Part shown: positions 1-64,000 of the stretch, piece by piece
Layout of the letters: every line of letters begins with the position of its first letter
Position numbering within the stretch: position 1 is the stretch's first letter
Source of the DNA: Pseudarthrobacter sp. AL07
GTDB taxonomy: Bacteria > Actinomycetota > Actinomycetes > Actinomycetales > Micrococcaceae
Assembly (NCBI RefSeq): GCF_029960665.1
Contig: NZ_JASBRB010000014.1
Location: forward strand, 1 to 64,000
Direction: 5' to 3'
Length of the DNA: 64,000 nt
The notes under the pieces: model-generated
Databases searched by the model: none
The model's input: only the letters and a program-made list of their open reading frames with translations
Told to the model about the DNA's origin: nothing
Translations under genes and position numbers: made by a program

Positions 1-86
1 AACCAACACCAACCCTGCCAGCCAGTCCCAGACCAGCCACATCAAGACTCACAGTCGGATATTTTACTTTTCACAAGCCGCCCCTG

Positions 87-147
87 GTTGCTCTGCCACT
101 TGTGGTCCCCAAAACCATGGTTTAGCAGCCGTACGTGACAGAGCAAC
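87..147. repeat. Nested inverted repeats upstream of the first gene
   Basis: A 13-base arm at 87-99 (GTTGCTCTGCCAC) is matched by its inverse at 135-147 with one mismatch. Inside the loop, at 112-123, lies a perfect 12-base palindrome, AAACCATGGTTT. The structure ends 39 bases before the gene starting at 187, so it could be an operator or a leader hairpin for that gene. It has no T-run and does not look like a terminator. Bases 1-86 show no gene. Confidence 0.5.
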
Positions 148-186
148 AGGAGGTGGGCGGTCCGGGAACCGCGGGATAATGGAAGC

Positions 187-504
187 ATGGGCAATCAGGA
201 CCCGGACCCCTGGGCGGAATTCGACAGGCTCAAGCCCGCCGGCCCGGACCGCGTGGCTGGTTATCCCGGCGGCGAACCGGTGGGCTTTGGCTTCAGGACG
301 GGTGTGCGCAGCGCCAAAGTGGCCTTCGGCTTCGCCGTCTACGCGCTAGCGCTCGGCACCACTCTGGTCCTCACCGGCGCCGTGGTCTTCATCGCCCAGG
401 GCCAGTGGCTGCTGCTCGGGCTGATGGCGCTGATCGAGGCCGTCTTTGTCTACGGGTTCATCCGGCTGGCGCGCCAGGCTCGCAACCGGCGCGCATCCGG
501 CTAG
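187..504 (+). CDS. Small hypothetical membrane protein (two TM helices)
   Basis: A 105-residue protein. The first 40 residues are polar and Pro/Gly-rich. Two hydrophobic segments follow at about residues 43-66 and 70-92, separated by a short turn, and the tail is Arg-rich (RLARQARNRR). This predicts an inner-membrane hairpin with a cytoplasmic basic C terminus by the positive-inside rule. The start has only a weak GGA upstream. It stands alone: the next gene downstream is on the opposite strand and is broken. I do not recognise a family and infer no function. Confidence 0.7.
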   Translation: MGNQDPDPWAEFDRLKPAGPDRVAGYPGGEPVGFGFRTGVRSAKVAFGFAVYALALGTTLVLTGAVVFIAQGQWLLLGLMALIEAVFVYGFIRLARQARNRRASG

Positions 505-523
505 TACTTAGCGCGGGGCACTG

Positions 524-824
524 CTATGACCGCGCGGCGCGGATGGCCCGGCCCGCAGCGGCGCCGGCCGCCAGAATCACCGGGTCAAGGCACAGCAGGG
601 TGACCACGGCGTTGGGACGGAACGCGGCGTGACCACCTCCGCTCCGGTGCACACCCAGCGGCAGCAGCATCCCGCCGCCAGCTTCGCCGCCTCCCCCGAA
701 CCCGAACGACACCAGGGCAACCGGGACGATTTCTTCCCCGCCCACCTGGACGGCCTGGGCCATAGGCCTTGGTGACGCCGATGTTTTTGAAGGTGTCAAC
801 AAAGGACGAAGAGGAGTAAGACAT
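524..824 (-). pseudogene. GerW/YtfJ-like protein gene, frameshifted
   Basis: Two minus-strand frames join into one recognisable protein. The first begins MSYSSSSFVDTFKNIGVTKAYG at the ATG ending at 824, 10 bases downstream of a GGTG-rich stretch. The second continues QAVQVGGEEIVPVALVSFG, then a Gly-rich stretch, then GGHAAFRPNAVVTLLCL to the stop at 524. The order (KAYG, a pair of V-G-E strands, PVALVSFGFG, a Gly-rich loop, RPxAV) is that of the sporulation protein YtfJ/GerW family, which also occurs in non-sporulating actinobacteria. The frames are joined by removing one base from the GGG run at 757-759. A sequencing error in this homopolymer is possible; otherwise the gene is inactive. About 99 residues would be restored. 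Confidence 0.75.
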
Positions 825-1153
825 AACCTCACCAGAACCGTGCGCGGGGCGATCACCATGGGTGAGCGGCCGACGTCGGGCCCTCCTCCGGGATCCGCAT
901 TGCAGCGGGGTCCTGCCCTTGCAATACTTCGGGGATGCCCCGGCCACACCGGACGAGTCGTTCATCCTCACGGACCGGGACACCATCGCCAGCGTCCAGC
1001 AGGCCCACCGGGAGGCTTGCGAACAATCGCGCCAAGCGAACGTCGCTGTCGGATCTCGACGACGTGCTCCGCGGCAACCGCCAGCGTCAGCGCACCGGCG
1101 GCAGGGCGCCGGCGGCAGGGCACCGGCGCCGGCCCCGCCAGGTCAAGCTCGGG
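825..1153. other. Intergenic stretch without an intact gene; possible coding remnant
   Basis: No ORF here has a convincing start plus family match. On the plus strand about 905-1030 reads as coding-like protein (QYFGDAPATPDESFIL...). The coding-like character then moves to another frame (SLSDLDDVLRGNRQRQ), as expected for an old frameshifted remnant. I cannot name its family. The stretch lies between two minus-strand genes and probably contains the promoter of the broken GerW-like gene. Confidence 0.35.
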
Positions 1154-1621
1154 TCAGGCCTTGTTGGCCGTCGCTGCGGCCGAGAGTGCAGCCAGCCCAC
1201 GCTCGAAATCGCCGCCGACCATCTTGTCCATGTCCATAAACAGGACAAAAACCTTCGCGAGGCCCTTGTTCTCCCCGGTCATCCGCCACGTGACCTGGGT
1301 GCCGCCGTCGGCCGGTGTGAACGCAAACGTAGTGGGATTCACAGCCTTGAACGGCTTTGTGAACTCAAGACGGACCTTGATACTCCGGGGGAACTCGGAC
1401 TCGACAATCTCCATGTTGCCGCTGCCTGCTTTGCGGTTGCCGCTCCAGGCATACTTGGCCCCCACACCGGCGTCACTGCCCGAATACGAACGGTTCAATT
1501 CCGGATCCACGTTCTCCCACGGCGACCATTTGGTCCACTCGAGAAAGCTGTTGACCAACGGAAACACGTCTTCCGGAGGCGCAGGAATAAGGGCACTGCG
1601 GGTGACTTCGTAGGATGACAT
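1154..1621 (-). CDS. SRPBCC-fold protein
   Basis: 155 residues. It opens with the usual pattern of the START/SRPBCC (polyketide cyclase/dehydrase) family: RSALIPAPPEDVFPLVNSF, followed by WTKWSPWE and a strand-rich middle. The late section GGTQVTWRMTG and a C-terminal amphipathic helix complete the helix-grip fold. The family binds hydrophobic ligands in a central cavity; no catalytic residues can be assigned. The gene is monocistronic and divergent from the phosphoesterase at 1777, sharing a 155-base promoter region. The function is unknown beyond the fold. Confidence 0.85.
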   Translation of the reverse strand: MSSYEVTRSALIPAPPEDVFPLVNSFLEWTKWSPWENVDPELNRSYSGSDAGVGAKYAWSGNRKAGSGNMEIVESEFPRSIKVRLEFTKPFKAVNPTTFAFTPADGGTQVTWRMTGENKGLAKVFVLFMDMDKMVGGDFERGLAALSAAATANKA

Positions 1622-1776
1622 GCCGCAATCATAGGTGGAAGGGCGGGTGAATCCACCGGCCCCGGAGGGGCAACAGTTCTCGTGTTCACCACCTGTTCCG
1701 GAACCCGATACCTGACTCTCCTACAGTCGCAGGATCGACGGCCGGACGTGCGGCCGCACCAGCGAAAGAGGCAACG

Positions 1777-2967
1777 ATGACCACCGGACTCCACCAGCAC
1801 AACCTCAGCCGGAGGGCCGCGATGACGGCCGCCGGGACTCTTGGCGCACTGGGACTCGCAGTGGCGGCAGCGGCCGGAAGCAGCGCCGCGCCGGGTGCGA
1901 AGGCACCCAGGCCCACCCTGGCATTCCGGCCAGACGGCGGTTTCAAGGTGGTCCAGTTCAACGACACCCAGGACGACGAGCAGACGGACCGCCGCACGAT
2001 CGAACTCATGGACAAGACCCTGGACGCGGAGAAGCCGGACTTCGTCGTGATCAACGGCGATGTGATCAACGGCGGCTGCGACTCCGAGCTGGAGGTCAAG
2101 CAGGCACTCAACCATGTGGTCCAGCCCATGGAGCGCCGGCAGATCCCGTGGGCCGTCACGTTCGGCAACCACGACGAGGATTCCGTGGCACGGACGGGCA
2201 TGACCGAGGCCAAAATGCTGCAGTTCCTGCAGACCTACGAATTCAACATGAACGGCGACTCCACGCCGGGGCTCACCGGGACGTCGAACTCGCTGCTGCT
2301 CGTGCAGTCGGCCAAGTCCAAGGAGCCGGCCTTCGGCCTGTGGCTTATCGACACCGGCCGATATGCACCGGACGCCATCAATGGACAGGACTTCGAAGGC
2401 TACCCCGACTGGGACTGGGTACGCATGGACCAGGTCACCTGGTACCGCAACCTGTCCATCGCTACCGAGCAGAAGTACGGCAAGAGGGTCCCCTCCCTCA
2501 TGTGGGGCCACATTGCGCTCCACGAGCACCGCAACATGTGGTTCGCCAGCCTCGACTCGCGGACGGACGCCGATCACACCCGGGCCCTCACGAAGCACAA
2601 CATCGTCGGCGAACGGAACGAGGACGAGTGCCCCGGCCCCATAAACTCCGGCCTGTTCAACGCCTTCCTGGAGCGCGGGGATGTGCTCGGCTACTTTGTG
2701 GGCCACGACCACGTGAACACCTACGTGGGCAACTACTACGGGGTGCAGCTCGGCTACGCCCCCGGAACCGGATTCGGCGCCTATGGGCTCCCCGGCGCTG
2801 AACGGAACCGCCTGCGCGGCGCCCGGGTCTTCGAGCTGGATGAGAACCACCCGGGAATCTACAAGGACACCCGGCTGGTCTTCGCAAAGGACCTGGGCAT
2901 AGATCTGATGGCCAACGACCAGCCGATAGCTCCGCAGCCGCTGGATCCGCGGCAACTCCAGCGCTGA
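1777..2967 (+). CDS. Tat-exported metallophosphoesterase (calcineurin-like)
   Basis: 396 residues. The N terminus has a twin-arginine signal (SRRAAM, residues 11-16), then a hydrophobic Ala/Gly core to about residue 38. Metal-binding motifs of the calcineurin-like superfamily follow in order: FNDTQD (about 61-66, replacing the common DxH), NGDVINGG (93-100), FGNHD (129-133), MWGHIALHEH, and GHDH with GHDHVN near residue 305. Purple-acid-phosphatase-like proteins of this length hydrolyse phosphomonoesters or diesters outside the cytoplasm; the substrate is unknown. SD-like GAAAGAGG precedes the ATG. A strong hairpin follows the stop. Confidence 0.9.
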   Translation: MTTGLHQHNLSRRAAMTAAGTLGALGLAVAAAAGSSAAPGAKAPRPTLAFRPDGGFKVVQFNDTQDDEQTDRRTIELMDKTLDAEKPDFVVINGDVINGGCDSELEVKQALNHVVQPMERRQIPWAVTFGNHDEDSVARTGMTEAKMLQFLQTYEFNMNGDSTPGLTGTSNSLLLVQSAKSKEPAFGLWLIDTGRYAPDAINGQDFEGYPDWDWVRMDQVTWYRNLSIATEQKYGKRVPSLMWGHIALHEHRNMWFASLDSRTDADHTRALTKHNIVGERNEDECPGPINSGLFNAFLERGDVLGYFVGHDHVNTYVGNYYGVQLGYAPGTGFGAYGLPGAERNRLRGARVFELDENHPGIYKDTRLVFAKDLGIDLMANDQPIAPQPLDPRQLQR

Positions 2968-2979
2968 CCTGCACCTGAT

Positions 2980-3018
2980 AGCGGCGGTGCCTCCATTTGA
3001 AGTGGAGGCACCGCCGCT
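2980..3018. terminator. Rho-independent-type terminator after the phosphoesterase
   Basis: Perfect 16-base inverted repeat: 2980-2995 (AGCGGCGGTGCCTCCA) and 3003-3018, with a 7-base loop. It begins 12 bases after the phosphoesterase stop. It lacks a long T-run, as is common in high-GC actinobacteria. The opposite gene ends at 3111, so it may serve both directions. Confidence 0.8.
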
Positions 3019-3110
3019 GCGGCGAGTTGGCCGCCGCCCGGTTACCCGGCGCAGCTGCACCGCCTTACCCGGCGCAGCCGCACCACCGCCGCGTCAAACC
3101 CGGCAGGGGC

Positions 3111-4325
3111 TCAGCTGAGGTATCCGTTCGGGTTGAGGACGTACTTCGTGGCTGCACCGGCGTCGAATTCGGCGTAGCCCTTGGGCGCCTCTTCAAGGGT
3201 GATCGCCTTCGCGTTGACGTTCTTGGCGATGTTCACCTTGTCGTTCAGGATGGCCATCATCAACTGGCGGTTGTACTTCATCACCGGGCACTGGCCGGTA
3301 GTGAAGCTGAGCGACTTCGCCCATCCGGTACCCAGGCTGAGGCTTAGCGAACCAGTCTTGGCAGCCTCGTCAATTCCGCCCGGATCGCCGGTGACGTACA
3401 GGCCCGGGATGCCCAGGGCACCACCGGCGGCGGTGATGTCCATGAGCGAATTCAGCACCGTGGCGGGCGCTTCCTTGGCGTCATGGCCGTGACCGCGCGC
3501 CTCAAAGCCCACGGCGTCCACGCCACAGTCCACCTCCGGCACACCCAGGATCTGTTCGATCTGCTCCGCCGGGCCGCCCTTGGTCAGATCCACCGTTTCA
3601 CAGCCAAAGCTGCGTGCCCTCGCCAACCGGTCCTCGTTCAGGTCCCCCACAATCACGACGGCGGCACCGAGCAGATGCGCGCTGGTAGCCGCTGCGAGGC
3701 CAACAGGACCCGCGCCAGCCACATACACCGTGGAACCGACGCCTACGCCGGCGGAAACGGCCCCGTGGAAGCCGGTGGGGAAAATGTCCGACAGCATGGC
3801 CAGGTCAAGGATTTTCTCCATGGCCCGGTCCTTGTCCGGGAACTTCAGCAGGTTCCAGTCGGCGTACGGCACCAGCACGTAATTCGCCTGGCCACCCACC
3901 CAGCCACCCATGTCCACGTACCCGTAGGCGCTGCCCGGGCGGTCCGGGTTCACGTTCAGGCAGATGCCTGTCTTGCGTTCCTTGCAGTTCCGGCACCGGC
4001 CGCAGGCGATATTAAATGGAACCGAACAGAGGTCTCCGACTTTAATGAACTCGACGTCGCGGCCCACCTCCACTACCTCGCCGGTAATCTCGTGCCCGAG
4101 CACCAGGTCGGCCGGGGCAGTGGTACGCCCGCGGACCATGTGCTGGTCCGATCCGCAGATGTTGGTGGCCACGGTCTTCAGGATTACCCCGTGGTTGACC
4201 GCCCGCCCCACGTTCGCGGGGTTCACGCCCGGTCCGTCTTTCAGTTCGAAGGTTGGATAGTCGATGTCGATCAGCTCGACCTTGCCGGGCTCCTTATAGG
4301 CAACGGCTTTGTTCCCTGTCATCAT
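3111..4325 (-). CDS. fdhA: Glutathione-independent formaldehyde dehydrogenase (zinc alcohol dehydrogenase family)
   Basis: About 404 residues from the ATG at 4325; a second ATG at 4322 is better spaced from GAGGAG. N-terminal GroES-like zinc domain: ICGSDQH with the catalytic Cys, GHEITGEVVEVG with the catalytic His-Glu, and four structural-zinc cysteines in CGRCRNCKERKTGIC. Rossmann domain: VAGAGPVGLAAA, then GDLNEDRLARA at the NAD-binding acidic position. Length and the insert around PDRPGSAYGYVDMGGW match the Pseudomonas putida-type FDH, which oxidises formaldehyde or other aldehydes with NAD and tightly bound cofactor. Probably monocistronic. Aldehyde detoxification is the likely role. 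Confidence 0.88.
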   Translation of the reverse strand: MMTGNKAVAYKEPGKVELIDIDYPTFELKDGPGVNPANVGRAVNHGVILKTVATNICGSDQHMVRGRTTAPADLVLGHEITGEVVEVGRDVEFIKVGDLCSVPFNIACGRCRNCKERKTGICLNVNPDRPGSAYGYVDMGGWVGGQANYVLVPYADWNLLKFPDKDRAMEKILDLAMLSDIFPTGFHGAVSAGVGVGSTVYVAGAGPVGLAAATSAHLLGAAVVIVGDLNEDRLARARSFGCETVDLTKGGPAEQIEQILGVPEVDCGVDAVGFEARGHGHDAKEAPATVLNSLMDITAAGGALGIPGLYVTGDPGGIDEAAKTGSLSLSLGTGWAKSLSFTTGQCPVMKYNRQLMMAILNDKVNIAKNVNAKAITLEEAPKGYAEFDAGAATKYVLNPNGYLS

Positions 4326-4491
4326 GCTCTCCTCGCGTCGGCACGGCGTGTCTTCGTGAGGCAGCCGTGAGCTGTGAAGTGTTGCAATGGATCCCCTACG
4401 TGCAGGCCTGCCCGTTGCTTGAGCAGTTTGATGTTTTCCTGACGTCGGGGGTTCGGTCAGTCTAGGCACGGCAGCTCCGCGGGGTCTAGGG

Positions 4492-4578
4492 TTACGGGCC
4501 TAATGTTTTTGCGCTGCCGCCGGTCAGCACTTCGAAGCGCTGCCGCTCCGGGTTGTGGCGGATGGTGACATCCTGCAT
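4492..4578 (-). pseudogene. GNAT (YjdJ-like) acetyltransferase N-terminal stub
   Basis: A 28-residue ORF, MQDVTIRHNPERQRFEVLTG and on, starts at an ATG with a good SD (GAGGAG, 5-base spacing). It then stops at 4492. The sequence is the usual first strand-helix opening of small GCN5-related N-acetyltransferases of the YjdJ/DUF1540-like type, which run to about 95-110 residues; everything downstream is missing. It is most simply the 5-prime end of a gene deleted next to the formaldehyde dehydrogenase. Translation may still occur but no functional acetyltransferase could be made. Confidence 0.55.
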
Positions 4579-4832
4579 GGGATCTCCTCGGTTCGGCTTT
4601 CGCTTCAGCTTAAACCTGGCACCCCCGCCGTTATTTCGTCGCCCTCTGGAAGGCCCGATCGAGCGCAGCCACCGATGCTTCGGCAATCTCGAGCGACCGC
4701 CAGTCATCGAATCCAGCCGCGACGCCGCGGCATGTCGGTGACTCAGCGGCCCAAGCCTTGTAGTGTCGTGGGCAATGGGCAAGGACTCCCCCTGCCGCCC
4801 AATAGCAGCAAACCGTGAACGTAGGAGCGAAC

Positions 4833-5159
4833 ATGACTGTTGACGAGAACGAAGCCCAAGTCCTGGAGCAATGGACCCACCGGCTTGCCCAGGCACTGCA
4901 GATCCTGGATCTGGCCGTGGATCAGGAACTCCTCCTAGACCTGGCCAGAAAGTCCGCCGGCTCGGTGATCCATGCGGCCGCCCCGGTCACCACGTTCCTG
5001 GTGGGCTACGCCGCCGGGCTCGCCGCCGGACACGGGGCAGGGTCCAAGGCCGGGTCGACGGCGGCAGTCACGCAAGCGGCCGACGTCGCCTTCCGGCTGT
5101 GCGAGGACGGGCACGACGGCGGCCCGGCGGCCGGGGGCTGGGCAGACACCGGTCAGTAG
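4833..5159 (+). CDS. DUF6457 domain-containing protein
   Basis: 108 residues from the ATG at 4833, which has SD AGGAG 5 bases upstream. The pattern VLEQWTHRLAQALQ...VDQELLLDLARKSAG...HAAAPVTTFLVGYAAG is that of DUF6457, a small helical family. In actinobacteria it is typically encoded beside molybdenum-cofactor and formate-dehydrogenase-like genes. Here it is followed, convergently, by an FdhF/YdeP molybdoenzyme ending at 5222, which supports a link to molybdoenzyme maturation by context only. The C terminus is Gly/Asp-rich and probably disordered. No catalytic motif is visible. Confidence 0.8.
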   Translation: MTVDENEAQVLEQWTHRLAQALQILDLAVDQELLLDLARKSAGSVIHAAAPVTTFLVGYAAGLAAGHGAGSKAGSTAAVTQAADVAFRLCEDGHDGGPAAGGWADTGQ

Positions 5160-5221
5160 CAGGTCCCGGATCTCCCTCGGCGGTTCTGGCCCGGTTCTGC
5201 CGCCCCAACCGCCGACAGCCC

Positions 5222-7549
5222 CTATCTCGCGGCGGTCGGTTCACCAACCAGCACGGCCACAGGCTCCAGCCTGACGATCACGGCCTTGGACGCCGGCGTC
5301 TGGCTGCCCTCGGCCACACTTTCCAGCGGCACCAGCACATTGGCCTCAGGATAGTAAGCCGCCGCGCAGCCGGCCGCAGTGGGGTACGAGACCACCCGGA
5401 AGTTGCGCAGCACGCGCTCCACGTTGTCCTCATACACGCCGTGGATGTCCACGTGCTGACCGTCGCTGAGCCCCAGTTCGGCGAGGTCCCCGGGGCTGAC
5501 AAACACCACTTCACGGCCCTTCTTGATGCCCCGGTAGCGGTCGTTGTTGCCGTAAATGGTGGTGTTGAACTGATCGTGCGAGCGCATGCTCTGCAAGATC
5601 AGCGTTCCGGCCGGCCGCTCCACATGCTCGAGCTCGTTAACCGTGAGCATAGCCTTGCCGGTAGGGGTTGTGAACGTCCGCGAATCCCGTGGCCCGTTCG
5701 GCAGCACAAAGCCGCCGTCCTGCCGGATCTTCAGGTTGTAGTCCTCGCATCCACTGACCACGTGCGAGATGTGGTCCCGGATGAGGTCGTAGTTCTTCTC
5801 GAAACCGGCCCAGTCCGCCTGTACCGACTCACCCACCACCTTTTGCGCCAGCCTGCTGACGATGGCCACTTCGGACAGCAGGTCCGGGGCAACGGGCCGC
5901 ACTGTTCCGTGCGAGGCGTGAACTGCGCAGACGGTGTCCTCCACAGACACAAACTGCGGACCGGATTCCTGCATGTCAATCTCCGTGCGGCCCATCGTGG
6001 GCAAGATCAGGGCCTCGGATCCGGTGACAGTGTGCGAGCGGTTCAGCTTGGTGGAAATCTGGACCGACAGCTCGGTCCTTTCCATCGCCGCGAAGGCGGC
6101 ATGGGTGTCCGAAATGGCTCCCACGAAATTGCCGCCCATGGCCACGAAAACCCTGATGCCGCCGTCGCGCATTTGCCTGATGGTTTCCACGGCGTCGATG
6201 CCGTGTTCACGTGGCGGCTCAAACCTGAATTCCTTGCCCAGCGCGTCCATAAAGGCCGGCGGCATCTGTTCCCAAATGCCCATGGTCCGATCGCCCTGGA
6301 CGTTACTGTGCCCGCGGATGGGCGACGCGCCGGCGCCGGGCTTGCCGATGTTGCCACGGAGCAGCAGGAGGTTGATGATCTCCTTGATGGCGGCCACACC
6401 CTTCTTTTGCTGGGTGATACCCATGGCCCAAGTGATGATCACCTTCTCCGCCCTCAGATAGCGGTCCGCCAGTTCGTCGATTTCCTCCGTCCGCAGCCCG
6501 GTAGCCTCCAATACTGCAGCTTCGTCCAGCTGGGAAAGGTGCTCGCGGAGCTCCTCCAGACCTTGGCAGTGTTCGGCGAGGAATGCGTGGTCCAGCACGG
6601 TCCCCGGATTCGCGGCCTCGGCGTCGAGGACCCGCTTGGAAACTGCCTGGAGCAAGGCCATGTCACCACCGATGCGTACCTGTAGGAACTGATCGGCAAT
6701 CTCCGTGCCGCGGCCAATGATTCCCTTGACCTTTTGCGGGTTCTTGTACCGCATCAGGCCCGCTTCCGGCAGCGGATTCACGGCAACAATGCTGGCACCG
6801 GCCTCTTTGGCCTCCTCCAGAGCGGTCAGCATCCGGGGGTGGTTGGTGCCCGGGTTCTGGCCCATGACGATGATCAGGTCCGCTTTGGCGTAGTCGTCGG
6901 CGGAGACGGTAGCCTTGCCGATGCCGATGGTCTGGCCCATGGCCCAGCCCGAAGACTCGTGGCACATGTTGGAGCAGTCCGGCAGGTTGTTGGTTCCGTA
7001 GGCCCGGACAAACAGCTGGTAGAGGAACGCGGCCTCGTTGGAGGTCCGGCCGCTGGTGTAGAAGGCGGCCTGGTCCGGGCTCGGCAGTCCCTTGAGCTTG
7101 TCCGCGACGATGGTAAAAGCCTGCTCCCAGCTGACGGGACGGTAGTGGTCCTCCCCCGCGGGCTTGTGCACGGGCTCGGTAAGGCGTCCCTGCATCCCCA
7201 GCCAGTACTCGGACCGCTGCCGAAGTTCACTGACCGGGTTCTCAGCCCAGAATTCGGGGCCGATCACCACCGGTGTGGCCTCCCAGGTGACCGCCTTGGC
7301 ACCGTTTTCGCAGAACTCAAACGTCTTCCGGTGGCTGGGGTCCGGCCACGCGCAGCTCATGCAGTCGAAGCCATCTTTCTGGTTCAGTGCCAGCAAGGTT
7401 TTAGCGGTCCTGACCGCCCCCATCTGCTGCACGGCCGGCTCCAGGGAATGGTAGACGCCCGGGACTCCGGCGGCCCACGACTTCGGGTGGCCGCTGACCT
7501 CGATCTCAGCCTCGTTGGCCTCTTCCACGCGCGGGTTCTTGCGTGCCAC
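5222..7549 (-). CDS. FdhF/YdeP family molybdopterin oxidoreductase
   Basis: 775 residues from the GTG at 7549, chosen because AAGGAGA lies 7-8 bases upstream; the frame is open further but without an SD. A Cys-containing N-terminal segment (FDCMSCAWPD...FCENGAKAVTW) resembles the 4Fe-4S region. The molybdopterin domain follows, with the motif DCSNMCHESSG, where the second Cys sits at the SeCys/Cys molybdenum-ligand position of formate dehydrogenases, then MGQNPGTNHPR. C-terminal MGD-binding part: RSHDQFNTTIYGNNDR. Family members are formate-dehydrogenase-like; YdeP is linked to acid resistance and its substrate is uncertain. No FdhD or electron-transfer subunit lies in the window, only the DUF6457 gene. 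Confidence 0.88.
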   Translation of the reverse strand: MARKNPRVEEANEAEIEVSGHPKSWAAGVPGVYHSLEPAVQQMGAVRTAKTLLALNQKDGFDCMSCAWPDPSHRKTFEFCENGAKAVTWEATPVVIGPEFWAENPVSELRQRSEYWLGMQGRLTEPVHKPAGEDHYRPVSWEQAFTIVADKLKGLPSPDQAAFYTSGRTSNEAAFLYQLFVRAYGTNNLPDCSNMCHESSGWAMGQTIGIGKATVSADDYAKADLIIVMGQNPGTNHPRMLTALEEAKEAGASIVAVNPLPEAGLMRYKNPQKVKGIIGRGTEIADQFLQVRIGGDMALLQAVSKRVLDAEAANPGTVLDHAFLAEHCQGLEELREHLSQLDEAAVLEATGLRTEEIDELADRYLRAEKVIITWAMGITQQKKGVAAIKEIINLLLLRGNIGKPGAGASPIRGHSNVQGDRTMGIWEQMPPAFMDALGKEFRFEPPREHGIDAVETIRQMRDGGIRVFVAMGGNFVGAISDTHAAFAAMERTELSVQISTKLNRSHTVTGSEALILPTMGRTEIDMQESGPQFVSVEDTVCAVHASHGTVRPVAPDLLSEVAIVSRLAQKVVGESVQADWAGFEKNYDLIRDHISHVVSGCEDYNLKIRQDGGFVLPNGPRDSRTFTTPTGKAMLTVNELEHVERPAGTLILQSMRSHDQFNTTIYGNNDRYRGIKKGREVVFVSPGDLAELGLSDGQHVDIHGVYEDNVERVLRNFRVVSYPTAAGCAAAYYPEANVLVPLESVAEGSQTPASKAVIVRLEPVAVLVGEPTAAR

Positions 7550-7619
7550 GTTGCACTCTCCTTGGTTCGAGCTCTCTCGCCGTCGTGACGCACCGGTTTT
7601 CTGCAGTGCGACGGTCCCA

Positions 7620-7686
7620 GTCCACCCTATCGAGGGGTTCATCCAAGTCAAGAAGGACTAACGGCAAACGTCTGGGTAGGGTGGAC
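7620..7686 (+). promoter_or_regulatory. Inverted repeat that could mask the terC ribosome-binding site
   Basis: GTCCACCCTA at 7620-7629 is exactly inverted at 7677-7686 (TAGGGTGGAC), and the second arm contains the GGGTGG Shine-Dalgarno-like run just before the ATG at 7689. If transcription starts upstream of 7620 the two arms could pair across 47 bases and block translation. The canonical motifs of the manganese yybP-ykoY riboswitch, often found before TerC/Alx genes, are not visible, so this is a candidate only. Confidence 0.35.
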
Positions 7687-7688
7687 AG

Positions 7689-8885
7689 ATGGACGTCCCT
7701 CCCCTTGTCTGGACCCTGACCATCGCGGGCATCGTGGGCCTGCTGGCTTTCGATTTCTTCTTCCATGTCCGGAAGGCCCACACGCCCAAACTCAAGGAAT
7801 CGGCCATCTGGTCCTCCATCTACGTGGGGATCGCCCTCCTCTTCGGCCTGGGGGTGCTGCTGTTCGGCGGCACCACCATGGGCACCGAATACTTCGCCGG
7901 GTACGTCACGGAGAAGGCCCTCTCGGTGGACAACCTCTTTGTGTTCCTGATCATCATGGCCAGCTTCAAGGTCCCCCGCGCGGACCAGCAGAAGGTGCTG
8001 CTGTTCGGCATCGTCTTCTCTCTGATCGCCCGGACCGCGTTCATTTTCCTCGGCGCCGCCCTGATCAACAGCTTCGCGTGGGTGTTCTATATTTTCGGAC
8101 TGATCCTGCTGATCACCGCAGGGAACCTGCTCAAGCCGGACAATCACGACGACGACGCGGAAGGTTTGGTGGTCAGGCTCGCCAAACGGTTCCTCCCGGC
8201 GTCGGAACATTACGACGGCGACAAACTGTTCACGATGGAGAACGGCAAGCGCGTCCTCACCCCAATGCTCCTGGTGATGGTGGCCATCGGCGGCACGGAC
8301 ATCCTGTTTGCGCTGGACTCCATCCCAGCCATCTTCGGCCTCACCCAGAACGTCTTCATCGTCTTCACGGCCACGGCGTTCTCGCTGATGGGCCTGCGTC
8401 AGCTCTTCTTCCTCATCGATGGGCTGCTGGACCGGCTGATTTTCCTTGCCTACGGCCTCGCCGCCATTCTCGGCTTTATCGGCGTCAAGCTCATCCTGCA
8501 TGCCCTGCACGAGAACAACTTGCCGTTCATCAACGACGGCGAGCCCGTCAATGTGGTGGAGGTCAGCACCATTATTTCCCTGACCGTGATCCTGGGCGTC
8601 CTGGTGGTCACCGTGCTGGCCTCGATCTTCAGCCCCAAGGGCAAAGCCAAAAATGCGGTGTCCGGCGCCAAACGGCATGCCACCGAATACCTGGACCTCA
8701 ACTACGAAACTGACATGGCGGAGCGTGACAAGCTGTTCGCCCGGATGGTCCGGGAGGAAGACCAGCTCCGCAGCCTGCCGGAGAAGTACAAACGGCTCAT
8801 CCGCAACGAAACCGAATTCATGGACCTCCTCCGCAAAGCCCACGCCGAGCACGACGAGGCCCAGGTCAGGGCAGCGAACCCCTAA
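7689..8885 (+). CDS. TerC/Alx family integral membrane protein
   Basis: 398 residues with eight or nine predicted TM helices. The family signature is clear: FFFHVRKAHTP near the N terminus, FAGYVTEKALSVDNLFVF with the conserved acidic residues in the membrane, and GGTDILFALDSIPAIFG in the second repeat. Alx/TerC proteins are linked to manganese efflux, alkaline response and, in some bacteria, metalation of exported enzymes. The C-terminal 80 residues are soluble, charged and helical. The gene is divergent from the molybdoenzyme and followed by a strong palindrome. Confidence 0.92.
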   Translation: MDVPPLVWTLTIAGIVGLLAFDFFFHVRKAHTPKLKESAIWSSIYVGIALLFGLGVLLFGGTTMGTEYFAGYVTEKALSVDNLFVFLIIMASFKVPRADQQKVLLFGIVFSLIARTAFIFLGAALINSFAWVFYIFGLILLITAGNLLKPDNHDDDAEGLVVRLAKRFLPASEHYDGDKLFTMENGKRVLTPMLLVMVAIGGTDILFALDSIPAIFGLTQNVFIVFTATAFSLMGLRQLFFLIDGLLDRLIFLAYGLAAILGFIGVKLILHALHENNLPFINDGEPVNVVEVSTIISLTVILGVLVVTVLASIFSPKGKAKNAVSGAKRHATEYLDLNYETDMAERDKLFARMVREEDQLRSLPEKYKRLIRNETEFMDLLRKAHAEHDEAQVRAANP

Positions 8886-8887
8886 AG

Positions 8888-8950
8888 CAACGCGGGGTCA
8901 CTTACGGCCCATCCAGAGGCCCGTGATGGGCCGTAAGTGACCCCGCGTTG
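8888..8950. terminator. Perfect 25-bp palindrome (bidirectional terminator or repeat element)
   Basis: Arms at 8888-8912 and 8926-8950 are exact inverse copies of 25 bases (CAACGCGGGGTCACTTACGG...), loop 13 bases, beginning 3 bases after the terC stop. It is much longer than needed for termination and shares the core GG-N-CACTT-NN-GGCCC with palindromes at 44749 and 47112. It probably terminates terC and belongs to a dispersed element family. Confidence 0.8.
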
Positions 8951-8996
8951 TCAGTGGCTGTTGCTAGATTCAAACCAGCGCCAGGGGAACCGTCCA

Positions 8997-9034
8997 CCGG
9001 CCAGGCACGTCACCAGGCACGTCACCAGGCACGT
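8997..9034. repeat. Three tandem copies of a 12-bp unit
   Basis: The unit CACCAGGCACGT (first copy slightly altered, CCGGCCAGGCACGT) is repeated three times, just before the SD (GAGGAGG) of the large nuclease-helicase gene. Copy-number change here would alter the untranslated leader only. Confidence 0.6.
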
Positions 9035-9049
9035 TTATGAGGAGGCCCC

Positions 9050-12000
9050 GTGTTTCTGCTCGATCCAGCCAGCGTTGATCCCCGCAGTGTTGATCTCCGC
9101 AGTGTGGATTCCAGTTCAGCGGATTCCGGCCCCCGCGTGCCGCAGGACCTGGTGTTTTCCGCGAGCGACCTGGTGGCCGCCAGCGAATGCGAGTACCGCA
9201 CGCTCCGCGTCCTGGACGAGAAACTGGGCCGGTCCCCCAAAGCGCAGTTTCCCGACGACGAAATGCAGCGCCGCGCCGGGGCGCTCGGCGACAAGCACGA
9301 GGCCACGGTCCTTGCCGGCCTGATCGCGCAGTACGGCGTCTGGGACTCCGGCCGCGGCGCCGGGGTGTACTCGATCGAGCGCGGGGAGAACACCCGCGGC
9401 GAACTGCTGGCACGGCACGCTGAAACGGAACTCGCGCTCCGTGCCGGGGCCGACGTCGTTTTCCAGGCAACCTTTTTCGACGGCGAGTTCCTGGGCTACG
9501 CGGACTTCATCGTCAACGAGGCCGCCGGAACCGGAAACCCCGGCCGTTACGAGGTCTGGGACACCAAGCTCGCCCGGCATGCCAAGGCGGGCGCGCTGCT
9601 GCAGCTCGCCGCCTACGGAGACCAGCTCATCGGCATGGGCCTGGAGCCTTCGCCCCGGGTCACACTGGTGCTGGGCGCCGTGGTGGACGGCGACTACGTC
9701 CGCAGCCACCATTCCCTGCCGGACCTGCTGCCGGTGTTCCGCGAGCGCCGCGACCGATTCCGCGCCCTGACCGCCGCCCACCGCGAGGCGGGTGCAGCGG
9801 TGCAGTGGCAACAGCCCGGCGTCGCTTACTGCGGGAGGTGCAACTACTGCGCCGAGCAGGTCCGATCCCACCGCGACCTCCTGCTGGTGGGCGGCATGAC
9901 CACCCTCCGGCGGAGGAAACTCATAACCGATCACATCACCACCATCGACGAGCTGGCCGATCTCCCGCCCGGCAAGGCCACGGGCTCGCTGGTCCGGCTC
10001 CGCGACCAGGCCCGTATGCAGCTGGGCCGGGACGTTCCGGACGGTTCCCGCACCTACTTCAAAGACGGCGAGGAGCACACCGTCACGTTCAAGGTGCTGC
10101 CGGAGAATGCCCTGGCATCGATTCCGGAGCCCAGTCCCGGCGACATCTTCTTCGACTTCGAGGGCGATCCCCTCTGGCAGGACCCCGCCACCGGCAAATG
10201 GGGGCTGGAGTACCTGTTCGGCGTGATCGAGGCGCCCGTGGTTGAAGGTGACGCTGCTGACGCCCGCGCCGCCGACAAACCCGTGTTCCGGCCCTTCTGG
10301 GCGCATTCACGCAACGAGGAGCGGCAGGCCTTCCTGCACTTCCTCGCCTATGTGGAAGAGCGGCGCGCCAGGTACCCGGAGATGCACGTTTACCACTACG
10401 CCGCCTACGAGAAATCGGCACTCCGGACCCTGTCCGTCACGCACCTCGCCGGCGAGGACATTGTGGACAACTGGCTCCGCAACGGCCTCCTTGTGGACCT
10501 CTACGCCACCGCCCGGCATTCGCTCCGGATCTCCGAGCCGTCCTACTCCATCAAGAAGCTTGAACCCCTGTACATGGGAGACAACCTCCGCTCCGGGGAC
10601 GTCAAGGACGCCGGAGCCTCCGTGGTGGCGTATGCCGGTTACTGCGCCGCCCGGGACGACGACGACGCCACGGCCGCGCACATCCTGGCCTCCATCTCCG
10701 ACTACAACGAGTACGACTGCCTCTCCACGCTCCGCCTCCGCGACTGGCTGCTGGGTCTGCGTGGGACGCCTGCCGCACGCACGGCGACAACCGGAACTTC
10801 CGACGACGGCGGGCAGCCGGCATTGTTGTCGTCGACGTCGTCGTCCGCTGTTGCGGCCTCGCCACCGCTACCGGAACCCGAGCCAACACCCGAGGAGCGC
10901 CGCCTCCTGGAGTATCTGTCCGGCCTGCCGGACAACCGGCCCTGGACCAACGACGAACGGGCCATCGCCATGGTGGCCGCAGCCACCGGATACCACCGCC
11001 GCGAGCGCAAGCAGTTCTGGTGGGAACACTTCGACCGCACTGATTCCGAGATCGACCACTGGTCCGAGCACCGCAACGTATTTGTGGTGGATACCGCGGA
11101 GATACTGACGGACTGGGAGCTCGCAAAGCCTACGGCCAGGATGCGCACCCGCACGCTACGGCTGACGGGGGTCATGAGTGAAGGGTCGGAGTTCAAACCC
11201 GGGAGCACCTGGTGCCGGCTCTACGATGCGCCGGTCCCCGCTGGCCTGGAGGATCCCCTGGGCACCGCCACGGGCCGCGGGTTCACCTTCGGCACGCTCG
11301 TGACCGCGGTGGAGGACCACCCGCGGGTTGCCGGCCAGACCATGATCACCATCGAGGAACGGGAAACAGGAAAGGTCCCCGCTTACTCGCACATTCCGGT
11401 GGCGCTCACCGAGGATCAGCCCATCCGCACCGCCAGCATCGAGGCCGCCCTGGCCGAACTGGCCCAGCGTGTTGGCGCCTCGGTGCCCTCGCTTCCGGAA
11501 CATCCCGGCGTCGACATCCTACGCAAGGTGCCCCCGCGCTTCCATTCGATGCCAGGTCCCGCCGCCGTCGGCACGGACGCCGCCGGTGCAGCGGACTACG
11601 TCACGGCGATCACCGCCACGCTGCTGGACCTCGATCATTCGTACCTTGCCGTGCAGGGCCCTCCGGGCACAGGCAAGACCTACGTCGGCTCGCACGTCAT
11701 TGCCCGGCTGGTGAAGCAGGGCTGGAAGATCGGGGTGGTGGGGCAGTCCCACGCGGTGGTGGAGAACATGCTCTGCACAGCGATCGAAACTGCCGGAGTG
11801 GATCCTGCGCGGGTGGCGAAGAAGCTGGCCGCCCCGCATCCGGTGCTGTGGCACCGCACCTCCGACGACGACGTCGCGGCCCTGCTGGGTTCCCCCGGCG
11901 GCTGTCTGGTGGGCGGCACAGCGTGGACCATGACGGGCAAGTCCGTCCCAGCAGGATCCTTGGACCTGTTGGTCATCGACGAGGCCGGCCAGTTCTCGCT

Positions 12001-12850
12001 GGCCAACACACTGGCCGTGGCCCGCGCAGCCAAGTGCCTCCTGCTCCTCGGTGACCCGCAGCAGCTGCCTCAGGTCACGCAGGGCTCGCACCCGGAGCCC
12101 GTGGACGAGTCCGCCTTGGGCTGGCTTGCTGCCGGGCACGCCACGCTCCCCGGCGAACTGGGCTATTTCCTGGCGGACAGCTGGCGGATGCACCCGGACC
12201 TGTGCCGGGCGGTGTCCGTCCTCAGCTACGACGGAAAGCTGGAAGCTGCGCCGGCGGCATCCCTCCGCAGCCTCGCGGAGCTGCCGGCCGGCGTGGAAAC
12301 AGTCTTTGTGGACCACAGCGGGAACACCAAGTCCTCCGTAGAAGAAGCTGCCGAGGTGGTCCGTCAGGCCCACCGGCACATCGGGCTTAAATGGCTTCCG
12401 GGCGGCGACAAACCGGCCAGGTCACTGAACCCGGAGGACATCCTGGTGGTGGCCGCTTACAACGCCCAGGTCCAGCTGATCCGGCAGGCGCTGCACGACG
12501 CCGGCCTGCCCGGTGTCCGGGTGGGCACGGTAGACAAGTTCCAGGGCCAGGAGGCGCCGGTGGTCCTGGTGTCCATGGCCTGCTCTGCGGGTGCCGAAGC
12601 TCCGCGCGGGGCCGACTTCCTGCTGAACCGGAACCGGATCAACGTGGCCGTGTCGCGGGGCCAGTGGCGTGCCGTGATCATCCGCTCCCCCGAGCTCACG
12701 AACTACATGCCGGCCAAACCGGCGGTACTGGAGGAGCTCGGCGCCTTCATCGGCCTCAGCGCGGGTATCCATGGCCCTGTACTCACGGCCCGCGCAACAC
12801 CCGGAGAAACCGTGTTCTCACCGCTGAATCACGGTAGGTTCATGAAGTGA
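9050..12850 (+). CDS. TM0106-family RecB-like nuclease / RNase H-like exonuclease / SF1B helicase fusion
   Basis: 1266 residues from a GTG with SD GAGGAGG, 4 bases away. Module 1 (about 20-285) is a Cas4/RecB-like PD-(D/E)XK nuclease: YADFIV, VWDTKLAR, QLAAYGDQL, and the cysteines CGRCNYC that in relatives hold an Fe-S cluster. Module 2 (about 350-575) is an RNase H-like DEDD exonuclease: FFDFEGDPLW, YHYAAYEKSAL, YNEYDCL. Module 3 (about 815-1250) is an Upf1/Dna2-like SF1B helicase: GPPGTGKT Walker A, VIDEAGQ, GDPQQLPQ, SWRMHP, DKFQGQEAPVV, NVAVSRG. Family length is about 1100-1250. Likely DNA repair or replication-associated end processing; a defence role is untested. Residues 5-25 are a short SVD repeat. 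Confidence 0.9.
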   Translation: MFLLDPASVDPRSVDLRSVDSSSADSGPRVPQDLVFSASDLVAASECEYRTLRVLDEKLGRSPKAQFPDDEMQRRAGALGDKHEATVLAGLIAQYGVWDSGRGAGVYSIERGENTRGELLARHAETELALRAGADVVFQATFFDGEFLGYADFIVNEAAGTGNPGRYEVWDTKLARHAKAGALLQLAAYGDQLIGMGLEPSPRVTLVLGAVVDGDYVRSHHSLPDLLPVFRERRDRFRALTAAHREAGAAVQWQQPGVAYCGRCNYCAEQVRSHRDLLLVGGMTTLRRRKLITDHITTIDELADLPPGKATGSLVRLRDQARMQLGRDVPDGSRTYFKDGEEHTVTFKVLPENALASIPEPSPGDIFFDFEGDPLWQDPATGKWGLEYLFGVIEAPVVEGDAADARAADKPVFRPFWAHSRNEERQAFLHFLAYVEERRARYPEMHVYHYAAYEKSALRTLSVTHLAGEDIVDNWLRNGLLVDLYATARHSLRISEPSYSIKKLEPLYMGDNLRSGDVKDAGASVVAYAGYCAARDDDDATAAHILASISDYNEYDCLSTLRLRDWLLGLRGTPAARTATTGTSDDGGQPALLSSTSSSAVAASPPLPEPEPTPEERRLLEYLSGLPDNRPWTNDERAIAMVAAATGYHRRERKQFWWEHFDRTDSEIDHWSEHRNVFVVDTAEILTDWELAKPTARMRTRTLRLTGVMSEGSEFKPGSTWCRLYDAPVPAGLEDPLGTATGRGFTFGTLVTAVEDHPRVAGQTMITIEERETGKVPAYSHIPVALTEDQPIRTASIEAALAELAQRVGASVPSLPEHPGVDILRKVPPRFHSMPGPAAVGTDAAGAADYVTAITATLLDLDHSYLAVQGPPGTGKTYVGSHVIARLVKQGWKIGVVGQSHAVVENMLCTAIETAGVDPARVAKKLAAPHPVLWHRTSDDDVAALLGSPGGCLVGGTAWTMTGKSVPAGSLDLLVIDEAGQFSLANTLAVARAAKCLLLLGDPQQLPQVTQGSHPEPVDESALGWLAAGHATLPGELGYFLADSWRMHPDLCRAVSVLSYDGKLEAAPAASLRSLAELPAGVETVFVDHSGNTKSSVEEAAEVVRQAHRHIGLKWLPGGDKPARSLNPEDILVVAAYNAQVQLIRQALHDAGLPGVRVGTVDKFQGQEAPVVLVSMACSAGAEAPRGADFLLNRNRINVAVSRGQWRAVIIRSPELTNYMPAKPAVLEELGAFIGLSAGIHGPVLTARATPGETVFSPLNHGRFMK

Positions 12851-14052
12851 CGTCCCAGAGCAACAGGTTGCCAGTCGGCGCACTGATCGTCCTTGCCGCC
12901 ATCGGCTTTACCGCCATCACCACCGAACTCCTGCCCTCCGGCCTGCTGCCCCAGATCAGCGCCGACTTCCGGGTCTCTGAGGCCACCGCCGGGTATCTGA
13001 CGGCGGGCTACGCGGCCATCATCGTGGTCACCGTGATCCCGTTGTCGCTGCTGCTGTCGCGGGTCCCCCGGCATTACCTGCTCATTGCGCTGATCCTGTT
13101 CTTTGCTGCCAGTAACGCGCTGGTGGCCATCGTCTCCGATTTCGGCGCCGCCATGGGTTCACGGGTGGTGGGCGGCATTGCCCACGGCCTGCTGTGGTCC
13201 GCCATGGCCCCGTTTGTGGCGCGGATCGTCCCCGCCCACAAAGTGGGCAAGGCGCTGGCCATCGTGTTCAGCGGCAACAGCCTGGGACTGGCCATCGGCG
13301 CCCCGGTGGGCACCGCCCTGGGCAACCTCGTCGGCTGGCGCGCTGCCTTCCTGGTCCTGGCCGCCTCCGGGGTGCTGCTGGCGCTCCTGGCCGTCTGGCT
13401 GCTTCCCCCGGTGCGGCGCATCCCCGACGCTCCGCACCCCTCAATCCGCAAGGCAATCGGCCAGCCGGGCGTGAAGACCGTCGCCGTTGCCTGGCCCCTG
13501 ATGCTCATGGCGCATTTCGCGTTGTTCACCTACATTGCGCCGTTCCTGCGCGAGGTCCGGCTGCCTGACTTCAGCATCCCGCTGTCCATCAGTGTCCTTG
13601 GTGTTGCCGGGCTGGTGGGCATCTGGATCGCCGGCATCACGGTGGATTCCCGGCCCCGGCGCTGGCTCCTGATCACCGTCGCCGGCGTTGCAGTTTCCGT
13701 GGCCCTGCTCCCGCTGGTGGGAAGCGTCCTGCCGGCCTTGGCGCTGCCGGCCACTCTGGTCCTGATGCTGGTCTGGGGCACGGGCATCGGCGCGATGGGG
13801 ATTTACAACCAGTCCGCCATCCTCCGCGCCGGCGGCGAATACAGGGACGCCGCCAACGGACTGACGGTGCTGACCATCCAGATCGGGATCATGATCGGCG
13901 CGATGTTCGGCGCCGCCGCCCTCACCATTGCGGGGCCGCTCCTGATCCCGATCGCCGCCGCCATCCCCGCCGTCGTCGCGTTTGCGCTGATCCTCGCGGG
14001 ACGGCGGCACTCCTACCCGCCGGGGCCAAAAGAGCGCGTCAGCGGGCCCTGA
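12847..14052 (+). CDS. MFS transporter (AraJ/YdhP-like, DHA1)
   Basis: 401 residues from the GTG at 12847, which overlaps the preceding stop as GTGA, so the two genes are translationally coupled. Twelve TM helices. The opening IGFTAITTELLPSGLLPQIS is typical of the AraJ/PbuE/NepI-type efflux group (the tTEllp..gLlp motif). The cytoplasmic loop PVGTALGNLVGWRAAF is conserved in the first half. These proteins export sugars, purine bases or drugs; the substrate here is unknown. Coupling to a nuclease-helicase has no obvious functional logic. Its last 14 bases overlap the convergent acylphosphatase gene. Confidence 0.9.
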   Translation: MTSQSNRLPVGALIVLAAIGFTAITTELLPSGLLPQISADFRVSEATAGYLTAGYAAIIVVTVIPLSLLLSRVPRHYLLIALILFFAASNALVAIVSDFGAAMGSRVVGGIAHGLLWSAMAPFVARIVPAHKVGKALAIVFSGNSLGLAIGAPVGTALGNLVGWRAAFLVLAASGVLLALLAVWLLPPVRRIPDAPHPSIRKAIGQPGVKTVAVAWPLMLMAHFALFTYIAPFLREVRLPDFSIPLSISVLGVAGLVGIWIAGITVDSRPRRWLLITVAGVAVSVALLPLVGSVLPALALPATLVLMLVWGTGIGAMGIYNQSAILRAGGEYRDAANGLTVLTIQIGIMIGAMFGAAALTIAGPLLIPIAAAIPAVVAFALILAGRRHSYPPGPKERVSGP

Positions 14053-14398
14053 AATCCCGGTACGATCCGTCCGCGGCGGAGATGGACTCCTCCACCCGTT
14101 CCACCCGGCCGGGGGCGTTCTCCGATCTCAGCCAGTCCAGGAGCTTCTGGACCTGCTGTTCCGGCCCCTCGGCCTCGATGGCCACCGAGCCGTCGTCGAG
14201 GTTCCTCACCACGCCATTAAGCCCCAGTTCGTCGGCTTTGCCCATCGTCCAAAAACGGAATCCGACGCCCTGCACCACTCCAAAGACGCGGGCGGAGAGC
14301 CGGATGTCGCCGGACTCCCGGCCGGGGATATTCTCAGCCGGGTTATCCCGGCCGGAGTCGTCGCAGCCGGAGTCGTGGCGGCGCCCGGAAAAACCCAT
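14039..14398 (-). CDS. acyP: Acylphosphatase
   Basis: 119 residues from the ATG at 14398. The catalytic core is at residues 35-119: RVFGVVQGVGFRFWTM, with the phosphate-binding loop and catalytic Arg in VQGVGFR, and LNGVVRNLDDGSVAIEAEGP with the conserved Asn in VRN. It hydrolyses acyl phosphates in the cytosol. The first 33 residues (SGRRHDSGCDDSGRDN) are an unusual polar extension made of short degenerate repeats, absent from the normal 90-residue enzyme; translation could start later. It follows the YceI gene with 5 bases between them, on the same transcript. Confidence 0.9.
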   Translation of the reverse strand: MGFSGRRHDSGCDDSGRDNPAENIPGRESGDIRLSARVFGVVQGVGFRFWTMGKADELGLNGVVRNLDDGSVAIEAEGPEQQVQKLLDWLRSENAPGRVERVEESISAADGSYRDFRAR

Positions 14399-14403
14399 GG
14401 CTG

Positions 14404-14949
14404 TCAGGACTGCTTGACCAGGGCCGCTTCGACGTTGATCTTTACCTTGTCGCTGACCAGCAGGCCGCCGGCTTCCAGGGCAGCGTTCCAGGTCAGGCCG
14501 AACTCCTTGCGGCTGATCTCGCACTCCGCGGAGAACCCTGCGCGGGTGGCACCAAACGGGTCCACGGCTACCCCGGTGAACTCAACCTCCAGCTCCACCG
14601 GTTTGGTGATTCCGCGGATGGTGAGATCGCCCGTGAGCGTGTAATCCTCGCCGTCGCCCTCTACCGAGGTGGCACGGAACGTCATCTCGGGGTACTCCTC
14701 CACGTCGAAGAAGTCCGCCCCCTTCACGTGTCCGTCGCGGTTGGCGTCGCCGGAATCGAAGCTGGCCGTTTTGACCGTGGCGTGAAGCGAAGCCTCGGCC
14801 AGGGATGAGCCAACGCGGGCTTCGGCCGAGGCGTCCGTGAAACGTCCGCGGACCTTGCTGATGCCCGCGTGCCGGACAGTGAAGCCGATCTCGCTGTGCG
14901 ACATGTCCAGGGTCCAGACGCCCGAGGTAAGGCCTGAAGGTAGGGTCAC
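14404..14949 (-). CDS. YceI-family lipid-binding-like protein
   Basis: 181 residues from the GTG at 14949 (AAGGAG, 8-base spacing). The YceI pattern is complete: SGVWTLDMSHSEIGFTVRH near the start, ISKVRGRFTDASAEA, DSGDANRDGHVKGADFFDV, YPEMTFRATSVE, and DLTIRGITKPVELEVEF. YceI proteins form a beta barrel that binds isoprenoid-type lipids. There is no signal peptide, so it would be cytoplasmic, as in many actinobacterial copies. It forms a two-gene unit with the acylphosphatase downstream. Confidence 0.92.
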   Translation of the reverse strand: MTLPSGLTSGVWTLDMSHSEIGFTVRHAGISKVRGRFTDASAEARVGSSLAEASLHATVKTASFDSGDANRDGHVKGADFFDVEEYPEMTFRATSVEGDGEDYTLTGDLTIRGITKPVELEVEFTGVAVDPFGATRAGFSAECEISRKEFGLTWNAALEAGGLLVSDKVKINVEAALVKQS

Positions 14950-15105
14950 TTTCGCATCTCCTTGGTGGGAAACAGTGGGGTGGAAACCGGCCAGGACGGC
15001 CGGTTTCCACACTGCTTCACTCCGGAGTTTTTGTCCAGATACTGACCCAAAATCCGCCCGCAGATGCGGTTACATGGCCAAAAACTCAGCGGGGGACGCA
15101 TGCGG

Positions 15106-16005
15106 TCAGTTGATGGTGATGTCCCGCGTGCGGTGATCGTAGCGGATGGTGACCGTGCCGCCGTCGTGGTGCAGTTCGTGGTTGGGGCCATCGAACGTGC
15201 CGAATGCGCCGTAGTTCTCGTCCCACGAACGGTTCAGCGCAATCTTGAAGGTGTAAGAGCCGGCAGGCAGGTCGGCGCTGATCTTCCACAGCTGATCCAG
15301 GGCATCGAGCGTCAGCTGGGCTTCGTCGTACTGCGGGGCCCAGTTCTCCGGCGCGCCCAAAATGGTGTTGAAGTCGCCGGCAACCGCTACAGCCTCGGGC
15401 TGCGGGAAAGTCTCCACAGCTGAAGCTTCGGCCGTTACCTTGGTCGCAGCCTTAGCTACAGTTTTGGGCGCTGCCTTGCGCGAGCGGACGGCCTTGACCA
15501 CGGGCTCTACGGCGTCCTCGATGGCTTCCTCGATTGCCTTGGCGGCCTTCCCGACGGCGTCGGCGGCCTTCTTAGCGGGCGTCCGCTTTGCCGGGGCCTT
15601 CTTGGCGGGAGCCGCCTTCACAGCCGGTGCGGGTGCCGGGGCCGGTGGAATGGCGACGTCGGCAGGAACCGGAGAGCCGGCGTCGAGCGCCGTGGCGAAC
15701 GAATCCGCATCGGGGAAGGCCACCGTGGCGCGCATGCCGTCATCGGTGATGGTCCAGCCGGAACGGCCCTTGACCAGCCAGCCGGCCTTGACCAGCTTGG
15801 CCGTGGCGGAGGTGAGCGTCTTATGTCCACGCGGAATGCCGCCGCTGAGCAGCATGGCCTCGTGTTCACTGAACGGCACGCGGACAGTGGCTTCCGCCAG
15901 AACCTCGCCAGCGTTGAGTGAACCGCCGGACCAGACGCCTTCCGTCAGGACGTGCAGCACGGTCTTGAGTCGGAGGTCGGTGTTATCTGCGATGGACTTG
16001 GCCAT
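15106..16005 (-). CDS. Winged-helix / Ala-Lys-rich linker / pullulanase X25-like domain protein
   Basis: 299 residues from the ATG at 16005 (SD AAGGGG). Residues 1-95 look like a winged-helix domain (LRLKTVLHVLTEGVWSG...KLVKAGWLVKGRSGWTIT), similar to Mrr N-terminal-type domains. Residues about 120-200 are an A/K/P-rich, histone H1-like linker (APAKKAPAKRTPAKKAAD). Residues 205-299 (VAGDFNTILG..WAP, LPAGSYTFKIALNRSWDENYG) match the X25/CBM-like domain of pullulanases. No catalytic domain is present. The combination suggests nucleic-acid binding plus glucan binding; actinobacterial homologues are often labelled glycosidase, which the sequence does not support. Function unknown. Confidence 0.75.
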   Translation of the reverse strand: MAKSIADNTDLRLKTVLHVLTEGVWSGGSLNAGEVLAEATVRVPFSEHEAMLLSGGIPRGHKTLTSATAKLVKAGWLVKGRSGWTITDDGMRATVAFPDADSFATALDAGSPVPADVAIPPAPAPAPAVKAAPAKKAPAKRTPAKKAADAVGKAAKAIEEAIEDAVEPVVKAVRSRKAAPKTVAKAATKVTAEASAVETFPQPEAVAVAGDFNTILGAPENWAPQYDEAQLTLDALDQLWKISADLPAGSYTFKIALNRSWDENYGAFGTFDGPNHELHHDGGTVTIRYDHRTRDITIN

Positions 16006-16256
16006 TTTTCCCCTTGCATAATGCGATCTGTCACTAGGCATCCTGCCAAGACCGTGTTAAATCGCGCGACTTAAATTGGTTAACTCTGCGTGTCGTGACC
16101 GACTATGACGCGGATTACAGCAGAAGTGAGGCAGGAGTCTCGGCTAGGAGGCTGTTTACTCAACCCTGGAGCGCAAATTCCGGGTATCGCCGGACTCTTT
16201 CCGGCCGATCTCGGGCACCAGTCTAGCGAGCAGGGCAGACCGGAGCTAGCCGAGAG

Positions 16257-17363
16257 CTAGCCGGCGTTCAGCTCGTCCAGGAGCTCGGCTTTGCGCTCCT
16301 CGGAGGCGAACGACGAATGGATGGAATTGGCCGCCAACCGTGCCCTGTCGAAGTCTGAAAGGTCAAAAACGGCCTTCAGCTGGGAGAAGTTGTCGTCCAC
16401 GTACCCACCGAAGTACGCCGGATCGTCCGAGTTCACGGAGACGTTGAGCCCGGCGGCGAGCATGGCCGGCAACGGATGGTCCGCCAGGGTGTCCACGGCA
16501 CGCAGCCGGACGTTCGAGAGCGGGCAGACCGTCAGCGGAATCCGGTCCGCCACCAGCCGCTCCACCAGTTCGGGGTCCTCCATGCAGCGGATGCCGTGGT
16601 CAATCCGTTCCACTCCGAGGATGTCCAGAGCGTCGATGATGTACGACGGCGGCCCCTCCTCGCCTGCGTGGGCGGTCAGCCGCAGGCCCGCTTCGCGGGC
16701 TTTGGCGAACAACCGCTCGAATTTGGCCGGCGGGTTGCCCACCTCGGCGGAATCCAGACCGATGGCCGCGATGGGGGCGTTCATGGCAAGCAGGCCGTCC
16801 AGGACTTCCAGCGCGGATTCCTCGGACAGGTCCCGCAGGAATGCGGCGATCAGGAGGGTGGATATGCCAAAGTCCTCCTGGGAGGTGGCCAGGGCCGACA
16901 CCACGCCGTTGACGCAGGTTTCAAGGCTGACACCGCGGGACAGATGGGCCTGCGGGTCCATCATGATCTCCGCGTGCCGGACCCCTGCAGCGGCAGCGCG
17001 GGCCAGATAGGCGCTGGTCATGTCCGCGAAGTCCTGTTCGGTCTGCAGCACCGCCATGTTGGCGTAGTACAGGTTCAGGAAGGACTGCAGGTCACTGAAC
17101 TCGTACAGTCCGCGGAGCTCCTCCAGGCCGGAGTACGGCAGGGTGATGCCGTTCCGCTCGGCCAGTTCGAAGATCAGCTCCGGCTGCAGAGTGCCCTCAA
17201 TGTGCAGGTGCAGTTCCGCGACGGGCAGGAGCTGCGCCGCTTCCGTCACCGGCAGGTCCGTCTCCGAAGGCTCTGTCCCTAAAAGTCCCGTCCCAGGCAC
17301 TTCCGTGGCTGGTAGTCCCGTCTGTGGAAGCGGATCGGCGGCTGTGTCCCGGTTGTTGTCCAT
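16257..17363 (-). CDS. add: Adenosine/adenine deaminase
   Basis: 368 residues. Metal and catalytic motifs of the amidohydrolase-type deaminases are intact: AELHLHIEGTL (zinc His-x-His), TAHAGEE (zinc His and catalytic Glu), RIDHGIRCMED (catalytic His), and NSDDPAYFGG (zinc Asp). The SNVRLRAV and DDPAYFGGY forms, with a short length, are those of the Aah1/type-3 adenine deaminases rather than classical adenosine deaminase, so adenine to hypoxanthine is at least as likely. Residues 1-35 are a repetitive low-complexity leader (TGLPATEVPGTGLLGTEP). It is divergent from the uvrA-like gene with a 48-base shared promoter gap. Confidence 0.9.
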   Translation of the reverse strand: MDNNRDTAADPLPQTGLPATEVPGTGLLGTEPSETDLPVTEAAQLLPVAELHLHIEGTLQPELIFELAERNGITLPYSGLEELRGLYEFSDLQSFLNLYYANMAVLQTEQDFADMTSAYLARAAAAGVRHAEIMMDPQAHLSRGVSLETCVNGVVSALATSQEDFGISTLLIAAFLRDLSEESALEVLDGLLAMNAPIAAIGLDSAEVGNPPAKFERLFAKAREAGLRLTAHAGEEGPPSYIIDALDILGVERIDHGIRCMEDPELVERLVADRIPLTVCPLSNVRLRAVDTLADHPLPAMLAAGLNVSVNSDDPAYFGGYVDDNFSQLKAVFDLSDFDRARLAANSIHSSFASEERKAELLDELNAG

Positions 17364-17411
17364 CGGGTCAGGATATCGCCCGCCGGCCGGTTCCCGGCTA
17401 GAGTCGGATCA

Positions 17412-20012
17412 ATGCGGAACCCTCAACAGGCTGACGATCTTTCCCTTCCCACTTCCGGCCATCTGGCGGACGGCTTCGTCCGGGTCCGGGGCGCGCGGGA
17501 GAACAACCTGCGGAACGTGGACGTGGATGTGCCCCGCGACTCCATTGTGGCTTTCACGGGGGTCTCCGGCTCGGGAAAATCCTCACTCGCTTTCGGCACC
17601 ATCTACGCCGAAGCCCAGCGCCGCTACTTCGAATCCGTGGCCCCCTATGCACGCCGTCTTATCCAGCAGGGCCACAATCCCAAGGTGGAGATGATCTCCG
17701 GGCTGCCACCCGCCGTCGCGCTTCAACAGCGCCGCGGCGCCCCGAGCAGCCGCTCCACCGTGGGCACAGTGACCACGCTCTCCAATTCGCTTCGCATGCT
17801 GTTTTCCCGGGCGGGCACTTACCCGGCCGGTGCCGAGCAGCTGGACTCCGACGCATTTTCGCCGAACACCGCGGCCGGCGCCTGCCCTGAATGCCACGGA
17901 CTGGGGGTGGCGCACACCGTCAGCGAGGAATCCCTGGTCCCGGACGCCAACCTGACCATCCGGGAAGGAGCCATCGCGGCGTGGCCCGGCGCCTGGCAGG
18001 GCAAGAACCTCCGCGACATCCTCAGCCACCTGGGCTACGACGTGGACGTGCCCTGGCGGAAGCTGCCCAGAAAGCAGCGCGACTGGATCCTTTTCACGGA
18101 CGAGCAGCCCGTTGTGGAAGTCACGCCGGAGCGGGACCGCGTGGCCAAGCCGTACAAGGGGCGCTTCTGGAGCGCCAAAAGCTACGTCCTGCACACCCTG
18201 GCGGACTCCCAGAGCGCCGCCATGCGCGAACGCGTCCTGGCGTTTATGGAGTCCGGACCGTGTCCGCGCTGCGGCGGCACCGGGCTCCGGCCCGAAGCCC
18301 TCGCGGTCTCTTTCGGCGGCCGAAATATCGCAGACCTCAACGCCACGCCGATGGCGGAACTCGCCGAAATCATCCGCCCCACCGCCGGGCTCAAGGAAGC
18401 CGGTACCGCGTCACGGCGGCAGTCCTCCGGCGAGGAAAACGAGGTGGCAGTGGCCATCACCGCCGATCTCCTGCAGCGCATCACCGTGCTCCTGGATCTG
18501 GGCCTCGGATACCTGGCGCTGGGCCGCGTCACCCCCACCCTCTCCCCCGGCGAGATGCAGCGGCTCCGGATCGCCACCCAGCTCCGGTCTGGACTGTTCG
18601 GCGTGATCTACGTGCTCGACGAACCGTCCGCCGGCCTCCATCCGGCCGACGCCGAACCGCTCCTGGCGGTCCTGGACCAGCTCAAGGCGTCCGGCAACTC
18701 GGTGTTTGTGGTGGAGCACAACATGGACGTGGTCCGCCGGGCCGACTGGCTGGTGGACGTTGGTCCCCGCGCCGGAGAAGGCGGCGGCGAGGTACTTTAC
18801 AGCGGGCCGGTTGACGGGCTCGCGGCCATCGAAGCGTCAGTCACGCGGCCCTTCCTGTTCAACGACGGCGTGGCGCGCGGCAACGAAGGGCCCCGAGGAG
18901 CTTCCGACGGCGGCACGGCAGCTCGGGCGGGCAGCGCGCCACATGCCGGCGGCGCCCGCGAGCCCGCCGGCTGGCTGGAACTGGCCGGGATCACCCGGCA
19001 TAACCTCCAGGACCTGGATGCGCGGTTCCCGCTGGGCGTCCTGACGGCAGTCACGGGTGTGTCCGGCTCCGGTAAGTCCACCCTGGTGACGCATGTCCTC
19101 GGCGAAGTTGTGGGATCCGGGCTGAAGAACCACCAGGCCCCGCAGCTGTCCGAATCTGATGATGCGGGCCCGGCCACGGCGTTGTCCGTGGGACGGGTCA
19201 GCGGCGCGGAACGGATCGACAGGCTGGTCACTGTGGACCAGAAACCCATCGGGCGGACCCCCCGCTCCAACCTCGCTACTTACACTGGCCTGTTCGACGC
19301 GGTGCGCAAGGAATTCGCGGCCACGGAGCAGGCCAGGGCGCGCGGGTTCGGCGCCGGGCGGTTTTCCTTCAACGTGGCCGGAGGCCGCTGCGAAACCTGC
19401 CAGGGCGAAGGCTTTGTGGCGGTTGAACTGCTGTTCCTCCCGGGCAGCTACGGGCCGTGCCCGGAGTGCGACGGGTCCCGCTACAACCCCGAAACCCTGG
19501 AGGTGACGTACCGGGGCAAGAATGTGGCGGAAGTGCTGCGCCTGACGGTGGATGCGGCCACCACGTTCCTGGCCGACGTTCCGGCCGCGGCCCGCAGCCT
19601 GAAGAGCCTCGGGGACGTGGGCCTGGGCTATCTCCGGCTGGGCCAGCCCGCCACGGAGCTGTCCGGCGGCGAGGCCCAGCGCATCAAGCTGGCCACCGAG
19701 CTGCAGCGAGCCCAGCGGGGACATACCCTCTACCTCCTGGACGAGCCCACCACCGGGCTCCACCCCGCCGACGTCGAACTCCTGATGGCCCAGCTCCACG
19801 GCCTGGTGGACAGCGGCAACACCGTGGTGGTGGTCGAGCACGAAATGGCCGTTGTGGCGGCGGCGGACTGGGTCATTGACCTTGGCCCTTCCGGCGGGGA
19901 CGCCGGCGGCCGGATTGTCGCCACCGGCACCGCCGCCGACGTCGCGGGTTCCACCGCCAGCCGCACCGCGCCCTACCTGGCCGCCGCGCTTCCCCAGCCG
20001 GTCACCAGCTGA
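17412..20012 (+). CDS. Short UvrA-type excinuclease ATPase paralogue
   Basis: 866 residues, about 90 shorter than housekeeping UvrA. First ATPase: [12 protein letters not shown] (Walker A, residue 50), zinc cysteines CPECHGLG and CPRCGGTG, signature [15 protein letters not shown] (Gly to Pro change in LSGGE), and Walker [15 protein letters not shown]. Second ATPase: [22 protein letters not shown] and [24 protein letters not shown], and [12 protein letters not shown]. This architecture fits the class II UvrA/DrrC-like proteins. They often lack the UvrB-binding domain and are linked to intercalating-drug tolerance or auxiliary repair. No uvrB or uvrC is nearby, so an accessory role is likely. 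Confidence 0.88.
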
Positions 20013-20059
20013 CCACCAGAAATCATCTCGGTTTGATAACGGGCCAGCGATGTCCTAGC

Positions 20060-20190
20060 GTGAAATGCAAGCCCGTTCTTCGGGCGACATGAATGCCCGG
20101 TGCTGCCTCCACCAGAACTGCCCGGCCGGCAGACACCGAAAATTGACCTCTATATCGTCAGGGGCGGGCAGTGGCGCAATAACCTCCGGG
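20060..20190 (+). promoter_or_regulatory. Structured leader before the rpf-like gene
   Basis: Between 20068 and 20190 several stems can form. One is CCCG-TTCTT-CGGG; another pairs GGTGCTGCC with GGCAGACACC across about 20 bases. Actinobacterial rpf genes are often controlled by c-di-AMP riboswitches. I could not find the conserved ydaO elements here, so I report only a potentially structured 5-prime region. Confidence 0.3.
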
Positions 20191-20217
20191 GACGGACCGA
20201 GCGCTGGTGGCCTTTAG

Positions 20218-20907
<690 letters not shown>

Positions 20908-20972
20908 GCTTCAACACTTTCCGCGGGAACCGCCCCTTCCCCCCGGACCGACTTTCCGCGGAAACAACAAAA

Positions 20973-21033
20973 CCCGGCAGCAGCAACGCCGGGAACCAAC
21001 AATGCCGGAGCGCCCTCACTGGGGAGCTCCGGC
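20973..21033. terminator. Tandem terminator hairpins between rpf-like gene and membrane protein
   Basis: Two hairpins: CCCGG (20973) with CCGGG (about 20988-20992), and GCCGGAGC at 21004-21011 with GCTCCGGC at 21026-21033. They lie between two genes that end toward each other (20907 and 21104). Just upstream, TTTCCGCGGAAA at 20953-20964 is a perfect palindrome and a near copy is at 20918. Confidence 0.65.
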
Positions 21034-21103
21034 GTCGTCCGTTCTGATCTGACTGGAGGGCAGGCGCCTGACCTTCCTGCCCGCGAGCCCGCGTTCTGTT
21101 CGC

Positions 21104-21703
21104 TTAGGCTGCTGCCTTGGCGGCCGGAATCTCTCGGATGATGCGGACCTTCCACGCGGCGTCGTCGGTGGTGTCCAGCAGGGCCACCGTGCCGTGGGCG
21201 AGGTTCAATGCCACACGCTTGGCCGCCAGGAGTTCGAGGTAGAGGTGCTCGTTCATGCGACTGGGGGTATCAATCATGTACTTCACGGCGTCGCGGACCT
21301 TGCGGTAGTTGGCGCTCTTCTCGCGGTGCAGGTGAAGTTCCAGCATCTGGCGCTGGCGCACTTTGGGCTCGTGCTTGTTGAGCCAGGAGACGGCAAGGTG
21401 CACACCGATCACCAGCGCGAGCGAAACGGCGTAGATCCACCAGCCGCTGGACATCAGGAACAGGGGCAGGTTGCCGATGGCCACGAGCGCGATCACGATC
21501 CGCAGCGCAACGATCCGGCGAAGGGTCAGGGCAACGGAGGCCATGGCCGCACGAAAACCGTGCTGCTCAGTCCGCGCCGCGGCCGGGTCAAGGGTAAATT
21601 CATCAAGGACCAGGATGCCCTTGGCCTCCGGATCCAGCATCTGCCCGAACTTGGGCACAAACAGCTGCGTTGAACCGGTGGTCACAGCAGGAGAAATTGT
21701 CAT
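21104..21703 (-). CDS. Hypothetical membrane protein
   Basis: 199 residues. A soluble N-terminal part (residues 1-55) is followed by two hydrophobic segments near 65-85 and 88-110 (IVIALVAIGNLPLFLM and WIYAVSLALVIGVHLAVSW). Then comes a charged helical part: RQRQMLELHLHREKSANYRKV. The C terminus has a possible strand-helix domain ending AAKAAA. I do not recognise a domain. The gene is convergent with the rpf-like gene and divergent from the MSMEG_6728-family gene. Confidence 0.7.
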   Translation of the reverse strand: MTISPAVTTGSTQLFVPKFGQMLDPEAKGILVLDEFTLDPAAARTEQHGFRAAMASVALTLRRIVALRIVIALVAIGNLPLFLMSSGWWIYAVSLALVIGVHLAVSWLNKHEPKVRQRQMLELHLHREKSANYRKVRDAVKYMIDTPSRMNEHLYLELLAAKRVALNLAHGTVALLDTTDDAAWKVRIIREIPAAKAAA

Positions 21704-21891
21704 TGGGGGCTTCCGGGACGGTGGGGCGTTTCGGTGATCTTAGTGGCTGGCGATACCCGCTGTATGTATCGGTCCACTATGTGAACTATTTCGTTGCACC
21801 TTTGTGCTTCCAGGACCCCGCCACCGGACATGCGCGTGTGGCGCCGGGCACTGCAATTGGCACATCCGGCGCATGCCGTCAGACTGAAGGG

Positions 21892-22806
21892 ATGCAAACC
21901 TTCCTTCCGTATCCCGATTTCCGGCAGAGTGCCGCAGCACTGGACACCGCCAGGCTTGGCAAGCAGCGTGTTGAGGCGCTGCAGACCCTCCGGGCTCTGG
22001 TGATTCCCGAGTACGGCTGGTTGGACCATCCCGCCGTCCGCATGTGGATGGGCCACGTTCCGGCGCTCACCATGTACGGCCTGGCGATGGTGGACGAATG
22101 GACCTCCCGCGGCCATGCGGACAATACCCGCGCCAGCATCACCGAGTTCGCGCCCCAGGCAGCACACCCGGACTACGCGGCCAAGATTCCGCTGCCGGAG
22201 TGGCTTGGCAACCCCGATTTCCACCTGAGCCACCGCGCGAAGCTGCTCCGCAAGGAACCAAAGTTCTACAAGACGGTGTTTCCTGACGCCGACCTGGACC
22301 TGGACTTCATTTGGCCTGAGCCCAAGCACGAGTTCTATCCGGCAGAACCCGAGGGCGACATCCTCTGGATTCTCCGCGACCCGCACGCAGAAATCGATCC
22401 GCAGACGCTGGATACCGTGGCACTGCCTCCGATCCGCCGCGCCGGCGCTGTTGCACCCGCCGCACCTGAGGATGGCTACTCCCCCGTTTACGTCGACGAC
22501 GGCTCCCGCCGCCCGTCCAAGCAGCCGCGCAAGCTGCCGCCCAAGCAGCTCGTGAAGAAGCCCACCCGCAAGCGCCAGGCGCAGGAGGAAGCGTTCGCCA
22601 CCCTCCCCGGCAAGACCACCGTTGCCGTTTCATTTGAGGACGGCACCAAGTTCGCCGTCGGGCAGGTGCTGGGCCGTCCCATCACGCTCGACGACGGCCG
22701 GTTCGGCCGCACATTCGGCGTCACCGAGGTAGTTGACCGGTCCGCGTTCGATTACCCCGCACTCCTGCAGGACCCCCGGGTGTTCTTCCCGGTTCCCGCT
22801 CTCTGA
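21892..22806 (+). CDS. MSMEG_6728 family protein (possible pyrimidine-dimer glycosylase-like fold)
   Basis: 304 residues from the ATG at 21892, where similarity begins (MQTFLPYPDFRQSAAALD). The N-terminal 150 residues carry LGKQRVEALQTLRAL, DHPAVRMWMGH and SHRAKLLRKEPKFY, the conserved set of the actinobacterial MSMEG_6728 family. I believe this resembles the Pyr_excise group, but from memory of the family only. A Pro/Lys-rich linker (SRRPSKQPRKLPPKQLVKKPTRKR) leads to a C-terminal beta domain of about 75 residues. The upstream in-frame extension lacks an SD. Role unproven. Confidence 0.75.
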   Translation: MQTFLPYPDFRQSAAALDTARLGKQRVEALQTLRALVIPEYGWLDHPAVRMWMGHVPALTMYGLAMVDEWTSRGHADNTRASITEFAPQAAHPDYAAKIPLPEWLGNPDFHLSHRAKLLRKEPKFYKTVFPDADLDLDFIWPEPKHEFYPAEPEGDILWILRDPHAEIDPQTLDTVALPPIRRAGAVAPAAPEDGYSPVYVDDGSRRPSKQPRKLPPKQLVKKPTRKRQAQEEAFATLPGKTTVAVSFEDGTKFAVGQVLGRPITLDDGRFGRTFGVTEVVDRSAFDYPALLQDPRVFFPVPAL

Positions 22807-22922
22807 GGCACCACGCCCGGCCTCTCGCCCCTGAGGAGGCCTGCCTGCTCCCCGCGCGCGACTTTTCGCCTAAAGTAGGCCTCGAGTGCTGTCAGTAGGC
22901 ACCAACGGGCTTGGGGGCGAAA

Positions 22923-23825
22923 ATGGGGGCAGGCGGCGGCGCGGCTGAGCAGGCGCGGATGGCTGCGGAACGAGCGGCCAAACTGCGACGGCAACTCGAG
23001 CACGCAGAACGGGCGGAACGGGCGTGGGCCGCGGGTGCCGCGGGTGAAGCCCGTGTTGCGGCGATCCTGGAAACGTTGCAGCCCCAGGGCTGGATGGCCC
23101 TTCATGACGTGCATTGGCCCGGACGCCCCAAAGCCAATCTGGACCATGTCCTGATAGGCCCGGGCGGCGTTATCGTGATCGATGCAAAGAACTGGTCCGG
23201 TGACGTCCAGATCCGGAGCGGCGTCCTGCGGCAAAACGGTTACTCACGCGAGAGTGAAGTCTCCGGGGTGGTAGAGCAGTGCTCAGCGGTGGCAGCCCTC
23301 CTGGAACCGCGGCACCGCCGCTACGTTCAAGCGTGGCTGTGCATGGTTGGACAACCCGATCTGCAGGGCACCACCGCCAGCGGTGCGCGGGTCCAGGGCA
23401 TCGACACCGTATGCCGCGCCATAGGTGCTGTGCCGGCCGTGCTTGATGCGAACACAGTCGAAGCCATTCACCAATTCCTGACCAACCTGCTTGCCGGAAC
23501 GTCAAGTCCACCGCTTCTAACCACTGGAAGTGTTCCGACTGGGCCTTCGGATATCATGCATGCTGCAGGCCCTGCCCCATCCTTGGCACGGTGGCGCACT
23601 GCACGCGACCCCTCCGATGACCCACGCACCATACGCCCTCCAGTTAGCGCTCGACCAAAGCCTGCACGCAGGAAAAGGACGAGCTGCCTGGGGGTGCTCT
23701 TTCGGCTGGCACTGATCATTGTCGCCCTCGGTGTGCTCTCCAACGTGCTCTCACAACTTTCGCCCCAGCCGCAGAGAGTCCCGGTTCCCGCGCCAGCGGT
23801 GGTTTCCACCCTTCCAGCGCCCTGA
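22923..23825 (+). CDS. NERD-domain protein with C-terminal membrane anchor
   Basis: About 300 residues from the ATG at 22923; a TTG at 22911 is an alternative. A charged helix (AAEQARMAAERAAKLRRQLEHA) precedes a nuclease-related domain. It has GEARVAAILETL (Glu), LDHVLIGPGGVIVIDAKNW (Asp...Asp-x-Lys, the core of the PD-(D/E)XK-like NERD fold) and QPDLQG. The last 40 residues contain one TM helix (VLFRLALIIVALGVLSNVLS). NERD proteins are suspected nucleases; the membrane anchor suggests action at the envelope, for example on incoming DNA. It is unlinked to obvious partners. Confidence 0.88.
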   Translation: MGAGGGAAEQARMAAERAAKLRRQLEHAERAERAWAAGAAGEARVAAILETLQPQGWMALHDVHWPGRPKANLDHVLIGPGGVIVIDAKNWSGDVQIRSGVLRQNGYSRESEVSGVVEQCSAVAALLEPRHRRYVQAWLCMVGQPDLQGTTASGARVQGIDTVCRAIGAVPAVLDANTVEAIHQFLTNLLAGTSSPPLLTTGSVPTGPSDIMHAAGPAPSLARWRTARDPSDDPRTIRPPVSARPKPARRKRTSCLGVLFRLALIIVALGVLSNVLSQLSPQPQRVPVPAPAVVSTLPAP

Positions 23826-23873
23826 TCAAGCCGCGAATGCGAGTCACGACGGTGGGAATGGCAGACTTTCACC

Positions 23874-24734
23874 ATGACGATTCTCTTGGCCGGCTGCGGC
23901 GATCTCGGAACTGAGGCCGGACTCCGCTTCGCTGCATTGGGTCAGCGGGTGGTTGGCTGGCGCCGTTCGCCCGAGAAACTTCCCTCTGCGATCGAAGGCG
24001 TGGCAGCGGACCTGGGCTCCACGGACCTACCCACCGTCCCGGCGGACGCTACGGCCGTCGTCGTGGCCGTAGCGGCCGACTCACCCACGGAAGCGGCCTA
24101 CCGGGCCGCCTATGTGGACGGGCTGACGCACGTCCTGGACGCCCTGGAGCGCGACGGCGTGACGCCACGCCGGGTACTTTTTGTGTCCTCCACCGCTGTT
24201 TACGGGGACGCCGCCGGTGGCTGGGTTGACGAAAGTACGACGGCGGCGCCTGGCACTTTCTCGGGACGCATCCTCCTCGAAGCGGAGGAACTCCTGGTTT
24301 CGCGGTTGCGCGGCACGGGCACTTCGCCCGTTGTGCTGCGGCTTGGCGGGATCTATGGTCCGGGCCGGACCCGTTTGATTGATCAGGTCCGCGGGGGGAA
24401 TGCCGTGGTTCCCGACGAGCCACGCTTTACCAACCGGATCCACCGGGACGACGCCGCTGCTGCGATGGTGCGCCTGACCTGCATGGAAGCTATGCCCGCG
24501 CCGGTATATGTCGGTGTGGACAACTCTCCCGCCGAACTTGGGGACGTGCTGCGGTTCCTGGCCGCCGAAATGGGCTATCCGGAACCGCAAGTCGGTCCGG
24601 CAGGCGAAGCCCGCGGGGGCAACAAACGCTGCAGCAACGCGCTGCTTCGGTCCACGGGTTTCCAGTTCGCCTATCCAACCTTCCGTGAAGGTTACCGGGC
24701 AGTCCTGGCGCGCACCGGAGTCCGGCACCCGTAG
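23874..24734 (+). CDS. NAD(P)-dependent epimerase/dehydratase-like protein (YeeZ-type SDR)
   Basis: 286 residues. The nucleotide motif LLAGCGDLGTEAG is at residues 4-16, followed by the acidic/basic VVGWRRS. VLFVSSTAVYGD has the Ser/Tyr region of extended short-chain dehydrogenases, but the canonical YxxxK is not obvious. LRLGGIYGPGR is the conserved extended-SDR motif near residue 160. The Escherichia coli relative YeeZ has no proven substrate. Start ATG 23874 lies 49 bases after the NERD gene, possibly one transcript. Likely a sugar-nucleotide or redox enzyme, substrate unknown. Confidence 0.8.
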   Translation: MTILLAGCGDLGTEAGLRFAALGQRVVGWRRSPEKLPSAIEGVAADLGSTDLPTVPADATAVVVAVAADSPTEAAYRAAYVDGLTHVLDALERDGVTPRRVLFVSSTAVYGDAAGGWVDESTTAAPGTFSGRILLEAEELLVSRLRGTGTSPVVLRLGGIYGPGRTRLIDQVRGGNAVVPDEPRFTNRIHRDDAAAAMVRLTCMEAMPAPVYVGVDNSPAELGDVLRFLAAEMGYPEPQVGPAGEARGGNKRCSNALLRSTGFQFAYPTFREGYRAVLARTGVRHP

Positions 24735-24793
24735 GCTGCTGTCGTAGGCACCTCTTCCAAGGGGCGGCAGGCACGTTACACACGAGGAGCAGG

Positions 24794-25177
24794 GTGGATT
24801 TCCAGCAGATCATCGAGGCCGTGGGTAAATTCATGGACTTGGCGGGGGTATCCGTGATGGTTATCGGCGCTGTGGTATCCATTCCGATGGCCCTGCGCGG
24901 TTATCAGCCGCGAAAACTGCCGGCCGGGGCCGAGAAGCTGACGGTATACCGCGCCTATCGGCAACTGCTGGGGAGGTCCATCCTGCTGGGCCTGGAGCTC
25001 CTGGTGGCCGCCGACATCATCCGGACGGTAGCCGTGACGCCCACCTTCGAGAGCGTCGGGGTGTTGGCCATCATCGTCCTCATCCGTACGTTCCTGAGCT
25101 TCTCGCTGGAGCTGGAAATCACGGGACGATGGCCGTGGCAGAAAGCACCCGCGGGTACGGCGCGAACGGACGCTTAA
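24794..25177 (+). CDS. DUF1622 small membrane protein
   Basis: 127 residues from a GTG with GAGGAG upstream. Two or three hydrophobic helices (LAGVSVMVIGAVVSIPMAL, LLGRSILLGLELLVAADIIRTV, VGVLAIIVLIRTFLSFSLE) and the family pattern Y-R-x-x-GRSILLGLELLVAADII...FLSxSLExE identify DUF1622. The family is widespread and uncharacterised. It follows the YeeZ-like gene by 59 bases and precedes the DUF2071 gene by 39 bases, so the three may be cotranscribed. Confidence 0.85.
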   Translation: MDFQQIIEAVGKFMDLAGVSVMVIGAVVSIPMALRGYQPRKLPAGAEKLTVYRAYRQLLGRSILLGLELLVAADIIRTVAVTPTFESVGVLAIIVLIRTFLSFSLELEITGRWPWQKAPAGTARTDA

Positions 25178-25216
25178 GCCCCCACCAGCGGAAAGACAGT
25201 AAGGAGGACAGCAGTA

Positions 25217-25960
25217 GTGATGATTTCCCACGCGAAGGAGCTGGATCCTTGGCCGGATGCGCCCCGACTACCCGGGCCCATCATCATGGACCAGCGTTGG
25301 ACTGATGCCTTGTTCCTGCACTGGCGTCTGCCTGAAACCGAGGCAGCACACTTCATGCCGCCCGGGGTGGTACCTGACGTCTTCGACGGCTCGTCGTGGG
25401 TGGGCCTGATAGGTTTCCGCATGCGGAAGGCCGGGCTCGGCAGCGGTCCCGCGATACCCTTCTTCGGGGACTTCAACGAGATCAATGTGCGTCTTTACTC
25501 CCGGGAACCGGATGGCACCCGAGGCGTGGTGTTCCTGAGCCTGGACGCCAACCGGCTCGCTGTGGTCTTGGCGGCCCGGGCGGCGGGAATCCCCTACGTC
25601 TGGTCCCGCGCGGGCTTCCGTCGGTCGGCGATAGATGACTCCATCGGCTTCACTGTCCGCCGGTTCAGGGCCGGGGCCCGGAGCGACTTCGGCGCCGTAC
25701 CCGATTTGGACACCGTCGCTGCCGATCCGCTGTCCGTTCACCTGACAGCGAGGTTCGGCCTCCACACCACCATCGGGCGCCGCACGCTGTACGTTCCCAA
25801 CACGCATGTGGCGTGGCCCCTTCACCGGGCCGAGGTGACAAGACTCAACGACGAATTGATCAGCGCCGCCGGAATCAACGTGTCCGGTCCCCCTGACTCT
25901 GTCCTCTTCTCCCCCGGAGTCCGGACCCAGTTCGGGCGCCCCCGAGTGCTGCTTCCTTAG
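25217..25960 (+). CDS. DUF2071 (YqjF-like) protein
   Basis: 247 residues; AGGAGG 9 bases before a GTG, with ATG codons 3 and 6 bases later. DUF2071 motifs: MDQRWTDALFLHWRLP, FDGSSWVGLIGFRM, FGDFNEINVRLYSREPDG, GVVFLSLDANRL, and IPYVWSRAGFR. The family is related in fold to acetoacetate decarboxylase and its role is unknown. Cytosolic, no signal peptide. Its 3-prime end faces the tex gene, 55 bases apart. Confidence 0.85.
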   Translation: MMISHAKELDPWPDAPRLPGPIIMDQRWTDALFLHWRLPETEAAHFMPPGVVPDVFDGSSWVGLIGFRMRKAGLGSGPAIPFFGDFNEINVRLYSREPDGTRGVVFLSLDANRLAVVLAARAAGIPYVWSRAGFRRSAIDDSIGFTVRRFRAGARSDFGAVPDLDTVAADPLSVHLTARFGLHTTIGRRTLYVPNTHVAWPLHRAEVTRLNDELISAAGINVSGPPDSVLFSPGVRTQFGRPRVLLP

Positions 25961-26015
25961 CAGCTTTGGCTGGCTCCGTCGCTACAGGTGCTAGGCGTCC
26001 AGCCAGCATGACAGG

Positions 26016-28481
26016 TTACTTGCCGAGGCCGGCCTTGCGAAGCGCCTCAGCCATGGCTGTATCGACAGGAGCCGGCATGCTGGCCTGAGGCCGATTGTCG
26101 GGACGTTTGCCGGACGATCCCCGTCCCGGTTCAACGTTCTGGCTGCGGGGGCGGGGCCCACCGGAGGCGCCGGGCCGTCGAGCGCCGCCGGAGCCGCTGT
26201 CACGGTCGCCGGCGTTCCGCCCGCCACGCTGGCCCTCGTTTCCCCGCTGGTTGCCGCCCGAGGGCGGCAGCTCGTCGTCGAGCCTCAACGTCAGCGAAAT
26301 CCGCTTCCGCTCCGGATCGGCCTCCAGCACCTTCACACGGACAACCTGCCCGGACTTCGCTACCTCGCGGGGGTCGGACACAAAGCGGTTAGCCAGCGCC
26401 GACACGTGAACCAGACCGTCCTGGTGCACTCCAACATCCACAAATGCGCCGAACGCGGCCACATTGGTCACCGTTCCCTCCAGCACCATTCCGGGCTTGA
26501 GGTCGGAGATCTTCTCGATGCCCTCCGAGAACGTCGCCGCGGCAAAGGCTGGCCGCGGGTCGCGGCCGGGTTTGTCCAGTTCGGCCAGGATGTCCTGGAC
26601 GGTGGGAAGGCCAAACGTGCCGTCCACGAAGGCCCGCGGGTCCAGGGACGACGCTGGCGCAGAGCCAGCCGCAACCAGGATTTTCCGGGCAATCGGATAT
26701 GCCTCGGGGTGCACGCTCGATGCATCCAGAGGTTCTGCTCCCCCGGTGATCCGCAGGAAGCCTGCGCACTGCTCAAACGCCTTCGCACCCAGGCGGGGCA
26801 CCTTCTTCAGTTCGCTGCGCTTGGCAAACGGCCCGTGTTCGTTCCGGTAGGCCACAATGTTCTCGCTCAGCAACGGCCCGACGCCGGCCACACGGCTCAG
26901 CAGCGCCGGCGACGCCGTGTTCACGTCAACGCCGACAGCGTTCACGCAGTCCTCGACCACCGCGTCCAGGCTGCGGTCCAGCTTCGCTGCAGTGACGTCG
27001 TGCTGGTACTGCCCCACGCCGATGGACTTGGGATCGATCTTCACCAATTCCGCCAGCGGGTCCTGCAGCCTCCGCGCGATGGAGACGGCCCCGCGCAGGG
27101 AAACATCCATGCCCGGCAGCTCCGCCGAGGCCAGCGCCGACGCGGAGTACACCGACGCCCCAGCCTCGGAAACCACCAGTTTCTGCGGTTTCGCATCCGC
27201 GGCCGGCAGCAGCTTGATCAGTTCCGCGGCAAGCTTGTCCGTCTCCCGGGACGCGGTTCCGTTGCCGATGGCCACCAGTTCTACCTTGTGCTTCTGGGCC
27301 AGCCGCACCAACGTTGCGAGGGCCTCGTCCCACTTCCGGGCAGGCGCGTGCGGGTAGACGGTGTCAGTGGCCACCACCTTGCCCGTCCCGTCCACAACCG
27401 CCACTTTAACGCCGGTCCGCAGTCCTGGGTCCAGCCCGAGCGTGGCGCGGTTTCCGGCGGGTGCGGCCAGGAGCACGTCGCGCAGGTTCGCGGCGAACAC
27501 GCGAACAGCTTCGTCCTCTGCGGCCGTGAACAGCCGTCCCCGGAGGTCGGCAGTCAGCCGGGCCAGGACCCGCGAGCGCCAGGCAAGCTGCGCGGTCTGG
27601 ATCAGCCAGGCATCGGCGGGACGGCCGCGGTCGGCGACCCCGAGGCACCTGGCCACGGCCGATTCGTAACGGGAACGCGCAGCGGCCAGGGCGTCGTCGT
27701 CGTTCGGATCCGCCTCGGCGAGATCCAGCTCCAGGACGCCGTCCTTCTCACCACGCAACAGCGCAAGCACGCGGTGCGAGGGCATCCCGGTGGGCGCCTG
27801 GGCGAAGTCAAAGTAGTCGGCGAACTTCTGCCCGTCGGATACCTTTCCCTTCTTGACCCGCGACACCATCCGCCCCTGCGTCCACAGCCGCTCGCGCAGG
27901 GTCGCGGCGAGGTCCGGATCCTGCGCAACCCGCTCGACGAGGATGGAACGGGCGCCGGCGAGCGCGGCGGCCGCGTCATCAATGGAGTGTTCGGCGCTCA
28001 GGTACCTGGCAGCCTCGCGTTCCGGGTCCAGCTCGGGACGCTTCAGTAGGGCATCAGCGAGCGGCTCCAGCCCGGCTTCACGGGCGATCTGGGCCTTGGT
28101 GCGGCGTTTGGATTTGAACGGAAGGTAGATGTCTTCCACCCGGGACTTCGTGTCTGCGGCAAGGATCGCTGCCTGCAGTTCGGGGGTCAGCTGCCCCTGC
28201 GCGGCAATCGCTTCGAGGACAGTACGACGGCGGTCCTCGAGTTCGCGGAGGTAGCGCAGGCGTTCGTCGAGTTCGCGCAGCTGCGTGTCATCCAGCGTCC
28301 CGGTGGCTTCCTTGCGGTACCGGGCGATGAACGGAACGGTGGAACCGCCGTCGAGCAGGTCCACTGCAGCCTTGACCTGCCAGGTCTTCACGCCAAGTTC
28401 GGCGGCGATCTGGGCGTGGATGGCGCTGTCCGGAGTTGAGACAGACGTGGAGGCGGACGGGACGTGCGGGAGTTGAGTCAC
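26016..28481 (-). CDS. tex: Transcription accessory protein Tex
   Basis: About 821 residues from the GTG at 28481; the frame is open much further upstream but similarity begins at HAQIAAELGVKTWQVKAAVDLL. Order: Tex N-terminal helical domain with GGSTVPFIARYRKEATG, YqgF-like RNase H domain (LGLDPGLRTGVKVAVVDG), helix-hairpin-helix domain (NTASPALLSRVAGVGPLLSENIV), then an S1 RNA-binding domain (GMVLEGTVTNVAAFGAFVDVG...GLVHVS). After S1 comes an Arg/Gly-rich tail of about 90 residues (GGNQRGNEGQRGGRN) with a C-terminal helix. Tex associates with RNA polymerase and RNA; the tail probably adds RNA binding. Confidence 0.93.
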   Translation of the reverse strand: MTQLPHVPSASTSVSTPDSAIHAQIAAELGVKTWQVKAAVDLLDGGSTVPFIARYRKEATGTLDDTQLRELDERLRYLRELEDRRRTVLEAIAAQGQLTPELQAAILAADTKSRVEDIYLPFKSKRRTKAQIAREAGLEPLADALLKRPELDPEREAARYLSAEHSIDDAAAALAGARSILVERVAQDPDLAATLRERLWTQGRMVSRVKKGKVSDGQKFADYFDFAQAPTGMPSHRVLALLRGEKDGVLELDLAEADPNDDDALAAARSRYESAVARCLGVADRGRPADAWLIQTAQLAWRSRVLARLTADLRGRLFTAAEDEAVRVFAANLRDVLLAAPAGNRATLGLDPGLRTGVKVAVVDGTGKVVATDTVYPHAPARKWDEALATLVRLAQKHKVELVAIGNGTASRETDKLAAELIKLLPAADAKPQKLVVSEAGASVYSASALASAELPGMDVSLRGAVSIARRLQDPLAELVKIDPKSIGVGQYQHDVTAAKLDRSLDAVVEDCVNAVGVDVNTASPALLSRVAGVGPLLSENIVAYRNEHGPFAKRSELKKVPRLGAKAFEQCAGFLRITGGAEPLDASSVHPEAYPIARKILVAAGSAPASSLDPRAFVDGTFGLPTVQDILAELDKPGRDPRPAFAAATFSEGIEKISDLKPGMVLEGTVTNVAAFGAFVDVGVHQDGLVHVSALANRFVSDPREVAKSGQVVRVKVLEADPERKRISLTLRLDDELPPSGGNQRGNEGQRGGRNAGDRDSGSGGARRPGASGGPRPRSQNVEPGRGSSGKRPDNRPQASMPAPVDTAMAEALRKAGLGK

Positions 28482-28619
28482 CTGAACATTTTGCCCTACA
28501 GGCCTGATGGTCTCCAGCGACGCCCGGCCGGGCAGCCGGCCGGGGTATTCCGCTCCGGGCCGCGAAGTGCTGTAGTTGATATGCCGCCACAGGCAATCAC
28601 TTCGAGGAAGAGGCCCACC

Positions 28620-28916
28620 ATGCGGGAACTGCTCATCGTCTTTCAGGAAGGATTCAACGAGGCCAACATCACCGTTATGGTCAACGGCAAGGAGGTCCGC
28701 CGCGATACGGGGGTGTCCACCAACCCGCTGCTGGGGGAAGCCTACGAAACGTCCGTGGAGCTTCCCGCGAAAGGGGCGCAGGTAGGTGTGGAAGTCACCA
28801 ACCGGGGCCTGAAAGCCATCACCAAAGTCAGCGGAAAGCCCAAAAGCCTGCTCGTCTCCATTCAGGATGACAAGCTGGTGATGCGCGAAGGGACGGGGCG
28901 GGAGGCATACCTGTAG
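28620..28916 (+). CDS. Small conserved beta-rich protein, function unknown
   Basis: 98 residues from the ATG at 28620 (GAGGAAGAGG upstream). The sequence alternates strands and turns: LLIVFQEGFNEANITVMVNGKEV...ETSVELPAKGAQVGVEVTNRG...LLVSIQDDKLVMRE. This would fit an immunoglobulin-like or carboxypeptidase-regulatory-like beta sandwich. No signal peptide and no cysteine. It starts divergently from tex; the 137 bases between the two starts carry both promoters. Not a family I can name. Confidence 0.75.
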   Translation: MRELLIVFQEGFNEANITVMVNGKEVRRDTGVSTNPLLGEAYETSVELPAKGAQVGVEVTNRGLKAITKVSGKPKSLLVSIQDDKLVMREGTGREAYL

Positions 28917-29064
28917 TTTTCCTAGCAACAATCCATTCGCTGGAGTATTCTGAAGTTACCGCTCAGCTCTTGTGAATCTGGGCGGGCCAACGTAGAAAAT
29001 GAGCCAAAACAGCCGTCGGATGGCCTATTGGTGCGGGCAGCCGGGACAGCACACCGAGCAGCCA

Positions 29065-29099
29065 ACGACGGCGGCACCCAAGCCGGGTGCCGCCGTCGT
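29065..29099. terminator. Terminator hairpin, GACGGCGG type
   Basis: ACGACGGCGGCACCC at 29065-29079 is exactly inverted at 29085-29099 with a 5-base loop. It lies between the ends of the convergent small protein gene and Old Yellow Enzyme gene. The same stem sequence (ACGACGGCGGCACtc) recurs at 51503. Upstream bases 28917-29064 hold no gene. Confidence 0.85.
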
Positions 29100-29132
29100 C
29101 GTTAGCCCCCGGTCAAGGCCGAGAATTGACCG

Positions 29133-30203
29133 CTAAGCCGAATACGCGGGGTAATCCGTGTAGCCTATGGAGCCGTCAGCATAGAAGGTGGACGGGTCCG
29201 GCTCGTTCAGCGGGAGGCTCTCCTTCCAGCGACGCGCGAGGTCCGGGTTAGCAATCGCGGGGCGCCCCACCACCACCGCGTCCGCATGGCCGTCGGCCAC
29301 CAGCGCGGCTGCTTCCTCACGGGTGGTGATGGTGCCGAAGCCGGAGTTCACCAGGAAGGTGCCGTTGAAGCGCGCCCGGAGGTCCTGGACCAGTTCACTG
29401 GTGGGCTCGTGGTGCAGGATGCTGACGTAGGCGAGGTTGAGCGGCGCAATGCTGTCCACCAGCACCTCGTACGTGGCACGGACATCGGCCGCATCCGTTT
29501 CGGCGATGCCCTGTACGCCGTGCTCCGGCGAGATGCGGATACCCACGCGGTTCGCACCCACGGCGGCCACCACGGCGTTGACCGTTTCAATCACAAAGCG
29601 GGCTCGCTTTTCCGGCGAACCGCCGTAGCTGTCGTCCCGGACGTTGGAGTTCGGGGCCAGGAATTCGTGGAGAAGGTAGCCATTGGCCGAGTGCAGCTCC
29701 ACACCGTCGAACCCTGCTTCAATGGCGTTGACCGAGCCGGCGACGATCTCCTGCATCACAACGGGCAACTCGTCGGTGGTCAGTGCGTGCGGGACGGGGT
29801 ATGGCTGCTTGCCGGACGGCGTGCGGACCTCACCCTCGATGGCAACAGCACTCGGACCAACGATGGTGTGGCCGCCGGTGATGTCCGCGTGGGAAACCCG
29901 CCCGCCGTGCATGATCTGCGCGAAAATCCGGCCGCCTTCAGCGTGCACCGCGTCGGTGACCTTCTTCCAGGCAGCAATCTGCTCCGTGGTGACCAGACCG
30001 GGCTGACCCGGGTAGGAGCGTCCTGCGGGGCTGGGGTACGTGCCCTCGCTGACGATGAGTCCCAGTGAGGCGCGCTGCCGGTAATGTTCCACGACCAGGG
30101 CACCCGGAACGCCGTCCTCGCCTGAGCGGAGGCGGGTCAGGGGCGCCATGACCAGGCGGTTGGGCAGTTCAAGCTCGCCAAGAGTTAAGGGGGAAAACAG
30201 CAT
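29133..30203 (-). CDS. Old Yellow Enzyme family alkene reductase (NemA-like)
   Basis: 356 residues; AAAGGAA upstream of the ATG. FMN-binding beta-barrel with the OYE motifs MAPLTRLRS near residue 20, QIMHGGRVSH near 96, DGVELHSANGYLLHEFLAP (substrate-binding His-x-x-Asn-type pair), and DDSYGGSPEKRARF. The C-terminal phosphate-binding part is LVNSGFGTITTREEAAALVADGHADAVVVGRPAIANPDL. These NADPH-dependent enzymes reduce alpha,beta-unsaturated carbonyls, nitro compounds or maleimides. Expression is often induced by electrophiles, but no regulator is adjacent. Confidence 0.93.
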   Translation of the reverse strand: MLFSPLTLGELELPNRLVMAPLTRLRSGEDGVPGALVVEHYRQRASLGLIVSEGTYPSPAGRSYPGQPGLVTTEQIAAWKKVTDAVHAEGGRIFAQIMHGGRVSHADITGGHTIVGPSAVAIEGEVRTPSGKQPYPVPHALTTDELPVVMQEIVAGSVNAIEAGFDGVELHSANGYLLHEFLAPNSNVRDDSYGGSPEKRARFVIETVNAVVAAVGANRVGIRISPEHGVQGIAETDAADVRATYEVLVDSIAPLNLAYVSILHHEPTSELVQDLRARFNGTFLVNSGFGTITTREEAAALVADGHADAVVVGRPAIANPDLARRWKESLPLNEPDPSTFYADGSIGYTDYPAYSA

Positions 30204-30359
30204 TCGCAGTTCCTTTCGAGGTGAATTGGTACTGCTGTGCCCAACTGCGCGGCGTGTGCAAGTATTCCGATGGAGGCGCGGATCACTCTTTTGCGGGGGC
30301 GGCTTCGAGGGTTTCCCGGCGCCGTTGCCAGCCGTCTCAGACGCGTCGTCGCAGGCGTC

Positions 30360-31301
30360 CTATCGGGGCGATGCGACGCCCGGGCATCCCTCACCCTGCG
30401 GGTTCTCGTTGCAGTCGTCGGCATAGTTCCGCGTGATGGACCGCCAGACGCTGATGGGTTGCGGTGGTGCGCTGAACTGGCCTTGGCCCGGTATAGGCAG
30501 CGGTGGTCCGTTGTTCACGGAATACGTGCCTTGGAAGGACGTAGTGAGGACAACCTGGAAGTCGCCAGTGTCCGCGTAGACGTGGCTTGTTCGGGTCTTC
30601 TCACCCCAGCGGTCCTGTGGCAGCGGTCCACCCATGGAAGGCTGCGGGCCGAAGACGGTTCCGTCGCCGTAGTTCCAGGTGTACTGAACCGGCGTCGCGA
30701 CAACGTGCACCTGTTGCCCGAACATCGTCACGTCAAACTGTTGCTCGGACGCGTCCGCGTAGAAGTTCGTCTCAGCACCGCGGAGCGTGTTTGGGCTGGG
30801 CTGCGCGACAACGGCTCCGGCGTTGATCGGGAGGCTCTCGAACTGCTTCTGGATCTGGGCCGCTATGCGCGGCAGGAGGTCCTCGGGTTTGGCGTCGTAG
30901 AGGCAAGTGGGTCCGGAGTGAATGGCCCAAACGGCCCCAGGAACGCCTCTCGGCATGGAATACCAGATGACCGGGATCCCGTCTTCGCCGTCCGGCCCGT
31001 TCGTGCATTCAACCTGATCACGTAAGCACACAGAATCGAAGTCGCCCCCGCCAAGGTGGCACTGGAGTTCGTACTTGTAGTTGTTGGGATCCAAAATTGG
31101 GGCCCCGGGTGCTTGCTGAACAAAGTCGTTGGCCTCGGCGTCCCACACATAACCGCCGACTCCGGCTGAATCCGGTGTCCAAGCGCCATTAAATTCAGGA
31201 TCGTTATCACCGGCACCGTGAGCTGGTAATGCAAAGAGCGTTACGAGCAGCCACGCGGTAAGTACCATTCCGTGATATCCAAGCGGTCGACCGGTACGCA
31301 C
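30360..31301 (-). CDS. Exported PKD-like hypothetical protein
   Basis: About 313 residues if the GTG at 31301 is used, 2 bases after the lipoprotein stop; an ATG at 31268 is the alternative. The longer form gives a basic n-region (RTGRP) before the hydrophobic stretch VLTAWLLVTLFALPAHGAG, so it is exported. The mature protein has YTWNYGDGTVFGPQP...SHVYADTGDFQVVLTT, a PKD-fold signature (the GDG and YxxxGxYxV region). Cysteines are paired (LQCHLGGGDFDSVC). The downstream end is CNENPQGEGCPG. It is cotranscribed with the DUF6318 lipoprotein gene. Local GC is below that of neighbours. Role unknown; extracellular adhesion is possible. Confidence 0.75.
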   Translation of the reverse strand: MRTGRPLGYHGMVLTAWLLVTLFALPAHGAGDNDPEFNGAWTPDSAGVGGYVWDAEANDFVQQAPGAPILDPNNYKYELQCHLGGGDFDSVCLRDQVECTNGPDGEDGIPVIWYSMPRGVPGAVWAIHSGPTCLYDAKPEDLLPRIAAQIQKQFESLPINAGAVVAQPSPNTLRGAETNFYADASEQQFDVTMFGQQVHVVATPVQYTWNYGDGTVFGPQPSMGGPLPQDRWGEKTRTSHVYADTGDFQVVLTTSFQGTYSVNNGPPLPIPGQGQFSAPPQPISVWRSITRNYADDCNENPQGEGCPGVASPR

Positions 31302-31303
31302 TC

Positions 31304-31963
31304 TTATCCAACTATGCTTCCGACTTCGTCCAGCCGCCACGAATTGGAGCTGTACGAAATGATTAGCAAGTTGCCCTGGTCTGCACCTTGCGGGTCGGTA
31401 TGCGCAACTGTCCCGTCTGCGCGGACATATGACAGTGGAGTCTGATGGACTTGGACAGAGACCTTGTATTTCCCAGCTTCATCACGGGAGAACGTCGTAT
31501 CTACCGCGGGCGTGCTGATCTGTCCTCCGACCATCCACCTGCCTTCGGAATGCCAAGCTCTAATCGCCTCCGAGGACTTTTGGCATGGCGCGCATGTTTG
31601 AGGTGTCAGGCTTTCATGAAGTGAAAGCTCTCCCGTCTCATAGGAATAGCTAAGGACCTCGAACCAGTAGCGGGCGAACGCGATAGCCCCCTCTTTCGTC
31701 TCCGTCTTTGCGACCTCGGGCAGCACCGGCACCGGCACATTCTGAGCACGGCCGCTGGCCGAAGCCGGCACATAGACCGGAGTCGCCGTCGGCGTGGGGC
31801 TGGGGCTGGGGCTGGGGGTGGAGCTCGCGGTCGGAGACGCGGACGAGGTGCCCCCAGGATCGCCACCCGGGTTACATCCGGTCAAAAGCAAAGCGGACAC
31901 GGCAACAGCAGCAACAAAGTGCCTGCGCAAACGCCTGGCCGTGGAAGTGATGTGCGATGTCAT
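31304..31963 (-). CDS. DUF6318 lipoprotein
   Basis: 219 residues. Lipoprotein signal peptide with lipobox LLLTGC (Cys at about residue 30), then a Ser/Pro/Thr tether (TPSPSPSPTPTATP) and a globular domain. The domain has GAIAFARYWFEVLSYSYETGEL...TPQTCAPCQ, VGGQISTPAVDTTF and VQVHQTPLSYV, the DUF6318 pattern common in Arthrobacter. CAPC could form a disulfide or bind metal. It is the first gene of a two-gene unit with the PKD-like protein. The SPSPSP tract is encoded by the repeated GGGGCTG unit on the plus strand at 31797-31820. Confidence 0.88.
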   Translation of the reverse strand: MTSHITSTARRLRRHFVAAVAVSALLLTGCNPGGDPGGTSSASPTASSTPSPSPSPTPTATPVYVPASASGRAQNVPVPVLPEVAKTETKEGAIAFARYWFEVLSYSYETGELSLHESLTPQTCAPCQKSSEAIRAWHSEGRWMVGGQISTPAVDTTFSRDEAGKYKVSVQVHQTPLSYVRADGTVAHTDPQGADQGNLLIISYSSNSWRLDEVGSIVG

Positions 31964-32162
31964 GGGCAGCTAATCCCCCGATAGTTTCAAGACGTCTCGC
32001 TCCGAACAATGACCTTAAGGGTAGCCCAGGACACATTTGAGCGATGAAAGTTATCCACAGCCACCCGCCATCGGTTCTACCACCGCCAAGGACCAATAAA
32101 AAGTCATACGGACAATCGCCCGCCAGGCCCCTGTGCAGAATCTTCCGCGCCAAAACCCTAGA

Positions 32163-32187
32163 ATTCTTCTACCGAACGTAGAAGAAT
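32163..32187 (+). promoter_or_regulatory. Perfect 10-bp inverted repeat at the start of the flavin-binding gene
   Basis: ATTCTTCTAC at 32163-32172 is exactly inverted at 32178-32187 (GTAGAAGAAT) with a 5-base loop. The second arm contains the AGAAG that best serves as Shine-Dalgarno for the ATG at 32195. It could be a protein operator or an RNA hairpin limiting translation. The rest of 31964-32162 is a divergent promoter region with no gene. Confidence 0.55.
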
Positions 32188-32194
32188 GGATTGC

Positions 32195-32629
32195 ATGATG
32201 TTTACGCACGCAGATGGCAACCCCGTTCTTGAGCTCGACGACGAGCAGTCCTGGAAACTCCTGGACGCCACAAAGCACGGCCGGCTGGTGGTCTCTGTGG
32301 CCGGCGAACCGGATATCTTTCCCGTCAACTACCTGACCTCAGACCGAAAAATCTACCTCCGCACCGCGCCAGGCAACAAGCTGGCGCAGCTCACCATCAA
32401 CTCCCGTGTGCTGCTCGAAACGGACGGTATACTCTCGGATGAGGCGTGGTCTGTGGTCCTCCGGGGAACGGCGCGCGTCCTGGTCAACTCAACGGAACTC
32501 GCCGCCGTCGAGGAGCTTGGCCTGAAATCCTGGGTGCCGACACTGAAGGATTTTTACGTGGAGATCGTGCCCACGTCCGTCAGCGGCCGCCATTTCGAGC
32601 TGGGCGACCAGCCGGAGCACGAAATCTAG
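32195..32629 (+). CDS. Pyridoxamine 5-phosphate oxidase-like flavin/F420-binding split-barrel protein
   Basis: 144 residues from the ATG at 32195; ATGs at 32186 and 32198 are alternatives. The split-barrel pattern LLDATKHGRLVVSVAGEPDIFPVNYLTSDRKIYLRTAPGNKL...RVLLETDG...SVVLRGTARVL is typical of the PNPOx-like group that binds FMN or F420. No catalytic residue can be assigned, and many members act as flavin reductases or haem-related proteins. It is followed 19 bases later by the vsr gene on the same strand, perhaps by chance. Confidence 0.82.
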   Translation: MMFTHADGNPVLELDDEQSWKLLDATKHGRLVVSVAGEPDIFPVNYLTSDRKIYLRTAPGNKLAQLTINSRVLLETDGILSDEAWSVVLRGTARVLVNSTELAAVEELGLKSWVPTLKDFYVEIVPTSVSGRHFELGDQPEHEI

Positions 32630-32648
32630 GAGCCCGTAGGCTGGAATC

Positions 32649-33140
32649 ATGGCGGACAGGCTCACTCCCGAGCGGCGCAGCTGGAACATGTCCCGCATTA
32701 GGGGCAAAAACACCAAGCCGGAACTGCTGGTGCGCCGCCTCCTCCATGCCAAAGGCTACCGATACCGCTTGCACGGCACGGCCGGCAAAAGCCGCCTGCC
32801 CGGCCGCCCGGACCTGGTATTCGCCGGCCGCCGAAAGGTCATCTTCATCAACGGCTGCTTCTGGCACTTTCACGACTGCCGGGTAGGCCAGCACGCGCCC
32901 AAGGTGAATGCCGCCTTCTGGGAGGCCAAGCGCACGCGCACCAAAGACCGCGACGCCGACCAGCGCCAACGGTTAATGGCCGCCGGCTGGGAGGTGCTCA
33001 CCGTGTGGGAGTGCGAGTTGAAGGACGGCTCCGCCCTCGAAGCCCACCTTGTGGAGTTCCTCGGCGCCCGGCAAGCTGACGCCCTGCAAACCTACAGCAG
33101 GCAAGCCCACAGCAGGAAAGCACCGCCAGCCGGAAGTTGA
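32649..33140 (+). CDS. vsr: Very short patch repair (Vsr-type) endonuclease
   Basis: 163 residues. Full Vsr signature: RRSWNMSRIRGKNTKPELLVRRLLHAKGYRYR, LPGRPDLVFAGRRKVIFINGCFWHFHDC (active-site Asp in PGRPDLV, Cys-x-x-His metal site), and WEVLTVWECEL. It nicks at T:G mismatches caused by deamination of 5-methylcytosine. No cytosine methyltransferase gene is in the window, so either the partner is elsewhere or this is an orphan that works on host or foreign mismatches. A basic tail (TYSRQAHSRKAPPAG) is extra. McrBC-type genes lie 3-7 kb downstream. Confidence 0.93.
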   Translation: MADRLTPERRSWNMSRIRGKNTKPELLVRRLLHAKGYRYRLHGTAGKSRLPGRPDLVFAGRRKVIFINGCFWHFHDCRVGQHAPKVNAAFWEAKRTRTKDRDADQRQRLMAAGWEVLTVWECELKDGSALEAHLVEFLGARQADALQTYSRQAHSRKAPPAGS

Positions 33141-33345
33141 GCCAATCTTGAGCCTTTGCCGCCTCGCGAATTGATCGGCACCAGCAAAGATGAGCTCCTA
33201 TGAAAAACCCGCATTCTCCCCAGGAATCCCGCAGTCCTTGTCCCGGACGGCTGCATCTTCAGGGAACAGATTTACGCTGAAAGTGGACACAAACCCAAGT
33301 CACAGCCTCCTACCCGGGCGGCAGTCGCGAGCGGAAGGGACGAAC

Positions 33346-33756
33346 ATGACTCCATCCGACGACGCAGGGCGCCCCCTGGTAGATCCCTCGGTCCTTGACC
33401 GGCTACGCGTCGAACTCGACGAAGACGAGGGCTACTGCAGCATGTTCGTGGGAAACTTCATCGACTGCCTGCCGTTTCGGATCGGCAAGCTGCGGCTCGC
33501 TCTCACCACGGGAGACCTGGACGGGGCGGTGGATGCGGTCCTGAGCCTCAAGACTTCGAGCCAAATGGTGGGCGCCGAACGGCTGGCGGGGCTGGCCATG
33601 GACCTTGAACGTTCCATCCGGGAAAAGTCACCGCGTGCGGAACCATCCGTTGCACTGCCGCAACTGGCCGTCAACTACCTCCGGCCGATCAACCAGTGCA
33701 GCCGCCAGACCCTGTACCGGCTCCAGGCTCAGCGCCCGCCTGGTGCCAACCGGTAA
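33346..33756 (+). CDS. Hpt-like domain protein lacking the phosphohistidine
   Basis: 136 residues from the ATG at 33346 (GAAGGGA upstream). Four-helix pattern of Hpt phosphotransfer domains: LDRLRVELDEDEGYCSMFVGNFIDCLPFRIGKLRLAL, GDLDGAVDAVLSLKTSSQMVGAERLAGLAMDLE. The conserved H-x-L-K-G site appears as L66-S-L-K-T, so the phosphorylatable His is replaced by Leu. It cannot relay phosphate by the standard route. It lies beside, and ends 28 bases inside, the convergent response-regulator gene. It may act as an inhibitor or scaffold for that system. Confidence 0.75.
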   Translation: MTPSDDAGRPLVDPSVLDRLRVELDEDEGYCSMFVGNFIDCLPFRIGKLRLALTTGDLDGAVDAVLSLKTSSQMVGAERLAGLAMDLERSIREKSPRAEPSVALPQLAVNYLRPINQCSRQTLYRLQAQRPPGANR

Positions 33757-34502
33757 CCCACACCGCGGACCGTCTGCAGCCAGCGCGGTTGCTGCGGTGA
33801 ATCACCAAGTTTCTTCCGGAGGTTACCCATGTGCACTTCCACCGAACGTTCGTCCGCTTCGCTGATGTAACTTCCGACGTCGTAATCCTCGTACCGGAGC
33901 CGACGCACCAAATCCGATTTGGTCCGGACAGTCCGGCCCGCCTCGAGCAGGGCATAAAGGAGTTCAAACTCCGTCCGCGTCAGGTTGAGCTCCTGGCCGT
34001 CCACAGCGACAGACCGTGAGGCGTAGTTCAGATCCAAGCCATTGTGGCTGTAATGACCGTTTCCGCTGCCAGTGCCGGCGTCGACCGGGCGATCAGATAC
34101 CGGGGGGGCACTCTCCCCCGCGTCCGGAAGCGCTCGGGGGCGGCGCATCATCGCCGCGATCCGCGCGCGGAGCTCACGTGGGCGGAAGGGCTTGGTGAGG
34201 TAGTCGTCCGCCCCGGACTCGAGGCCGATCAAAGTGTCCAGTTCTTCAGCCCGTGCCGTGAGCATCACTATGTAGGCATCCGAGAACTCGCGGATCTGAC
34301 GGGAGACCTCGAATCCGTCGATATCCGGCAGTCCCAAATCAAGTGTTATGACGTCTGGATTCAAGGCTCTGGCAGCCTTGACCCCTTCGGATCCGCTGCC
34401 CGCCACTGTCACGTCAAAACCCGCCTGCGTCAGGACCGCCCGAACCAACTCCCGGATATCCTGATCGTCTTCGATGACCAGACCAACTCGTGCTTCACTC
34501 AT
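33729..34502 (-). CDS. OmpR/PhoB-family response regulator
   Basis: 257 residues from the ATG at 34502 (GAGGGG upstream). Receiver domain: acidic pair at E11-D12, phospho-acceptor D55 (VITLDLGLPDIDG), T82 (MLTARAEE) and K104 (YLTKPF). A 45-residue linker leads to a winged-helix DNA-binding domain: NLTRTEFELLYALLEAGRTV, SEADERSVEVHMGNLRKKLGD and TVRGVGYRL. It is divergent from the kinase gene at 34603, which is the probable partner; the two starts are 100 bases apart. Signal unknown. Confidence 0.93.
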   Translation of the reverse strand: MSEARVGLVIEDDQDIRELVRAVLTQAGFDVTVAGSGSEGVKAARALNPDVITLDLGLPDIDGFEVSRQIREFSDAYIVMLTARAEELDTLIGLESGADDYLTKPFRPRELRARIAAMMRRPRALPDAGESAPPVSDRPVDAGTGSGNGHYSHNGLDLNYASRSVAVDGQELNLTRTEFELLYALLEAGRTVRTKSDLVRRLRYEDYDVGSYISEADERSVEVHMGNLRKKLGDSPQQPRWLQTVRGVGYRLAPGGR

Positions 34503-34602
34503 ACCAGTCCCCTCAACCAGCTTGACAACGTGAGAAGTATAGCCCGCTGCCGATATCCTGCTGGTATGTATTCGCCTATCCTCCCACTTCAGGCCGACGT
34601 TC

Positions 34603-36258
34603 ATGAGTGAACCCGCAACGTGGGCCGAGGGCCACTTTAGGTTTTTCCGGAAACCCTTCCATGAATACCGACTGACGGACAGAGTCGCCCTCAGCCAAAT
34701 GCCGCTTTTCATAACCACACTGCTGGCCGTGGTCCTCGTGTCGGCGTTTTTCCCCCGGACCATGGACAACGCGCTATTCGTGGCGTTCCTCTTCTCCCAG
34801 CTGGCCCTCATGGTGCTGTGCTACGTGGTGCCGTGGGACCGCCTGCCGCACACCAGCTTCCTGGTCATCCCGCTGTTGGATTTCGCCTCCATCGGCGTGG
34901 GCAGGGAAGGCGGGCAGGAGAGCCTGGCCGGAATCAGTCTGTTGGCAGTCTTCCCCGTCATCTGGCTATGTGCCTCAGGCTACTACCCCCGGATTTCCCT
35001 GTGGCTGTCCTTCTTCGTGCCATTGGCGATGATCTGGGTTCCGCTGGTTCTTGGCGGAGATGTGTCTGGCCCTACCCTGGTCAAGCCCCTGCTCCTCCCT
35101 GTCATGATGCTCGGAATCGGCGTATCGGTCAGCGTGTTGACCCTGAGCATGACGCGGCAGCAACGGATCCTGGAAGAGAAAGACAAACAGCTCCAAGCCA
35201 GCCTGCTCGGCACCAGGAGACAGGAGGCTTTGCTTAACTCCGTTCTGGACACTGTGCACCTGGGCGTCCTCGCCGTCGACGCAGACGGCCACGACATCCT
35301 GATGAACCGGAAACAGCGCGCCAACCACGAACTGGCGCGCCCGAAGGACATCGATGAGCCGAACGAGCCCCAGCTGCTGGTCTTCGCCGCGGACCGTACC
35401 ACCCCTGTCCCGGTGGAGGACCGGCCTGTGCGCAGGGCTGTCCTCGGCGAGACCTTCACCGACTACCTGGTCTGGCTGGGCGCAGGCACGGAACAGCGGG
35501 CCCTCACCACGAGCGCCCGGGCCATGACGGACCCGGACGGGACGTTCGCCGGCTCGGTAATCGTGTTCAGCGACGTGACAGACCTGGTGGACGCCCTGGC
35601 CGCCAAGGATGATTTCGTCGCCAGCGTGTCCCACGAATTCAGGACCCCGCTGACCTCCATCCTGGGTTACGTGGAACTCCTCCTGGAGGACGACCCCGGT
35701 AACGACCAACTGGAACCGCTGAACATCATCAAGCGCAATTCTGAACGGCTTCTCACCTTGGTGTCTGACCTCCTCGCCACCAGAAACGGGCAACTGATCG
35801 TGAGCCCACACGCCGTCGACGTCGCTGAACTGGTGCGTGCCAGCGTGTCCGCCGCGATGCCCAGGGCCGACGTCTCCCGCGTGACGCTGACAGCCGACAC
35901 GCCAGCGCGGCTGGATGCCCATGTGGACGGCCCCCGCGTCTCCCAGGTGCTGGACAATCTGGTCTCCAACGCGATCAAATATTCGCCCGACGGCGGGAAC
36001 GTGGTGGTGTCGTTGGAGCACGACGACGGCCACCTCGCCTGCCGGGTCAGTGATACGGGCATGGGCATGAGCACCGACGACCAGGCCCAGGTGTTCGCCA
36101 AGTTCTTCCGGACCAGCAACGTCCGCCATACAGCGATTCCCGGTGTAGGCCTGGGCCTGCCCATCAGCAAGGCCATCGTGGAAGCCCACGGCGGAACCAT
36201 CCAGGTGGAAAGCAAACTGGGACAGGGCAGCACGTTCACGTTCCGGATGCCGGCCTAG
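34603..36258 (+). CDS. Membrane sensor histidine kinase with PAS domain
   Basis: 551 residues. Six predicted TM helices (residues about 30-195) with short loops, a coiled-coil (RQQRILEEKDKQLQASLLG), a PAS-like domain (about 210-325, LNSVLDTVHLGVLAVDADGHDILMN), then HisKA with phosphorylated His at 344 (SVSHEFRTPLTS). HATPase boxes are intact: NLVSNAIKYS, DTGMGM, and GVGLGLPISKAIVEAHGG. Likely partner of the divergent regulator. The TM block suggests sensing within or at the membrane. The stop shares its CTAG with the stop of the convergent mcrC-like gene. Confidence 0.92.
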   Translation: MSEPATWAEGHFRFFRKPFHEYRLTDRVALSQMPLFITTLLAVVLVSAFFPRTMDNALFVAFLFSQLALMVLCYVVPWDRLPHTSFLVIPLLDFASIGVGREGGQESLAGISLLAVFPVIWLCASGYYPRISLWLSFFVPLAMIWVPLVLGGDVSGPTLVKPLLLPVMMLGIGVSVSVLTLSMTRQQRILEEKDKQLQASLLGTRRQEALLNSVLDTVHLGVLAVDADGHDILMNRKQRANHELARPKDIDEPNEPQLLVFAADRTTPVPVEDRPVRRAVLGETFTDYLVWLGAGTEQRALTTSARAMTDPDGTFAGSVIVFSDVTDLVDALAAKDDFVASVSHEFRTPLTSILGYVELLLEDDPGNDQLEPLNIIKRNSERLLTLVSDLLATRNGQLIVSPHAVDVAELVRASVSAAMPRADVSRVTLTADTPARLDAHVDGPRVSQVLDNLVSNAIKYSPDGGNVVVSLEHDDGHLACRVSDTGMGMSTDDQAQVFAKFFRTSNVRHTAIPGVGLGLPISKAIVEAHGGTIQVESKLGQGSTFTFRMPA

Positions 36259-37649
36259 CCTCCCGCGCGGGTAGTTGGGCCCACGCCCGCCGGGTTCTCT
36301 GGCCGAGCTTGCGAGGTTAGGGGGCGGGTGGGGACAACTTCGCCCCAGGACTGCCGCGCAAGGTCCGCCACCGCTGCCAGGATGTCCGACGGCGGCATCG
36401 ACAGATCCAGCGGAAACTCCACAATGTCGATGTCAGTGTTGAGGATCCTCCGCAGCTTCATCTCGCCCACCCCCGCATAGACCAGCCAGGCGGTGGGCAC
36501 ACCCAGGGCGGTGCAGTGGGCAAGCATCTGGTAGTGGTCGGCGGTCAGGGAGGCGCCCAAGTCCGTGGCAGCCTTGTACTTTGCGTTGTAGACCACCACC
36601 GGCCGGCCGCCCAACAGGTGCACTGCATCCGGGCGCACGGATAGCCGGTCGGCATCATGGACAGCTTCGCTCAGGAGTGCATTGAACTGCCGCCGCATCT
36701 CCCCCGGATACGCCGCCATGGCCGCGCAGAGCGCCGTGACCACAAAATCCTCGAACACCTGGGCCATGTCCACCACAAACGACGCCGTCTGCTGCTTCCC
36801 CTCGCCCGCCTCGGCGGACGCGTTCTTCAGGATCAGCTCGGCGAGGCGCAGCACTGGCTGGTAGCGCACGTTCATCCGGCTCGGCGTCCATGGCGGCAGG
36901 GGCGCCCCGGCAGGTAGGCGGGTGACGGCGTCGAGCGTTCCCTTCAGCTGCCGCAGGCGGCTCAGCACTTCCGGGCGGACCCCCGGCACCTTTCCCATGC
37001 GCTCGAGCGCGGCGCGCAGGATCCGGTTTTCGGCGATGTCCTCGGTGAACTCGTCGTAGGATACTTCCAGCGGCACCAGCATGCCCGGGCGGCGGGAAAT
37101 CTGGTCGGAAATCCGGATGCGACCCTTGACCGTGCGGAGGGACTCATCAACGGTCAGGTAGCCCTGCAGCACCCCTCGCCCCAAGGCACGCTCTGCCATT
37201 TGCGCCAGGGATTCGGCCAGCGCGCTCCAGAGTTCGCGGTCCTCGGTTGCGGCCACGGAATCTGCCCGGAAGCCCTGGTTGCCGGCGTAGCTGAGGAGAA
37301 ATAGCAGCCGGCTCAGTCCCAGCCGGTCTTTGGGGCGAACATCCAGCTGCAGCGTGGCCGTGCGGACTGAGCCCACCTTTCCCGCGGGCTCGATCCGGTA
37401 CAAACCCATGCCCATTGGGGAGGCCTTGGCCAGCCCGCTGGAGTTCACGAAAGCCGCGCTGGCCGCATCAAGGCGTTCCACAGAGCCTATGGACAGCTCG
37501 TCCAGGACCAGATGGCGCGCTGCGGGACCGCGTCCGCTCTGCTGGGCGCCACCCGACGCTGCGCCACCCTGCGCTGCGCCACCCTGCACGGCCCCTCCTG
37601 ACGCGGCGCCGCCGTGCACCGGAGTGTGGGTTGGCTTAGCTGGTAACAA
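36255..37649 (-). CDS. McrC-like subunit of a McrBC-type restriction system
   Basis: 464 residues, starting 14 bases inside the mcrB-like gene (overlap, coupled). N-terminal low-complexity GGA/Q repeats (residues 13-40) precede the McrC domain: ELSIGSVERLD, GYLTVDESLRTVKGRI, SYDEFTEDIAENRILRAAL, and VVDMAQVFEDFV. The nuclease motif is RPDAVHLLGGRPVVVYNAKYK: the first Asp and the Lys are present, but the usual D/E before x-K is Asn (NAK). Activity may be reduced or use an alternative ligand. McrC cuts DNA when McrB hydrolyses GTP on modified sites. Confidence 0.85.
   Translation of the reverse strand: MLPAKPTHTPVHGGAASGGAVQGGAAQGGAASGGAQQSGRGPAARHLVLDELSIGSVERLDAASAAFVNSSGLAKASPMGMGLYRIEPAGKVGSVRTATLQLDVRPKDRLGLSRLLFLLSYAGNQGFRADSVAATEDRELWSALAESLAQMAERALGRGVLQGYLTVDESLRTVKGRIRISDQISRRPGMLVPLEVSYDEFTEDIAENRILRAALERMGKVPGVRPEVLSRLRQLKGTLDAVTRLPAGAPLPPWTPSRMNVRYQPVLRLAELILKNASAEAGEGKQQTASFVVDMAQVFEDFVVTALCAAMAAYPGEMRRQFNALLSEAVHDADRLSVRPDAVHLLGGRPVVVYNAKYKAATDLGASLTADHYQMLAHCTALGVPTAWLVYAGVGEMKLRRILNTDIDIVEFPLDLSMPPSDILAAVADLARQSWGEVVPTRPLTSQARPENPAGVGPTTRAGG
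37551..37627 (-). repeat. Tandem GGA(A/V)(Q/S) repeat in mcrC-like gene
   Basis: A 15-base GC-rich unit (plus-strand CTGCGCCACCCTGCG type) is repeated about five times and encodes GGAASGGAVQGGAAQGGAA. Such tracts slip during replication; changes in multiples of three alter only the N-terminal linker, other changes would switch the gene off. Confidence 0.7.
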
Positions 37650-39882
37650 GGCGCCCCAGCAGCTGCTCCAGCCCGAACCGTTCCTCCAGCTGCGCGCGCG
37701 TCAGCTGGCCGTGGTAATGCTCTTCCAGCAGCGGCATCAGCTCATATTTCCAGATCCGGCGCAGCCCCGTGGGCGTCTGCGCGGCGGCCTTCATGAAGTA
37801 TGACGGGCCGATCATCAGGTCCCGGTCCCACTCGTCAATAGCGGCGTTGAGCGCATCAAGCAGCAGCGCCGGCGTGGTGTCCAGGTCCCGCGCCTGCAGG
37901 AACCTCAGCAGCGACCCCTTCACCGGCTCCGTCTGCGGGTGCAGCTCGATGAACGCAAACCGGCGCCGAATGGCGGCATCCATCATGGCGATGGACCGGT
38001 CCGCGGTGTTCATGGTGCCGATGATGTACAGGTTATCCGGCAGCGTGAACGGCTCGTTGGGGCTGTACTGCAGGTAGATCCGGTCATCGCGGTATTCCAG
38101 CAGGAAGTAGAGCTCGCCGAACACCTTGGCCAGGTTGGCCCGGTTCATCTCGTCAATGATCAGGAAGTAGGGCTTCTTTTCGTTCCCGCGCTTTGCGGCT
38201 TCCTCGGCCAGCCGGCGCAGCGGTCCTGCCACGAGTTTGAAGGCCACTTGGCCCTCGTCCGTTTTGTCCGGCCGGTAGCCCTCGAAAAAGTCCTCGTACG
38301 CGTACGACGGGTGGAACTGCACCAGCTTCACCCGCTCATCCGTGCTGTCCTGGGCCAGTTCCGCCGCAAGATGCTTGGCCAGGTACGTCTTGCCCGTTCC
38401 GGGCGGCCCGTACAGGACCAGCTGGCGGTTCTCCTCCAGCAGTTCCGCGATCTCCTGCAGCGGCTCCAGGTCCATGTGCAGCGACTCCGCGAAGTCGCGG
38501 CTCAGCGGGCGGAAGCCCTCCTGCACAGGGGGTACGACGGCGGCAGGTTCCGCGTCGCCGTCGTCCTCCGGTTCCGCCTCGGCCGGGACGAGCGCCTGGA
38601 GCGCCTGCACTACCCTGGTCACGTCGACAACGATCCCCGAGGTGGCCAGCTGGCGCTGGACGTGACGGGGCAGATCGGTGGTGGCGTGGCCGTCGTCGTC
38701 CAGCCAACGCACCTTGCGCCGCAGGCGGCGGTTGTCATCGTTGTGCCCGGGCTCGCCCAGCACGACGCCCAGCCGCACGGTGCCGGCGTGCTGGAACAGA
38801 ACCAGGTCGCCGGGCTTCATGACCGTGAGGAAGGCGAACACCGCCGTTTTGGTGTCCTCCCGCTCCACGTAGCCCAGGTGCTTGTAGTCCTCGTCCACCG
38901 CGTGCTGCACCAGCCCCGCGGTCACCCCGGGGTCCAGATGGCGGAGATGTTCGACGTCGAGCGTCACCTTCTCCTCTTCCTGCCACGCGGTGAGGAGCTC
39001 GGCGTTGTCGCTGTGGGTACGCAGCAGCCACGCGCGGCGCCCGGGGTCCCCGACCTTGCGCCACTGGCTGACCAGCTGGCGGGCGTACCAGTCGATGCGC
39101 TGGCCGGCCTGTTCATCCAAGTGCAGCCGGATGCGGTGGATGTCCGCGGTGATGTCTTCATCACTGTCGCCCTTGGCCCCGCCCACCAGGGAGGCGAACG
39201 CGTCCCGGATTTCCTGCCGTTCCACGTCCGCCACAACGGGCTCGAAGTAGCTCGGCCACGCCAGGTACTCGATGCTGCGGCGGATGGCGGGCTGATCCCC
39301 CGGCGTGCCCGCGGCGAGCTCGTGGAAATTGAGCGGGTCCTTCAGCGCCTTGGCGATGGCTGCAGGAATCTGCTGGTCCACGTGCTGCACAAAGCGGCAG
39401 AGCCATTTGAGGTGGTCCCAAATGGTCCAGTTGAATTCGGCGGTGCGGTCCCTGATCACGCCGTGGTCAGTCATGCCCTTGTAGAGTTCCTCGGGCAGCT
39501 CCAGCGGTGCTTCCAACGGTGTTTCCAGCCAGGACGCGGCCTCAGCCACACGGGCACGCTTGACCTTGAGCGACTTCACCTCGTGCGCCAGGGGCAGCGA
39601 CTGCAGGAAGAGCAGCTCGACGGCCAGTTGCTTGGCCTCCCGGGACGCGTCTTCGAGGTTCTGCCGGAGGTTTGTCATCATGGGCGCCTTGGCATCCGCC
39701 GTTCCCCGGTCCAGGCGTTCCAGCAGCTCTGCCGCAGCCTCCGCGGTCCAGGTCAGCGTGTTTCCGTCCAAAGCTGACGGCTTGCCCTGCAAGCCCGGTC
39801 CCAGCACAAACCACGCAGCGTCCTCGATCTCCTTTGAGACACCGAGGGCGCGGTGCATGGCAGTCTTGGGGTTTGGGGTCAT
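37636..39882 (-). CDS. McrB-like AAA+ GTPase with N-terminal PUA/EVE-like region
   Basis: 748 residues. C-terminal AAA+ domain of McrB type: VLYGPPGTGKTYLAKH (about residue 490), FHPSYAYEDFFEGYRP, YFLIIDEMNRANLAKVFGELYFLLEYRD (Walker B) and IGTMNTADRSIAMMDAAIRRRF (McrB GTP-specific MNxxDR motif). Upstream, at about 320-420, FLTVMKPGDLVLFQHAGTVRLGVVLGEPG resembles a PUA/EVE-like modified-base reader. The N-terminal 300 residues are helical with no known domain. With the McrC gene it forms a type IV modification-dependent restriction unit. The recognition target cannot be told. Confidence 0.87.
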   Translation of the reverse strand: MTPNPKTAMHRALGVSKEIEDAAWFVLGPGLQGKPSALDGNTLTWTAEAAAELLERLDRGTADAKAPMMTNLRQNLEDASREAKQLAVELLFLQSLPLAHEVKSLKVKRARVAEAASWLETPLEAPLELPEELYKGMTDHGVIRDRTAEFNWTIWDHLKWLCRFVQHVDQQIPAAIAKALKDPLNFHELAAGTPGDQPAIRRSIEYLAWPSYFEPVVADVERQEIRDAFASLVGGAKGDSDEDITADIHRIRLHLDEQAGQRIDWYARQLVSQWRKVGDPGRRAWLLRTHSDNAELLTAWQEEEKVTLDVEHLRHLDPGVTAGLVQHAVDEDYKHLGYVEREDTKTAVFAFLTVMKPGDLVLFQHAGTVRLGVVLGEPGHNDDNRRLRRKVRWLDDDGHATTDLPRHVQRQLATSGIVVDVTRVVQALQALVPAEAEPEDDGDAEPAAVVPPVQEGFRPLSRDFAESLHMDLEPLQEIAELLEENRQLVLYGPPGTGKTYLAKHLAAELAQDSTDERVKLVQFHPSYAYEDFFEGYRPDKTDEGQVAFKLVAGPLRRLAEEAAKRGNEKKPYFLIIDEMNRANLAKVFGELYFLLEYRDDRIYLQYSPNEPFTLPDNLYIIGTMNTADRSIAMMDAAIRRRFAFIELHPQTEPVKGSLLRFLQARDLDTTPALLLDALNAAIDEWDRDLMIGPSYFMKAAAQTPTGLRRIWKYELMPLLEEHYHGQLTRAQLEERFGLEQLLGRLVTS

Positions 39883-39953
39883 GGGTTCAAATTTACAGGC
39901 TCAAGCTGGATGCCCGCTCCGAAGTCCCTGGCGGTCTGCAGTTCACAGGCCCG

Positions 39954-40205
39954 CTATTTGACTGACACGGCCCCGGCACCAGGCCGCTTGCGCCCAAGAA
40001 TGAAGTAGCCCATCGGCCCGATGAAATTGATCAGGGTAGCCACGCGCCAGGCCGCTTTTGGCCCGTTTATTTGGTCAGCCGGGCGCTTGGAAATGTCCCG
40101 CTGGGCGGCCAGCATCAGTGACACCTGCGCGATTCCGATGGCCACAAATCCTGCCCGTGCCGCCGGTGACATCTCTTTCCAGGTCTTTTTGGTTTTCTTG
40201 GCCAT
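39954..40205 (-). CDS. Small PLDc_N-like membrane protein
   Basis: 83 residues from the ATG at 40205 (AAGGAG upstream in AAGGAGCG). Lys-rich start (MAKKTKKTWKEMS), then two hydrophobic helices: AGFVAIGIAQVSLMLAA and ATLINFIGPMGYFILG. ISKRPADQINGPKAAWRVATLINFIGP matches the N-terminal domain of cardiolipin synthases (PLDc_N), which occurs alone in many actinobacteria. No phospholipase domain. Unknown role. Confidence 0.8.
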   Translation of the reverse strand: MAKKTKKTWKEMSPAARAGFVAIGIAQVSLMLAAQRDISKRPADQINGPKAAWRVATLINFIGPMGYFILGRKRPGAGAVSVK

Positions 40206-40240
40206 GATCAAACGCTCCTTAGTGGATATTCCCAGTTTCC

Positions 40241-40287
40241 GGTGTCCGCCGTGCCTGCGCAACGGGTGCGCAGGCACGGCGGACACC
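40241..40287. terminator. Perfect 21-bp inverted repeat between thioesterase and PLDc_N-like gene
   Basis: 40241-40261 (GGTGTCCGCCGTGCCTGCGCA) is exactly inverted at 40267-40287, loop 5 bases. It follows the thioesterase stop on the minus strand and precedes the small membrane protein. Very likely a terminator for the ABC exporter/thioesterase transcript. It does not share the core sequence of the 44749/47112 palindromes. Confidence 0.82.
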
Positions 40288-40320
40288 AGTCGTCGTTGCA
40301 CCGTTCACATTGCATGCTGC

Positions 40321-40737
40321 TCACAACGTATACGGCGCCAGCCGCTCCTTCTGCTCCGGTGTCAGGCGCAGGACGCGGCCGGAGGCTTCGTCCACAAACG
40401 CCAGGTGGCTGCTGGCCCGGACGCAGTCCTCCCGGGTGACCGGGTCCTGCACCACGTAGTGGATGTCGAAGCTGGCACCCTTGACGGCACCGATCCACAC
40501 CTGGACAACTGCCGGGATGTTGCGGTATTCGAGCGTCCTGACGTAGCGGATCTTGTGGTCCACCACCAGCGCCAGGGTTCCCTCCGGAACGTCGTTGAAG
40601 AGCGACACTTCCGGCTCGATGCCCGGCAGGCCGGTGCCCCGGGGAGGCCCGAACGCCATAATCCGCGCCTCCTCGAGCATCCGGACAATCTGGACGTTGT
40701 TGATGTGCCCGTAGGCGTCCATGTCACCCCAGCGCAT
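40321..40737 (-). CDS. Hotdog-fold acyl-CoA thioesterase
   Basis: 138 residues from the only in-frame ATG. The motif RWGDMDAYGHINNVQIVRMLEEARI is the 4-hydroxybenzoyl-CoA thioesterase-like catalytic segment (Asp in the D-x-x-GH-NN pattern). HKIRYVRTLEYRNIPAVVQVWIGAVKGASFDIHYVV supplies the hotdog strands. The usual first strand lies upstream of this ATG (RRIEVLVP), and no ATG, GTG or TTG occurs there. A CTG at 40788, overlapping the preceding ABC gene stop as CTGA, would restore it and give about 155 residues. It hydrolyses acyl-CoA; substrate unknown. Confidence 0.88.
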   Translation of the reverse strand: MRWGDMDAYGHINNVQIVRMLEEARIMAFGPPRGTGLPGIEPEVSLFNDVPEGTLALVVDHKIRYVRTLEYRNIPAVVQVWIGAVKGASFDIHYVVQDPVTREDCVRASSHLAFVDEASGRVLRLTPEQKERLAPYTL

Positions 40738-40784
40738 CGGGACCAGGACCTCAATGCGCCGGACGGCTCCGGCTTCCAGGGCGC

Positions 40785-42848
40785 TCAGCTGTGGACCGCC
40801 GTCGAATCGTCCACAACGGTTTCCTCAACGTCGGAACCGGCGAACTGGGACATGTACAGCCGGTAGTACGCACCTTCCGCCGCCAGGAGTGACTTGTGGT
40901 TACCCTGCTCCACGATCTTGCCGTTCTCCATCACCAGGATGGTGTCGGCGTCGCGGATGGTGGACAGCCGGTGGGCGATCACAAAGCTGGTGCGGTCCGT
41001 CCGCAGCGCCGCCATGGCCTTCTGGACCAGCAGTTCAGTGCGTGTATCCACCGAACTGGTTGCCTCGTCCAGGATGAGCAGCGACGGGTTGGCCACAAAT
41101 GCGCGGGCGATGGTGACCAGCTGCTTTTCACCGGCGCTGACGTTGTTGCCTTCTTCATCGATGATGGTGTCGTAGCCATCCGGCAGGGCGCGCACAAAGC
41201 GGTCCACGAAGGTGGCCTTGGCGGCCGCCATGACCTGCTCCTCGGTGGCATCCAGGTTGCCGTACCGGATGTTCTCGTAAATGGACCCGCCAAACAGCCA
41301 GGCGTCCTGGAGTACCATGCCAACCTTGGACCGCAGCTCGGAGCGGCTCAGGTGCGTGACATCCACGCCGTCCAGGGTAATCGACCCTGAGTTGAGCTCG
41401 TAGAAGCGCATCACGAGGTTCACCAGGGTGGTTTTGCCGGCCCCCGTGGGACCGACGATTGCCACGGTGTGCCCGGGTTCCGCCGTGAAGGACAGGTTTT
41501 CAATCAGGGGTTTGTCCTCGGTGTAGCTGAACGTGACGTCGTTGAACGTCACATGCCCGTCGGTCTTGGCCGGCAGGTGCTCGGTGACGGACTCGGGGTC
41601 CTGCTCATCAGCGTCGAGGAATTCGAACACCCGCTCCGAGGACGCCACGCCGGACTGCAGCATGTTGGCCATGCCGGCCATCTGGCCCAGCGGCTGGGTG
41701 AATTCGCGCGAGTACTGGATGAATGCCGTGGCGTCGCCCAGGGACATCGAGCCCGAGGCCACCCGGAGACCACCCACGACGGCAATGCCCACATAGCTGA
41801 GGTAGGAAACGAACTGCATGACCGGGAAGATCATGCCGGAGACGAACTGGGCTCCGAAGCTGGCCTTGTACAGGGCCTCATTCCGCTCTTCGAAGCGTTC
41901 CAGCATGTCAGTGTCACGGCCGAAAACCCGCACCAGATCGTGACCGGAGAAGGATTCCTCGATCTGGCCGTTCAGCTCGCCCGTGTTCTTCCATTGGGCG
42001 GCAAAGAGCTTCTGGCTGCGCGAACCGATCAGGCCGGCCGCCACGCCGGACAGCGGCAGCGCCACCAGGGCGATGAGGGCGAGCTGCCACGAGACGATGA
42101 ACATCATGATAACGATGCCGATGACCGTCAGCAGCGAGCTGATCAGCTGCGCGAAGGCCTGCTGCAGCGCCTGCTGGACGTTGTCGACGTCGTTCGTTAC
42201 CCGGGAGAGGACGTCGCCGCGCTGGCGGGTGTCGAAGTAGTTCAGCGGGAGCCGGTTCAGCTTCTTTTCGGTGTCGTCCCGAAGCCTACGGATCACCTTC
42301 ATCACGATGAGGTTCAGCACGTAGCCCTGCAGCCAGAGGAAGATGTTGGCCACAAAGTACATCAGCAGCACGATGGCGATCAGGACCGAGAGCTTCTGGA
42401 AGTTGATCCCAGTGCCGGGAACCAGCTCCATCCGGGACACCATGTCCGCGAAGTTTTCCTGCCCCTGCTGGCGCAGGCCTTCCACGAACTGGTCCTTGCT
42501 GGCGCCGGCGGGGAGCTGCTTGCCCACTACGCCGCCGAAGATGACGTCCATGGCCTGGCCCAGGATCCTGGGGGCGATGACGTTCAGGACCACCGAGACA
42601 ACCACCAGGGCCACCACGGCGTAGATGCCCACAGCCTCAGGCTTCAGGAGCCCCAGCAACCTCTTGGCAGAAGGCCAGAAGTGCTCGGCCTTCTTGGCGG
42701 GCATACCGCCGAACATATCGCCGTCGGCTTCGGAGGGCTTGTATTCCTCCTCGAAGAAACCGTCGTCCTCCAGGAGGTCTTCGGGAGTTACGGAATCCGG
42801 GTTCGTTTCGTTGGTCGAGCGCGTCGAGACCTTCTTGGCGGCGCTCAT
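40785..42848 (-). CDS. ABC exporter half-transporter (catalytically complete subunit)
   Basis: 687 residues: a charged N-terminal extension of about 60 residues (DLLEDDGFFEEEYKP), six TM helices (about 75-390), and a nucleotide-binding domain. The domain has GPTGAGKTTLVNL (Walker A), VSAGEKQLVTIARA (signature), LLILDEATSSVD (Walker B with catalytic Glu) and FVIAHRLSTI. It pairs with the gene upstream, with which it overlaps by 4 bases (ATGA). Together they form a TM287/288-like heterodimeric exporter. Likely drug or lipid export; the cargo is unknown. Confidence 0.92.
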   Translation of the reverse strand: MSAAKKVSTRSTNETNPDSVTPEDLLEDDGFFEEEYKPSEADGDMFGGMPAKKAEHFWPSAKRLLGLLKPEAVGIYAVVALVVVSVVLNVIAPRILGQAMDVIFGGVVGKQLPAGASKDQFVEGLRQQGQENFADMVSRMELVPGTGINFQKLSVLIAIVLLMYFVANIFLWLQGYVLNLIVMKVIRRLRDDTEKKLNRLPLNYFDTRQRGDVLSRVTNDVDNVQQALQQAFAQLISSLLTVIGIVIMMFIVSWQLALIALVALPLSGVAAGLIGSRSQKLFAAQWKNTGELNGQIEESFSGHDLVRVFGRDTDMLERFEERNEALYKASFGAQFVSGMIFPVMQFVSYLSYVGIAVVGGLRVASGSMSLGDATAFIQYSREFTQPLGQMAGMANMLQSGVASSERVFEFLDADEQDPESVTEHLPAKTDGHVTFNDVTFSYTEDKPLIENLSFTAEPGHTVAIVGPTGAGKTTLVNLVMRFYELNSGSITLDGVDVTHLSRSELRSKVGMVLQDAWLFGGSIYENIRYGNLDATEEQVMAAAKATFVDRFVRALPDGYDTIIDEEGNNVSAGEKQLVTIARAFVANPSLLILDEATSSVDTRTELLVQKAMAALRTDRTSFVIAHRLSTIRDADTILVMENGKIVEQGNHKSLLAAEGAYYRLYMSQFAGSDVEETVVDDSTAVHS

Positions 42849-44578
42849 GCCATTTCCTCCACACTCAGCTGGGATTCAACAATTTCCTGGTAAGTGGGTG
42901 ACGTTTCCAGGAGTTCCTCATGCGTTCCGCGGTCCACGATCCGGCCGTTGTCCAGGACCAGGATCTGGTCCGCGTCGGTGATGGTGGAGATCCGCTGGGC
43001 CACGATAATCACGGTGGCGTCGGCGGTGGTCTGTTTCAGGGCTGCGCGGAGCCTGGCGTCGGTTGCCACGTCCAGTGCTGAGAACGAATCGTCGAAAAGG
43101 TAGACCTTGGGTTTGGTGATCAACGCGCGGGCGATGCAGAGCCTCTGCCGCTGGCCGCCGGAGACGTTGGTGCCGCCCTGTGCGATCCGGGCGTTCAGGC
43201 CGTTCTTCTTCTCGCGGACGAAGTCCCCGCCCTGGGCGATCTGCAGCGCGTCCCAGAGTTCCTGGTCCGTGGCTTCGGTCTTGCCGAAGCGCAGGTTGTG
43301 TTCGATGGTGCCGGAGAAGAGGTACGGCCGCTGCGGGACAAGCGCCACGCGCTTGGTGATCTCGGCGCGGTCCAGGTTGCTGACGGAGACGCCGTCCAGG
43401 AGGACTTCGCCCTCGGCGATGTCGTAGAGGCGCGGCAGCAGGGCCAGCAGCGAGGTCTTGCCTGCGCCGGTGGAACCGATGATCGCAACGGTCTCGCCTG
43501 GCCTGGCGGTGAAGCTGACGTTGCTCAGCACCGGCGTCTCGGCACCTGGGTAGGCGAAGGTGACGTTACGGTACTCGACTACCCCGGCCACTGTGGCGGG
43601 AGTCTCGGGACGTTCGGGATCGTGGATGGAGGGTTCGACGTCGAGCACCTCACCGATGCGGTCCCCGCAGACAGAGGCCCGCGGGATCATCATGGCCATA
43701 AACGTGCCCATCATGACGGCCATGAGGATCTGCAACAGGTACTGCAGGAACGCGGTCAGGGAGCCCACCTGCATCTCGCCTGAATCCACGCGCTGGCCGC
43801 CGAACCACAGCACAGCGGCCGTGGACAGGTGCAGGATCATGCCGATGGCCGGGAACATCAGGACAAACAAGGCCCCGATTTTCAAGGAGACGTCGGTCAG
43901 GTCCTTGTTGGCGACGCCAAAACGGTCGGTTTCATACGGTTCGCGGACAAAGGCGCGGACCACCCGGATGCCGATAATCTGCTCGCGCAGGACAGCGTTG
44001 ATGCGGTCGATCTTCTTCTGCATGGAACGGAACAGGGGCATCAGCCGGACCACCAGGTAGCCCACCACAACGAACAGTACGGGCACTGAGACCCAGACCA
44101 GCCATGACAGGCTGATATCCTCGCGCAGCGCCATGATGATCCCGCCGATGCACATGATGGGGGTGGCCACCATGAAGTTCAGTCCCATCAGCACCAGCAT
44201 CTGGACCTGCTGGACGTCATTGGTGCCGCGCGTGATGAGGGTGGGGGCACCGAACCTGTTCACGTCCTTGGCGGAGAAACTGGTGACCTTGCGGAACACC
44301 CCGCGGCGCAGGTCCCGGCCCACGGCCATGGCCGTTTTGGAGCCGTAGTAGACGCCGGCGATGGCGGTACCCACCTGGACAATGGCCACCAGCAGCATCA
44401 CGGACCCGGTCCGCCAGATGAAATCCGTATCCCCGCGGGAAACTCCTTCGTCGATGATCTGGGCGTTGAGGCTGGGAAGGTAAAGCGCTGCGATGGTGGA
44501 TGCCAGCTGGAACACTACGACGGCCACGATGTATGGCATATACGGTTTGGAGTAGCGCCGTATGAGGGTGAGGAGCAT
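42845..44578 (-). CDS. ABC exporter half-transporter (degenerate Walker B subunit)
   Basis: 577 residues with six TM helices and a nucleotide-binding domain: GSTGAGKTSLLALLPR (Walker A), NVSGGQRQRLCIARA (signature), and VYLFDDSFSALD, where the catalytic Glu after Walker B is Asp (DD). It ends IIVAQRISTI instead of the usual H-loop His (AHR), so the H-loop His is replaced by Gln as well. One of the two ATP sites of the heterodimer is therefore degenerate, as in TM287/288 and BmrCD. It is first in the unit and overlaps the next gene by 4 bases. Confidence 0.92.
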   Translation of the reverse strand: MLLTLIRRYSKPYMPYIVAVVVFQLASTIAALYLPSLNAQIIDEGVSRGDTDFIWRTGSVMLLVAIVQVGTAIAGVYYGSKTAMAVGRDLRRGVFRKVTSFSAKDVNRFGAPTLITRGTNDVQQVQMLVLMGLNFMVATPIMCIGGIIMALREDISLSWLVWVSVPVLFVVVGYLVVRLMPLFRSMQKKIDRINAVLREQIIGIRVVRAFVREPYETDRFGVANKDLTDVSLKIGALFVLMFPAIGMILHLSTAAVLWFGGQRVDSGEMQVGSLTAFLQYLLQILMAVMMGTFMAMMIPRASVCGDRIGEVLDVEPSIHDPERPETPATVAGVVEYRNVTFAYPGAETPVLSNVSFTARPGETVAIIGSTGAGKTSLLALLPRLYDIAEGEVLLDGVSVSNLDRAEITKRVALVPQRPYLFSGTIEHNLRFGKTEATDQELWDALQIAQGGDFVREKKNGLNARIAQGGTNVSGGQRQRLCIARALITKPKVYLFDDSFSALDVATDARLRAALKQTTADATVIIVAQRISTITDADQILVLDNGRIVDRGTHEELLETSPTYQEIVESQLSVEEMA

Positions 44579-44748
44579 GCCCTTAATTCCTTAGGGAGAG
44601 AGCGCGAAATGATGAGGATAAGTAGTAACAGACGGGGCTGACATTTCTCAGCCTACCTACTCTAGGAAATCCGTTGCCCGGGCGAAACATCAACGGCAAA
44701 GATCATCCGATCGGAGTAGTCGCCCACACGTTCCTCCCCCACTCACCT

Positions 44749-44804
44749 GCGCGAACGGACACTTGAGGCCCCGGATCCATGGGGCCTCAAGTGTCCGTTC
44801 GCGC
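44749..44804. terminator. Perfect 24-bp palindrome between the DHA2 exporter and ABC exporter
   Basis: Arms 44749-44772 and 44781-44804 are exact inverses (GCGCGAACGGACACTTGAGG...), loop GGATCCAT. It ends 45 bases past the exporter stop at 44849 and would terminate it. Near-identical arms are found at 47112-47167, the other end of the same exporter/regulator block. Bases 44580-44748 hold the ABC operon promoter region and no gene. Confidence 0.82.
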
Positions 44805-44866
44805 GGCGGTCAGCCGTTCGCGGAGGCGGTCAGCCGTTCGCGCTCAGGTCAGCGGTTCGCGGAGGC
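44805..44866 (-). repeat. Direct repeats at the 3-prime end of the DHA2 exporter gene
   Basis: Three imperfect copies of GCGGTCAGCCGTTCGCGG (about 18 bases) run across the stop region and last codons of the exporter gene. They could be a duplication product of the adjoining palindrome, which begins with the same TTCGCGC. Confidence 0.5.
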
Positions 44867-46498
44867 GAGTTCCGGCGTCGTGCTTTCAGCGTTGGCGTTT
44901 TCCTCTGCGCTGGCGCTTTCCGCGGCACCGGCCTCTGCCGCTGCGCCCACTCCTGGCTGCGCAGCCGGCTGGATGTCAACGGTGCGCCGCAGCGGGCGCT
45001 CCTTGATGAACAGGACCGAGATCAGGGCTATCACCGCAACGCCGGCGGAGATCAGGAAGACCTCGGCCGTGGCGTCGCCGTAAGCAGCGCGCATGATCTC
45101 GCGGACCGGTGCGGGCATGTCAACGAGGTCCATGCTGGCTCCGGCCGACCCGCCCGCAACCGGGATACCGGCCCCTGCCAGGCCCTGCGTGGCGAGTTCG
45201 CTGACCCGGCTGCTGAGGACGGCGCCGAGCACGGACACACCGATCGCGCCGCCCACCGACCGGAAGAAGGCAACAGACGCGCTGGCCGAGCCGATATCTG
45301 ACGACCGGACCGTGTTCTGCACCGCCAGGACCAGGTTCTGCATCAGCATGCCGAGGCCCAGGCCCAGGATTGCCGTGAAGATCCCGGCCTGCCACAGTTC
45401 GGTGGTGTGGTCCATGGTGCCGGCCAGGCCGAGGCCGCCGATCAGCAGGATGGACCCGCCGATCAGGTAGCCCTTCCATTTTCCGGTGCGGCTGATGAGC
45501 AGACCGGAAACAACGGAACCGGTCAGGTTGCCGGCGATCATCGGAAGCGTCAGAAGCCCGGCTTCGGTAGGCGTGGCGCCGCGGGCCACCTGGAAGTACT
45601 GGCCCAGGAAGGTTGTTGAACCGAACATCGCGATACCCACGGCCACTGAAGCGATGATGGCCAAAGCGGTGGTGCGCTCGGAGATGATCTTCAGCGGGAT
45701 GATGGGCTGCTCCACCTTGGACTCCACCAGCACCAGCAAGGACAGTAGCACCACGCCGCCGCCCACCATGGCGGCCGACTGCCAGGAAACCCAATCGTAG
45801 TAGGCGGGGTTGCCTGCGAAGGACACCCAGATCAAGAGCAGGCTGACACCGGAGGTCAGCAGGATGGAGCCAAGCCAGTCGATCTTAACGTGGCGTTTGA
45901 TGTGCTCGATTTTCAGGGTGATCTGGAGCAGGATAAGGGCGACGACGGCGAGCGGCACGCAGACGAAGAAGGTCCAGCGCCAGCCCAGCGGGCTGTCCAC
46001 GATGAAGCCGCCCAGCAGCGGGCCACCGGCAGTGCCTACCGCCATCACGGCCCCCATGTAGCCGGAGTATTTGCCGCGGTCCCGCGGCGGGATCATGGTG
46101 CCGATAATGGCCTGCGCCAGCGCGGTGAGCCCGCCCATGGCCACACCCTGGATGACGCGTGCGGTGAGCAGCAGCGGGATGGTCTCGGAAAGTCCGGCCA
46201 TAACCGAGCCGGCCACAAAGATGACGATGCTCAGCTGGACCAGGATCTTCTTGTTGAAGAGGTCCGACAGCTTGCCCCAGATGGGGGTGGTGACGGCGTT
46301 GGCCAGCAGGGCGGCGGTGATCACCCAGGCGAAGTCGGTTTGGGTGCCGTGCAGATCGGACATGATGGTGGGCAACGCGTTGGCCACGATGGTGCTGCTA
46401 AGGATGGCGGTGAAGAACGCCGCGAGGAGCCCGGTCAGGGCTTCCATGATCTGGCGGTGGGTCATCGCCAAGGGTGGTGCGGCCGGTTGGCTCGACAT
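44849..46498 (-). CDS. DHA2-family (EmrB/QacA-like) 14-TM drug exporter
   Basis: 549 residues from the ATG at 46498. Opening motif ILSSTIVANALPTIMSDLHGTQTDFAWVITAALLANAVTTPIWGKLSDLFNKK is the DHA2 motif set (motif D1 and motif A). The middle and end show 14 TM helices, with GSASASVAFFRSVGGAIGVSVLGAVL (motif C-like region) late. A C-terminal Ala/Glu-rich tail is cytoplasmic. It exports drugs or dyes with protons. It lies 2 bases downstream of the marR-type gene (one transcript), which points to induction by a ligand of that regulator. Confidence 0.92.
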   Translation of the reverse strand: MSSQPAAPPLAMTHRQIMEALTGLLAAFFTAILSSTIVANALPTIMSDLHGTQTDFAWVITAALLANAVTTPIWGKLSDLFNKKILVQLSIVIFVAGSVMAGLSETIPLLLTARVIQGVAMGGLTALAQAIIGTMIPPRDRGKYSGYMGAVMAVGTAGGPLLGGFIVDSPLGWRWTFFVCVPLAVVALILLQITLKIEHIKRHVKIDWLGSILLTSGVSLLLIWVSFAGNPAYYDWVSWQSAAMVGGGVVLLSLLVLVESKVEQPIIPLKIISERTTALAIIASVAVGIAMFGSTTFLGQYFQVARGATPTEAGLLTLPMIAGNLTGSVVSGLLISRTGKWKGYLIGGSILLIGGLGLAGTMDHTTELWQAGIFTAILGLGLGMLMQNLVLAVQNTVRSSDIGSASASVAFFRSVGGAIGVSVLGAVLSSRVSELATQGLAGAGIPVAGGSAGASMDLVDMPAPVREIMRAAYGDATAEVFLISAGVAVIALISVLFIKERPLRRTVDIQPAAQPGVGAAAEAGAAESASAEENANAESTTPELASANR

Positions 46499-46500
46499 AA

Positions 46501-47007
46501 TCAGTGCTCCTGGAGGGTCTGGGTTGCGGCGAAGGGTGCCGCGGTTGGAAGTGCCGGGACTGCATGTGCCCGGGCTGAATGCTTGAGGGACTCCGAAAGT
46601 TTCGTCAGGATCCGTGCCGTATCTTCGGCATCTTCTTGGCTCCAATCACTGAGGTACTCCTGCAGCGTGGCCGTGCGGTGCTCTTCGATCTTCCGGAGCT
46701 TGTCAGCGCCGGCCGGCGACAGGGCAACCAACTGGGCGCGGCCGTCGTCGGGATCCTGCCGCCGGCTGACGTAACCCTGCTCTTCCAGGTCCGCGATGTG
46801 GCGGCTGAGGACGGGGGCGCTGACGCCGAGGCGCTCCGCCAGCTGGGTGGCGCGGGATTCCCCCTCCCCCACGAACCTGAGCACGCCTTGCAGCGCAACC
46901 CCGGTGTCCTGTCCTCGGAAGCTCGCCGCGGCGACGCATCGGACCACCCTTTGGAGGTCGAAAATGCGGTAGACAAGGTCCGCTGCGGTGTCCGGGGCGA
47001 CTGCCAT
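46501..47007 (-). CDS. MarR-family transcriptional regulator
   Basis: 168 residues. Winged-helix part: LGVSAPVLSRHIADLEEQGYVSRRQDPDDGRAQLVALSPAG, with recognition helix VSAPVLSRHIADL and wing RRQDPDDGR. It is the first gene of a two-gene unit with the DHA2 exporter. By analogy it represses the unit and is released by a drug or metabolite. Its promoter region contains the palindromes at 47029-47069. The C-terminal 40 residues are an unusual Ala/Pro-rich tail. Confidence 0.93.
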   Translation of the reverse strand: MAVAPDTAADLVYRIFDLQRVVRCVAAASFRGQDTGVALQGVLRFVGEGESRATQLAERLGVSAPVLSRHIADLEEQGYVSRRQDPDDGRAQLVALSPAGADKLRKIEEHRTATLQEYLSDWSQEDAEDTARILTKLSESLKHSARAHAVPALPTAAPFAATQTLQEH

Positions 47008-47028
47008 GGTTGAGCTCTCCTCTTTTGT

Positions 47029-47069
47029 TTGCCTAAGGCAACTATATCCCCAAATGGTTGCTTTGGTAA
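47029..47069 (-). promoter_or_regulatory. Paired MarR-type operator candidates
   Basis: TTGCCTAAGGCAA at 47029-47041 is a palindrome with one central asymmetry. A related site TTGCTTTGGTAA lies at 47058-47069, 29 bases (about three helical turns) away. Both lie 20-60 bases upstream of the marR-type start and fit repressor binding sites across the promoter. Confidence 0.65.
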
Positions 47070-47111
47070 ACTAAGGAAGCTGGGCGAGGCGGCACACACA
47101 CCTACAACAAA

Positions 47112-47167
47112 AGCGCGAAAGGACACTTGAAGCCCTTTGGAATGGGCCTCAAGTGTCTTTTCGCGCT
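47112..47167. terminator. 24-bp near-perfect palindrome after the ThDP enzyme gene
   Basis: Arms at 47112-47135 (AGCGCGAAAGGACACTTGAA...) and 47144-47167 pair with two mismatches; loop TTTGGAAT. It lies 32 bases beyond the stop at 47199 and before the MarR promoter. The arms match those of the 44749 palindrome in at least 19 of 23 positions. Confidence 0.8.
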
Positions 47168-47198
47168 GTGATGAAGCGGGGGCGTTGGTGCTTGGTGT

Positions 47199-48905
47199 TC
47201 AGTCGTCCAGGTGGGTGGGGGAGAACATCTTGAGCAGGGTTTCGACGACGACGACGTTGGGTCCGTCCGCCGCGAAGCCTGCCTTGAGCGCGTCCCCGAC
47301 GTCCTCGGGGGCCACTCGCGTGGCCGGCACACCGAATGCTTCGGCGAGCTTGACGAAATCGGGACGCGCAAGCTCGGTGGCCGTGGCCTTGCCGAACGCG
47401 CCCACCATGTATTCGCGCAGGATGCCGTAGCCGCCGTCGTCCACGATCAGCCAGGTGACCGGGATGTCGTGCTGCTTGGCCGTGGCGAGTTCGGAAATGG
47501 AGTACATGGCGGAACCGTCACCCGAAACGGCAAGCACCCGGCCAGGATTGCCCAGTGTTTCCAGCCCGACGGCGCCGCCGATGGCTGCCGGGAAGCCGTA
47601 GCCCAGGCCGCCTGCGCCCTGGGCGGAGTGGAACTGGCCCTGCCGTGCATCCCAGCAGCTCCAGCCCCAGTACGCGGAGATGGTCATGTCCCAGAACGTC
47701 TGCATGTCCGCGGGGACGGCATCGCGGATGTCCGACATGAACGTCAGCTCTTTGCCCAGGTCCTGTGATTCGAGCCTTGCCTTGACCTTGGCTAGGGAGT
47801 CCTTCACCAGGTCCTCGGGGGAGGTCCCGTGCCAGCTGCGGGCGGCGTCCACCGGCGTGACCAGGGCCTCGTCGAGGGCGGCGAGCGCCTGGCCGGCGTC
47901 GGCGCGGATGCCCAGGCCAGGGCTATTCGATTCGAGGACCCGTGGTTCGGCGTCGATCTGGATAATGCGGCCGCGGGGCGTGAATGTGAAGTAGTTGGAC
48001 GTTACTTCACCGAGGGACGAGCCGATGACAATCAGGACGTCGGCATCCTCAAGGAGGTCCGTCATGTGGCGGTCCTCGATCCAGGACTGCAGCGAAAGCT
48101 CATGGGTCCAAGGGAAGGCGCCGTTGCCGCCCGGGGTGCAGATGACCGGCGCCCGCAGCTTCTCGGCAATCGAGAGCAGCGATTTTTCGGCCCGGCCCCG
48201 CCGCGTACCGCCGCCGGCGATGATGGCGGGACGTTCCGCCATCGACAGCCATTTCACCGCTTCCCGGACCAGCTCCACGCGGGGCGGATTGTCCGCTGCT
48301 TCGGCGAGTGCGTCCTCCACCGGTGGCACCATGATGGGATCCAGCAGCACGTTCTGCGGGATTTCCAGCCAGACCGGCCCCTGCGGCGAGGAGATGGCTT
48401 CAGTCCAGGCATCCTGGATGGCCGACGGAATGCCTGACGCGTGCTGGATCAGGCGCTGGCTCTTGGTGACGTTCGCGGCCGAGGCCTTCTGGTCATCGAG
48501 CTGGTGCAGCATGCCCTTGCGGCGGGCGCCCAGTCCGTCGAGCGGGATCTGGCTGGCCACCACCACCATGGGCACACCCGTGGCATAGGCCTCCTGCAGG
48601 CCGGCCAGGGACGTCAGCGCGCCGGGCCCCGTGGACAGGAACAGCACACCCACTTCACCGGTGGCGCGGGAGTATCCGTCCGCGGCGAAGGCGCTGTTGT
48701 TCTCCACGCGGGAGGACACAAAGTGCAGGTGGCCGCGGCCCATGGCGTCAAACAGGCCGAGCGCGTGCTGGCCCGGGATGCCGAAGACGGTCTTGGCGCC
48801 GAGCGCTTCAAGGGTTTCGACGACGAGGTCCCCGCCATTGCGCTGACTTCTCCCCTTGCTCTCCCCTGCGGGCGCAGCTGCCGTGCCCGGATCGAAATCA
48901 ATCAT
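47199..48905 (-). CDS. Thiamine-diphosphate-dependent enzyme (acetolactate synthase-like)
   Basis: 568 residues. PYR domain: FGIPGQHALGLFDAM, RVENNSAFAADGYSRATG (catalytic Glu region). Central Rossmann-like domain: VIGSSLGEVTSNYFTF. PP domain: VSGDGSAMYSISELATAKQHDIPVTWLIVDDGGYG (the GDG...N-type ThDP/Mg motif with DGG). Members include acetolactate synthase, oxalyl-CoA decarboxylase and benzoylformate decarboxylase; substrate not assignable. It begins 5 bases after the agmatinase stop at 48911, so a role in agmatine/putrescine-derived acid metabolism is suggested by context only. Confidence 0.88.
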   Translation of the reverse strand: MIDFDPGTAAAPAGESKGRSQRNGGDLVVETLEALGAKTVFGIPGQHALGLFDAMGRGHLHFVSSRVENNSAFAADGYSRATGEVGVLFLSTGPGALTSLAGLQEAYATGVPMVVVASQIPLDGLGARRKGMLHQLDDQKASAANVTKSQRLIQHASGIPSAIQDAWTEAISSPQGPVWLEIPQNVLLDPIMVPPVEDALAEAADNPPRVELVREAVKWLSMAERPAIIAGGGTRRGRAEKSLLSIAEKLRAPVICTPGGNGAFPWTHELSLQSWIEDRHMTDLLEDADVLIVIGSSLGEVTSNYFTFTPRGRIIQIDAEPRVLESNSPGLGIRADAGQALAALDEALVTPVDAARSWHGTSPEDLVKDSLAKVKARLESQDLGKELTFMSDIRDAVPADMQTFWDMTISAYWGWSCWDARQGQFHSAQGAGGLGYGFPAAIGGAVGLETLGNPGRVLAVSGDGSAMYSISELATAKQHDIPVTWLIVDDGGYGILREYMVGAFGKATATELARPDFVKLAEAFGVPATRVAPEDVGDALKAGFAADGPNVVVVETLLKMFSPTHLDD

Positions 48906-48910
48906 GGTGG

Positions 48911-49975
48911 CTACTCCTTGGTTCCGGCGGCGAAACCGGCAGGTTGGCGGGCTTCTTGGCCGAGAGCCTGGGCGGCGTAGCCGCTGGCGGTCCCGAACCG
49001 GTCACCTTCAACAGCATTGTCCGCCATCAGGGTGATCAGTTCATAGGCCACATGGCTGGCTGCCACGCCGGTGATTTCGGCGTGGTCGTAGGCGGGAGCA
49101 ACCTCGACGACGTCGGCGCCCACCAGGTTCAGGCCGCGGAAGCCCCGGATGATCTCCAGGAGTTCGCGGCTGGTGATGCCGCCGGCCTCCGGGGTTCCGG
49201 TACCGGGCGCATGCGCGGGGTCCAAGACGTCGATGTCCACGGAAATGTAGAGCGGGCGGTTGCCAATCCGGTCGCGGACCTTGGCCACGGTCTCCAGGAC
49301 GCCCTGGTAGTAGACGTCAGCGGAGGTGACGATGCCGAACCCGAAGCGGTGGTCGTCGTCGAGATCCTTTTTGCCGTAGAGCGGGCCGCGGGTGCCGATG
49401 TGGCTGATGGCTTCCGTATCCAGGATGCCTTCTTCAACCGCCCGGCGGAACGGGGTGCCGTGCGTGTATTCGGCGCCAAAATAGGTGTCCCAGGTGTCCA
49501 GGTGGGCGTCAAAGTGCAGCATGGCGATGGGGGCGCCGGCCCGCTCGGCAGCCGCGCGAAGCAACGGCAGGGCGATGGTGTGGTCCCCGCCGAGCGTCAC
49601 CAGCTTGCTGCCGGCCGCGGTGAGGTCCAGGGCGTTCTGCTGGATGGTTTCGATCGCATCGTTGATGTTGAACGGGTTGACCGCCATATCGCCGGCATCG
49701 GCCACCTGGATGTTTTCGAACGGGCTGACGTCCCACGCGGGATTGTACGGGCGGAGCAAGCGGCTGGCCTCGCGGATGTGATTGGAGCCAAACCGGGCAC
49801 CCGGGCGGTACGAAACACCCGAGTCGAAGGGCACTCCCACCACCATCACGTCGGCCTTGGCCACCTGGTCCAGGCGCGGCAGGCGGGCGTACGTTGCAGC
49901 GCCGGCATAACGCGGGATACGGGATGAATCGATGGGGCCAAGGTTGCCGTTGGCTTCGATGCGCAGCTCTTTCAA
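48911..49975 (-). CDS. speB: Agmatinase (ureohydrolase family)
   Basis: 354 residues from a TTG at 49975 with AAGGAGAGG and 6-base spacing; the frame is open to ATGs further up that lack a good SD. Manganese motifs: [11 protein letters not shown] (His), [10 protein letters not shown] (three metal ligands), and [22 protein letters not shown] (the last pair). [17 protein letters not shown] is the substrate loop. It converts agmatine to putrescine and urea. Upstream is an XRE-cupin regulator gene, downstream a ThDP enzyme, and a decayed symporter gene lies 1.2 kb away. Confidence 0.93.
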
Positions 49976-50032
49976 AATGAGCCTCTCCTTCGAGGATTGA
50001 TCGGCGTGGGTGACAGCCATCATAGCCTGAAG

Positions 50033-50067
50033 TTTTCTAATGCGCATCAGTTGTTTACAAAACTCTC
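50033..50067 (-). promoter_or_regulatory. Palindromic operator candidate upstream of speB
   Basis: TAATGCGCATCA (50038-50049, core ATGCGCAT perfect) adjoins TTGTTTACAA (50051-50060). The pair sits 60 to 90 bases before the speB start, where a regulator of the operon would bind. The XRE-cupin protein encoded next door is the natural candidate. The remaining sequence to 50344 holds no gene I can support. Confidence 0.5.
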
Positions 50068-50344
50068 CTGGCCGGGTTCTCGCTGATCGCTCCCGCCCAG
50101 TTGCCTCCGGGGCTGTCCATGCGCCGTCCGCCATCTGGCCCGCCGTGCCGCGGAATCACGGGGCTCTCCGTGGCAGGAAGTCCGCCCGGGGACCGAGCAA
50201 CTGGGACGAGCCGCTGATTTCCGGGGTCACGCTGGGATTGCCGGTGCGAAGCCCGAAGAAAACGGGCCACACACCGGGCAGGAACGCACGGAGCGCGCGG
50301 CGGAGGGCAGGACCACCCGCGGCAGAGAGCGGTGGAAGGAAGAC

Positions 50345-50920
50345 CTACCGGCTGGCGGCGGGGACCAGGACCCAGAGAACTTCGACGGCCTCGTCGGTGG
50401 GATTGATCCAGGTATGCGGTTCGCGGCCCGGGAATGTCACGGTGTCGCCGGTGCTGAGCTCGTATTCCTCGTTGGTCAGGATCAGCCGGATGCGCCCCTT
50501 GATCACATGGAGCACATCCACGTCGCAGTCCACGGCGTAAAGCTCAGTCTCCCCGCGGCCATGCGGCTCGATGACGGCCTGGATCATCTGGATGCGCCGT
50601 TCGGAACGGGCCGTCAGGAGCCGCTCCACGATGCCTTCGCCGCCGAGGGAGATCCGGGGGCCGTCGTTCCGCTTGGTCAGGTGTGTTTCCGGGGCAACAA
50701 ACAAATCGCCGATGGAGATGGACAGGACCTGGCACAGGGTCACCAGAGACGCGACCGACGGCGACGTGAGGTCACGTTCCACGCGGCTCAGGAAGCCCTT
50801 GGTCAGGCCGGTGGCGTCGGCAACCTGCTCGATGGTCAGCCGCTGGGACTGCCGGGCGGCACGGATTCGGGAACCGATGGCAACGGGGACGTTGCTCGGC
50901 TCAACTGGAAGTGCCTTCAT
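50345..50920 (-). CDS. XRE-family regulator with cupin domain
   Basis: 191 residues from the ATG at 50920 (AAAGG upstream); an ATG at 50935 is the alternative. HTH: IGSRIRAARQSQRLTIEQVADATGLTKGFLSRVERDLTSPSVASLVTLCQVLSISIGDLF. C-terminal cupin (about 118-190): IQAVIEPHGRGETELYAVDCDVDVLHVIKGRIRLILTNEEYELSTGDTVTFPGREPHTWINPTDEAVEVLWVL. This architecture is that of PuuR-like regulators of putrescine metabolism. It lies upstream of speB on the same strand, 370 bases apart, and likely represses it until a polyamine binds. Confidence 0.9.
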   Translation of the reverse strand: MKALPVEPSNVPVAIGSRIRAARQSQRLTIEQVADATGLTKGFLSRVERDLTSPSVASLVTLCQVLSISIGDLFVAPETHLTKRNDGPRISLGGEGIVERLLTARSERRIQMIQAVIEPHGRGETELYAVDCDVDVLHVIKGRIRLILTNEEYELSTGDTVTFPGREPHTWINPTDEAVEVLWVLVPAASR

Positions 50921-51204
50921 GTGCGGACCTTTCATGGCCGGCGGTGCGGCCCCATCTCTGGAGCAATCCTAATGGCCAACCACCCCGCGTGACGTGGCGG
51001 ACGCCGCGGGGAACAGCAGATGGTGCGGCCGACCTTGACTGTTGCGTCGGTCACAGCATACGTCTTCATGCAACAAGTGTTATCTCTCAGGCAATATTTG
51101 AGGAACTCTTCCTCCCCACTCAACAGGAGCAGCGGAAAACCGGCGTCCCCAGCAGCGCCGTCGGGATACCAGCCAAGCTGCAAATCAGCTCCAAGGAGCC
51201 CCAA

Positions 51205-51430
51205 ATGGACGCTAACTTCGTCAACATCCCATCGGCTCGGGTGCGTTCCTCCTGAGCCTGCTCTTCGCAGGCACCATCCAGCGGCTGAAGATCTACACGG
51301 TCTCCCAGATGCTCTGCCTGCGCTACGGCCAAACGCGCCACCCAGACCTCCGGCATCGTGGGTCGCGGGAGCTGTCACCGAAGAACTGCCCATGGAGGCT
51401 CACCGGTCGCCAGCCACCGGACCCACAAGG
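51205..51430 (+). pseudogene. Remnant of a sodium:solute symporter (SSS family)
   Basis: An SD (AAGGAG) and ATG at 51205 start MDANFVNI, the usual opening of these symporters, and then the frame ends. Two bases out of frame, AFLLSLLFAGTIQRLKIYTV and SQMLCLRYG follow at 51243-51329, a characteristic TM segment plus loop. A further frame change gives TQTSGIV. Hence deletions and frameshifts have removed nearly all of a roughly 500-residue gene. The linkage to agmatinase and the XRE-cupin regulator suggests a lost polyamine or amine importer. Upstream 50936-51204 has no other gene. Confidence 0.65.
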
Positions 51431-51434
51431 GATC

Positions 51435-51503
51435 TCGACAGGCTCGATCACCGGAGCGACAGGCTCGATCGCCGAAGATAACAGGCTCGGTCACCAGAGA
51501 GTA
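51435..51503 (+). repeat. Three imperfect tandem copies of GACAGGCTCGATCACCG
   Basis: The unit, about 23 bases apart, reads CGACAGGCTCGATCACCGGA, CGACAGGCTCGATCGCCGAA and AACAGGCTCGGTCACCAGAG. It falls between the symporter remnant and a terminator. Three copies in tandem without unique spacers are not a CRISPR array. The unit resembles a common dispersed intergenic repeat of these genomes; that is memory, not tested. Confidence 0.6.
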
Positions 51504-51555
51504 CGACGGCGGCACTCCCCTTCGCTTCCCCGGCGAACCGGAGTGCCGCCGTCGT
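51503..51555. terminator. Terminator hairpin, GACGGCGG type
   Basis: ACGACGGCGGCACTCC at 51503-51518 is exactly inverted at 51540-51555 with a 21-base loop. It sits 5 bases past the stop of the small acidic protein (51561, minus strand). The stem is nearly identical to that at 29065. Confidence 0.8.
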
Positions 51556-51560
51556 TCGTT

Positions 51561-51785
51561 TCATTCCGTTCCGCGGAACTCGTCCTCATCGAGTGGGACC
51601 AGGCGCTCCTCGGCGTCGACTACTACCGGAGGCGTAGGAACCACCACTTCTTCGGCGTCCAGGAACTCATCCTCGGCGTCCCAGTCCTCCTCGCTGACCG
51701 GTAGGTCCTCGGCGTAGTCATAGGCGGGATCCGCTTCAACGGAATCCAGGTGCGGCATGTCCGGGTGCTGTCCGGTGGTGCTCAT
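51561..51785 (-). CDS. Small acidic protein, function unknown
   Basis: 74 residues from the ATG at 51785 (GGAGGTCG upstream). Very acidic: DYAEDLPVSEEDWDAEDEFLDAEEVVV...DAEERLVPLDEDEF; no hydrophobic core, cysteine or signal peptide. Probably intrinsically disordered. Divergent from the VIT-family gene; the 258 bases between starts are promoter sequence. Could be an acidic protein binding metal or basic partners, but nothing proves it. Confidence 0.65.
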   Translation of the reverse strand: MSTTGQHPDMPHLDSVEADPAYDYAEDLPVSEEDWDAEDEFLDAEEVVVPTPPVVVDAEERLVPLDEDEFRGTE

Positions 51786-52042
51786 GATTCGACCTCCGTT
51801 TGTTCGCCTTGACGTGCTTTTGTGGGTGGGCGCGGGCGGACGCCACTCCTTCATCACAGCACCGCCGGTGGGCCCGGTCAAGACCCGCGGCAACGCGTCC
51901 GGGCACACCCGGCAGGCTGCCATTTATTGAGGGAAACCTAAACTCCGCAGTGAGGTCAGCCAGCCGAAATCCCGCGTCATTCCGCGGTAAGCTGGGCGGT
52001 GCAATGGGGCCGACCCTTCCCCATCCAGCACAGGAGCCTTGC

Positions 52043-53182
52043 GTGTCTCAGCACCATAATCCCCACCAGGCCGCGCCCGCGGAATCCAATCCATCACCGC
52101 CGCAGCCCACACCGGCGGACCTCCGCCGGTGGCGCCAATACCTGGCAGACGAACGGGCAGAGGCCGCCGTCTACCGCGACCTCGCCCAGAACCGCGACGG
52201 CGAAGAGCGTGCCATCCTGCTGGCCCTCGCCGAAGCCGAAGGACGGCACGAGGCCCACTGGCTGCGGCTCCTCGGCGACCACGCCCAAAAGTCCCGGCCG
52301 GCATCGCTCCGCAGCCAGTTCCTGGGATTCCTGGCCCGCCACTTCGGTTCCGTTTTTGTCCTGGCCCTCGCCCAGCGCGCTGAAGGCCGCTCCCCGTATG
52401 CCCTGGATCCCAACGCCACGGACGCCATGGCGGCGGATGAGCAGATCCATGAGGAAGTGGTCCGCGGCCTGGCAACCCGTGGCCGCAACCGGCTCGCCGG
52501 GACCTTCCGCGCCGCCGTCTTTGGCGCCAACGACGGCCTGGTCAGCAACCTCTCACTGGTGGTGGGCATGGCCGCCTCCGGAGTGGCGAGCGGTGTGGTG
52601 CTGCTCAGCGGTGTGGCCGGGCTCCTCGCCGGCGCCATGTCCATGGCCGCGGGCGAGTTTGTCTCCGTCCGGTCCCAGCGCGAGCTCCTCGCCGCCACCC
52701 GTCCCACCCAGATCACCCTCGCCGCCGCCCCGAAACTGGACATCGAACACAACGAACTGATGCTCGTCTACCTGGCGCGCGGGATGTCCCACGAAGCGGC
52801 CGAACACCGCGTGGCCGAACGCATGGGCCTGCTGAGCTGCGACTGCGATCCCAGCCTGTCGCTGCAGCCCGAATTGCCGGAGTTGGAGGACCAGCACGAG
52901 GCCGTGGGCACTGCGTGGGGGGCGGCAATGTCCAGCTTCTGCTTCTTCGCGTCCGGCGCTGTGGTCCCCATCCTGCCGTTCCTGTTCGGCCTGACCGGGG
53001 TGGCCGCCCTGGCGGTGGCCGCGGTGCTGGTGGGGCTGGCACTGCTGGCCACCGGCGGAATCGTGGGCCTGCTGTCCGGGACGTCGCCGCTGACGCGCGG
53101 GCTGCGCCAGTTGGGCATCGGCCTGGGCGCCGCCGCTGTGACCTACGTGCTGGGGCTGGCCTTCGGCACCGCGGTGGGCTGA
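52043..53182 (+). CDS. Ferritin-like/VIT1-CCC1 fusion metal transporter
   Basis: 379 residues from the GTG at 52043 (AGGAG, 6-base spacing). Residues 25-160 form a rubrerythrin-like helical domain with metal-binding Glu/His repeats: LADERAEAAVYRDLA, AEAEGRHEAHWL, and ADEQIHEEVV. Residues 165-379 are a five-TM VIT1/CCC1 domain (GANDGLVSNLSLVVGMAASG, AGAMSMAAGEFVSVRSQ). This erythrin-vacuolar iron transporter family moves Fe or Mn out of the cytosol, with the ferritin-like domain as sensor or loader. The 3-prime end overlaps the convergent LOG gene by 40 bases. Confidence 0.92.
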   Translation: MSQHHNPHQAAPAESNPSPPQPTPADLRRWRQYLADERAEAAVYRDLAQNRDGEERAILLALAEAEGRHEAHWLRLLGDHAQKSRPASLRSQFLGFLARHFGSVFVLALAQRAEGRSPYALDPNATDAMAADEQIHEEVVRGLATRGRNRLAGTFRAAVFGANDGLVSNLSLVVGMAASGVASGVVLLSGVAGLLAGAMSMAAGEFVSVRSQRELLAATRPTQITLAAAPKLDIEHNELMLVYLARGMSHEAAEHRVAERMGLLSCDCDPSLSLQPELPELEDQHEAVGTAWGAAMSSFCFFASGAVVPILPFLFGLTGVAALAVAAVLVGLALLATGGIVGLLSGTSPLTRGLRQLGIGLGAAAVTYVLGLAFGTAVG

Positions 53183-54333
53183 CCGCTGCCGGAAATGGGC
53201 TGGGCGCCCAGCACCGCGAGCGCCTCCTCCACACTGTCCACCAGGAAGATCCGGTCCTCCATCGCACGTCCGGCTGCCAGCCGCTGGAGCATGGGCCACG
53301 CGGGATACTCGTACTTCCAGTGCTGCCGCCCTACCAGCACCATCGGCGTCACAGCTTCGCGCGCGCTGTAGAAGTTCTCGCAGGCGTCCTGGAAGATTTC
53401 CTGCACGGTCCCGGCCGCGCCCGGCAGGAAGATGATGCCACCGTCGCAGAGTTCCAGCAAGATCGCCTCGCGGATGGCGTTCGCGAAGTACTTGGCGATG
53501 TGGGTGGCAAAGTAGTTGGGCGGCTCATGCCCGTAGAACCAGGTGGGGATTCCCAGCGATGGTGTTCCGCCCGGATAGCGTTCGACGACGGCAGCCGCCT
53601 CGCGTGCCCACGCGGACACCGAGGGGCGGAAGCCGGGGACGGATCCAAGCCCGGCCAGTGCCGCCGTGAATTCCGCATGCGGAACGTGGCTGAGATAGGC
53701 GCCGAGGTTGGCCGCTTCCATGGCACCGGGGCCGCCGCCGGTTGCCACCCGCCGCCCGCTCTGCGCCAGGAGCCTGCCCAGCTCGGCTGCCTGGGCGAAG
53801 TCCGGGGTGCCCCGCTGGGCGGCATGGCCGCCCATCACGCCCACAGTGGAGTGGCCCGCATGGAGGTCCGAGTGCGTGAACTCGTCCAGGGCGTCCCCGA
53901 TGGCGTGGTCATGCAGCGCCGAGGCCAGGGTGGCATCCAACCGGTTGCGCTGCCCCGGGCTGATGCTCCACTGGTACACCAGGGCATCAGGCAGCTCCTC
54001 GTAGGGTGAAGTTTCCAGGCCGGCATACAGTTCCTGCGGCGTGTAGAGCCGGGCCCGGTAGGGATCGAACGGCACACCCTGCAGCCTGGGGAAGATCAGT
54101 GCGCCGCGGCGGCGAAGCCCCTCTTCCATGCCCTGGTCGAAGGTACACCCCAGGAAAATGGCACCTTCCACGTCCAGAGTTTCCAGCGCAGCGTTCCGGC
54201 CACGCAGATCCAGGGACTGGGCGTGCCAGCCGCCCATGGCCACCGCACCGGCTGCGACCAGCCGGTCGAAGGCCTCCAGGCTCTCAACCTCCAGGGTCCG
54301 CGGGCTGGGAACCAGGCCGCCGGAGGGGTTCAC
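53143..54333 (-). CDS. Long LOG (lysine decarboxylase-like) family protein
   Basis: 396 residues. LOG core at about 160-330: VGVMGGHAAQR, ATGGGPGAMEAANLGAYLS (GGGxGxM loop), and IIFLPGAAGTVQEIFQ (variant of PGGxGTxxE, with the second Gly replaced by Ala). LOG proteins release nucleobases from nucleoside monophosphates. The N-terminal 150 residues (DVEGAIFLGCTFDQGMEEGL...YSPYEELPDALVYQWSI) are extra to classical LOG, as in the long subfamily. Catalytic Glu in GTVQE is present. The gene is probably cotranscribed with the SRPBCC gene upstream (10-base gap). Confidence 0.88.
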   Translation of the reverse strand: MNPSGGLVPSPRTLEVESLEAFDRLVAAGAVAMGGWHAQSLDLRGRNAALETLDVEGAIFLGCTFDQGMEEGLRRRGALIFPRLQGVPFDPYRARLYTPQELYAGLETSPYEELPDALVYQWSISPGQRNRLDATLASALHDHAIGDALDEFTHSDLHAGHSTVGVMGGHAAQRGTPDFAQAAELGRLLAQSGRRVATGGGPGAMEAANLGAYLSHVPHAEFTAALAGLGSVPGFRPSVSAWAREAAAVVERYPGGTPSLGIPTWFYGHEPPNYFATHIAKYFANAIREAILLELCDGGIIFLPGAAGTVQEIFQDACENFYSAREAVTPMVLVGRQHWKYEYPAWPMLQRLAAGRAMEDRIFLVDSVEEALAVLGAQPISGSGQPTAVPKASPST

Positions 54334-54342
54334 GCCGGGGAC

Positions 54343-54813
54343 CTAGCGTGCCGCTCCGGCAGCGCCGGTGACGTGCTCGTCCAACCGGGCCAACGTCTTT
54401 TCAATGCTGACGGGGTGGCGGCGCAGGTACCCTGCCAGCCGGAGGAAGACCTTGCCGCGGACCTCCCTGGCGTCCCATTGTTCGGTGACGCGCGTGCCGG
54501 CAGCACCATCGGCACCGGTGGCCGGTTCGAGGATGTAGCGCCAGACATGGCCGTAGAAATGGCGCCAGGCGATGCGCCGGCCCTCCTCGAACTCGGAGAC
54601 CGTGTTCAGGATCTTGTAGTCCACGGCCATGTTCATTTCCATGCCGAACCGGGCTCCGAGGCCCAGCCGTTCCGGGCCGCGCGGCTGGGCGCCCTTCACC
54701 GTGCCGGAACCGTCAATCGCACTGTGCAGCGCCGGTGTGGCCAGGACGTCAAAGATCACTCGGGGCGGAGCGGCGATGAAGCGTTCGCGGGAGACAAGGT
54801 ATCGGTTATTCAT
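54343..54813 (-). CDS. SRPBCC-fold protein
   Basis: 156 residues: SRERFIAAPPRVIFDVLATPALHSAIDGSGTVKG, LGARFGMEMNMAVDYKILNTVSEFEEGRRIAWRHFYGHVWRYILEP, and VTEQWDAREVRG. This is a START-like ligand-binding domain of the polyketide cyclase/dehydrase superfamily. No catalytic residue is evident. Its stop is 10 bases before the LOG gene start, and the upstream 184-base space to the GntR gene is a divergent promoter. Confidence 0.85.
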   Translation of the reverse strand: MNNRYLVSRERFIAAPPRVIFDVLATPALHSAIDGSGTVKGAQPRGPERLGLGARFGMEMNMAVDYKILNTVSEFEEGRRIAWRHFYGHVWRYILEPATGADGAAGTRVTEQWDAREVRGKVFLRLAGYLRRHPVSIEKTLARLDEHVTGAAGAAR

Positions 54814-54997
54814 CCCCCCAGCCTAAGACCACAGGCATGAATGGTGGGACGCCCGCCGGTGGCAGCCTTGACCGCCAAAATTCCGCTGATATTATCAACT
54901 AAGGCAGTATGTCCTATCAAGCGAACATACTAGGACATGGATGCCCGCCCGAACCTCGGGCAGGCACCAGCGTCCGGCATGGAACGAGGAGTATTTA

Positions 54998-55738
54998 GTG
55001 GCGAATCAACTTGGTCTCATCATCGACCGTTCCTCGCCCGTGCCCCTGTACCACCAGGTGGTCCAGGGTATCGAGAACGCTATCCATAGCGGAATCCTGG
55101 AACCCGGCAGCCGGCTGGAGAACGAAATCGATCTCGCTGCCCAGCTGAACCTGTCCCGGCCCACTATGCGCAAAGCTATGGATGAACTGGTCCGCTCGGG
55201 GCTGCTGGTCCGCAAGCGTGGCGTGGGCACCCAGGTGGTCTCCAGCCAGGTTCGCCGCCCCTTAGAGCTCTCCAGCCTGTTTGATGATCTCACCAACAAC
55301 GGCAAGAAGCCCACCACGCAGGTGCTGACCTTCTCCCACTTGGAGGCCGATGCGGCGACGCTCGCCACCCTCGAACTTCCTGCAGGCTCGAAGGTGTACC
55401 ACTTCACCCGCCTGCGGAAAGTGGGCGGCAAGCCCCTGGCCCTGATGGAGAACTGGGTCCGGGACGACATCGTCACCATGGACGAAGCCACGCTCGCCTC
55501 TGAGGGCCTCTACGCCATTCTCCGCCGCGGCGGAGTCAATTTCCGCCTGGCCTCGCAACGAATCGGCGCCATGATCGCCAACGAATACCAGGCCCGACTG
55601 CTGGGGGCCGAGGTCAGTTCCGCCCTGGTCACCATGGAGCGCACCGCAACGGACGATGCCGGCCGCCGCGTGGAAACCGGACACCACGTGTACCGGGCGG
55701 ATTCGTACAGCTTTGAAATGACACTCGTACAGCGATAG
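54998..55738 (+). CDS. GntR-family (HutC/UTRA) regulator of the inositol cluster
   Basis: 246 residues from a GTG with SD GAGGAG. N-terminal winged helix: PLYHQVVQGIENAIHSGILEPGSRLENEIDLAAQLNLSRPTMRKAMDELVRSGLLVRKRGVGTQV. C-terminal UTRA ligand-binding domain: PAGSKVYHFTRLRKVGGKPLALMENWV...IGAMIANEYQARLLGAE. It is upstream of iolB by 14 bases (same transcript), so it plausibly senses an inositol-pathway intermediate and controls the cluster. AT-rich sequence at 54885-54930 probably holds its promoter. Confidence 0.92.
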   Translation: MANQLGLIIDRSSPVPLYHQVVQGIENAIHSGILEPGSRLENEIDLAAQLNLSRPTMRKAMDELVRSGLLVRKRGVGTQVVSSQVRRPLELSSLFDDLTNNGKKPTTQVLTFSHLEADAATLATLELPAGSKVYHFTRLRKVGGKPLALMENWVRDDIVTMDEATLASEGLYAILRRGGVNFRLASQRIGAMIANEYQARLLGAEVSSALVTMERTATDDAGRRVETGHHVYRADSYSFEMTLVQR

Positions 55739-55752
55739 CGCAAGGAATATCA

Positions 55753-56646
55753 ATGACTAACTGGGTCTACCCCTTGGGCAGCGCCGCCGACGGCGCTTGG
55801 GACATCTCGCTCGGAACCTCCGATTCAACCATGGCCGTGGACGGCTGGGCCCATACGGGCCTGAAGGTGGCCACCTTAACGGCAGGTGCCGCCGTCGTTC
55901 TCCCGGCAGCGGACGAGGAGCGCATAGTGGTTCCGCTCAACGGCTCCTTCACCGTCTCCGTGGACGGTGACGAGTATGTCCTCAAGGGGCGGACGTCCGT
56001 GTTCCACGGCCCCAGCGACGTGCTGTATTCGGGCACGGCCCGTGCCGTCACCGTCAGCTCGTCCGACGGCGGACGGGTGGCGGTCGCCACGGCACCGGCA
56101 AAGGCCTCCTATCCGACCCGGCTGGTCACGGCGGCGGAAACGCCTGTGGAACTGCGCGGCGCCGGCAATTGCTCCCGCCAGGTCCATAACTTCGGCACGC
56201 CTGCGGTCCTCGAGGCTGACCGTTTCATCGTGTGTGAAGTCCTCACCCCCGCCGGAAACTGGTCCTCCTACCCTCCGCACAAACATGATGAGGAAAAGGA
56301 CGGCGAAACGAATCTCGAGGAGATCTACTACTTCGAGACGCAGGTGGCTGCCGGTTCCGGGGCACCCGCCGACGCCGATGCCATCGGCTATCAGCGCGTG
56401 TACGCCTCGGATGAGCGTCCCATCGACGTCGCGGCCGAGGTCCGCACGGGCGACGTTGTGCTCGTCCCCTACGGTTGGCATGGCCCGGCCATGGCGGCCC
56501 CGGGCTATGACCTGTATTACCTGAACGTGATGGCCGGCCCCGGCCCGGTCCGTGAATGGCTTATCAGCGACGACCCCCACCACGGCTGGGTCCGCCAAAG
56601 CTGGGACGGCCAGGACATCGATCCCCGGCTGCCGTTCGGCGCGTAG
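55753..56646 (+). CDS. iolB: 5-deoxy-glucuronate isomerase
   Basis: 297 residues. Double cupin fold with the IolB pattern: RQVHNFGTP, VCEVLTPAGNWSSYPPHKHDE (metal His/Glu/His motif), NLEEIYYFETQV, YQRVYASDERPIDVAAEVRTGDVVLVPYGWHGP, and YDLYYLNVMAGP. It converts 5-deoxy-glucuronate to 2-deoxy-5-keto-gluconate in myo-inositol catabolism. It is the second gene of the GntR unit; no iolC, iolD or iolE was found in the window, so the rest of the pathway must lie elsewhere. Confidence 0.94.
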   Translation: MTNWVYPLGSAADGAWDISLGTSDSTMAVDGWAHTGLKVATLTAGAAVVLPAADEERIVVPLNGSFTVSVDGDEYVLKGRTSVFHGPSDVLYSGTARAVTVSSSDGGRVAVATAPAKASYPTRLVTAAETPVELRGAGNCSRQVHNFGTPAVLEADRFIVCEVLTPAGNWSSYPPHKHDEEKDGETNLEEIYYFETQVAAGSGAPADADAIGYQRVYASDERPIDVAAEVRTGDVVLVPYGWHGPAMAAPGYDLYYLNVMAGPGPVREWLISDDPHHGWVRQSWDGQDIDPRLPFGA

Positions 56647-56675
56647 AGATCCGTGTAGATCCGTAGAGATCAAGG

Positions 56676-56713
56676 AAAATGCCCCTCCGGAACGGATTCC
56701 GGAAGGGCATTTT
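56676..56713. terminator. Convergent terminator between iolB and iolG
   Basis: AAAATGCCCCTCCGGA (56676-56691) pairs with TCCGGAAGGGCATTTT (56698-56713) with one mismatch and a 6-base loop. A run of A on one side and T on the other makes it a true bidirectional terminator. Just before it, GTAGATCCGT / GTAGAGATC is a small direct repeat. Confidence 0.85.
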
Positions 56714-56734
56714 GCATGGGAGCCGTACGCTCGC

Positions 56735-57775
56735 TTAGCCAGCGTTGGCCGCGGCCAGCACCACCTTGACCGGGACGCCGGTAGCCAGTGATTCCTGGGC
56801 GGCGTCAGCCACGCGGGACGCGGCCACAGCGTCTTCCGGGGTGCAGGGGTTCCCGCGACGGCCCAGGATCAGCTCGACGAACGCGGCCATCTCGGATCGG
56901 TACGCCTGATCGAAGCGTTCGGCGAAGGTCCGGTGGGGTTCCCCGGCGGGGAACGCGATCCCGGCTTCGGCCGACGCCATGGCCGTTTGCTCATCGAGCC
57001 CAACCATCAGCGAACGGCTGGAGCCCTGGATTTCCAGGCGGACGTCGTGGCCGGCGCCGTTGTAGCGGGTGGCTGAGACGGTGCCGACTGTCCCGTCGTC
57101 GAACGTGACCAGCGCCAGCGCCGTGTCCACGTCGCCCACGGCGCCGATGGCCGGGTCGCCGTTGTTGGAGCCCTTCGCATAGACCTCCACGATCTCGCGG
57201 CCGGTCAGCCAGCGCAGGATGTCGAAGTCGTGGACGGAGCAGTCGCGGAACAGACCGCCGGAGCTGGCGAGGAACTCCACGGGAGGCGGCGCCATGTCGC
57301 AGGTGACGGCGCGCAGGGAATGGATCCACCCCAGCTCGCCCGCCTGGTAGGCCCGCTTGGCCTCAAGGTAGCCGTGGTCGAAGCGGCGCTGGTGGCCGAT
57401 CTGCACCACGCCGTTGTTGTCGCGGATGTAGTCCAGCACCGGCAGGGCGTCCGCCACGTTCATGGCCACCGGCTTTTCGCAGAAGACCGGGATCCCGGCG
57501 TCCACGCCCGCCTTGATCAGCTCCGGGTGGGTTCCGGTTCCCGTGGCGATGACCAGCCCGTCCACGCCGGCGGCGATGAGTTCCTCCACGGAGGGCAGGA
57601 AGCCGGCACCGAGGCCGGCCGCAATGCCCCTGGCGTGGTCCGCGGCAACGTCGGTGAGCAGGAGGCTGACGTTGATGCCTTCCGGGTTAAGAGCTCCGTT
57701 GAGCGCGGCGATGTTTTTGGCGTGCATGACGCCGATGCGCCCCACTCCGACCAGACCGAGAATGACGTCCTTCAT
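56735..57775 (-). CDS. iolG: Inositol 2-dehydrogenase (Gfo/Idh/MocA family)
   Basis: 346 residues; AAGGAA, 4 bases before the ATG. Rossmann motif LGLVGVGRIGVMHAKNI, then catalytic IPVFCEKPVAMN (Lys of EKP) and RDCSVHDFDILRWL (catalytic Asp/His region). Length and sequence order fit bacterial IolG, which oxidises myo-inositol to scyllo-inosose with NAD. It is last of a minus-strand gene string (isomerase, oxidoreductases, ABC importer), overlapping the isomerase gene by 4 bases. It faces iolB tail-to-tail. Confidence 0.9.
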   Translation of the reverse strand: MKDVILGLVGVGRIGVMHAKNIAALNGALNPEGINVSLLLTDVAADHARGIAAGLGAGFLPSVEELIAAGVDGLVIATGTGTHPELIKAGVDAGIPVFCEKPVAMNVADALPVLDYIRDNNGVVQIGHQRRFDHGYLEAKRAYQAGELGWIHSLRAVTCDMAPPPVEFLASSGGLFRDCSVHDFDILRWLTGREIVEVYAKGSNNGDPAIGAVGDVDTALALVTFDDGTVGTVSATRYNGAGHDVRLEIQGSSRSLMVGLDEQTAMASAEAGIAFPAGEPHRTFAERFDQAYRSEMAAFVELILGRRGNPCTPEDAVAASRVADAAQESLATGVPVKVVLAAANAG

Positions 57776-58575
57776 AGTGTTCCTTCCGTTGTAAAAGTTT
57801 TAGTGCCTGGCACCGTGAACGCCGCCCGGAAGGCCGCAAGGGCTTCCTCGTCATCGCCGCTGGCCCAGGCTTCCATGCCCACGGTTCCCTCATAGCCTGC
57901 GTCCGCGAGCGCCCTGGCCACGGCCGGGTAGTGGATTTCCCCGGTGCCGGGTTCGCAGCGGCCCGGTACGTCCGCCACCTGGACTTCGCCGAGGTGCGGC
58001 AGCGCGGTCCGCACGAGCTCGATGAGGTTCCCCTCCCCCAGTTGTGCGTGGTACAGGTCCAGCATGAGCTTCACGTTGGGGTGCCCGGCTGCTTCCACGA
58101 GCGCCAGCGTGTCCTTGGCCCGGGCCAGCGGGATGCCTGGGTGGTCCAGGATGGTGTTGAGGTTCTCCAGGCAGAACGTCACACCGTACTTCTCCCCCAG
58201 CTTGCCGAGGCGTTCCAGCGTCCGCGCGCCGGTACTCCACATAGGGCCGGTGGAACGGTACAGGGGGCGGGCCGCCTGGCCATCGATGAGCTCCGCGGAG
58301 TGCACCACCATGCGGCTGACGCCGAGCTCCAGGGCGGTGGGGATCAGCGATTCCGCGGTCCGCACCACGTCGTCGGCCGTGCCGGGGTCCACGAGGCTTC
58401 CGGAGCTGTACCCGGTCATGGAGGAGAACACCGCGTCGGTGGCCTTGAGCGCGGCGAGGTCCTTGCCCCTGGAGTCCCACATCTCGACGTCGAATCCGGC
58501 GTCGTGGATCCGGCGCACCCGTTCCACGAACGGAAGGTCCGTGAAGACCATTTCCGCGCAGACGGCCAGCCGCAT
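57772..58575 (-). CDS. Hydroxypyruvate isomerase-like TIM-barrel sugar isomerase
   Basis: 267 residues. TIM-barrel motifs of the Hyi/AP-endonuclease-2 superfamily: VCAEMVF, AGFDVEMWDSRGKDL, TFCLENLNTILDHPGI, VKLMLDLYHAQLGEGNLI, and QVADVPGRCEPGTGEIHY. These supply two metal-binding Glu, one Asp and one His. It isomerises hydroxypyruvate/tartronate semialdehyde or a related keto-inositol product, with IolE/IolI-like roles possible. It sits between iolG and a Gfo/Idh gene with 4-base and 1-base overlaps, so it is part of the inositol operon. Confidence 0.85.
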   Translation of the reverse strand: MRLAVCAEMVFTDLPFVERVRRIHDAGFDVEMWDSRGKDLAALKATDAVFSSMTGYSSGSLVDPGTADDVVRTAESLIPTALELGVSRMVVHSAELIDGQAARPLYRSTGPMWSTGARTLERLGKLGEKYGVTFCLENLNTILDHPGIPLARAKDTLALVEAAGHPNVKLMLDLYHAQLGEGNLIELVRTALPHLGEVQVADVPGRCEPGTGEIHYPAVARALADAGYEGTVGMEAWASGDDEEALAAFRAAFTVPGTKTFTTEGTL

Positions 58576-59690
58576 CAGACGCCCGCCTCAGCGACGTCAC
58601 GCCTCGCCAAGGGGGCAGCAGCCACGGCCACCGGACCGCCCTGTTTGACCGATTCGATGCAGGCCAACGCCATGGCCAGCGCGCGGCGGGCGTCCGCGGC
58701 CCCGGGACTGAGGGTGAAAGCGCCCGACGGCCGCGGTGTGCCGTCACGCAGCGCCCGAACCGTGGCGGCGAAATCGGCGAGTTCGTCCGTGTAGGCCTGC
58801 CGGAAGAGTTCCACGTTGAGGCGCGGGGTGTCCGCCGACAGTCCCTCCGCCGTGTAACGCCGGGCCGCCGTCTCGGTGGCACGGCCGGCCTGGACCATGC
58901 CCTTGGAACCGAAGACCTCTCCGCGGATGTCATAGCCATAGCGGGCACTGAAGTTTGCTTCCGCCACGGCGATGGCGCCGTTGCTATAGCGGACGGTCAC
59001 CACCGCGGTGTCCAGGAAGCCCTGATCGCGCAGCTCCGGTTCCACGAGCGCGTCGGCCACGGCATAGACCTCCACCGGCTCGGCGCCTTCGTTGAACCAG
59101 TTCAGGGTGTCGAAGTCGTGAATCAGGGTCTCCAGGAAGACCGTCCATGCGGGGACCCGGGCCGCGTGCGGGATGCTGCCGTTGCCCGGATCGCGGGTCA
59201 GCGAGCGCAGGAGCTGCGGCTGCCCGGCGATGCCGGCCGCGAGGTCTTTCTTGGCGGCCTGGAAGTCATCCGCGTAGCGTCGGTTGAAGCCGATTTGGAA
59301 GTGCACGCCGGCTTTTTCAACGGCGGCAAGCGCGGCATCGAGTTCGTCCAGGCCCTGGCCCGCAGGCTTCTCGCAGAAGACGTGCTTCCCCGCGGCGGCA
59401 GCCTGGGTGATCAGGGCGGTGTGGAAGCGGGCCGGGCTGGCGATGACCACGGCGTCGATTTCCGGATCGGCCAGGATGTCCGCGGCGTCGGCTGTGACCT
59501 TTTCGGTGCCCAACGATTGGGCAAGGGCCTGCGCGGACTCCACATTGGGGTCCGCGATGGCCGCCAGGATAGCGCCGGGGACTCTGCGGGAGATGCTTTC
59601 GGCATGGAACGCCCCCATCCAGCCGGAGCCGATGAGCCCGACTTTTACGGGTACGGGGAGTCCGTCGGAGTGCTGTTCGATGTAGGCCAT
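58575..59690 (-). CDS. Gfo/Idh/MocA family oxidoreductase
   Basis: 371 residues; AAAGGA upstream of the ATG. Rossmann: VGLIGSGWMGAFHAESISR. Catalytic motif GKHVFCEKPAGQGLDE, with the second catalytic region ETLIHDFDTLNWF. The C-terminal beta-sheet half is complete (SARYGYDIRGEVFGSKGMV). It could act on scyllo-inositol or another inositol or sugar, the second complete dehydrogenase of this cluster. Downstream overlap of 1 base with the isomerase gene; upstream are two degraded paralogues. Confidence 0.9.
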   Translation of the reverse strand: MAYIEQHSDGLPVPVKVGLIGSGWMGAFHAESISRRVPGAILAAIADPNVESAQALAQSLGTEKVTADAADILADPEIDAVVIASPARFHTALITQAAAAGKHVFCEKPAGQGLDELDAALAAVEKAGVHFQIGFNRRYADDFQAAKKDLAAGIAGQPQLLRSLTRDPGNGSIPHAARVPAWTVFLETLIHDFDTLNWFNEGAEPVEVYAVADALVEPELRDQGFLDTAVVTVRYSNGAIAVAEANFSARYGYDIRGEVFGSKGMVQAGRATETAARRYTAEGLSADTPRLNVELFRQAYTDELADFAATVRALRDGTPRPSGAFTLSPGAADARRALAMALACIESVKQGGPVAVAAAPLARRDVAEAGV

Positions 59691-59725
59691 GGGCCCGTCC
59701 TTTCGATGGTCAGAACAAAAATGGA

Positions 59726-60361
59726 TCAGAGCCGCGCCGCGTCCACGTCCGCCGACGTCTCTTCGCCCGGGAACACCACTCCCCGCTGGCGGCGGATTTC
59801 GTCAGCGACGTCCAAGGTTCGGATGGACGCTGGCAGAGTCCGCTGGCACGCCTGCGTCTGCCCGGCGGCCACGGCACGGGCCACGGCCGCCGCTTCGTAG
59901 TGCAGTCCCTCGAAGTGGCCGCCGGACGGTTCCTCATGGCGCAGCCTGGCCCCATCCGGGAAGCGGACCTCGAAGCCGCCTGGCATGTTGAAGGGACCGT
60001 CGATAGTCAGCGTGGCTTCGGAACCGACAATCGTGGCGGACGTCGGCGTGAAGTTGTGCACGTGCGTGTTCACCACGGCCTGCGCGCCGCCGGCGAACTG
60101 CATGGTGGCGGAAAGCTGGGCGTTGACCCCCGATTCGTGCGGCTGGCCCATGGCACGCAGCTGTTCCGGCAGGCCCAGGACCTCGGTGACCAGGGTACCG
60201 GCGTCGAGGGCGAGCACCGCGGCCTGGTGGTGGAAGTTGTGTGCCTGGACGGATTCGGTGAAGCGTTCGGCGATCCAGCCCGGTCCCATGATCCCCCAGC
60301 GCAGCACGGGGGCATCCCGCGAACCGGGCACGCGGGAGACCGGCAGGGCGCAGTTGCTCAC
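59726..60361 (-). pseudogene. Gfo/Idh/MocA oxidoreductase with two internal deletions
   Basis: A 211-residue frame from a GTG overlapping the previous stop (GTGA). It has LRWGIMGPGWIAERFTESV of the Rossmann start, then jumps directly to NFHHQAAVLALDAG (normally about 60 residues on). It then jumps to TLVTEVLGLPEQLRAMG and continues through the C-terminal sheet. The EKP catalytic lysine segment and the catalytic His region are missing, and the protein is about 120 residues short. The frame is kept, so it can be translated, but an active dehydrogenase is unlikely. Confidence 0.7.
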
Positions 60362-61196
60362 GAGTAGCTCACTTTCGTGTAGGCGCCGTCGACGTGCAGG
60401 GACTGGATCATGGCCTGGGCCACGAGCGAGGCATTGAGGCCGTCCTGCGCGCCGGCCAGGGGCGGCTGTTCTCCCTTGGCCAAGGCTGATATCCAGGCCT
60501 GCAGCTGCAGGCGGTATGCGTCGGCAAAGCGCGGGCGCCAGTCCGCAGGTATCGCCGTCTGCCTGGGTCCTGCAGCCCGCCGTCGGCATGGCGTGAGCTC
60601 CGCCCGGCCTGCCATGACACTTCAGTGATGGGAGAGTCCAGCAACCAAGGAATGATGTCCAGCTCATGGATGGCCGAATTGGTGATGGCCGATTCCGAGG
60701 TGGTGCCGGGGCCCGCAACGGCATTGCGGCTGGTGCAGTGAACCATCAGAGGCTCACCTTGGATCCGGTCCTGCACGGACTGGCGCAGGGCCACGTAGCC
60801 GGGGTCGAAGCGCCGCATAAAGCCCAGTGAGAGCAAGGATGCGCCGGTGGCTGCCACAATATTTGCGTCCGCCGCTACCACCTCAAGGGTTTCAAGGAGT
60901 GTGGGTGCCATTGGCTTTTCGCACAACACCGGGGTCATCGCCTCGAAGCATTCCAGCACCAGCCCGGCGTGCGTGGAGTCGTGCGAGGCAACCACGACGG
61001 CGTCCACCTCGCTTGAATTGATCAGCTCGGAGGGATCGGTAGTGATGCGGGCGGCCGGTGGCGCAGCGGCCACGGCACGGCCGGCGTCGATATCAGCCAC
61101 ATAGGTGACTTCGGCGCCGCCGATAGTGGTGGCGTGATTCCTGATGTGGTCGGCGCCCATGATTCCGGCGCCGATGACGCCTACCCGGATCGGCAT
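60358..61196 (-). pseudogene. Gfo/Idh/MocA oxidoreductase, internal deletion plus frameshift
   Basis: The first 197 residues from the ATG at 61196 are normal: VGVIGAGIMGADHIRNH, PVLCEKPMAPTLLE, SAIHELDIIPWLL. After about VSWQAG the frame diverges (junction near 60560-60600). The true C-terminal end resumes in another frame, QTAIPADWRPRFADAYRLQLQ to YTKVSYS, stop at 60358. About 65 residues of the beta sheet are missing. As built the gene would yield a hybrid reading through to 60408. It lies in the inositol cluster between the importer ATPase gene and another degraded paralogue. Confidence 0.75.
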
Positions 61197-61258
61197 GTTG
61201 GTCCTGTCCTGTCCATCGTGGTTCTGCACGTCGATTAGTAGCTGCCCGTGGCAAGGCA

Positions 61259-61289
61259 GGGGCCCGCCGGCAGTCCGCCGGAGGGCCCC
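61259..61289. terminator. GC-rich hairpin after the importer ATPase gene
   Basis: GGGGCCC at 61259-61265 pairs with GGGCCCC at 61283-61289, with an inner CCGG/CCGG pair. It lies 16 bases past the ATPase stop at 61305, and 63 bases before the broken oxidoreductase start. It would reduce transcription into the degraded genes and iolG. Confidence 0.6.
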
Positions 61290-61304
61290 TTCGGGCCGGC
61301 GCTG

Positions 61305-62240
61305 TTAGGCGTGTCTTGGGGCGCCTGCCTGGACGGCATCCGCGACGTCGGCCACCCCCGCCACCTCCGCCTGGACTTCTTTGACCACGTCGCTGTGGCC
61401 GCCGAGTTGTTCGAGTTCGTGGGCGAGTTCGGCGAGTTCGGCGCCGCCGGCCATCTGGGCGGTGAGTTCGTCGAGGGTGATGTCCTTTTTGTCGTAGTAG
61501 CCGATCGATTTGCCGCGTTTGAGCAGCAGGAACCGGTCCCCGACGGGGAAGGCGTGGTGCGGGTTGTGGGTGATGAAGATGACGCCGAGGCCGCGGTCGC
61601 GGGCTTGAAGGATGTAGCGCAGGACCACGCCGGATTGCTTCACGCCCAGGGCTGCTGTCGGCTCATCCAGAATCAGGACCTTGGCACCGAAGTACACGGC
61701 GCGGGCGATCGCGACGCATTGGCGTTCACCGCCGGAGAGCTGGCCGATGGGCTGCTCCACATCGCGCAGGTCGATGCCCATCTCCGCGAGTTCCTTGAGC
61801 GTGATGGCTTTCATCTTCTCCACGTCCAGGCTCTTGAACGGGCCAAAGCCGGACGTCAGTTCCGAGCCGAGGAAGAAGTTCCGCCAAATAGGCATCAGCG
61901 GGACAACGGCAAGGTCCTGGTAGACCGTGGCGATGCCGGCGTCGAGGGCGTCACGAGGGGACGTGAATTTCCGTTCCTCGCCCATGATGTTCAGGACCCC
62001 GGCGTCGTGCTGGTGCAGGCCGGCGATGATCTTGATCAGCGTGGACTTACCCGCGCCGTTGTCGCCCAGCACGCAGGTGACGCGGCCGTTGTCCACGGCC
62101 ATGGTGACATCGCTCAGGGCGATGATGTTGCCGTAGTGCTTGCCTACTCCCTCGAGGGAGAGCAGGTGCACGGGCGTGTGGGTCAGGGGATCTTTTTCGT
62201 TCTGGAGCAGCGTTTGCTGATCGATTTCCTTGGCATTCAT
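61305..62240 (-). CDS. Sugar/inositol ABC importer ATPase (CUT2, single domain)
   Basis: 311 residues from the ATG at 62240. Walker [17 protein letters not shown]-loop [10 protein letters not shown], signature [16 protein letters not shown], Walker [15 protein letters not shown]-loop ITHN. Only one ATP-binding domain is present, as in FrcA/IatA-type transporters, unlike the duplicated RbsA. The C-terminal tail is rich in Glu/Ala ([15 protein letters not shown]). Cytoplasmic partner of the permease gene 14 bases upstream. The inositol cluster suggests inositol as cargo. Confidence 0.93.
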
Positions 62241-62254
62241 GTTCCCGGGCCCCT

Positions 62255-63319
62255 TTACTTGAGTTCCGCGCGGCGTTTGACGATGAGGTTGACGATGGTG
62301 GCCAGCAGCAGCATCAGGCCCAGGAAGAACTTGAACCAGTCCGGATTCCACTGCGCGTAAACGATGCCCTTATTGGCCATGCCGAAGATGAACGCCCCGA
62401 TCGCGCCGCCCACCGCGGAGCCGTAGCCGCCGGTCAGGAGACAGCCACCGATGACCGCGGCGATAATGTAGAGGAACTCGTTGCCGATGCCTTCCCCTGA
62501 CTGGACCGTGTCGAACGCGAAGAGGTTATGCATGCCCAGGATCCAGCCGCAGAAACCCACAGCCATGAACAGGCCGATCTTGGTCGCCTTCACCGGCACG
62601 CCGACGGCGCGGGCCGCGTTCGCGTCCCCGCCGACGGCGAAGATCCAGTTCCCTACCTTGGTCCGCAGCAGCACCCAGGAAGCCACTGCCACGAGCGCAA
62701 ACCAGATGAACACCGTGATTTTCACGTCGACGCCGCCGATGGTCACCGAAGACGCGAACACGGCGCGGGCGGAGCCGAAGCCGTCCATGGCAGAGATCGA
62801 CGGCGATGACACGGAGCCGCCGATCAGCCGGGTCAGGCCCAGGTTCAGGCCGGTCAGCATCAGGAACGAAGCCAGGGTCACGATAAAGCTGGGCAGCTTG
62901 GTCTTCATCAGGATCCAGCCGTTGATGAAGCCGATCGCCAAAGACACCATCAACGCCAGAATGACGCCGATCCAGACATTCGTGGCGAAGTACCAGCTGA
63001 ACATCGATGCCGTCAGCGCCGAGGAGATCACGGCCACACCGGTGGAGAGATCGAATTCCCCGCCGATCATCAACAGCGACACCCCCACGGCCATGATCCC
63101 GATCGTGGAACTGCCGTAGAGCACGGTCGCGAACGCGTTGGGCTGAATGAAAGTCTGGGAGACCGAGGCGAAAAACACGAACAGCACGATCGCCCCGACC
63201 AGGGCGCCGACTTCCGGGCGGCCCAGGAGCTTCTGTAGCGGATTGCGCTTGGCGACGCGCTCATCAGTGACCGGTGCCGGTGTCTTCGATGGCGGTGTCT
63301 TGGAAATGGTCTGGGTCAT
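62255..63319 (-). CDS. Sugar/inositol ABC importer permease (CUT2)
   Basis: 354 residues from the ATG at 63319 (GGAG upstream). Eight to ten TM helices with the RbsC-like motifs [22 protein letters not shown] and [24 protein letters not shown], and the ATPase-contact loop [18 protein letters not shown]. It is the membrane channel for the binding protein whose gene precedes it. The first 40 residues are cytoplasmic and Pro/Thr/Lys-rich. Followed by the ATPase gene with 14 bases between. Confidence 0.93.
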
Positions 63320-63338
63320 GGTGCTTCTCCTACTCCGG

Positions 63339-63375
63339 GCCGGGTTCCGGGCCCCGCAAGGGCCCGGAACCCGGC
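63339..63375 (-). terminator. Intra-operon hairpin between binding protein and permease genes
   Basis: GCCGGGTTCCGGGCCC (63339-63354) is exactly inverted at 63360-63375, loop 5 bases. Placed between a solute-binding protein gene and its permease, it is the classic position for an mRNA-stabilising or attenuating hairpin that gives more binding protein than permease. Confidence 0.8.
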
Positions 63376-63386
63376 TCAAAGGATCC

Positions 63387-64000
63387 TTAGCGGATGCCTT
63401 CTTTGGCGAATTTGAGTGCGTCAGCCGCTGCGGCCTTGTCGACGATGGACGGGCCGGTCAGTACCGGCTGGCCGCCGCCGATCTCGAACCCGCCACGCTT
63501 GTTCTGCCAGATCGCATCGATCGCCCCGTAACCCTGCAGCCACGGCTGCTGATCCACGGTAAAGAGGATCTCGCCGTCGGCGATCTTCTGGGCAAGCTCG
63601 GCGTTCATGTCGAAGGAGGCCACCTTGGCCTTACTGCCGGCCGCGTTGACGGCCTTCAGGATGGTGAGTGTGAAGGGGGCGCCCAGGCCGACGATCGAGT
63701 CAGCGTCCGCGGTGGCCTGCAGCTTGGCGGTCACGGTGGAGGACACCTGGGTCATGTCGGTGCCGGCGACATAGAGGATTTCCGTTGCGGGCAGCTTTTC
63801 CTTAACGCCGGCGCACCGGGCTTCAAGGCCAACGTGGCCCTGTTCCTGAATGACGCAGATGGGGTGGGACAAACCCTCGCTCCGGAGCTTGTCGCCAACA
63901 GCTGTACCGGCCAGCTTTTCATTCGAGCCGAAGTGCGTGAAGGCACCGAGCTGGGCGGAGACTGATTCGCCGGCATTCAGGCTCACCACCGGGATTCCGG
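63387..64000 (-). CDS. Periplasmic-type sugar/inositol-binding protein, partial (C-terminal part)
   Basis: The frame runs off the window start of the gene, leaving 204 codons. Sequence GIPVVSLNAGESVSAQLGAFTHFGSNEKLAGTAVGDKL, EARCAGVKEKLP and TDMTQVSSTVTAKLQATADADSIVGLG are those of the Peripla_BP_4 (ribose/inositol-binding) fold. NLFTVDQQPWLQGYGA-like ILFTVDQQPWLQGYGAIDAI is the hinge and ligand region. It delivers ligand to the permease and ATPase downstream. The N-terminal lipobox lies outside the window. Confidence 0.9.
   Translation of the reverse strand, partial: GIPVVSLNAGESVSAQLGAFTHFGSNEKLAGTAVGDKLRSEGLSHPICVIQEQGHVGLEARCAGVKEKLPATEILYVAGTDMTQVSSTVTAKLQATADADSIVGLGAPFTLTILKAVNAAGSKAKVASFDMNAELAQKIADGEILFTVDQQPWLQGYGAIDAIWQNKRGGFEIGGGQPVLTGPSIVDKAAAADALKFAKEGIR

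What the first reader, a model, noticed from the sequence alone, without database searches (positions are those of the whole stretch)
36255..39882. McrBC-type pair with a reader-like domain and a variant McrC active site
The McrB-like protein has a PUA/EVE-like segment before its GTPase, which suggests recognition of modified DNA. The McrC-like nuclease has Asn where the D/E of the D-x-K motif is expected. Either the site uses another acidic ligand or the nuclease is impaired, and the pair might act by DNA binding alone.
Basis: partly seen in the sequence, partly recalled or inferred. Interest (0 to 1): 0.65.

Follow-up and report, generated by a model that had tools for sequence, protein, structure and literature searches.

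The report
Core McrBC motor losing its nuclease
Nearly every species in this group of soil bacteria carries the same DNA-defence machine, with its motor preserved almost letter for letter but its DNA-cutting site broken again and again in different ways, which suggests the machine now does a job that does not need cutting.

Summary
In detail: McrB (37636-39882, -) and McrC (36255-37649, -) overlap, and McrC has Asn355 where PD-(D/E)xK nucleases have Asp/Glu. The wider pattern is the finding. The pair is syntenic and near-core in the Arthrobacter/Pseudarthrobacter/Paenarthrobacter genus (McrB in 197 of 206 genomes). In 120 distinct genus McrC the catalytic triad is intact in only 43; clades lost different residues (D355N in 46, the window's type; also D341G, D355G, K357Q/N/R), needing at least 8 intact/lost changes on the McrB tree. 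In 39 divergent McrC, nine of them from the same genus, the triad is intact in 39. The rest is kept: 70 of 72 conserved McrB motor positions invariant, two at 116/117; Arg258 120/120; dN/dS 0.04-0.14. No compensating acidic residue appears in the nuclease domain. Best reading: a McrBC kept as a GTP-driven nucleic-acid-binding or translocating machine for which cutting is dispensable. Nuclease death is likely but unproven for Asn355, since Asn variants of this fold are reported. Role unknown; new variant of a known kind.

The parts
37636..39882 (-). McrB homologue, 748 aa
   Evidence: McrB in 197 of 206 genus genomes
39046..39882 (-). McrB aa 1-279, helical N-terminal domain without Pfam match; the F-N/H-G-G-x-G motif of divergent copies (aligned to aa 143-148) is I-R-D-R-T-A in the genus
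   Evidence: AlphaFold pLDDT block means mostly 70-95 over aa 21-210 but 38 at aa 141-150; no PDB fold match at E<=0.001
38563..39045 (-). McrB aa 280-440, sensor-type (reader-like) domain, homologous to the N-terminal domain of Mrr_cat restriction nucleases
37639..38472 (-). McrB aa 471-748, AAA+ GTPase; Walker A aa 492-499 (38386-38409), Walker B D577/E578, signature N625-T-A-D628 (37999-38010), R639-R641
36255..37649 (-). McrC homologue, 464 aa
   Evidence: PF10117 E 8.5e-64
36810..37517 (-). McrC aa 45-280, scaffold/finger part that stimulates the GTPase in known McrC
   Evidence: 16 positions here are near-invariant in 39 divergent McrC; in 120 genus rows 14 are invariant, K107 119, Y263 113 (rest Phe)
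36876..36878 (-). Arg258, counterpart of T. gammatolerans McrC Arg263 (GTPase-stimulating)
   Evidence: alignment; 120 of 120; role from PMC7680126 (passages)
36339..36809 (-). McrC aa 281-437, PD-(D/E)xK nuclease domain
36627..36629 (-). Asp341 (PD motif), kept here, Gly in another clade
36585..36587 (-). Asn355 in place of the (D/E) of (D/E)xK
36579..36581 (-). Lys357 (K of (D/E)xK), kept here; Gln, Asn or Arg in other clades
36516..36518 (-). His378; Tyr in 39 of 39 divergent McrC, His in all 46 Asn355 rows
36275..36334 (.). about 60-bp dispersed repeat that forms part of the McrC C-terminal tail in this genome
   Evidence: 12 further copies in the own genome, 78-92% identity
32649..33140 (+). 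Vsr endonuclease, conserved neighbour, convergent to McrBC; used as a local control
   Evidence: TIGR00632 E 1.6e-39
39954..40232 (-). small PLDc_N-domain protein just upstream; marks the left edge of empty sites
   Evidence: PF13396 E 3.7e-5

Best explanation
This is a mostly vertically inherited McrBC pair, near-core to its genus, retained for something other than cutting DNA with McrC. SHOWN by comparison: the GTPase motifs, the McrC GTPase-stimulating arginine and the pair itself are kept under strong purifying selection, while the McrC nuclease site has changed repeatedly and differently in different clades. INFERRED: McrB's sensor domain recognises a modified or otherwise marked DNA (or RNA) feature, McrB hexamers are switched on by McrC, and the complex binds or translocates along the nucleic acid as a roadblock, remodeller or recruitment platform; in the Asn355 clade cutting is lost or strongly reduced. 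Which process it serves (phage DNA, host chromosome, cell cycle) is not determined.
For: Near-core and syntenic: McrB in 197 of 206 genus genomes, and a 198th holds McrC running to a contig end; gene order thioesterase-PLDc_N-McrB-McrC-HK/RR-Vsr recurs, with variants; McrB distances track those of HK and thioesterase, r 0.91 and 0.84. Nuclease site eroded: D341/D355/K357 intact in 43 of 120 distinct McrC, and lost in 44 of 61 genomes with a G handle; all seven nuclease-site residues checked match the divergent consensus in 11 of 120, against 38 of 39 divergent McrC. Of 33 positions near-invariant in those 39, the ones that vary in over 5% of genus rows are E300, D341, D355, K357, K359, Y373, Q374, Y378, plus Y263F. 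At least 8 intact/lost and 13 triad-state changes on the McrB tree. Motor kept: 70 of 72 conserved McrB positions invariant, two at 116/117; Arg258 120/120. dN/dS 0.108/0.119 for the McrC halves, 0.136 for the nuclease domain among triad-lost rows, 0.044 for the GTPase. Control: neighbouring Vsr E25 89/89, D55 90/90, H73 90/90, H75 90/90. No gained acid in the nuclease domain. One PF10117 match in the own genome, so no second copy stands in. EcMcrC triad mutants are cleavage-impaired (PMC7680126 passage).
Against: Asn and Gln variants of this active site are reported in the nuclease superfamily (PMC1189080 passage), so N355-A-K and D-A-Q are not proof of death. D341 and K357 are invariant in all 46 Asn355 rows, though 53% of nuclease-domain sites are invariant there too. 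A third of genus McrC (43 of 120) keep the triad. Two rows nested in lost clades have the lost Asp (L128, L170): reversion or recombination. The higher dN/dS of triad-lost rows is not confined to the nuclease domain (0.119 against 0.086 in the N-terminal half). The pair is dispensable: six genomes lack McrB at a flank-intact locus. No activity was measured.
Confidence: 0.6

Rival explanations
1. Ordinary type IV restriction with a variant but working site: Asn355 (or Gln/Arg/Asn at 357) still positions metal and water, so McrC cuts modified invading DNA.
For: Superfamily members with Asn/Gln at these places are reported (PMC1189080, passage). D341 and K357 are invariant in 46 of 46 Asn355 rows. 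43 of 120 genus McrC keep the full triad. The sensor domain is shared with Mrr-type nucleases.
Against: It does not account for D341G, D355G or D355G+K357N in other clades of the same orthologue, for changes at E300, K359, Q374 and Y378, or for the near-core, syntenic distribution. All 39 divergent copies keep the standard triad.
Confidence: 0.2
2. Another nuclease supplies the cut: McrBC recognises and translocates, and a partner such as the adjacent near-core Vsr nicks.
For: Vsr is found beside McrBC in 92 of the 119 loci compared (loci of unequal length), is in 199 of 204 genus genomes and keeps its active site. CoCoNuT-branch systems with a missing or inactive McrC nuclease are reported to be encoded with HEPN nucleases (PMC11090510, passages).
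Against: Vsr is on the opposite strand and, in the window, separated from McrC by three genes (HK, RR, Hpt). Vsr persists at the locus in six genomes without McrB. No HEPN search was made.
Confidence: 0.09
3. Dampened autoimmunity: the nuclease was weakened to avoid damage to the host's own methylated DNA, and the complex still defends by binding.
For: Loss is repeated and clade-specific. E. coli McrBC killing its host on genome methylation is reported (PMC2614495; only title and start of abstract seen in the listing).
Against: Triad loss is not linked with carrying a C5 DNA methyltransferase gene (PF00145, E<=1e-10): 23 of 44 lost against 10 of 17 intact, Fisher p 0.78 (one search drew 204 of 206 genomes and cuts its list of negatives, so unlisted genomes were counted as without). 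The own genome has none. Other methyltransferase types were not tested.
Confidence: 0.08
4. Plain pseudogenisation of a former restriction system.
For: Changes of catalytic residues; six genomes with the pair deleted, one with a 36-codon McrC remnant, and a further genome with a McrC fragment (L095).
Against: Open reading frames in 56 of 58 same-genus loci of the first set; the two broken ones (L087, L090) come from assemblies listed with 6% contamination. dN/dS 0.04-0.14.
Confidence: 0.03

Closest known systems
Classical McrBC type IV restriction (E. coli K-12, T. gammatolerans)
   Same: Adjacent mcrB-mcrC; McrB with the N-T-A-D GTPase signature; McrC PF10117 with the GTPase-stimulating Arg counterpart
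   Different: Nuclease triad not intact in 77 of 120 genus McrC; near-core and syntenic in a genus; helical N-terminal domain plus Mrr-type sensor
CoCoNuT systems (PMC11090510; passages read)
   Same: McrC homologues with inactivated PD-(D/E)xK domains kept as folds
   Different: CoCoNuT McrB are reported with the shortened NxD signature and long coiled coils, and those with an inactive or missing McrC nuclease with HEPN partners; here the signature is N-T-A-D. HEPN and coiled coils were not searched for
PcdA of Staphylococcus (PMC10602043; abstract and passages read)
   Same: An McrB-family protein of one lineage reported as moved from restriction to a cellular role
   Different: PcdA has degraded nucleotide motifs and no McrC partner; here the motor motifs are intact and McrC is kept
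Mrr_cat-type restriction nucleases (PADLOC PDC-S02)
   Same: Homologous N-terminal sensor domain, hhalign E 4.4e-10
   Different: There it is fused to an Mrr_cat nuclease, here to a GTPase

Membership tests
McrBC type IV restriction system | McrB-type AAA+ GTPase with intact Walker A/B and NxxD signature | tested here: met
McrBC type IV restriction system | Adjacent McrC with PF10117 and the GTPase-stimulating Arg/Lys | tested here: met
   residue only, no activity
McrBC type IV restriction system | PD-(D/E)xK catalytic triad in McrC | tested here: not met
   N355 in the window; 77 of 120 genus McrC lack at least one triad residue
McrBC type IV restriction system | GTP-dependent cleavage of modified DNA | not testable with these tools
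   no assay
CoCoNuT | NxD GTPase signature | tested here: not met
   N625-T-A-D628 in the window, N and D invariant in 117 genus rows
CoCoNuT | Coiled-coil fusion and HEPN nuclease partner | not tested
   not searched
EVE-domain McrB | EVE domain (PF01878) before the GTPase | tested here: inconclusive
   no Pfam match in aa 1-455, no PF01878 match at E<=0.01 in the own genome; Mrr-type sensor homology instead; fold not predicted with confidence
PcdA-like co-opted McrB | Degraded nucleotide-binding motifs and no McrC partner | tested here: not met
   motifs intact, McrC present

The most novel reading that the evidence does not exclude
A whole McrBC motor-regulator pair was domesticated at the base of the genus. 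Its N-terminal domain was reworked once and then held fixed, and it now works as a GTP-driven, non-cutting nucleic-acid machine with a general cellular or silencing role. The nuclease domain is kept only as a structural or binding module, so its catalytic residues drift away clade by clade.
Probability: 0.45. Interest if true: 0.82.

Novelty: new variant of a known kind. Interest (0 to 1): 0.66.

Why it matters
Restriction systems are usually read as patchy, mobile defence genes whose point is cutting. Here one is near-core across about 200 species genomes, its motor is the best-kept part, and its cutting site is the part that varies. That makes a direct test possible of what a McrBC motor does without McrC cutting, using natural triad-intact and triad-lost versions of one orthologue (66-94% identical to the window's McrC). 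It also warns annotation pipelines that name such genes 'restriction' by homology alone.

Tried and rejected
Another acidic ligand: searched aa 281-437 for residues fixed in the Asn355 clade or the Gly341 clade and rare in triad-intact rows; none is Asp/Glu. Host 5mC methylation as driver: no association, p 0.78. Redundant second McrBC: one PF10117 match in the own genome. Pseudogene: dN/dS 0.04-0.14. Structure of McrC: AlphaFold failed (mean pLDDT 46.9), so no geometry of the site is claimed. Structure of the McrB N terminus: only the helical part is usable (mean 56.9 overall), and Foldseek found no PDB match at E<=0.001; a PDB search with the profile gave one chance-level hit (E 1.6), and one with an Mrr-type relative gave nothing meaningful. 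Papers: the searches showed, in the titles and abstract starts listed, no report of a core or nuclease-eroded McrBC in Arthrobacter; one search listed 12 of 398 papers and 12 of 24, and most subscription papers are not in that library.

Papers and what was seen: PMC11090510, PMC7680126, PMC1189080, PMC7641849, PMC12707154 passages; PMC10602043 abstract and passages; PMC6624300 reference-list passages only; PMC2614495 title and start of abstract in a listing; all others listings only.

Limits of the counts. The catalytic triad was fixed beforehand from the family motif; the wider set of nuclease-site positions (E300, K359, Y373, Q374, Y378) was chosen after seeing the tables. Fisher p for 8 of 8 against 1 of 25 is 6.5e-7 and is post hoc; for the triad alone (3 of 3 against 6 of 30) it is 0.015. 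Trees are 'quick' searches with many weakly supported forks, so 8 changes is a parsimony minimum on one tree; two apparent reversions are inside that count.

Rows dropped. Of 187 loci given to, 180 McrC were aligned; L087 and L090 (frameshifted) and L093-L097 (fragments or none) were left out. 141 genus rows were collapsed to 120 distinct reading frames. L109, L115 and L154 lacked a usable McrB and were left out of McrB counts (117 rows). For the 39 divergent McrC, 38 McrB were usable and 19 full-length ones (L202 left out). McrB structure used 54 of 78 available sequences and McrC 56 of 81, window included. One search covered 206 genomes, searches covered 204. Of 7 places found, 5 were scanned.
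Full report
WHAT IS THERE. The window encodes, on the minus strand, McrB (37636-39882, 748 aa) and McrC (36255-37649, 464 aa) with a 14-base overlap. McrC is a clear PF10117 member (E 8.5e-64) and aligns to the solved T. gammatolerans McrC (E 6.7e-9 alone; 3.1e-13 as profile). McrB aligns to the solved McrB GTPases (best E 1.2e-45). McrC residue 355, codon 36585-36587, is Asn where the archaeal protein has the Asp of DAKY.

It matches PADLOC PDC-S02 in 53 of 54 genus members tested at E<=1, best 4.4e-6 for that model. Of seven places found with that model in 59 genomes of the order, five were scanned and four carry an Mrr_cat nuclease; the two profiles align over 133 columns at E 4.4e-10. So the segment is homologous to the sensor part of Mrr-type nucleases. 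That it has a PUA/EVE fold is plausible from general knowledge but was not shown; the model is poor there. aa 471-748 is the GTPase.

DISTRIBUTION. In a search of 99 relatives, 56 of 61 same-genus genomes (own included) have a full-length McrC, two more have it split by frameshifts, and three have at most fragments; of 38 other genomes of the order two match strongly and one weakly. McrB is found in 197 of 206 genus genomes at E<=1e-20. Of the nine without, G168 has McrC running to a contig end, and six (G228, G221, G037, G152, G021, G136) have the flanking genes without McrB; of these only G221 keeps a McrC remnant, of 36 codons. G033 (a McrC fragment in L095) and G242 were not examined at the locus. 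In the family, 111 of 395 genomes match McrC: 73 of the same genus and 38 of other genera; at least four same-genus genomes do not, and the list of non-matches is cut. The 80 named relatives kept are labelled Arthrobacter, Pseudarthrobacter or Paenarthrobacter. The gene order around the pair is largely shared, with variants, and pairwise distances of McrB follow those of neighbouring genes (r 0.91 HK, 0.84 thioesterase, 0.81 McrC, 0.78 ABC, 0.74 Vsr, but 0.11 for the second ABC gene, probably because its best hits mix two paralogues). This is what a mostly vertically inherited, near-core locus looks like.

THE NUCLEASE SITE. I tabulated D341, D355, K357, Q374 and Y378 in 180 McrC, and added E300 and K359 later. 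In 39 divergent McrC (31-56% identity, nine of them second copies in the same genus) the triad D341/D355/K357 is intact in 39 of 39. In 120 distinct genus McrC it is intact in 43; the rest are DNK 46 (the window's type), GDK 12, DDQ 7, DGK 3, DGN 3, GEK 2, DDR 2, DDN 1, GDR 1. Counted by genome, 44 of 61 genomes with a G handle have lost the triad. All seven positions match the divergent consensus in 11 of 120, against 38 of 39. The variants mostly form clades: DNK a Pseudarthrobacter-rich group, GDK/GEK a group with A. humicola, DDQ/DDN the A. globiformis/A. pascens group. On a tree of McrB, a different protein, at least 8 changes between intact and lost and 13 changes of triad state are needed. 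L128 and L170 carry Asp within lost clades, so some changes may be reversions or recombination.

WHAT IS KEPT. Of 33 McrC positions near-invariant in the divergent copies, those that vary in more than 5% of the genus rows are E300, D341, D355, K357, K359, Y373 (to Phe), Q374, Y378 and Y263 (to Phe, 6%); L389 varies in exactly 5%. The two halves of McrC are otherwise equally variable (median entropy 0.12 and 0.12). In McrB 70 of 72 such positions are invariant in 117 rows and two are at 116. Arg258, the counterpart of the GTPase-stimulating arginine, is 120 of 120 (role from PMC7680126, passages). Pairwise dN/dS is 0.108 and 0.119 for the McrC halves, and 0.117, 0.123 and 0.044 for the McrB N-terminal, sensor and GTPase parts. 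Among triad-lost rows it is 0.119 and 0.136 for the two McrC halves, among triad-intact rows 0.086 and 0.068: constraint on the nuclease domain is weaker after loss but still strong, and the rise is seen in both halves. As a local control, the neighbouring Vsr endonuclease keeps E25 (89 of 89) and D55, H73 and H75 (90 of 90) (that these are its active-site residues is recalled).

WHAT THE Asn CLADE SAYS. Nuclease-domain residues fixed in over 90% of the Asn355 rows and present in under 20% of triad-intact rows are S327, N355, T369, H378 and F412; none is acidic. The clade keeps D341 and K357 in 46 of 46, which may mean remaining use of the pocket, but 53% of the domain's sites are invariant in that clade, so it proves little. 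The literature reports superfamily members with Asn or Gln at these places (PMC1189080, passage). In E. [quoted passage not shown] I therefore call nuclease loss likely for Asn355, and more secure for D341G, D355G and D355G+K357N.

A GENUS-SPECIFIC SHIFT. In the N-terminal domain the divergent copies carry F-N/H-G-G-x-G (aligned to aa 143-148); all 117 genus rows have I143, D145, R146 and A148 instead, and in the 54 sequences of alignment A1 the whole stretch T138-T153 is invariant. In the sensor domain Q289 of the divergent copies is Thr or Ser in the genus, and Q291 is mostly changed. So recognition or partner contacts appear to have changed once at the base and then stayed fixed, before or while the nuclease site drifted. 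This order is an inference.

MECHANISM. Best reading (0.6): a McrBC whose GTP-driven motor and its McrC switch are the selected function, with cutting dispensable. Steps shown: motor and switch residues kept, catalytic residues changed repeatedly, purifying selection, near-core locus. Steps inferred: binding of a marked nucleic acid, translocation or roadblock, cellular role. Rivals are given with weights in the rival list.

KNOWN KIND. By descent it is McrBC. It fails one tested defining feature of a type IV restriction enzyme, the catalytic triad, so I do not file it as a working restriction system. CoCoNuTs with inactivated McrC (PMC11090510, passages) and PcdA (PMC10602043, abstract and passages) are the nearest precedents; it lacks the CoCoNuT NxD signature and PcdA's degraded motor. 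The searches listed under Tried and rejected showed no earlier description.

CHECK. After holding the report against the calls I mended several details (positions kept in the McrC N-terminal half, the invariant stretch of McrB, the dN/dS of both halves in lost and intact rows, identity ranges, caps of listings). None required a change of odds.

Noticed in passing
window 32649-33140 (+): A Vsr mismatch endonuclease is near-core in the genus (199 of 204 genomes) although C5 DNA methyltransferase genes (PF00145, E<=1e-10) are in only 105 of 204 and absent from the own genome. A Vsr without its usual methylase partner is unexplained.
   Followed up: partly
window 36275-36334: A dispersed ~60-bp repeat (12 further copies in the own genome, 78-92% identity) forms part of the McrC C-terminal tail; short protein-level matches to this tail appear in many genus genomes.
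   Followed up: partly
L219, L221-L224: Natural empty sites: five genomes have the PLDc_N gene next to the histidine kinase (L221-L224) or to Vsr (L219), with no match to mcrB or mcrC between them.
   Followed up: partly
window 37530-37613 (-): The McrC N terminus has a Gly-Ala-rich repeat (aa ~13-40) before the conserved part at about aa 45; alignments to relatives often start only after it.
   Followed up: no
window 44749-44804 and 8888-8950: Two perfect inverted repeats (24-nt arms, 8 nt between; 26-nt arms, 11 nt between), hairpin-like; a following T-run was not checked.
   Followed up: no
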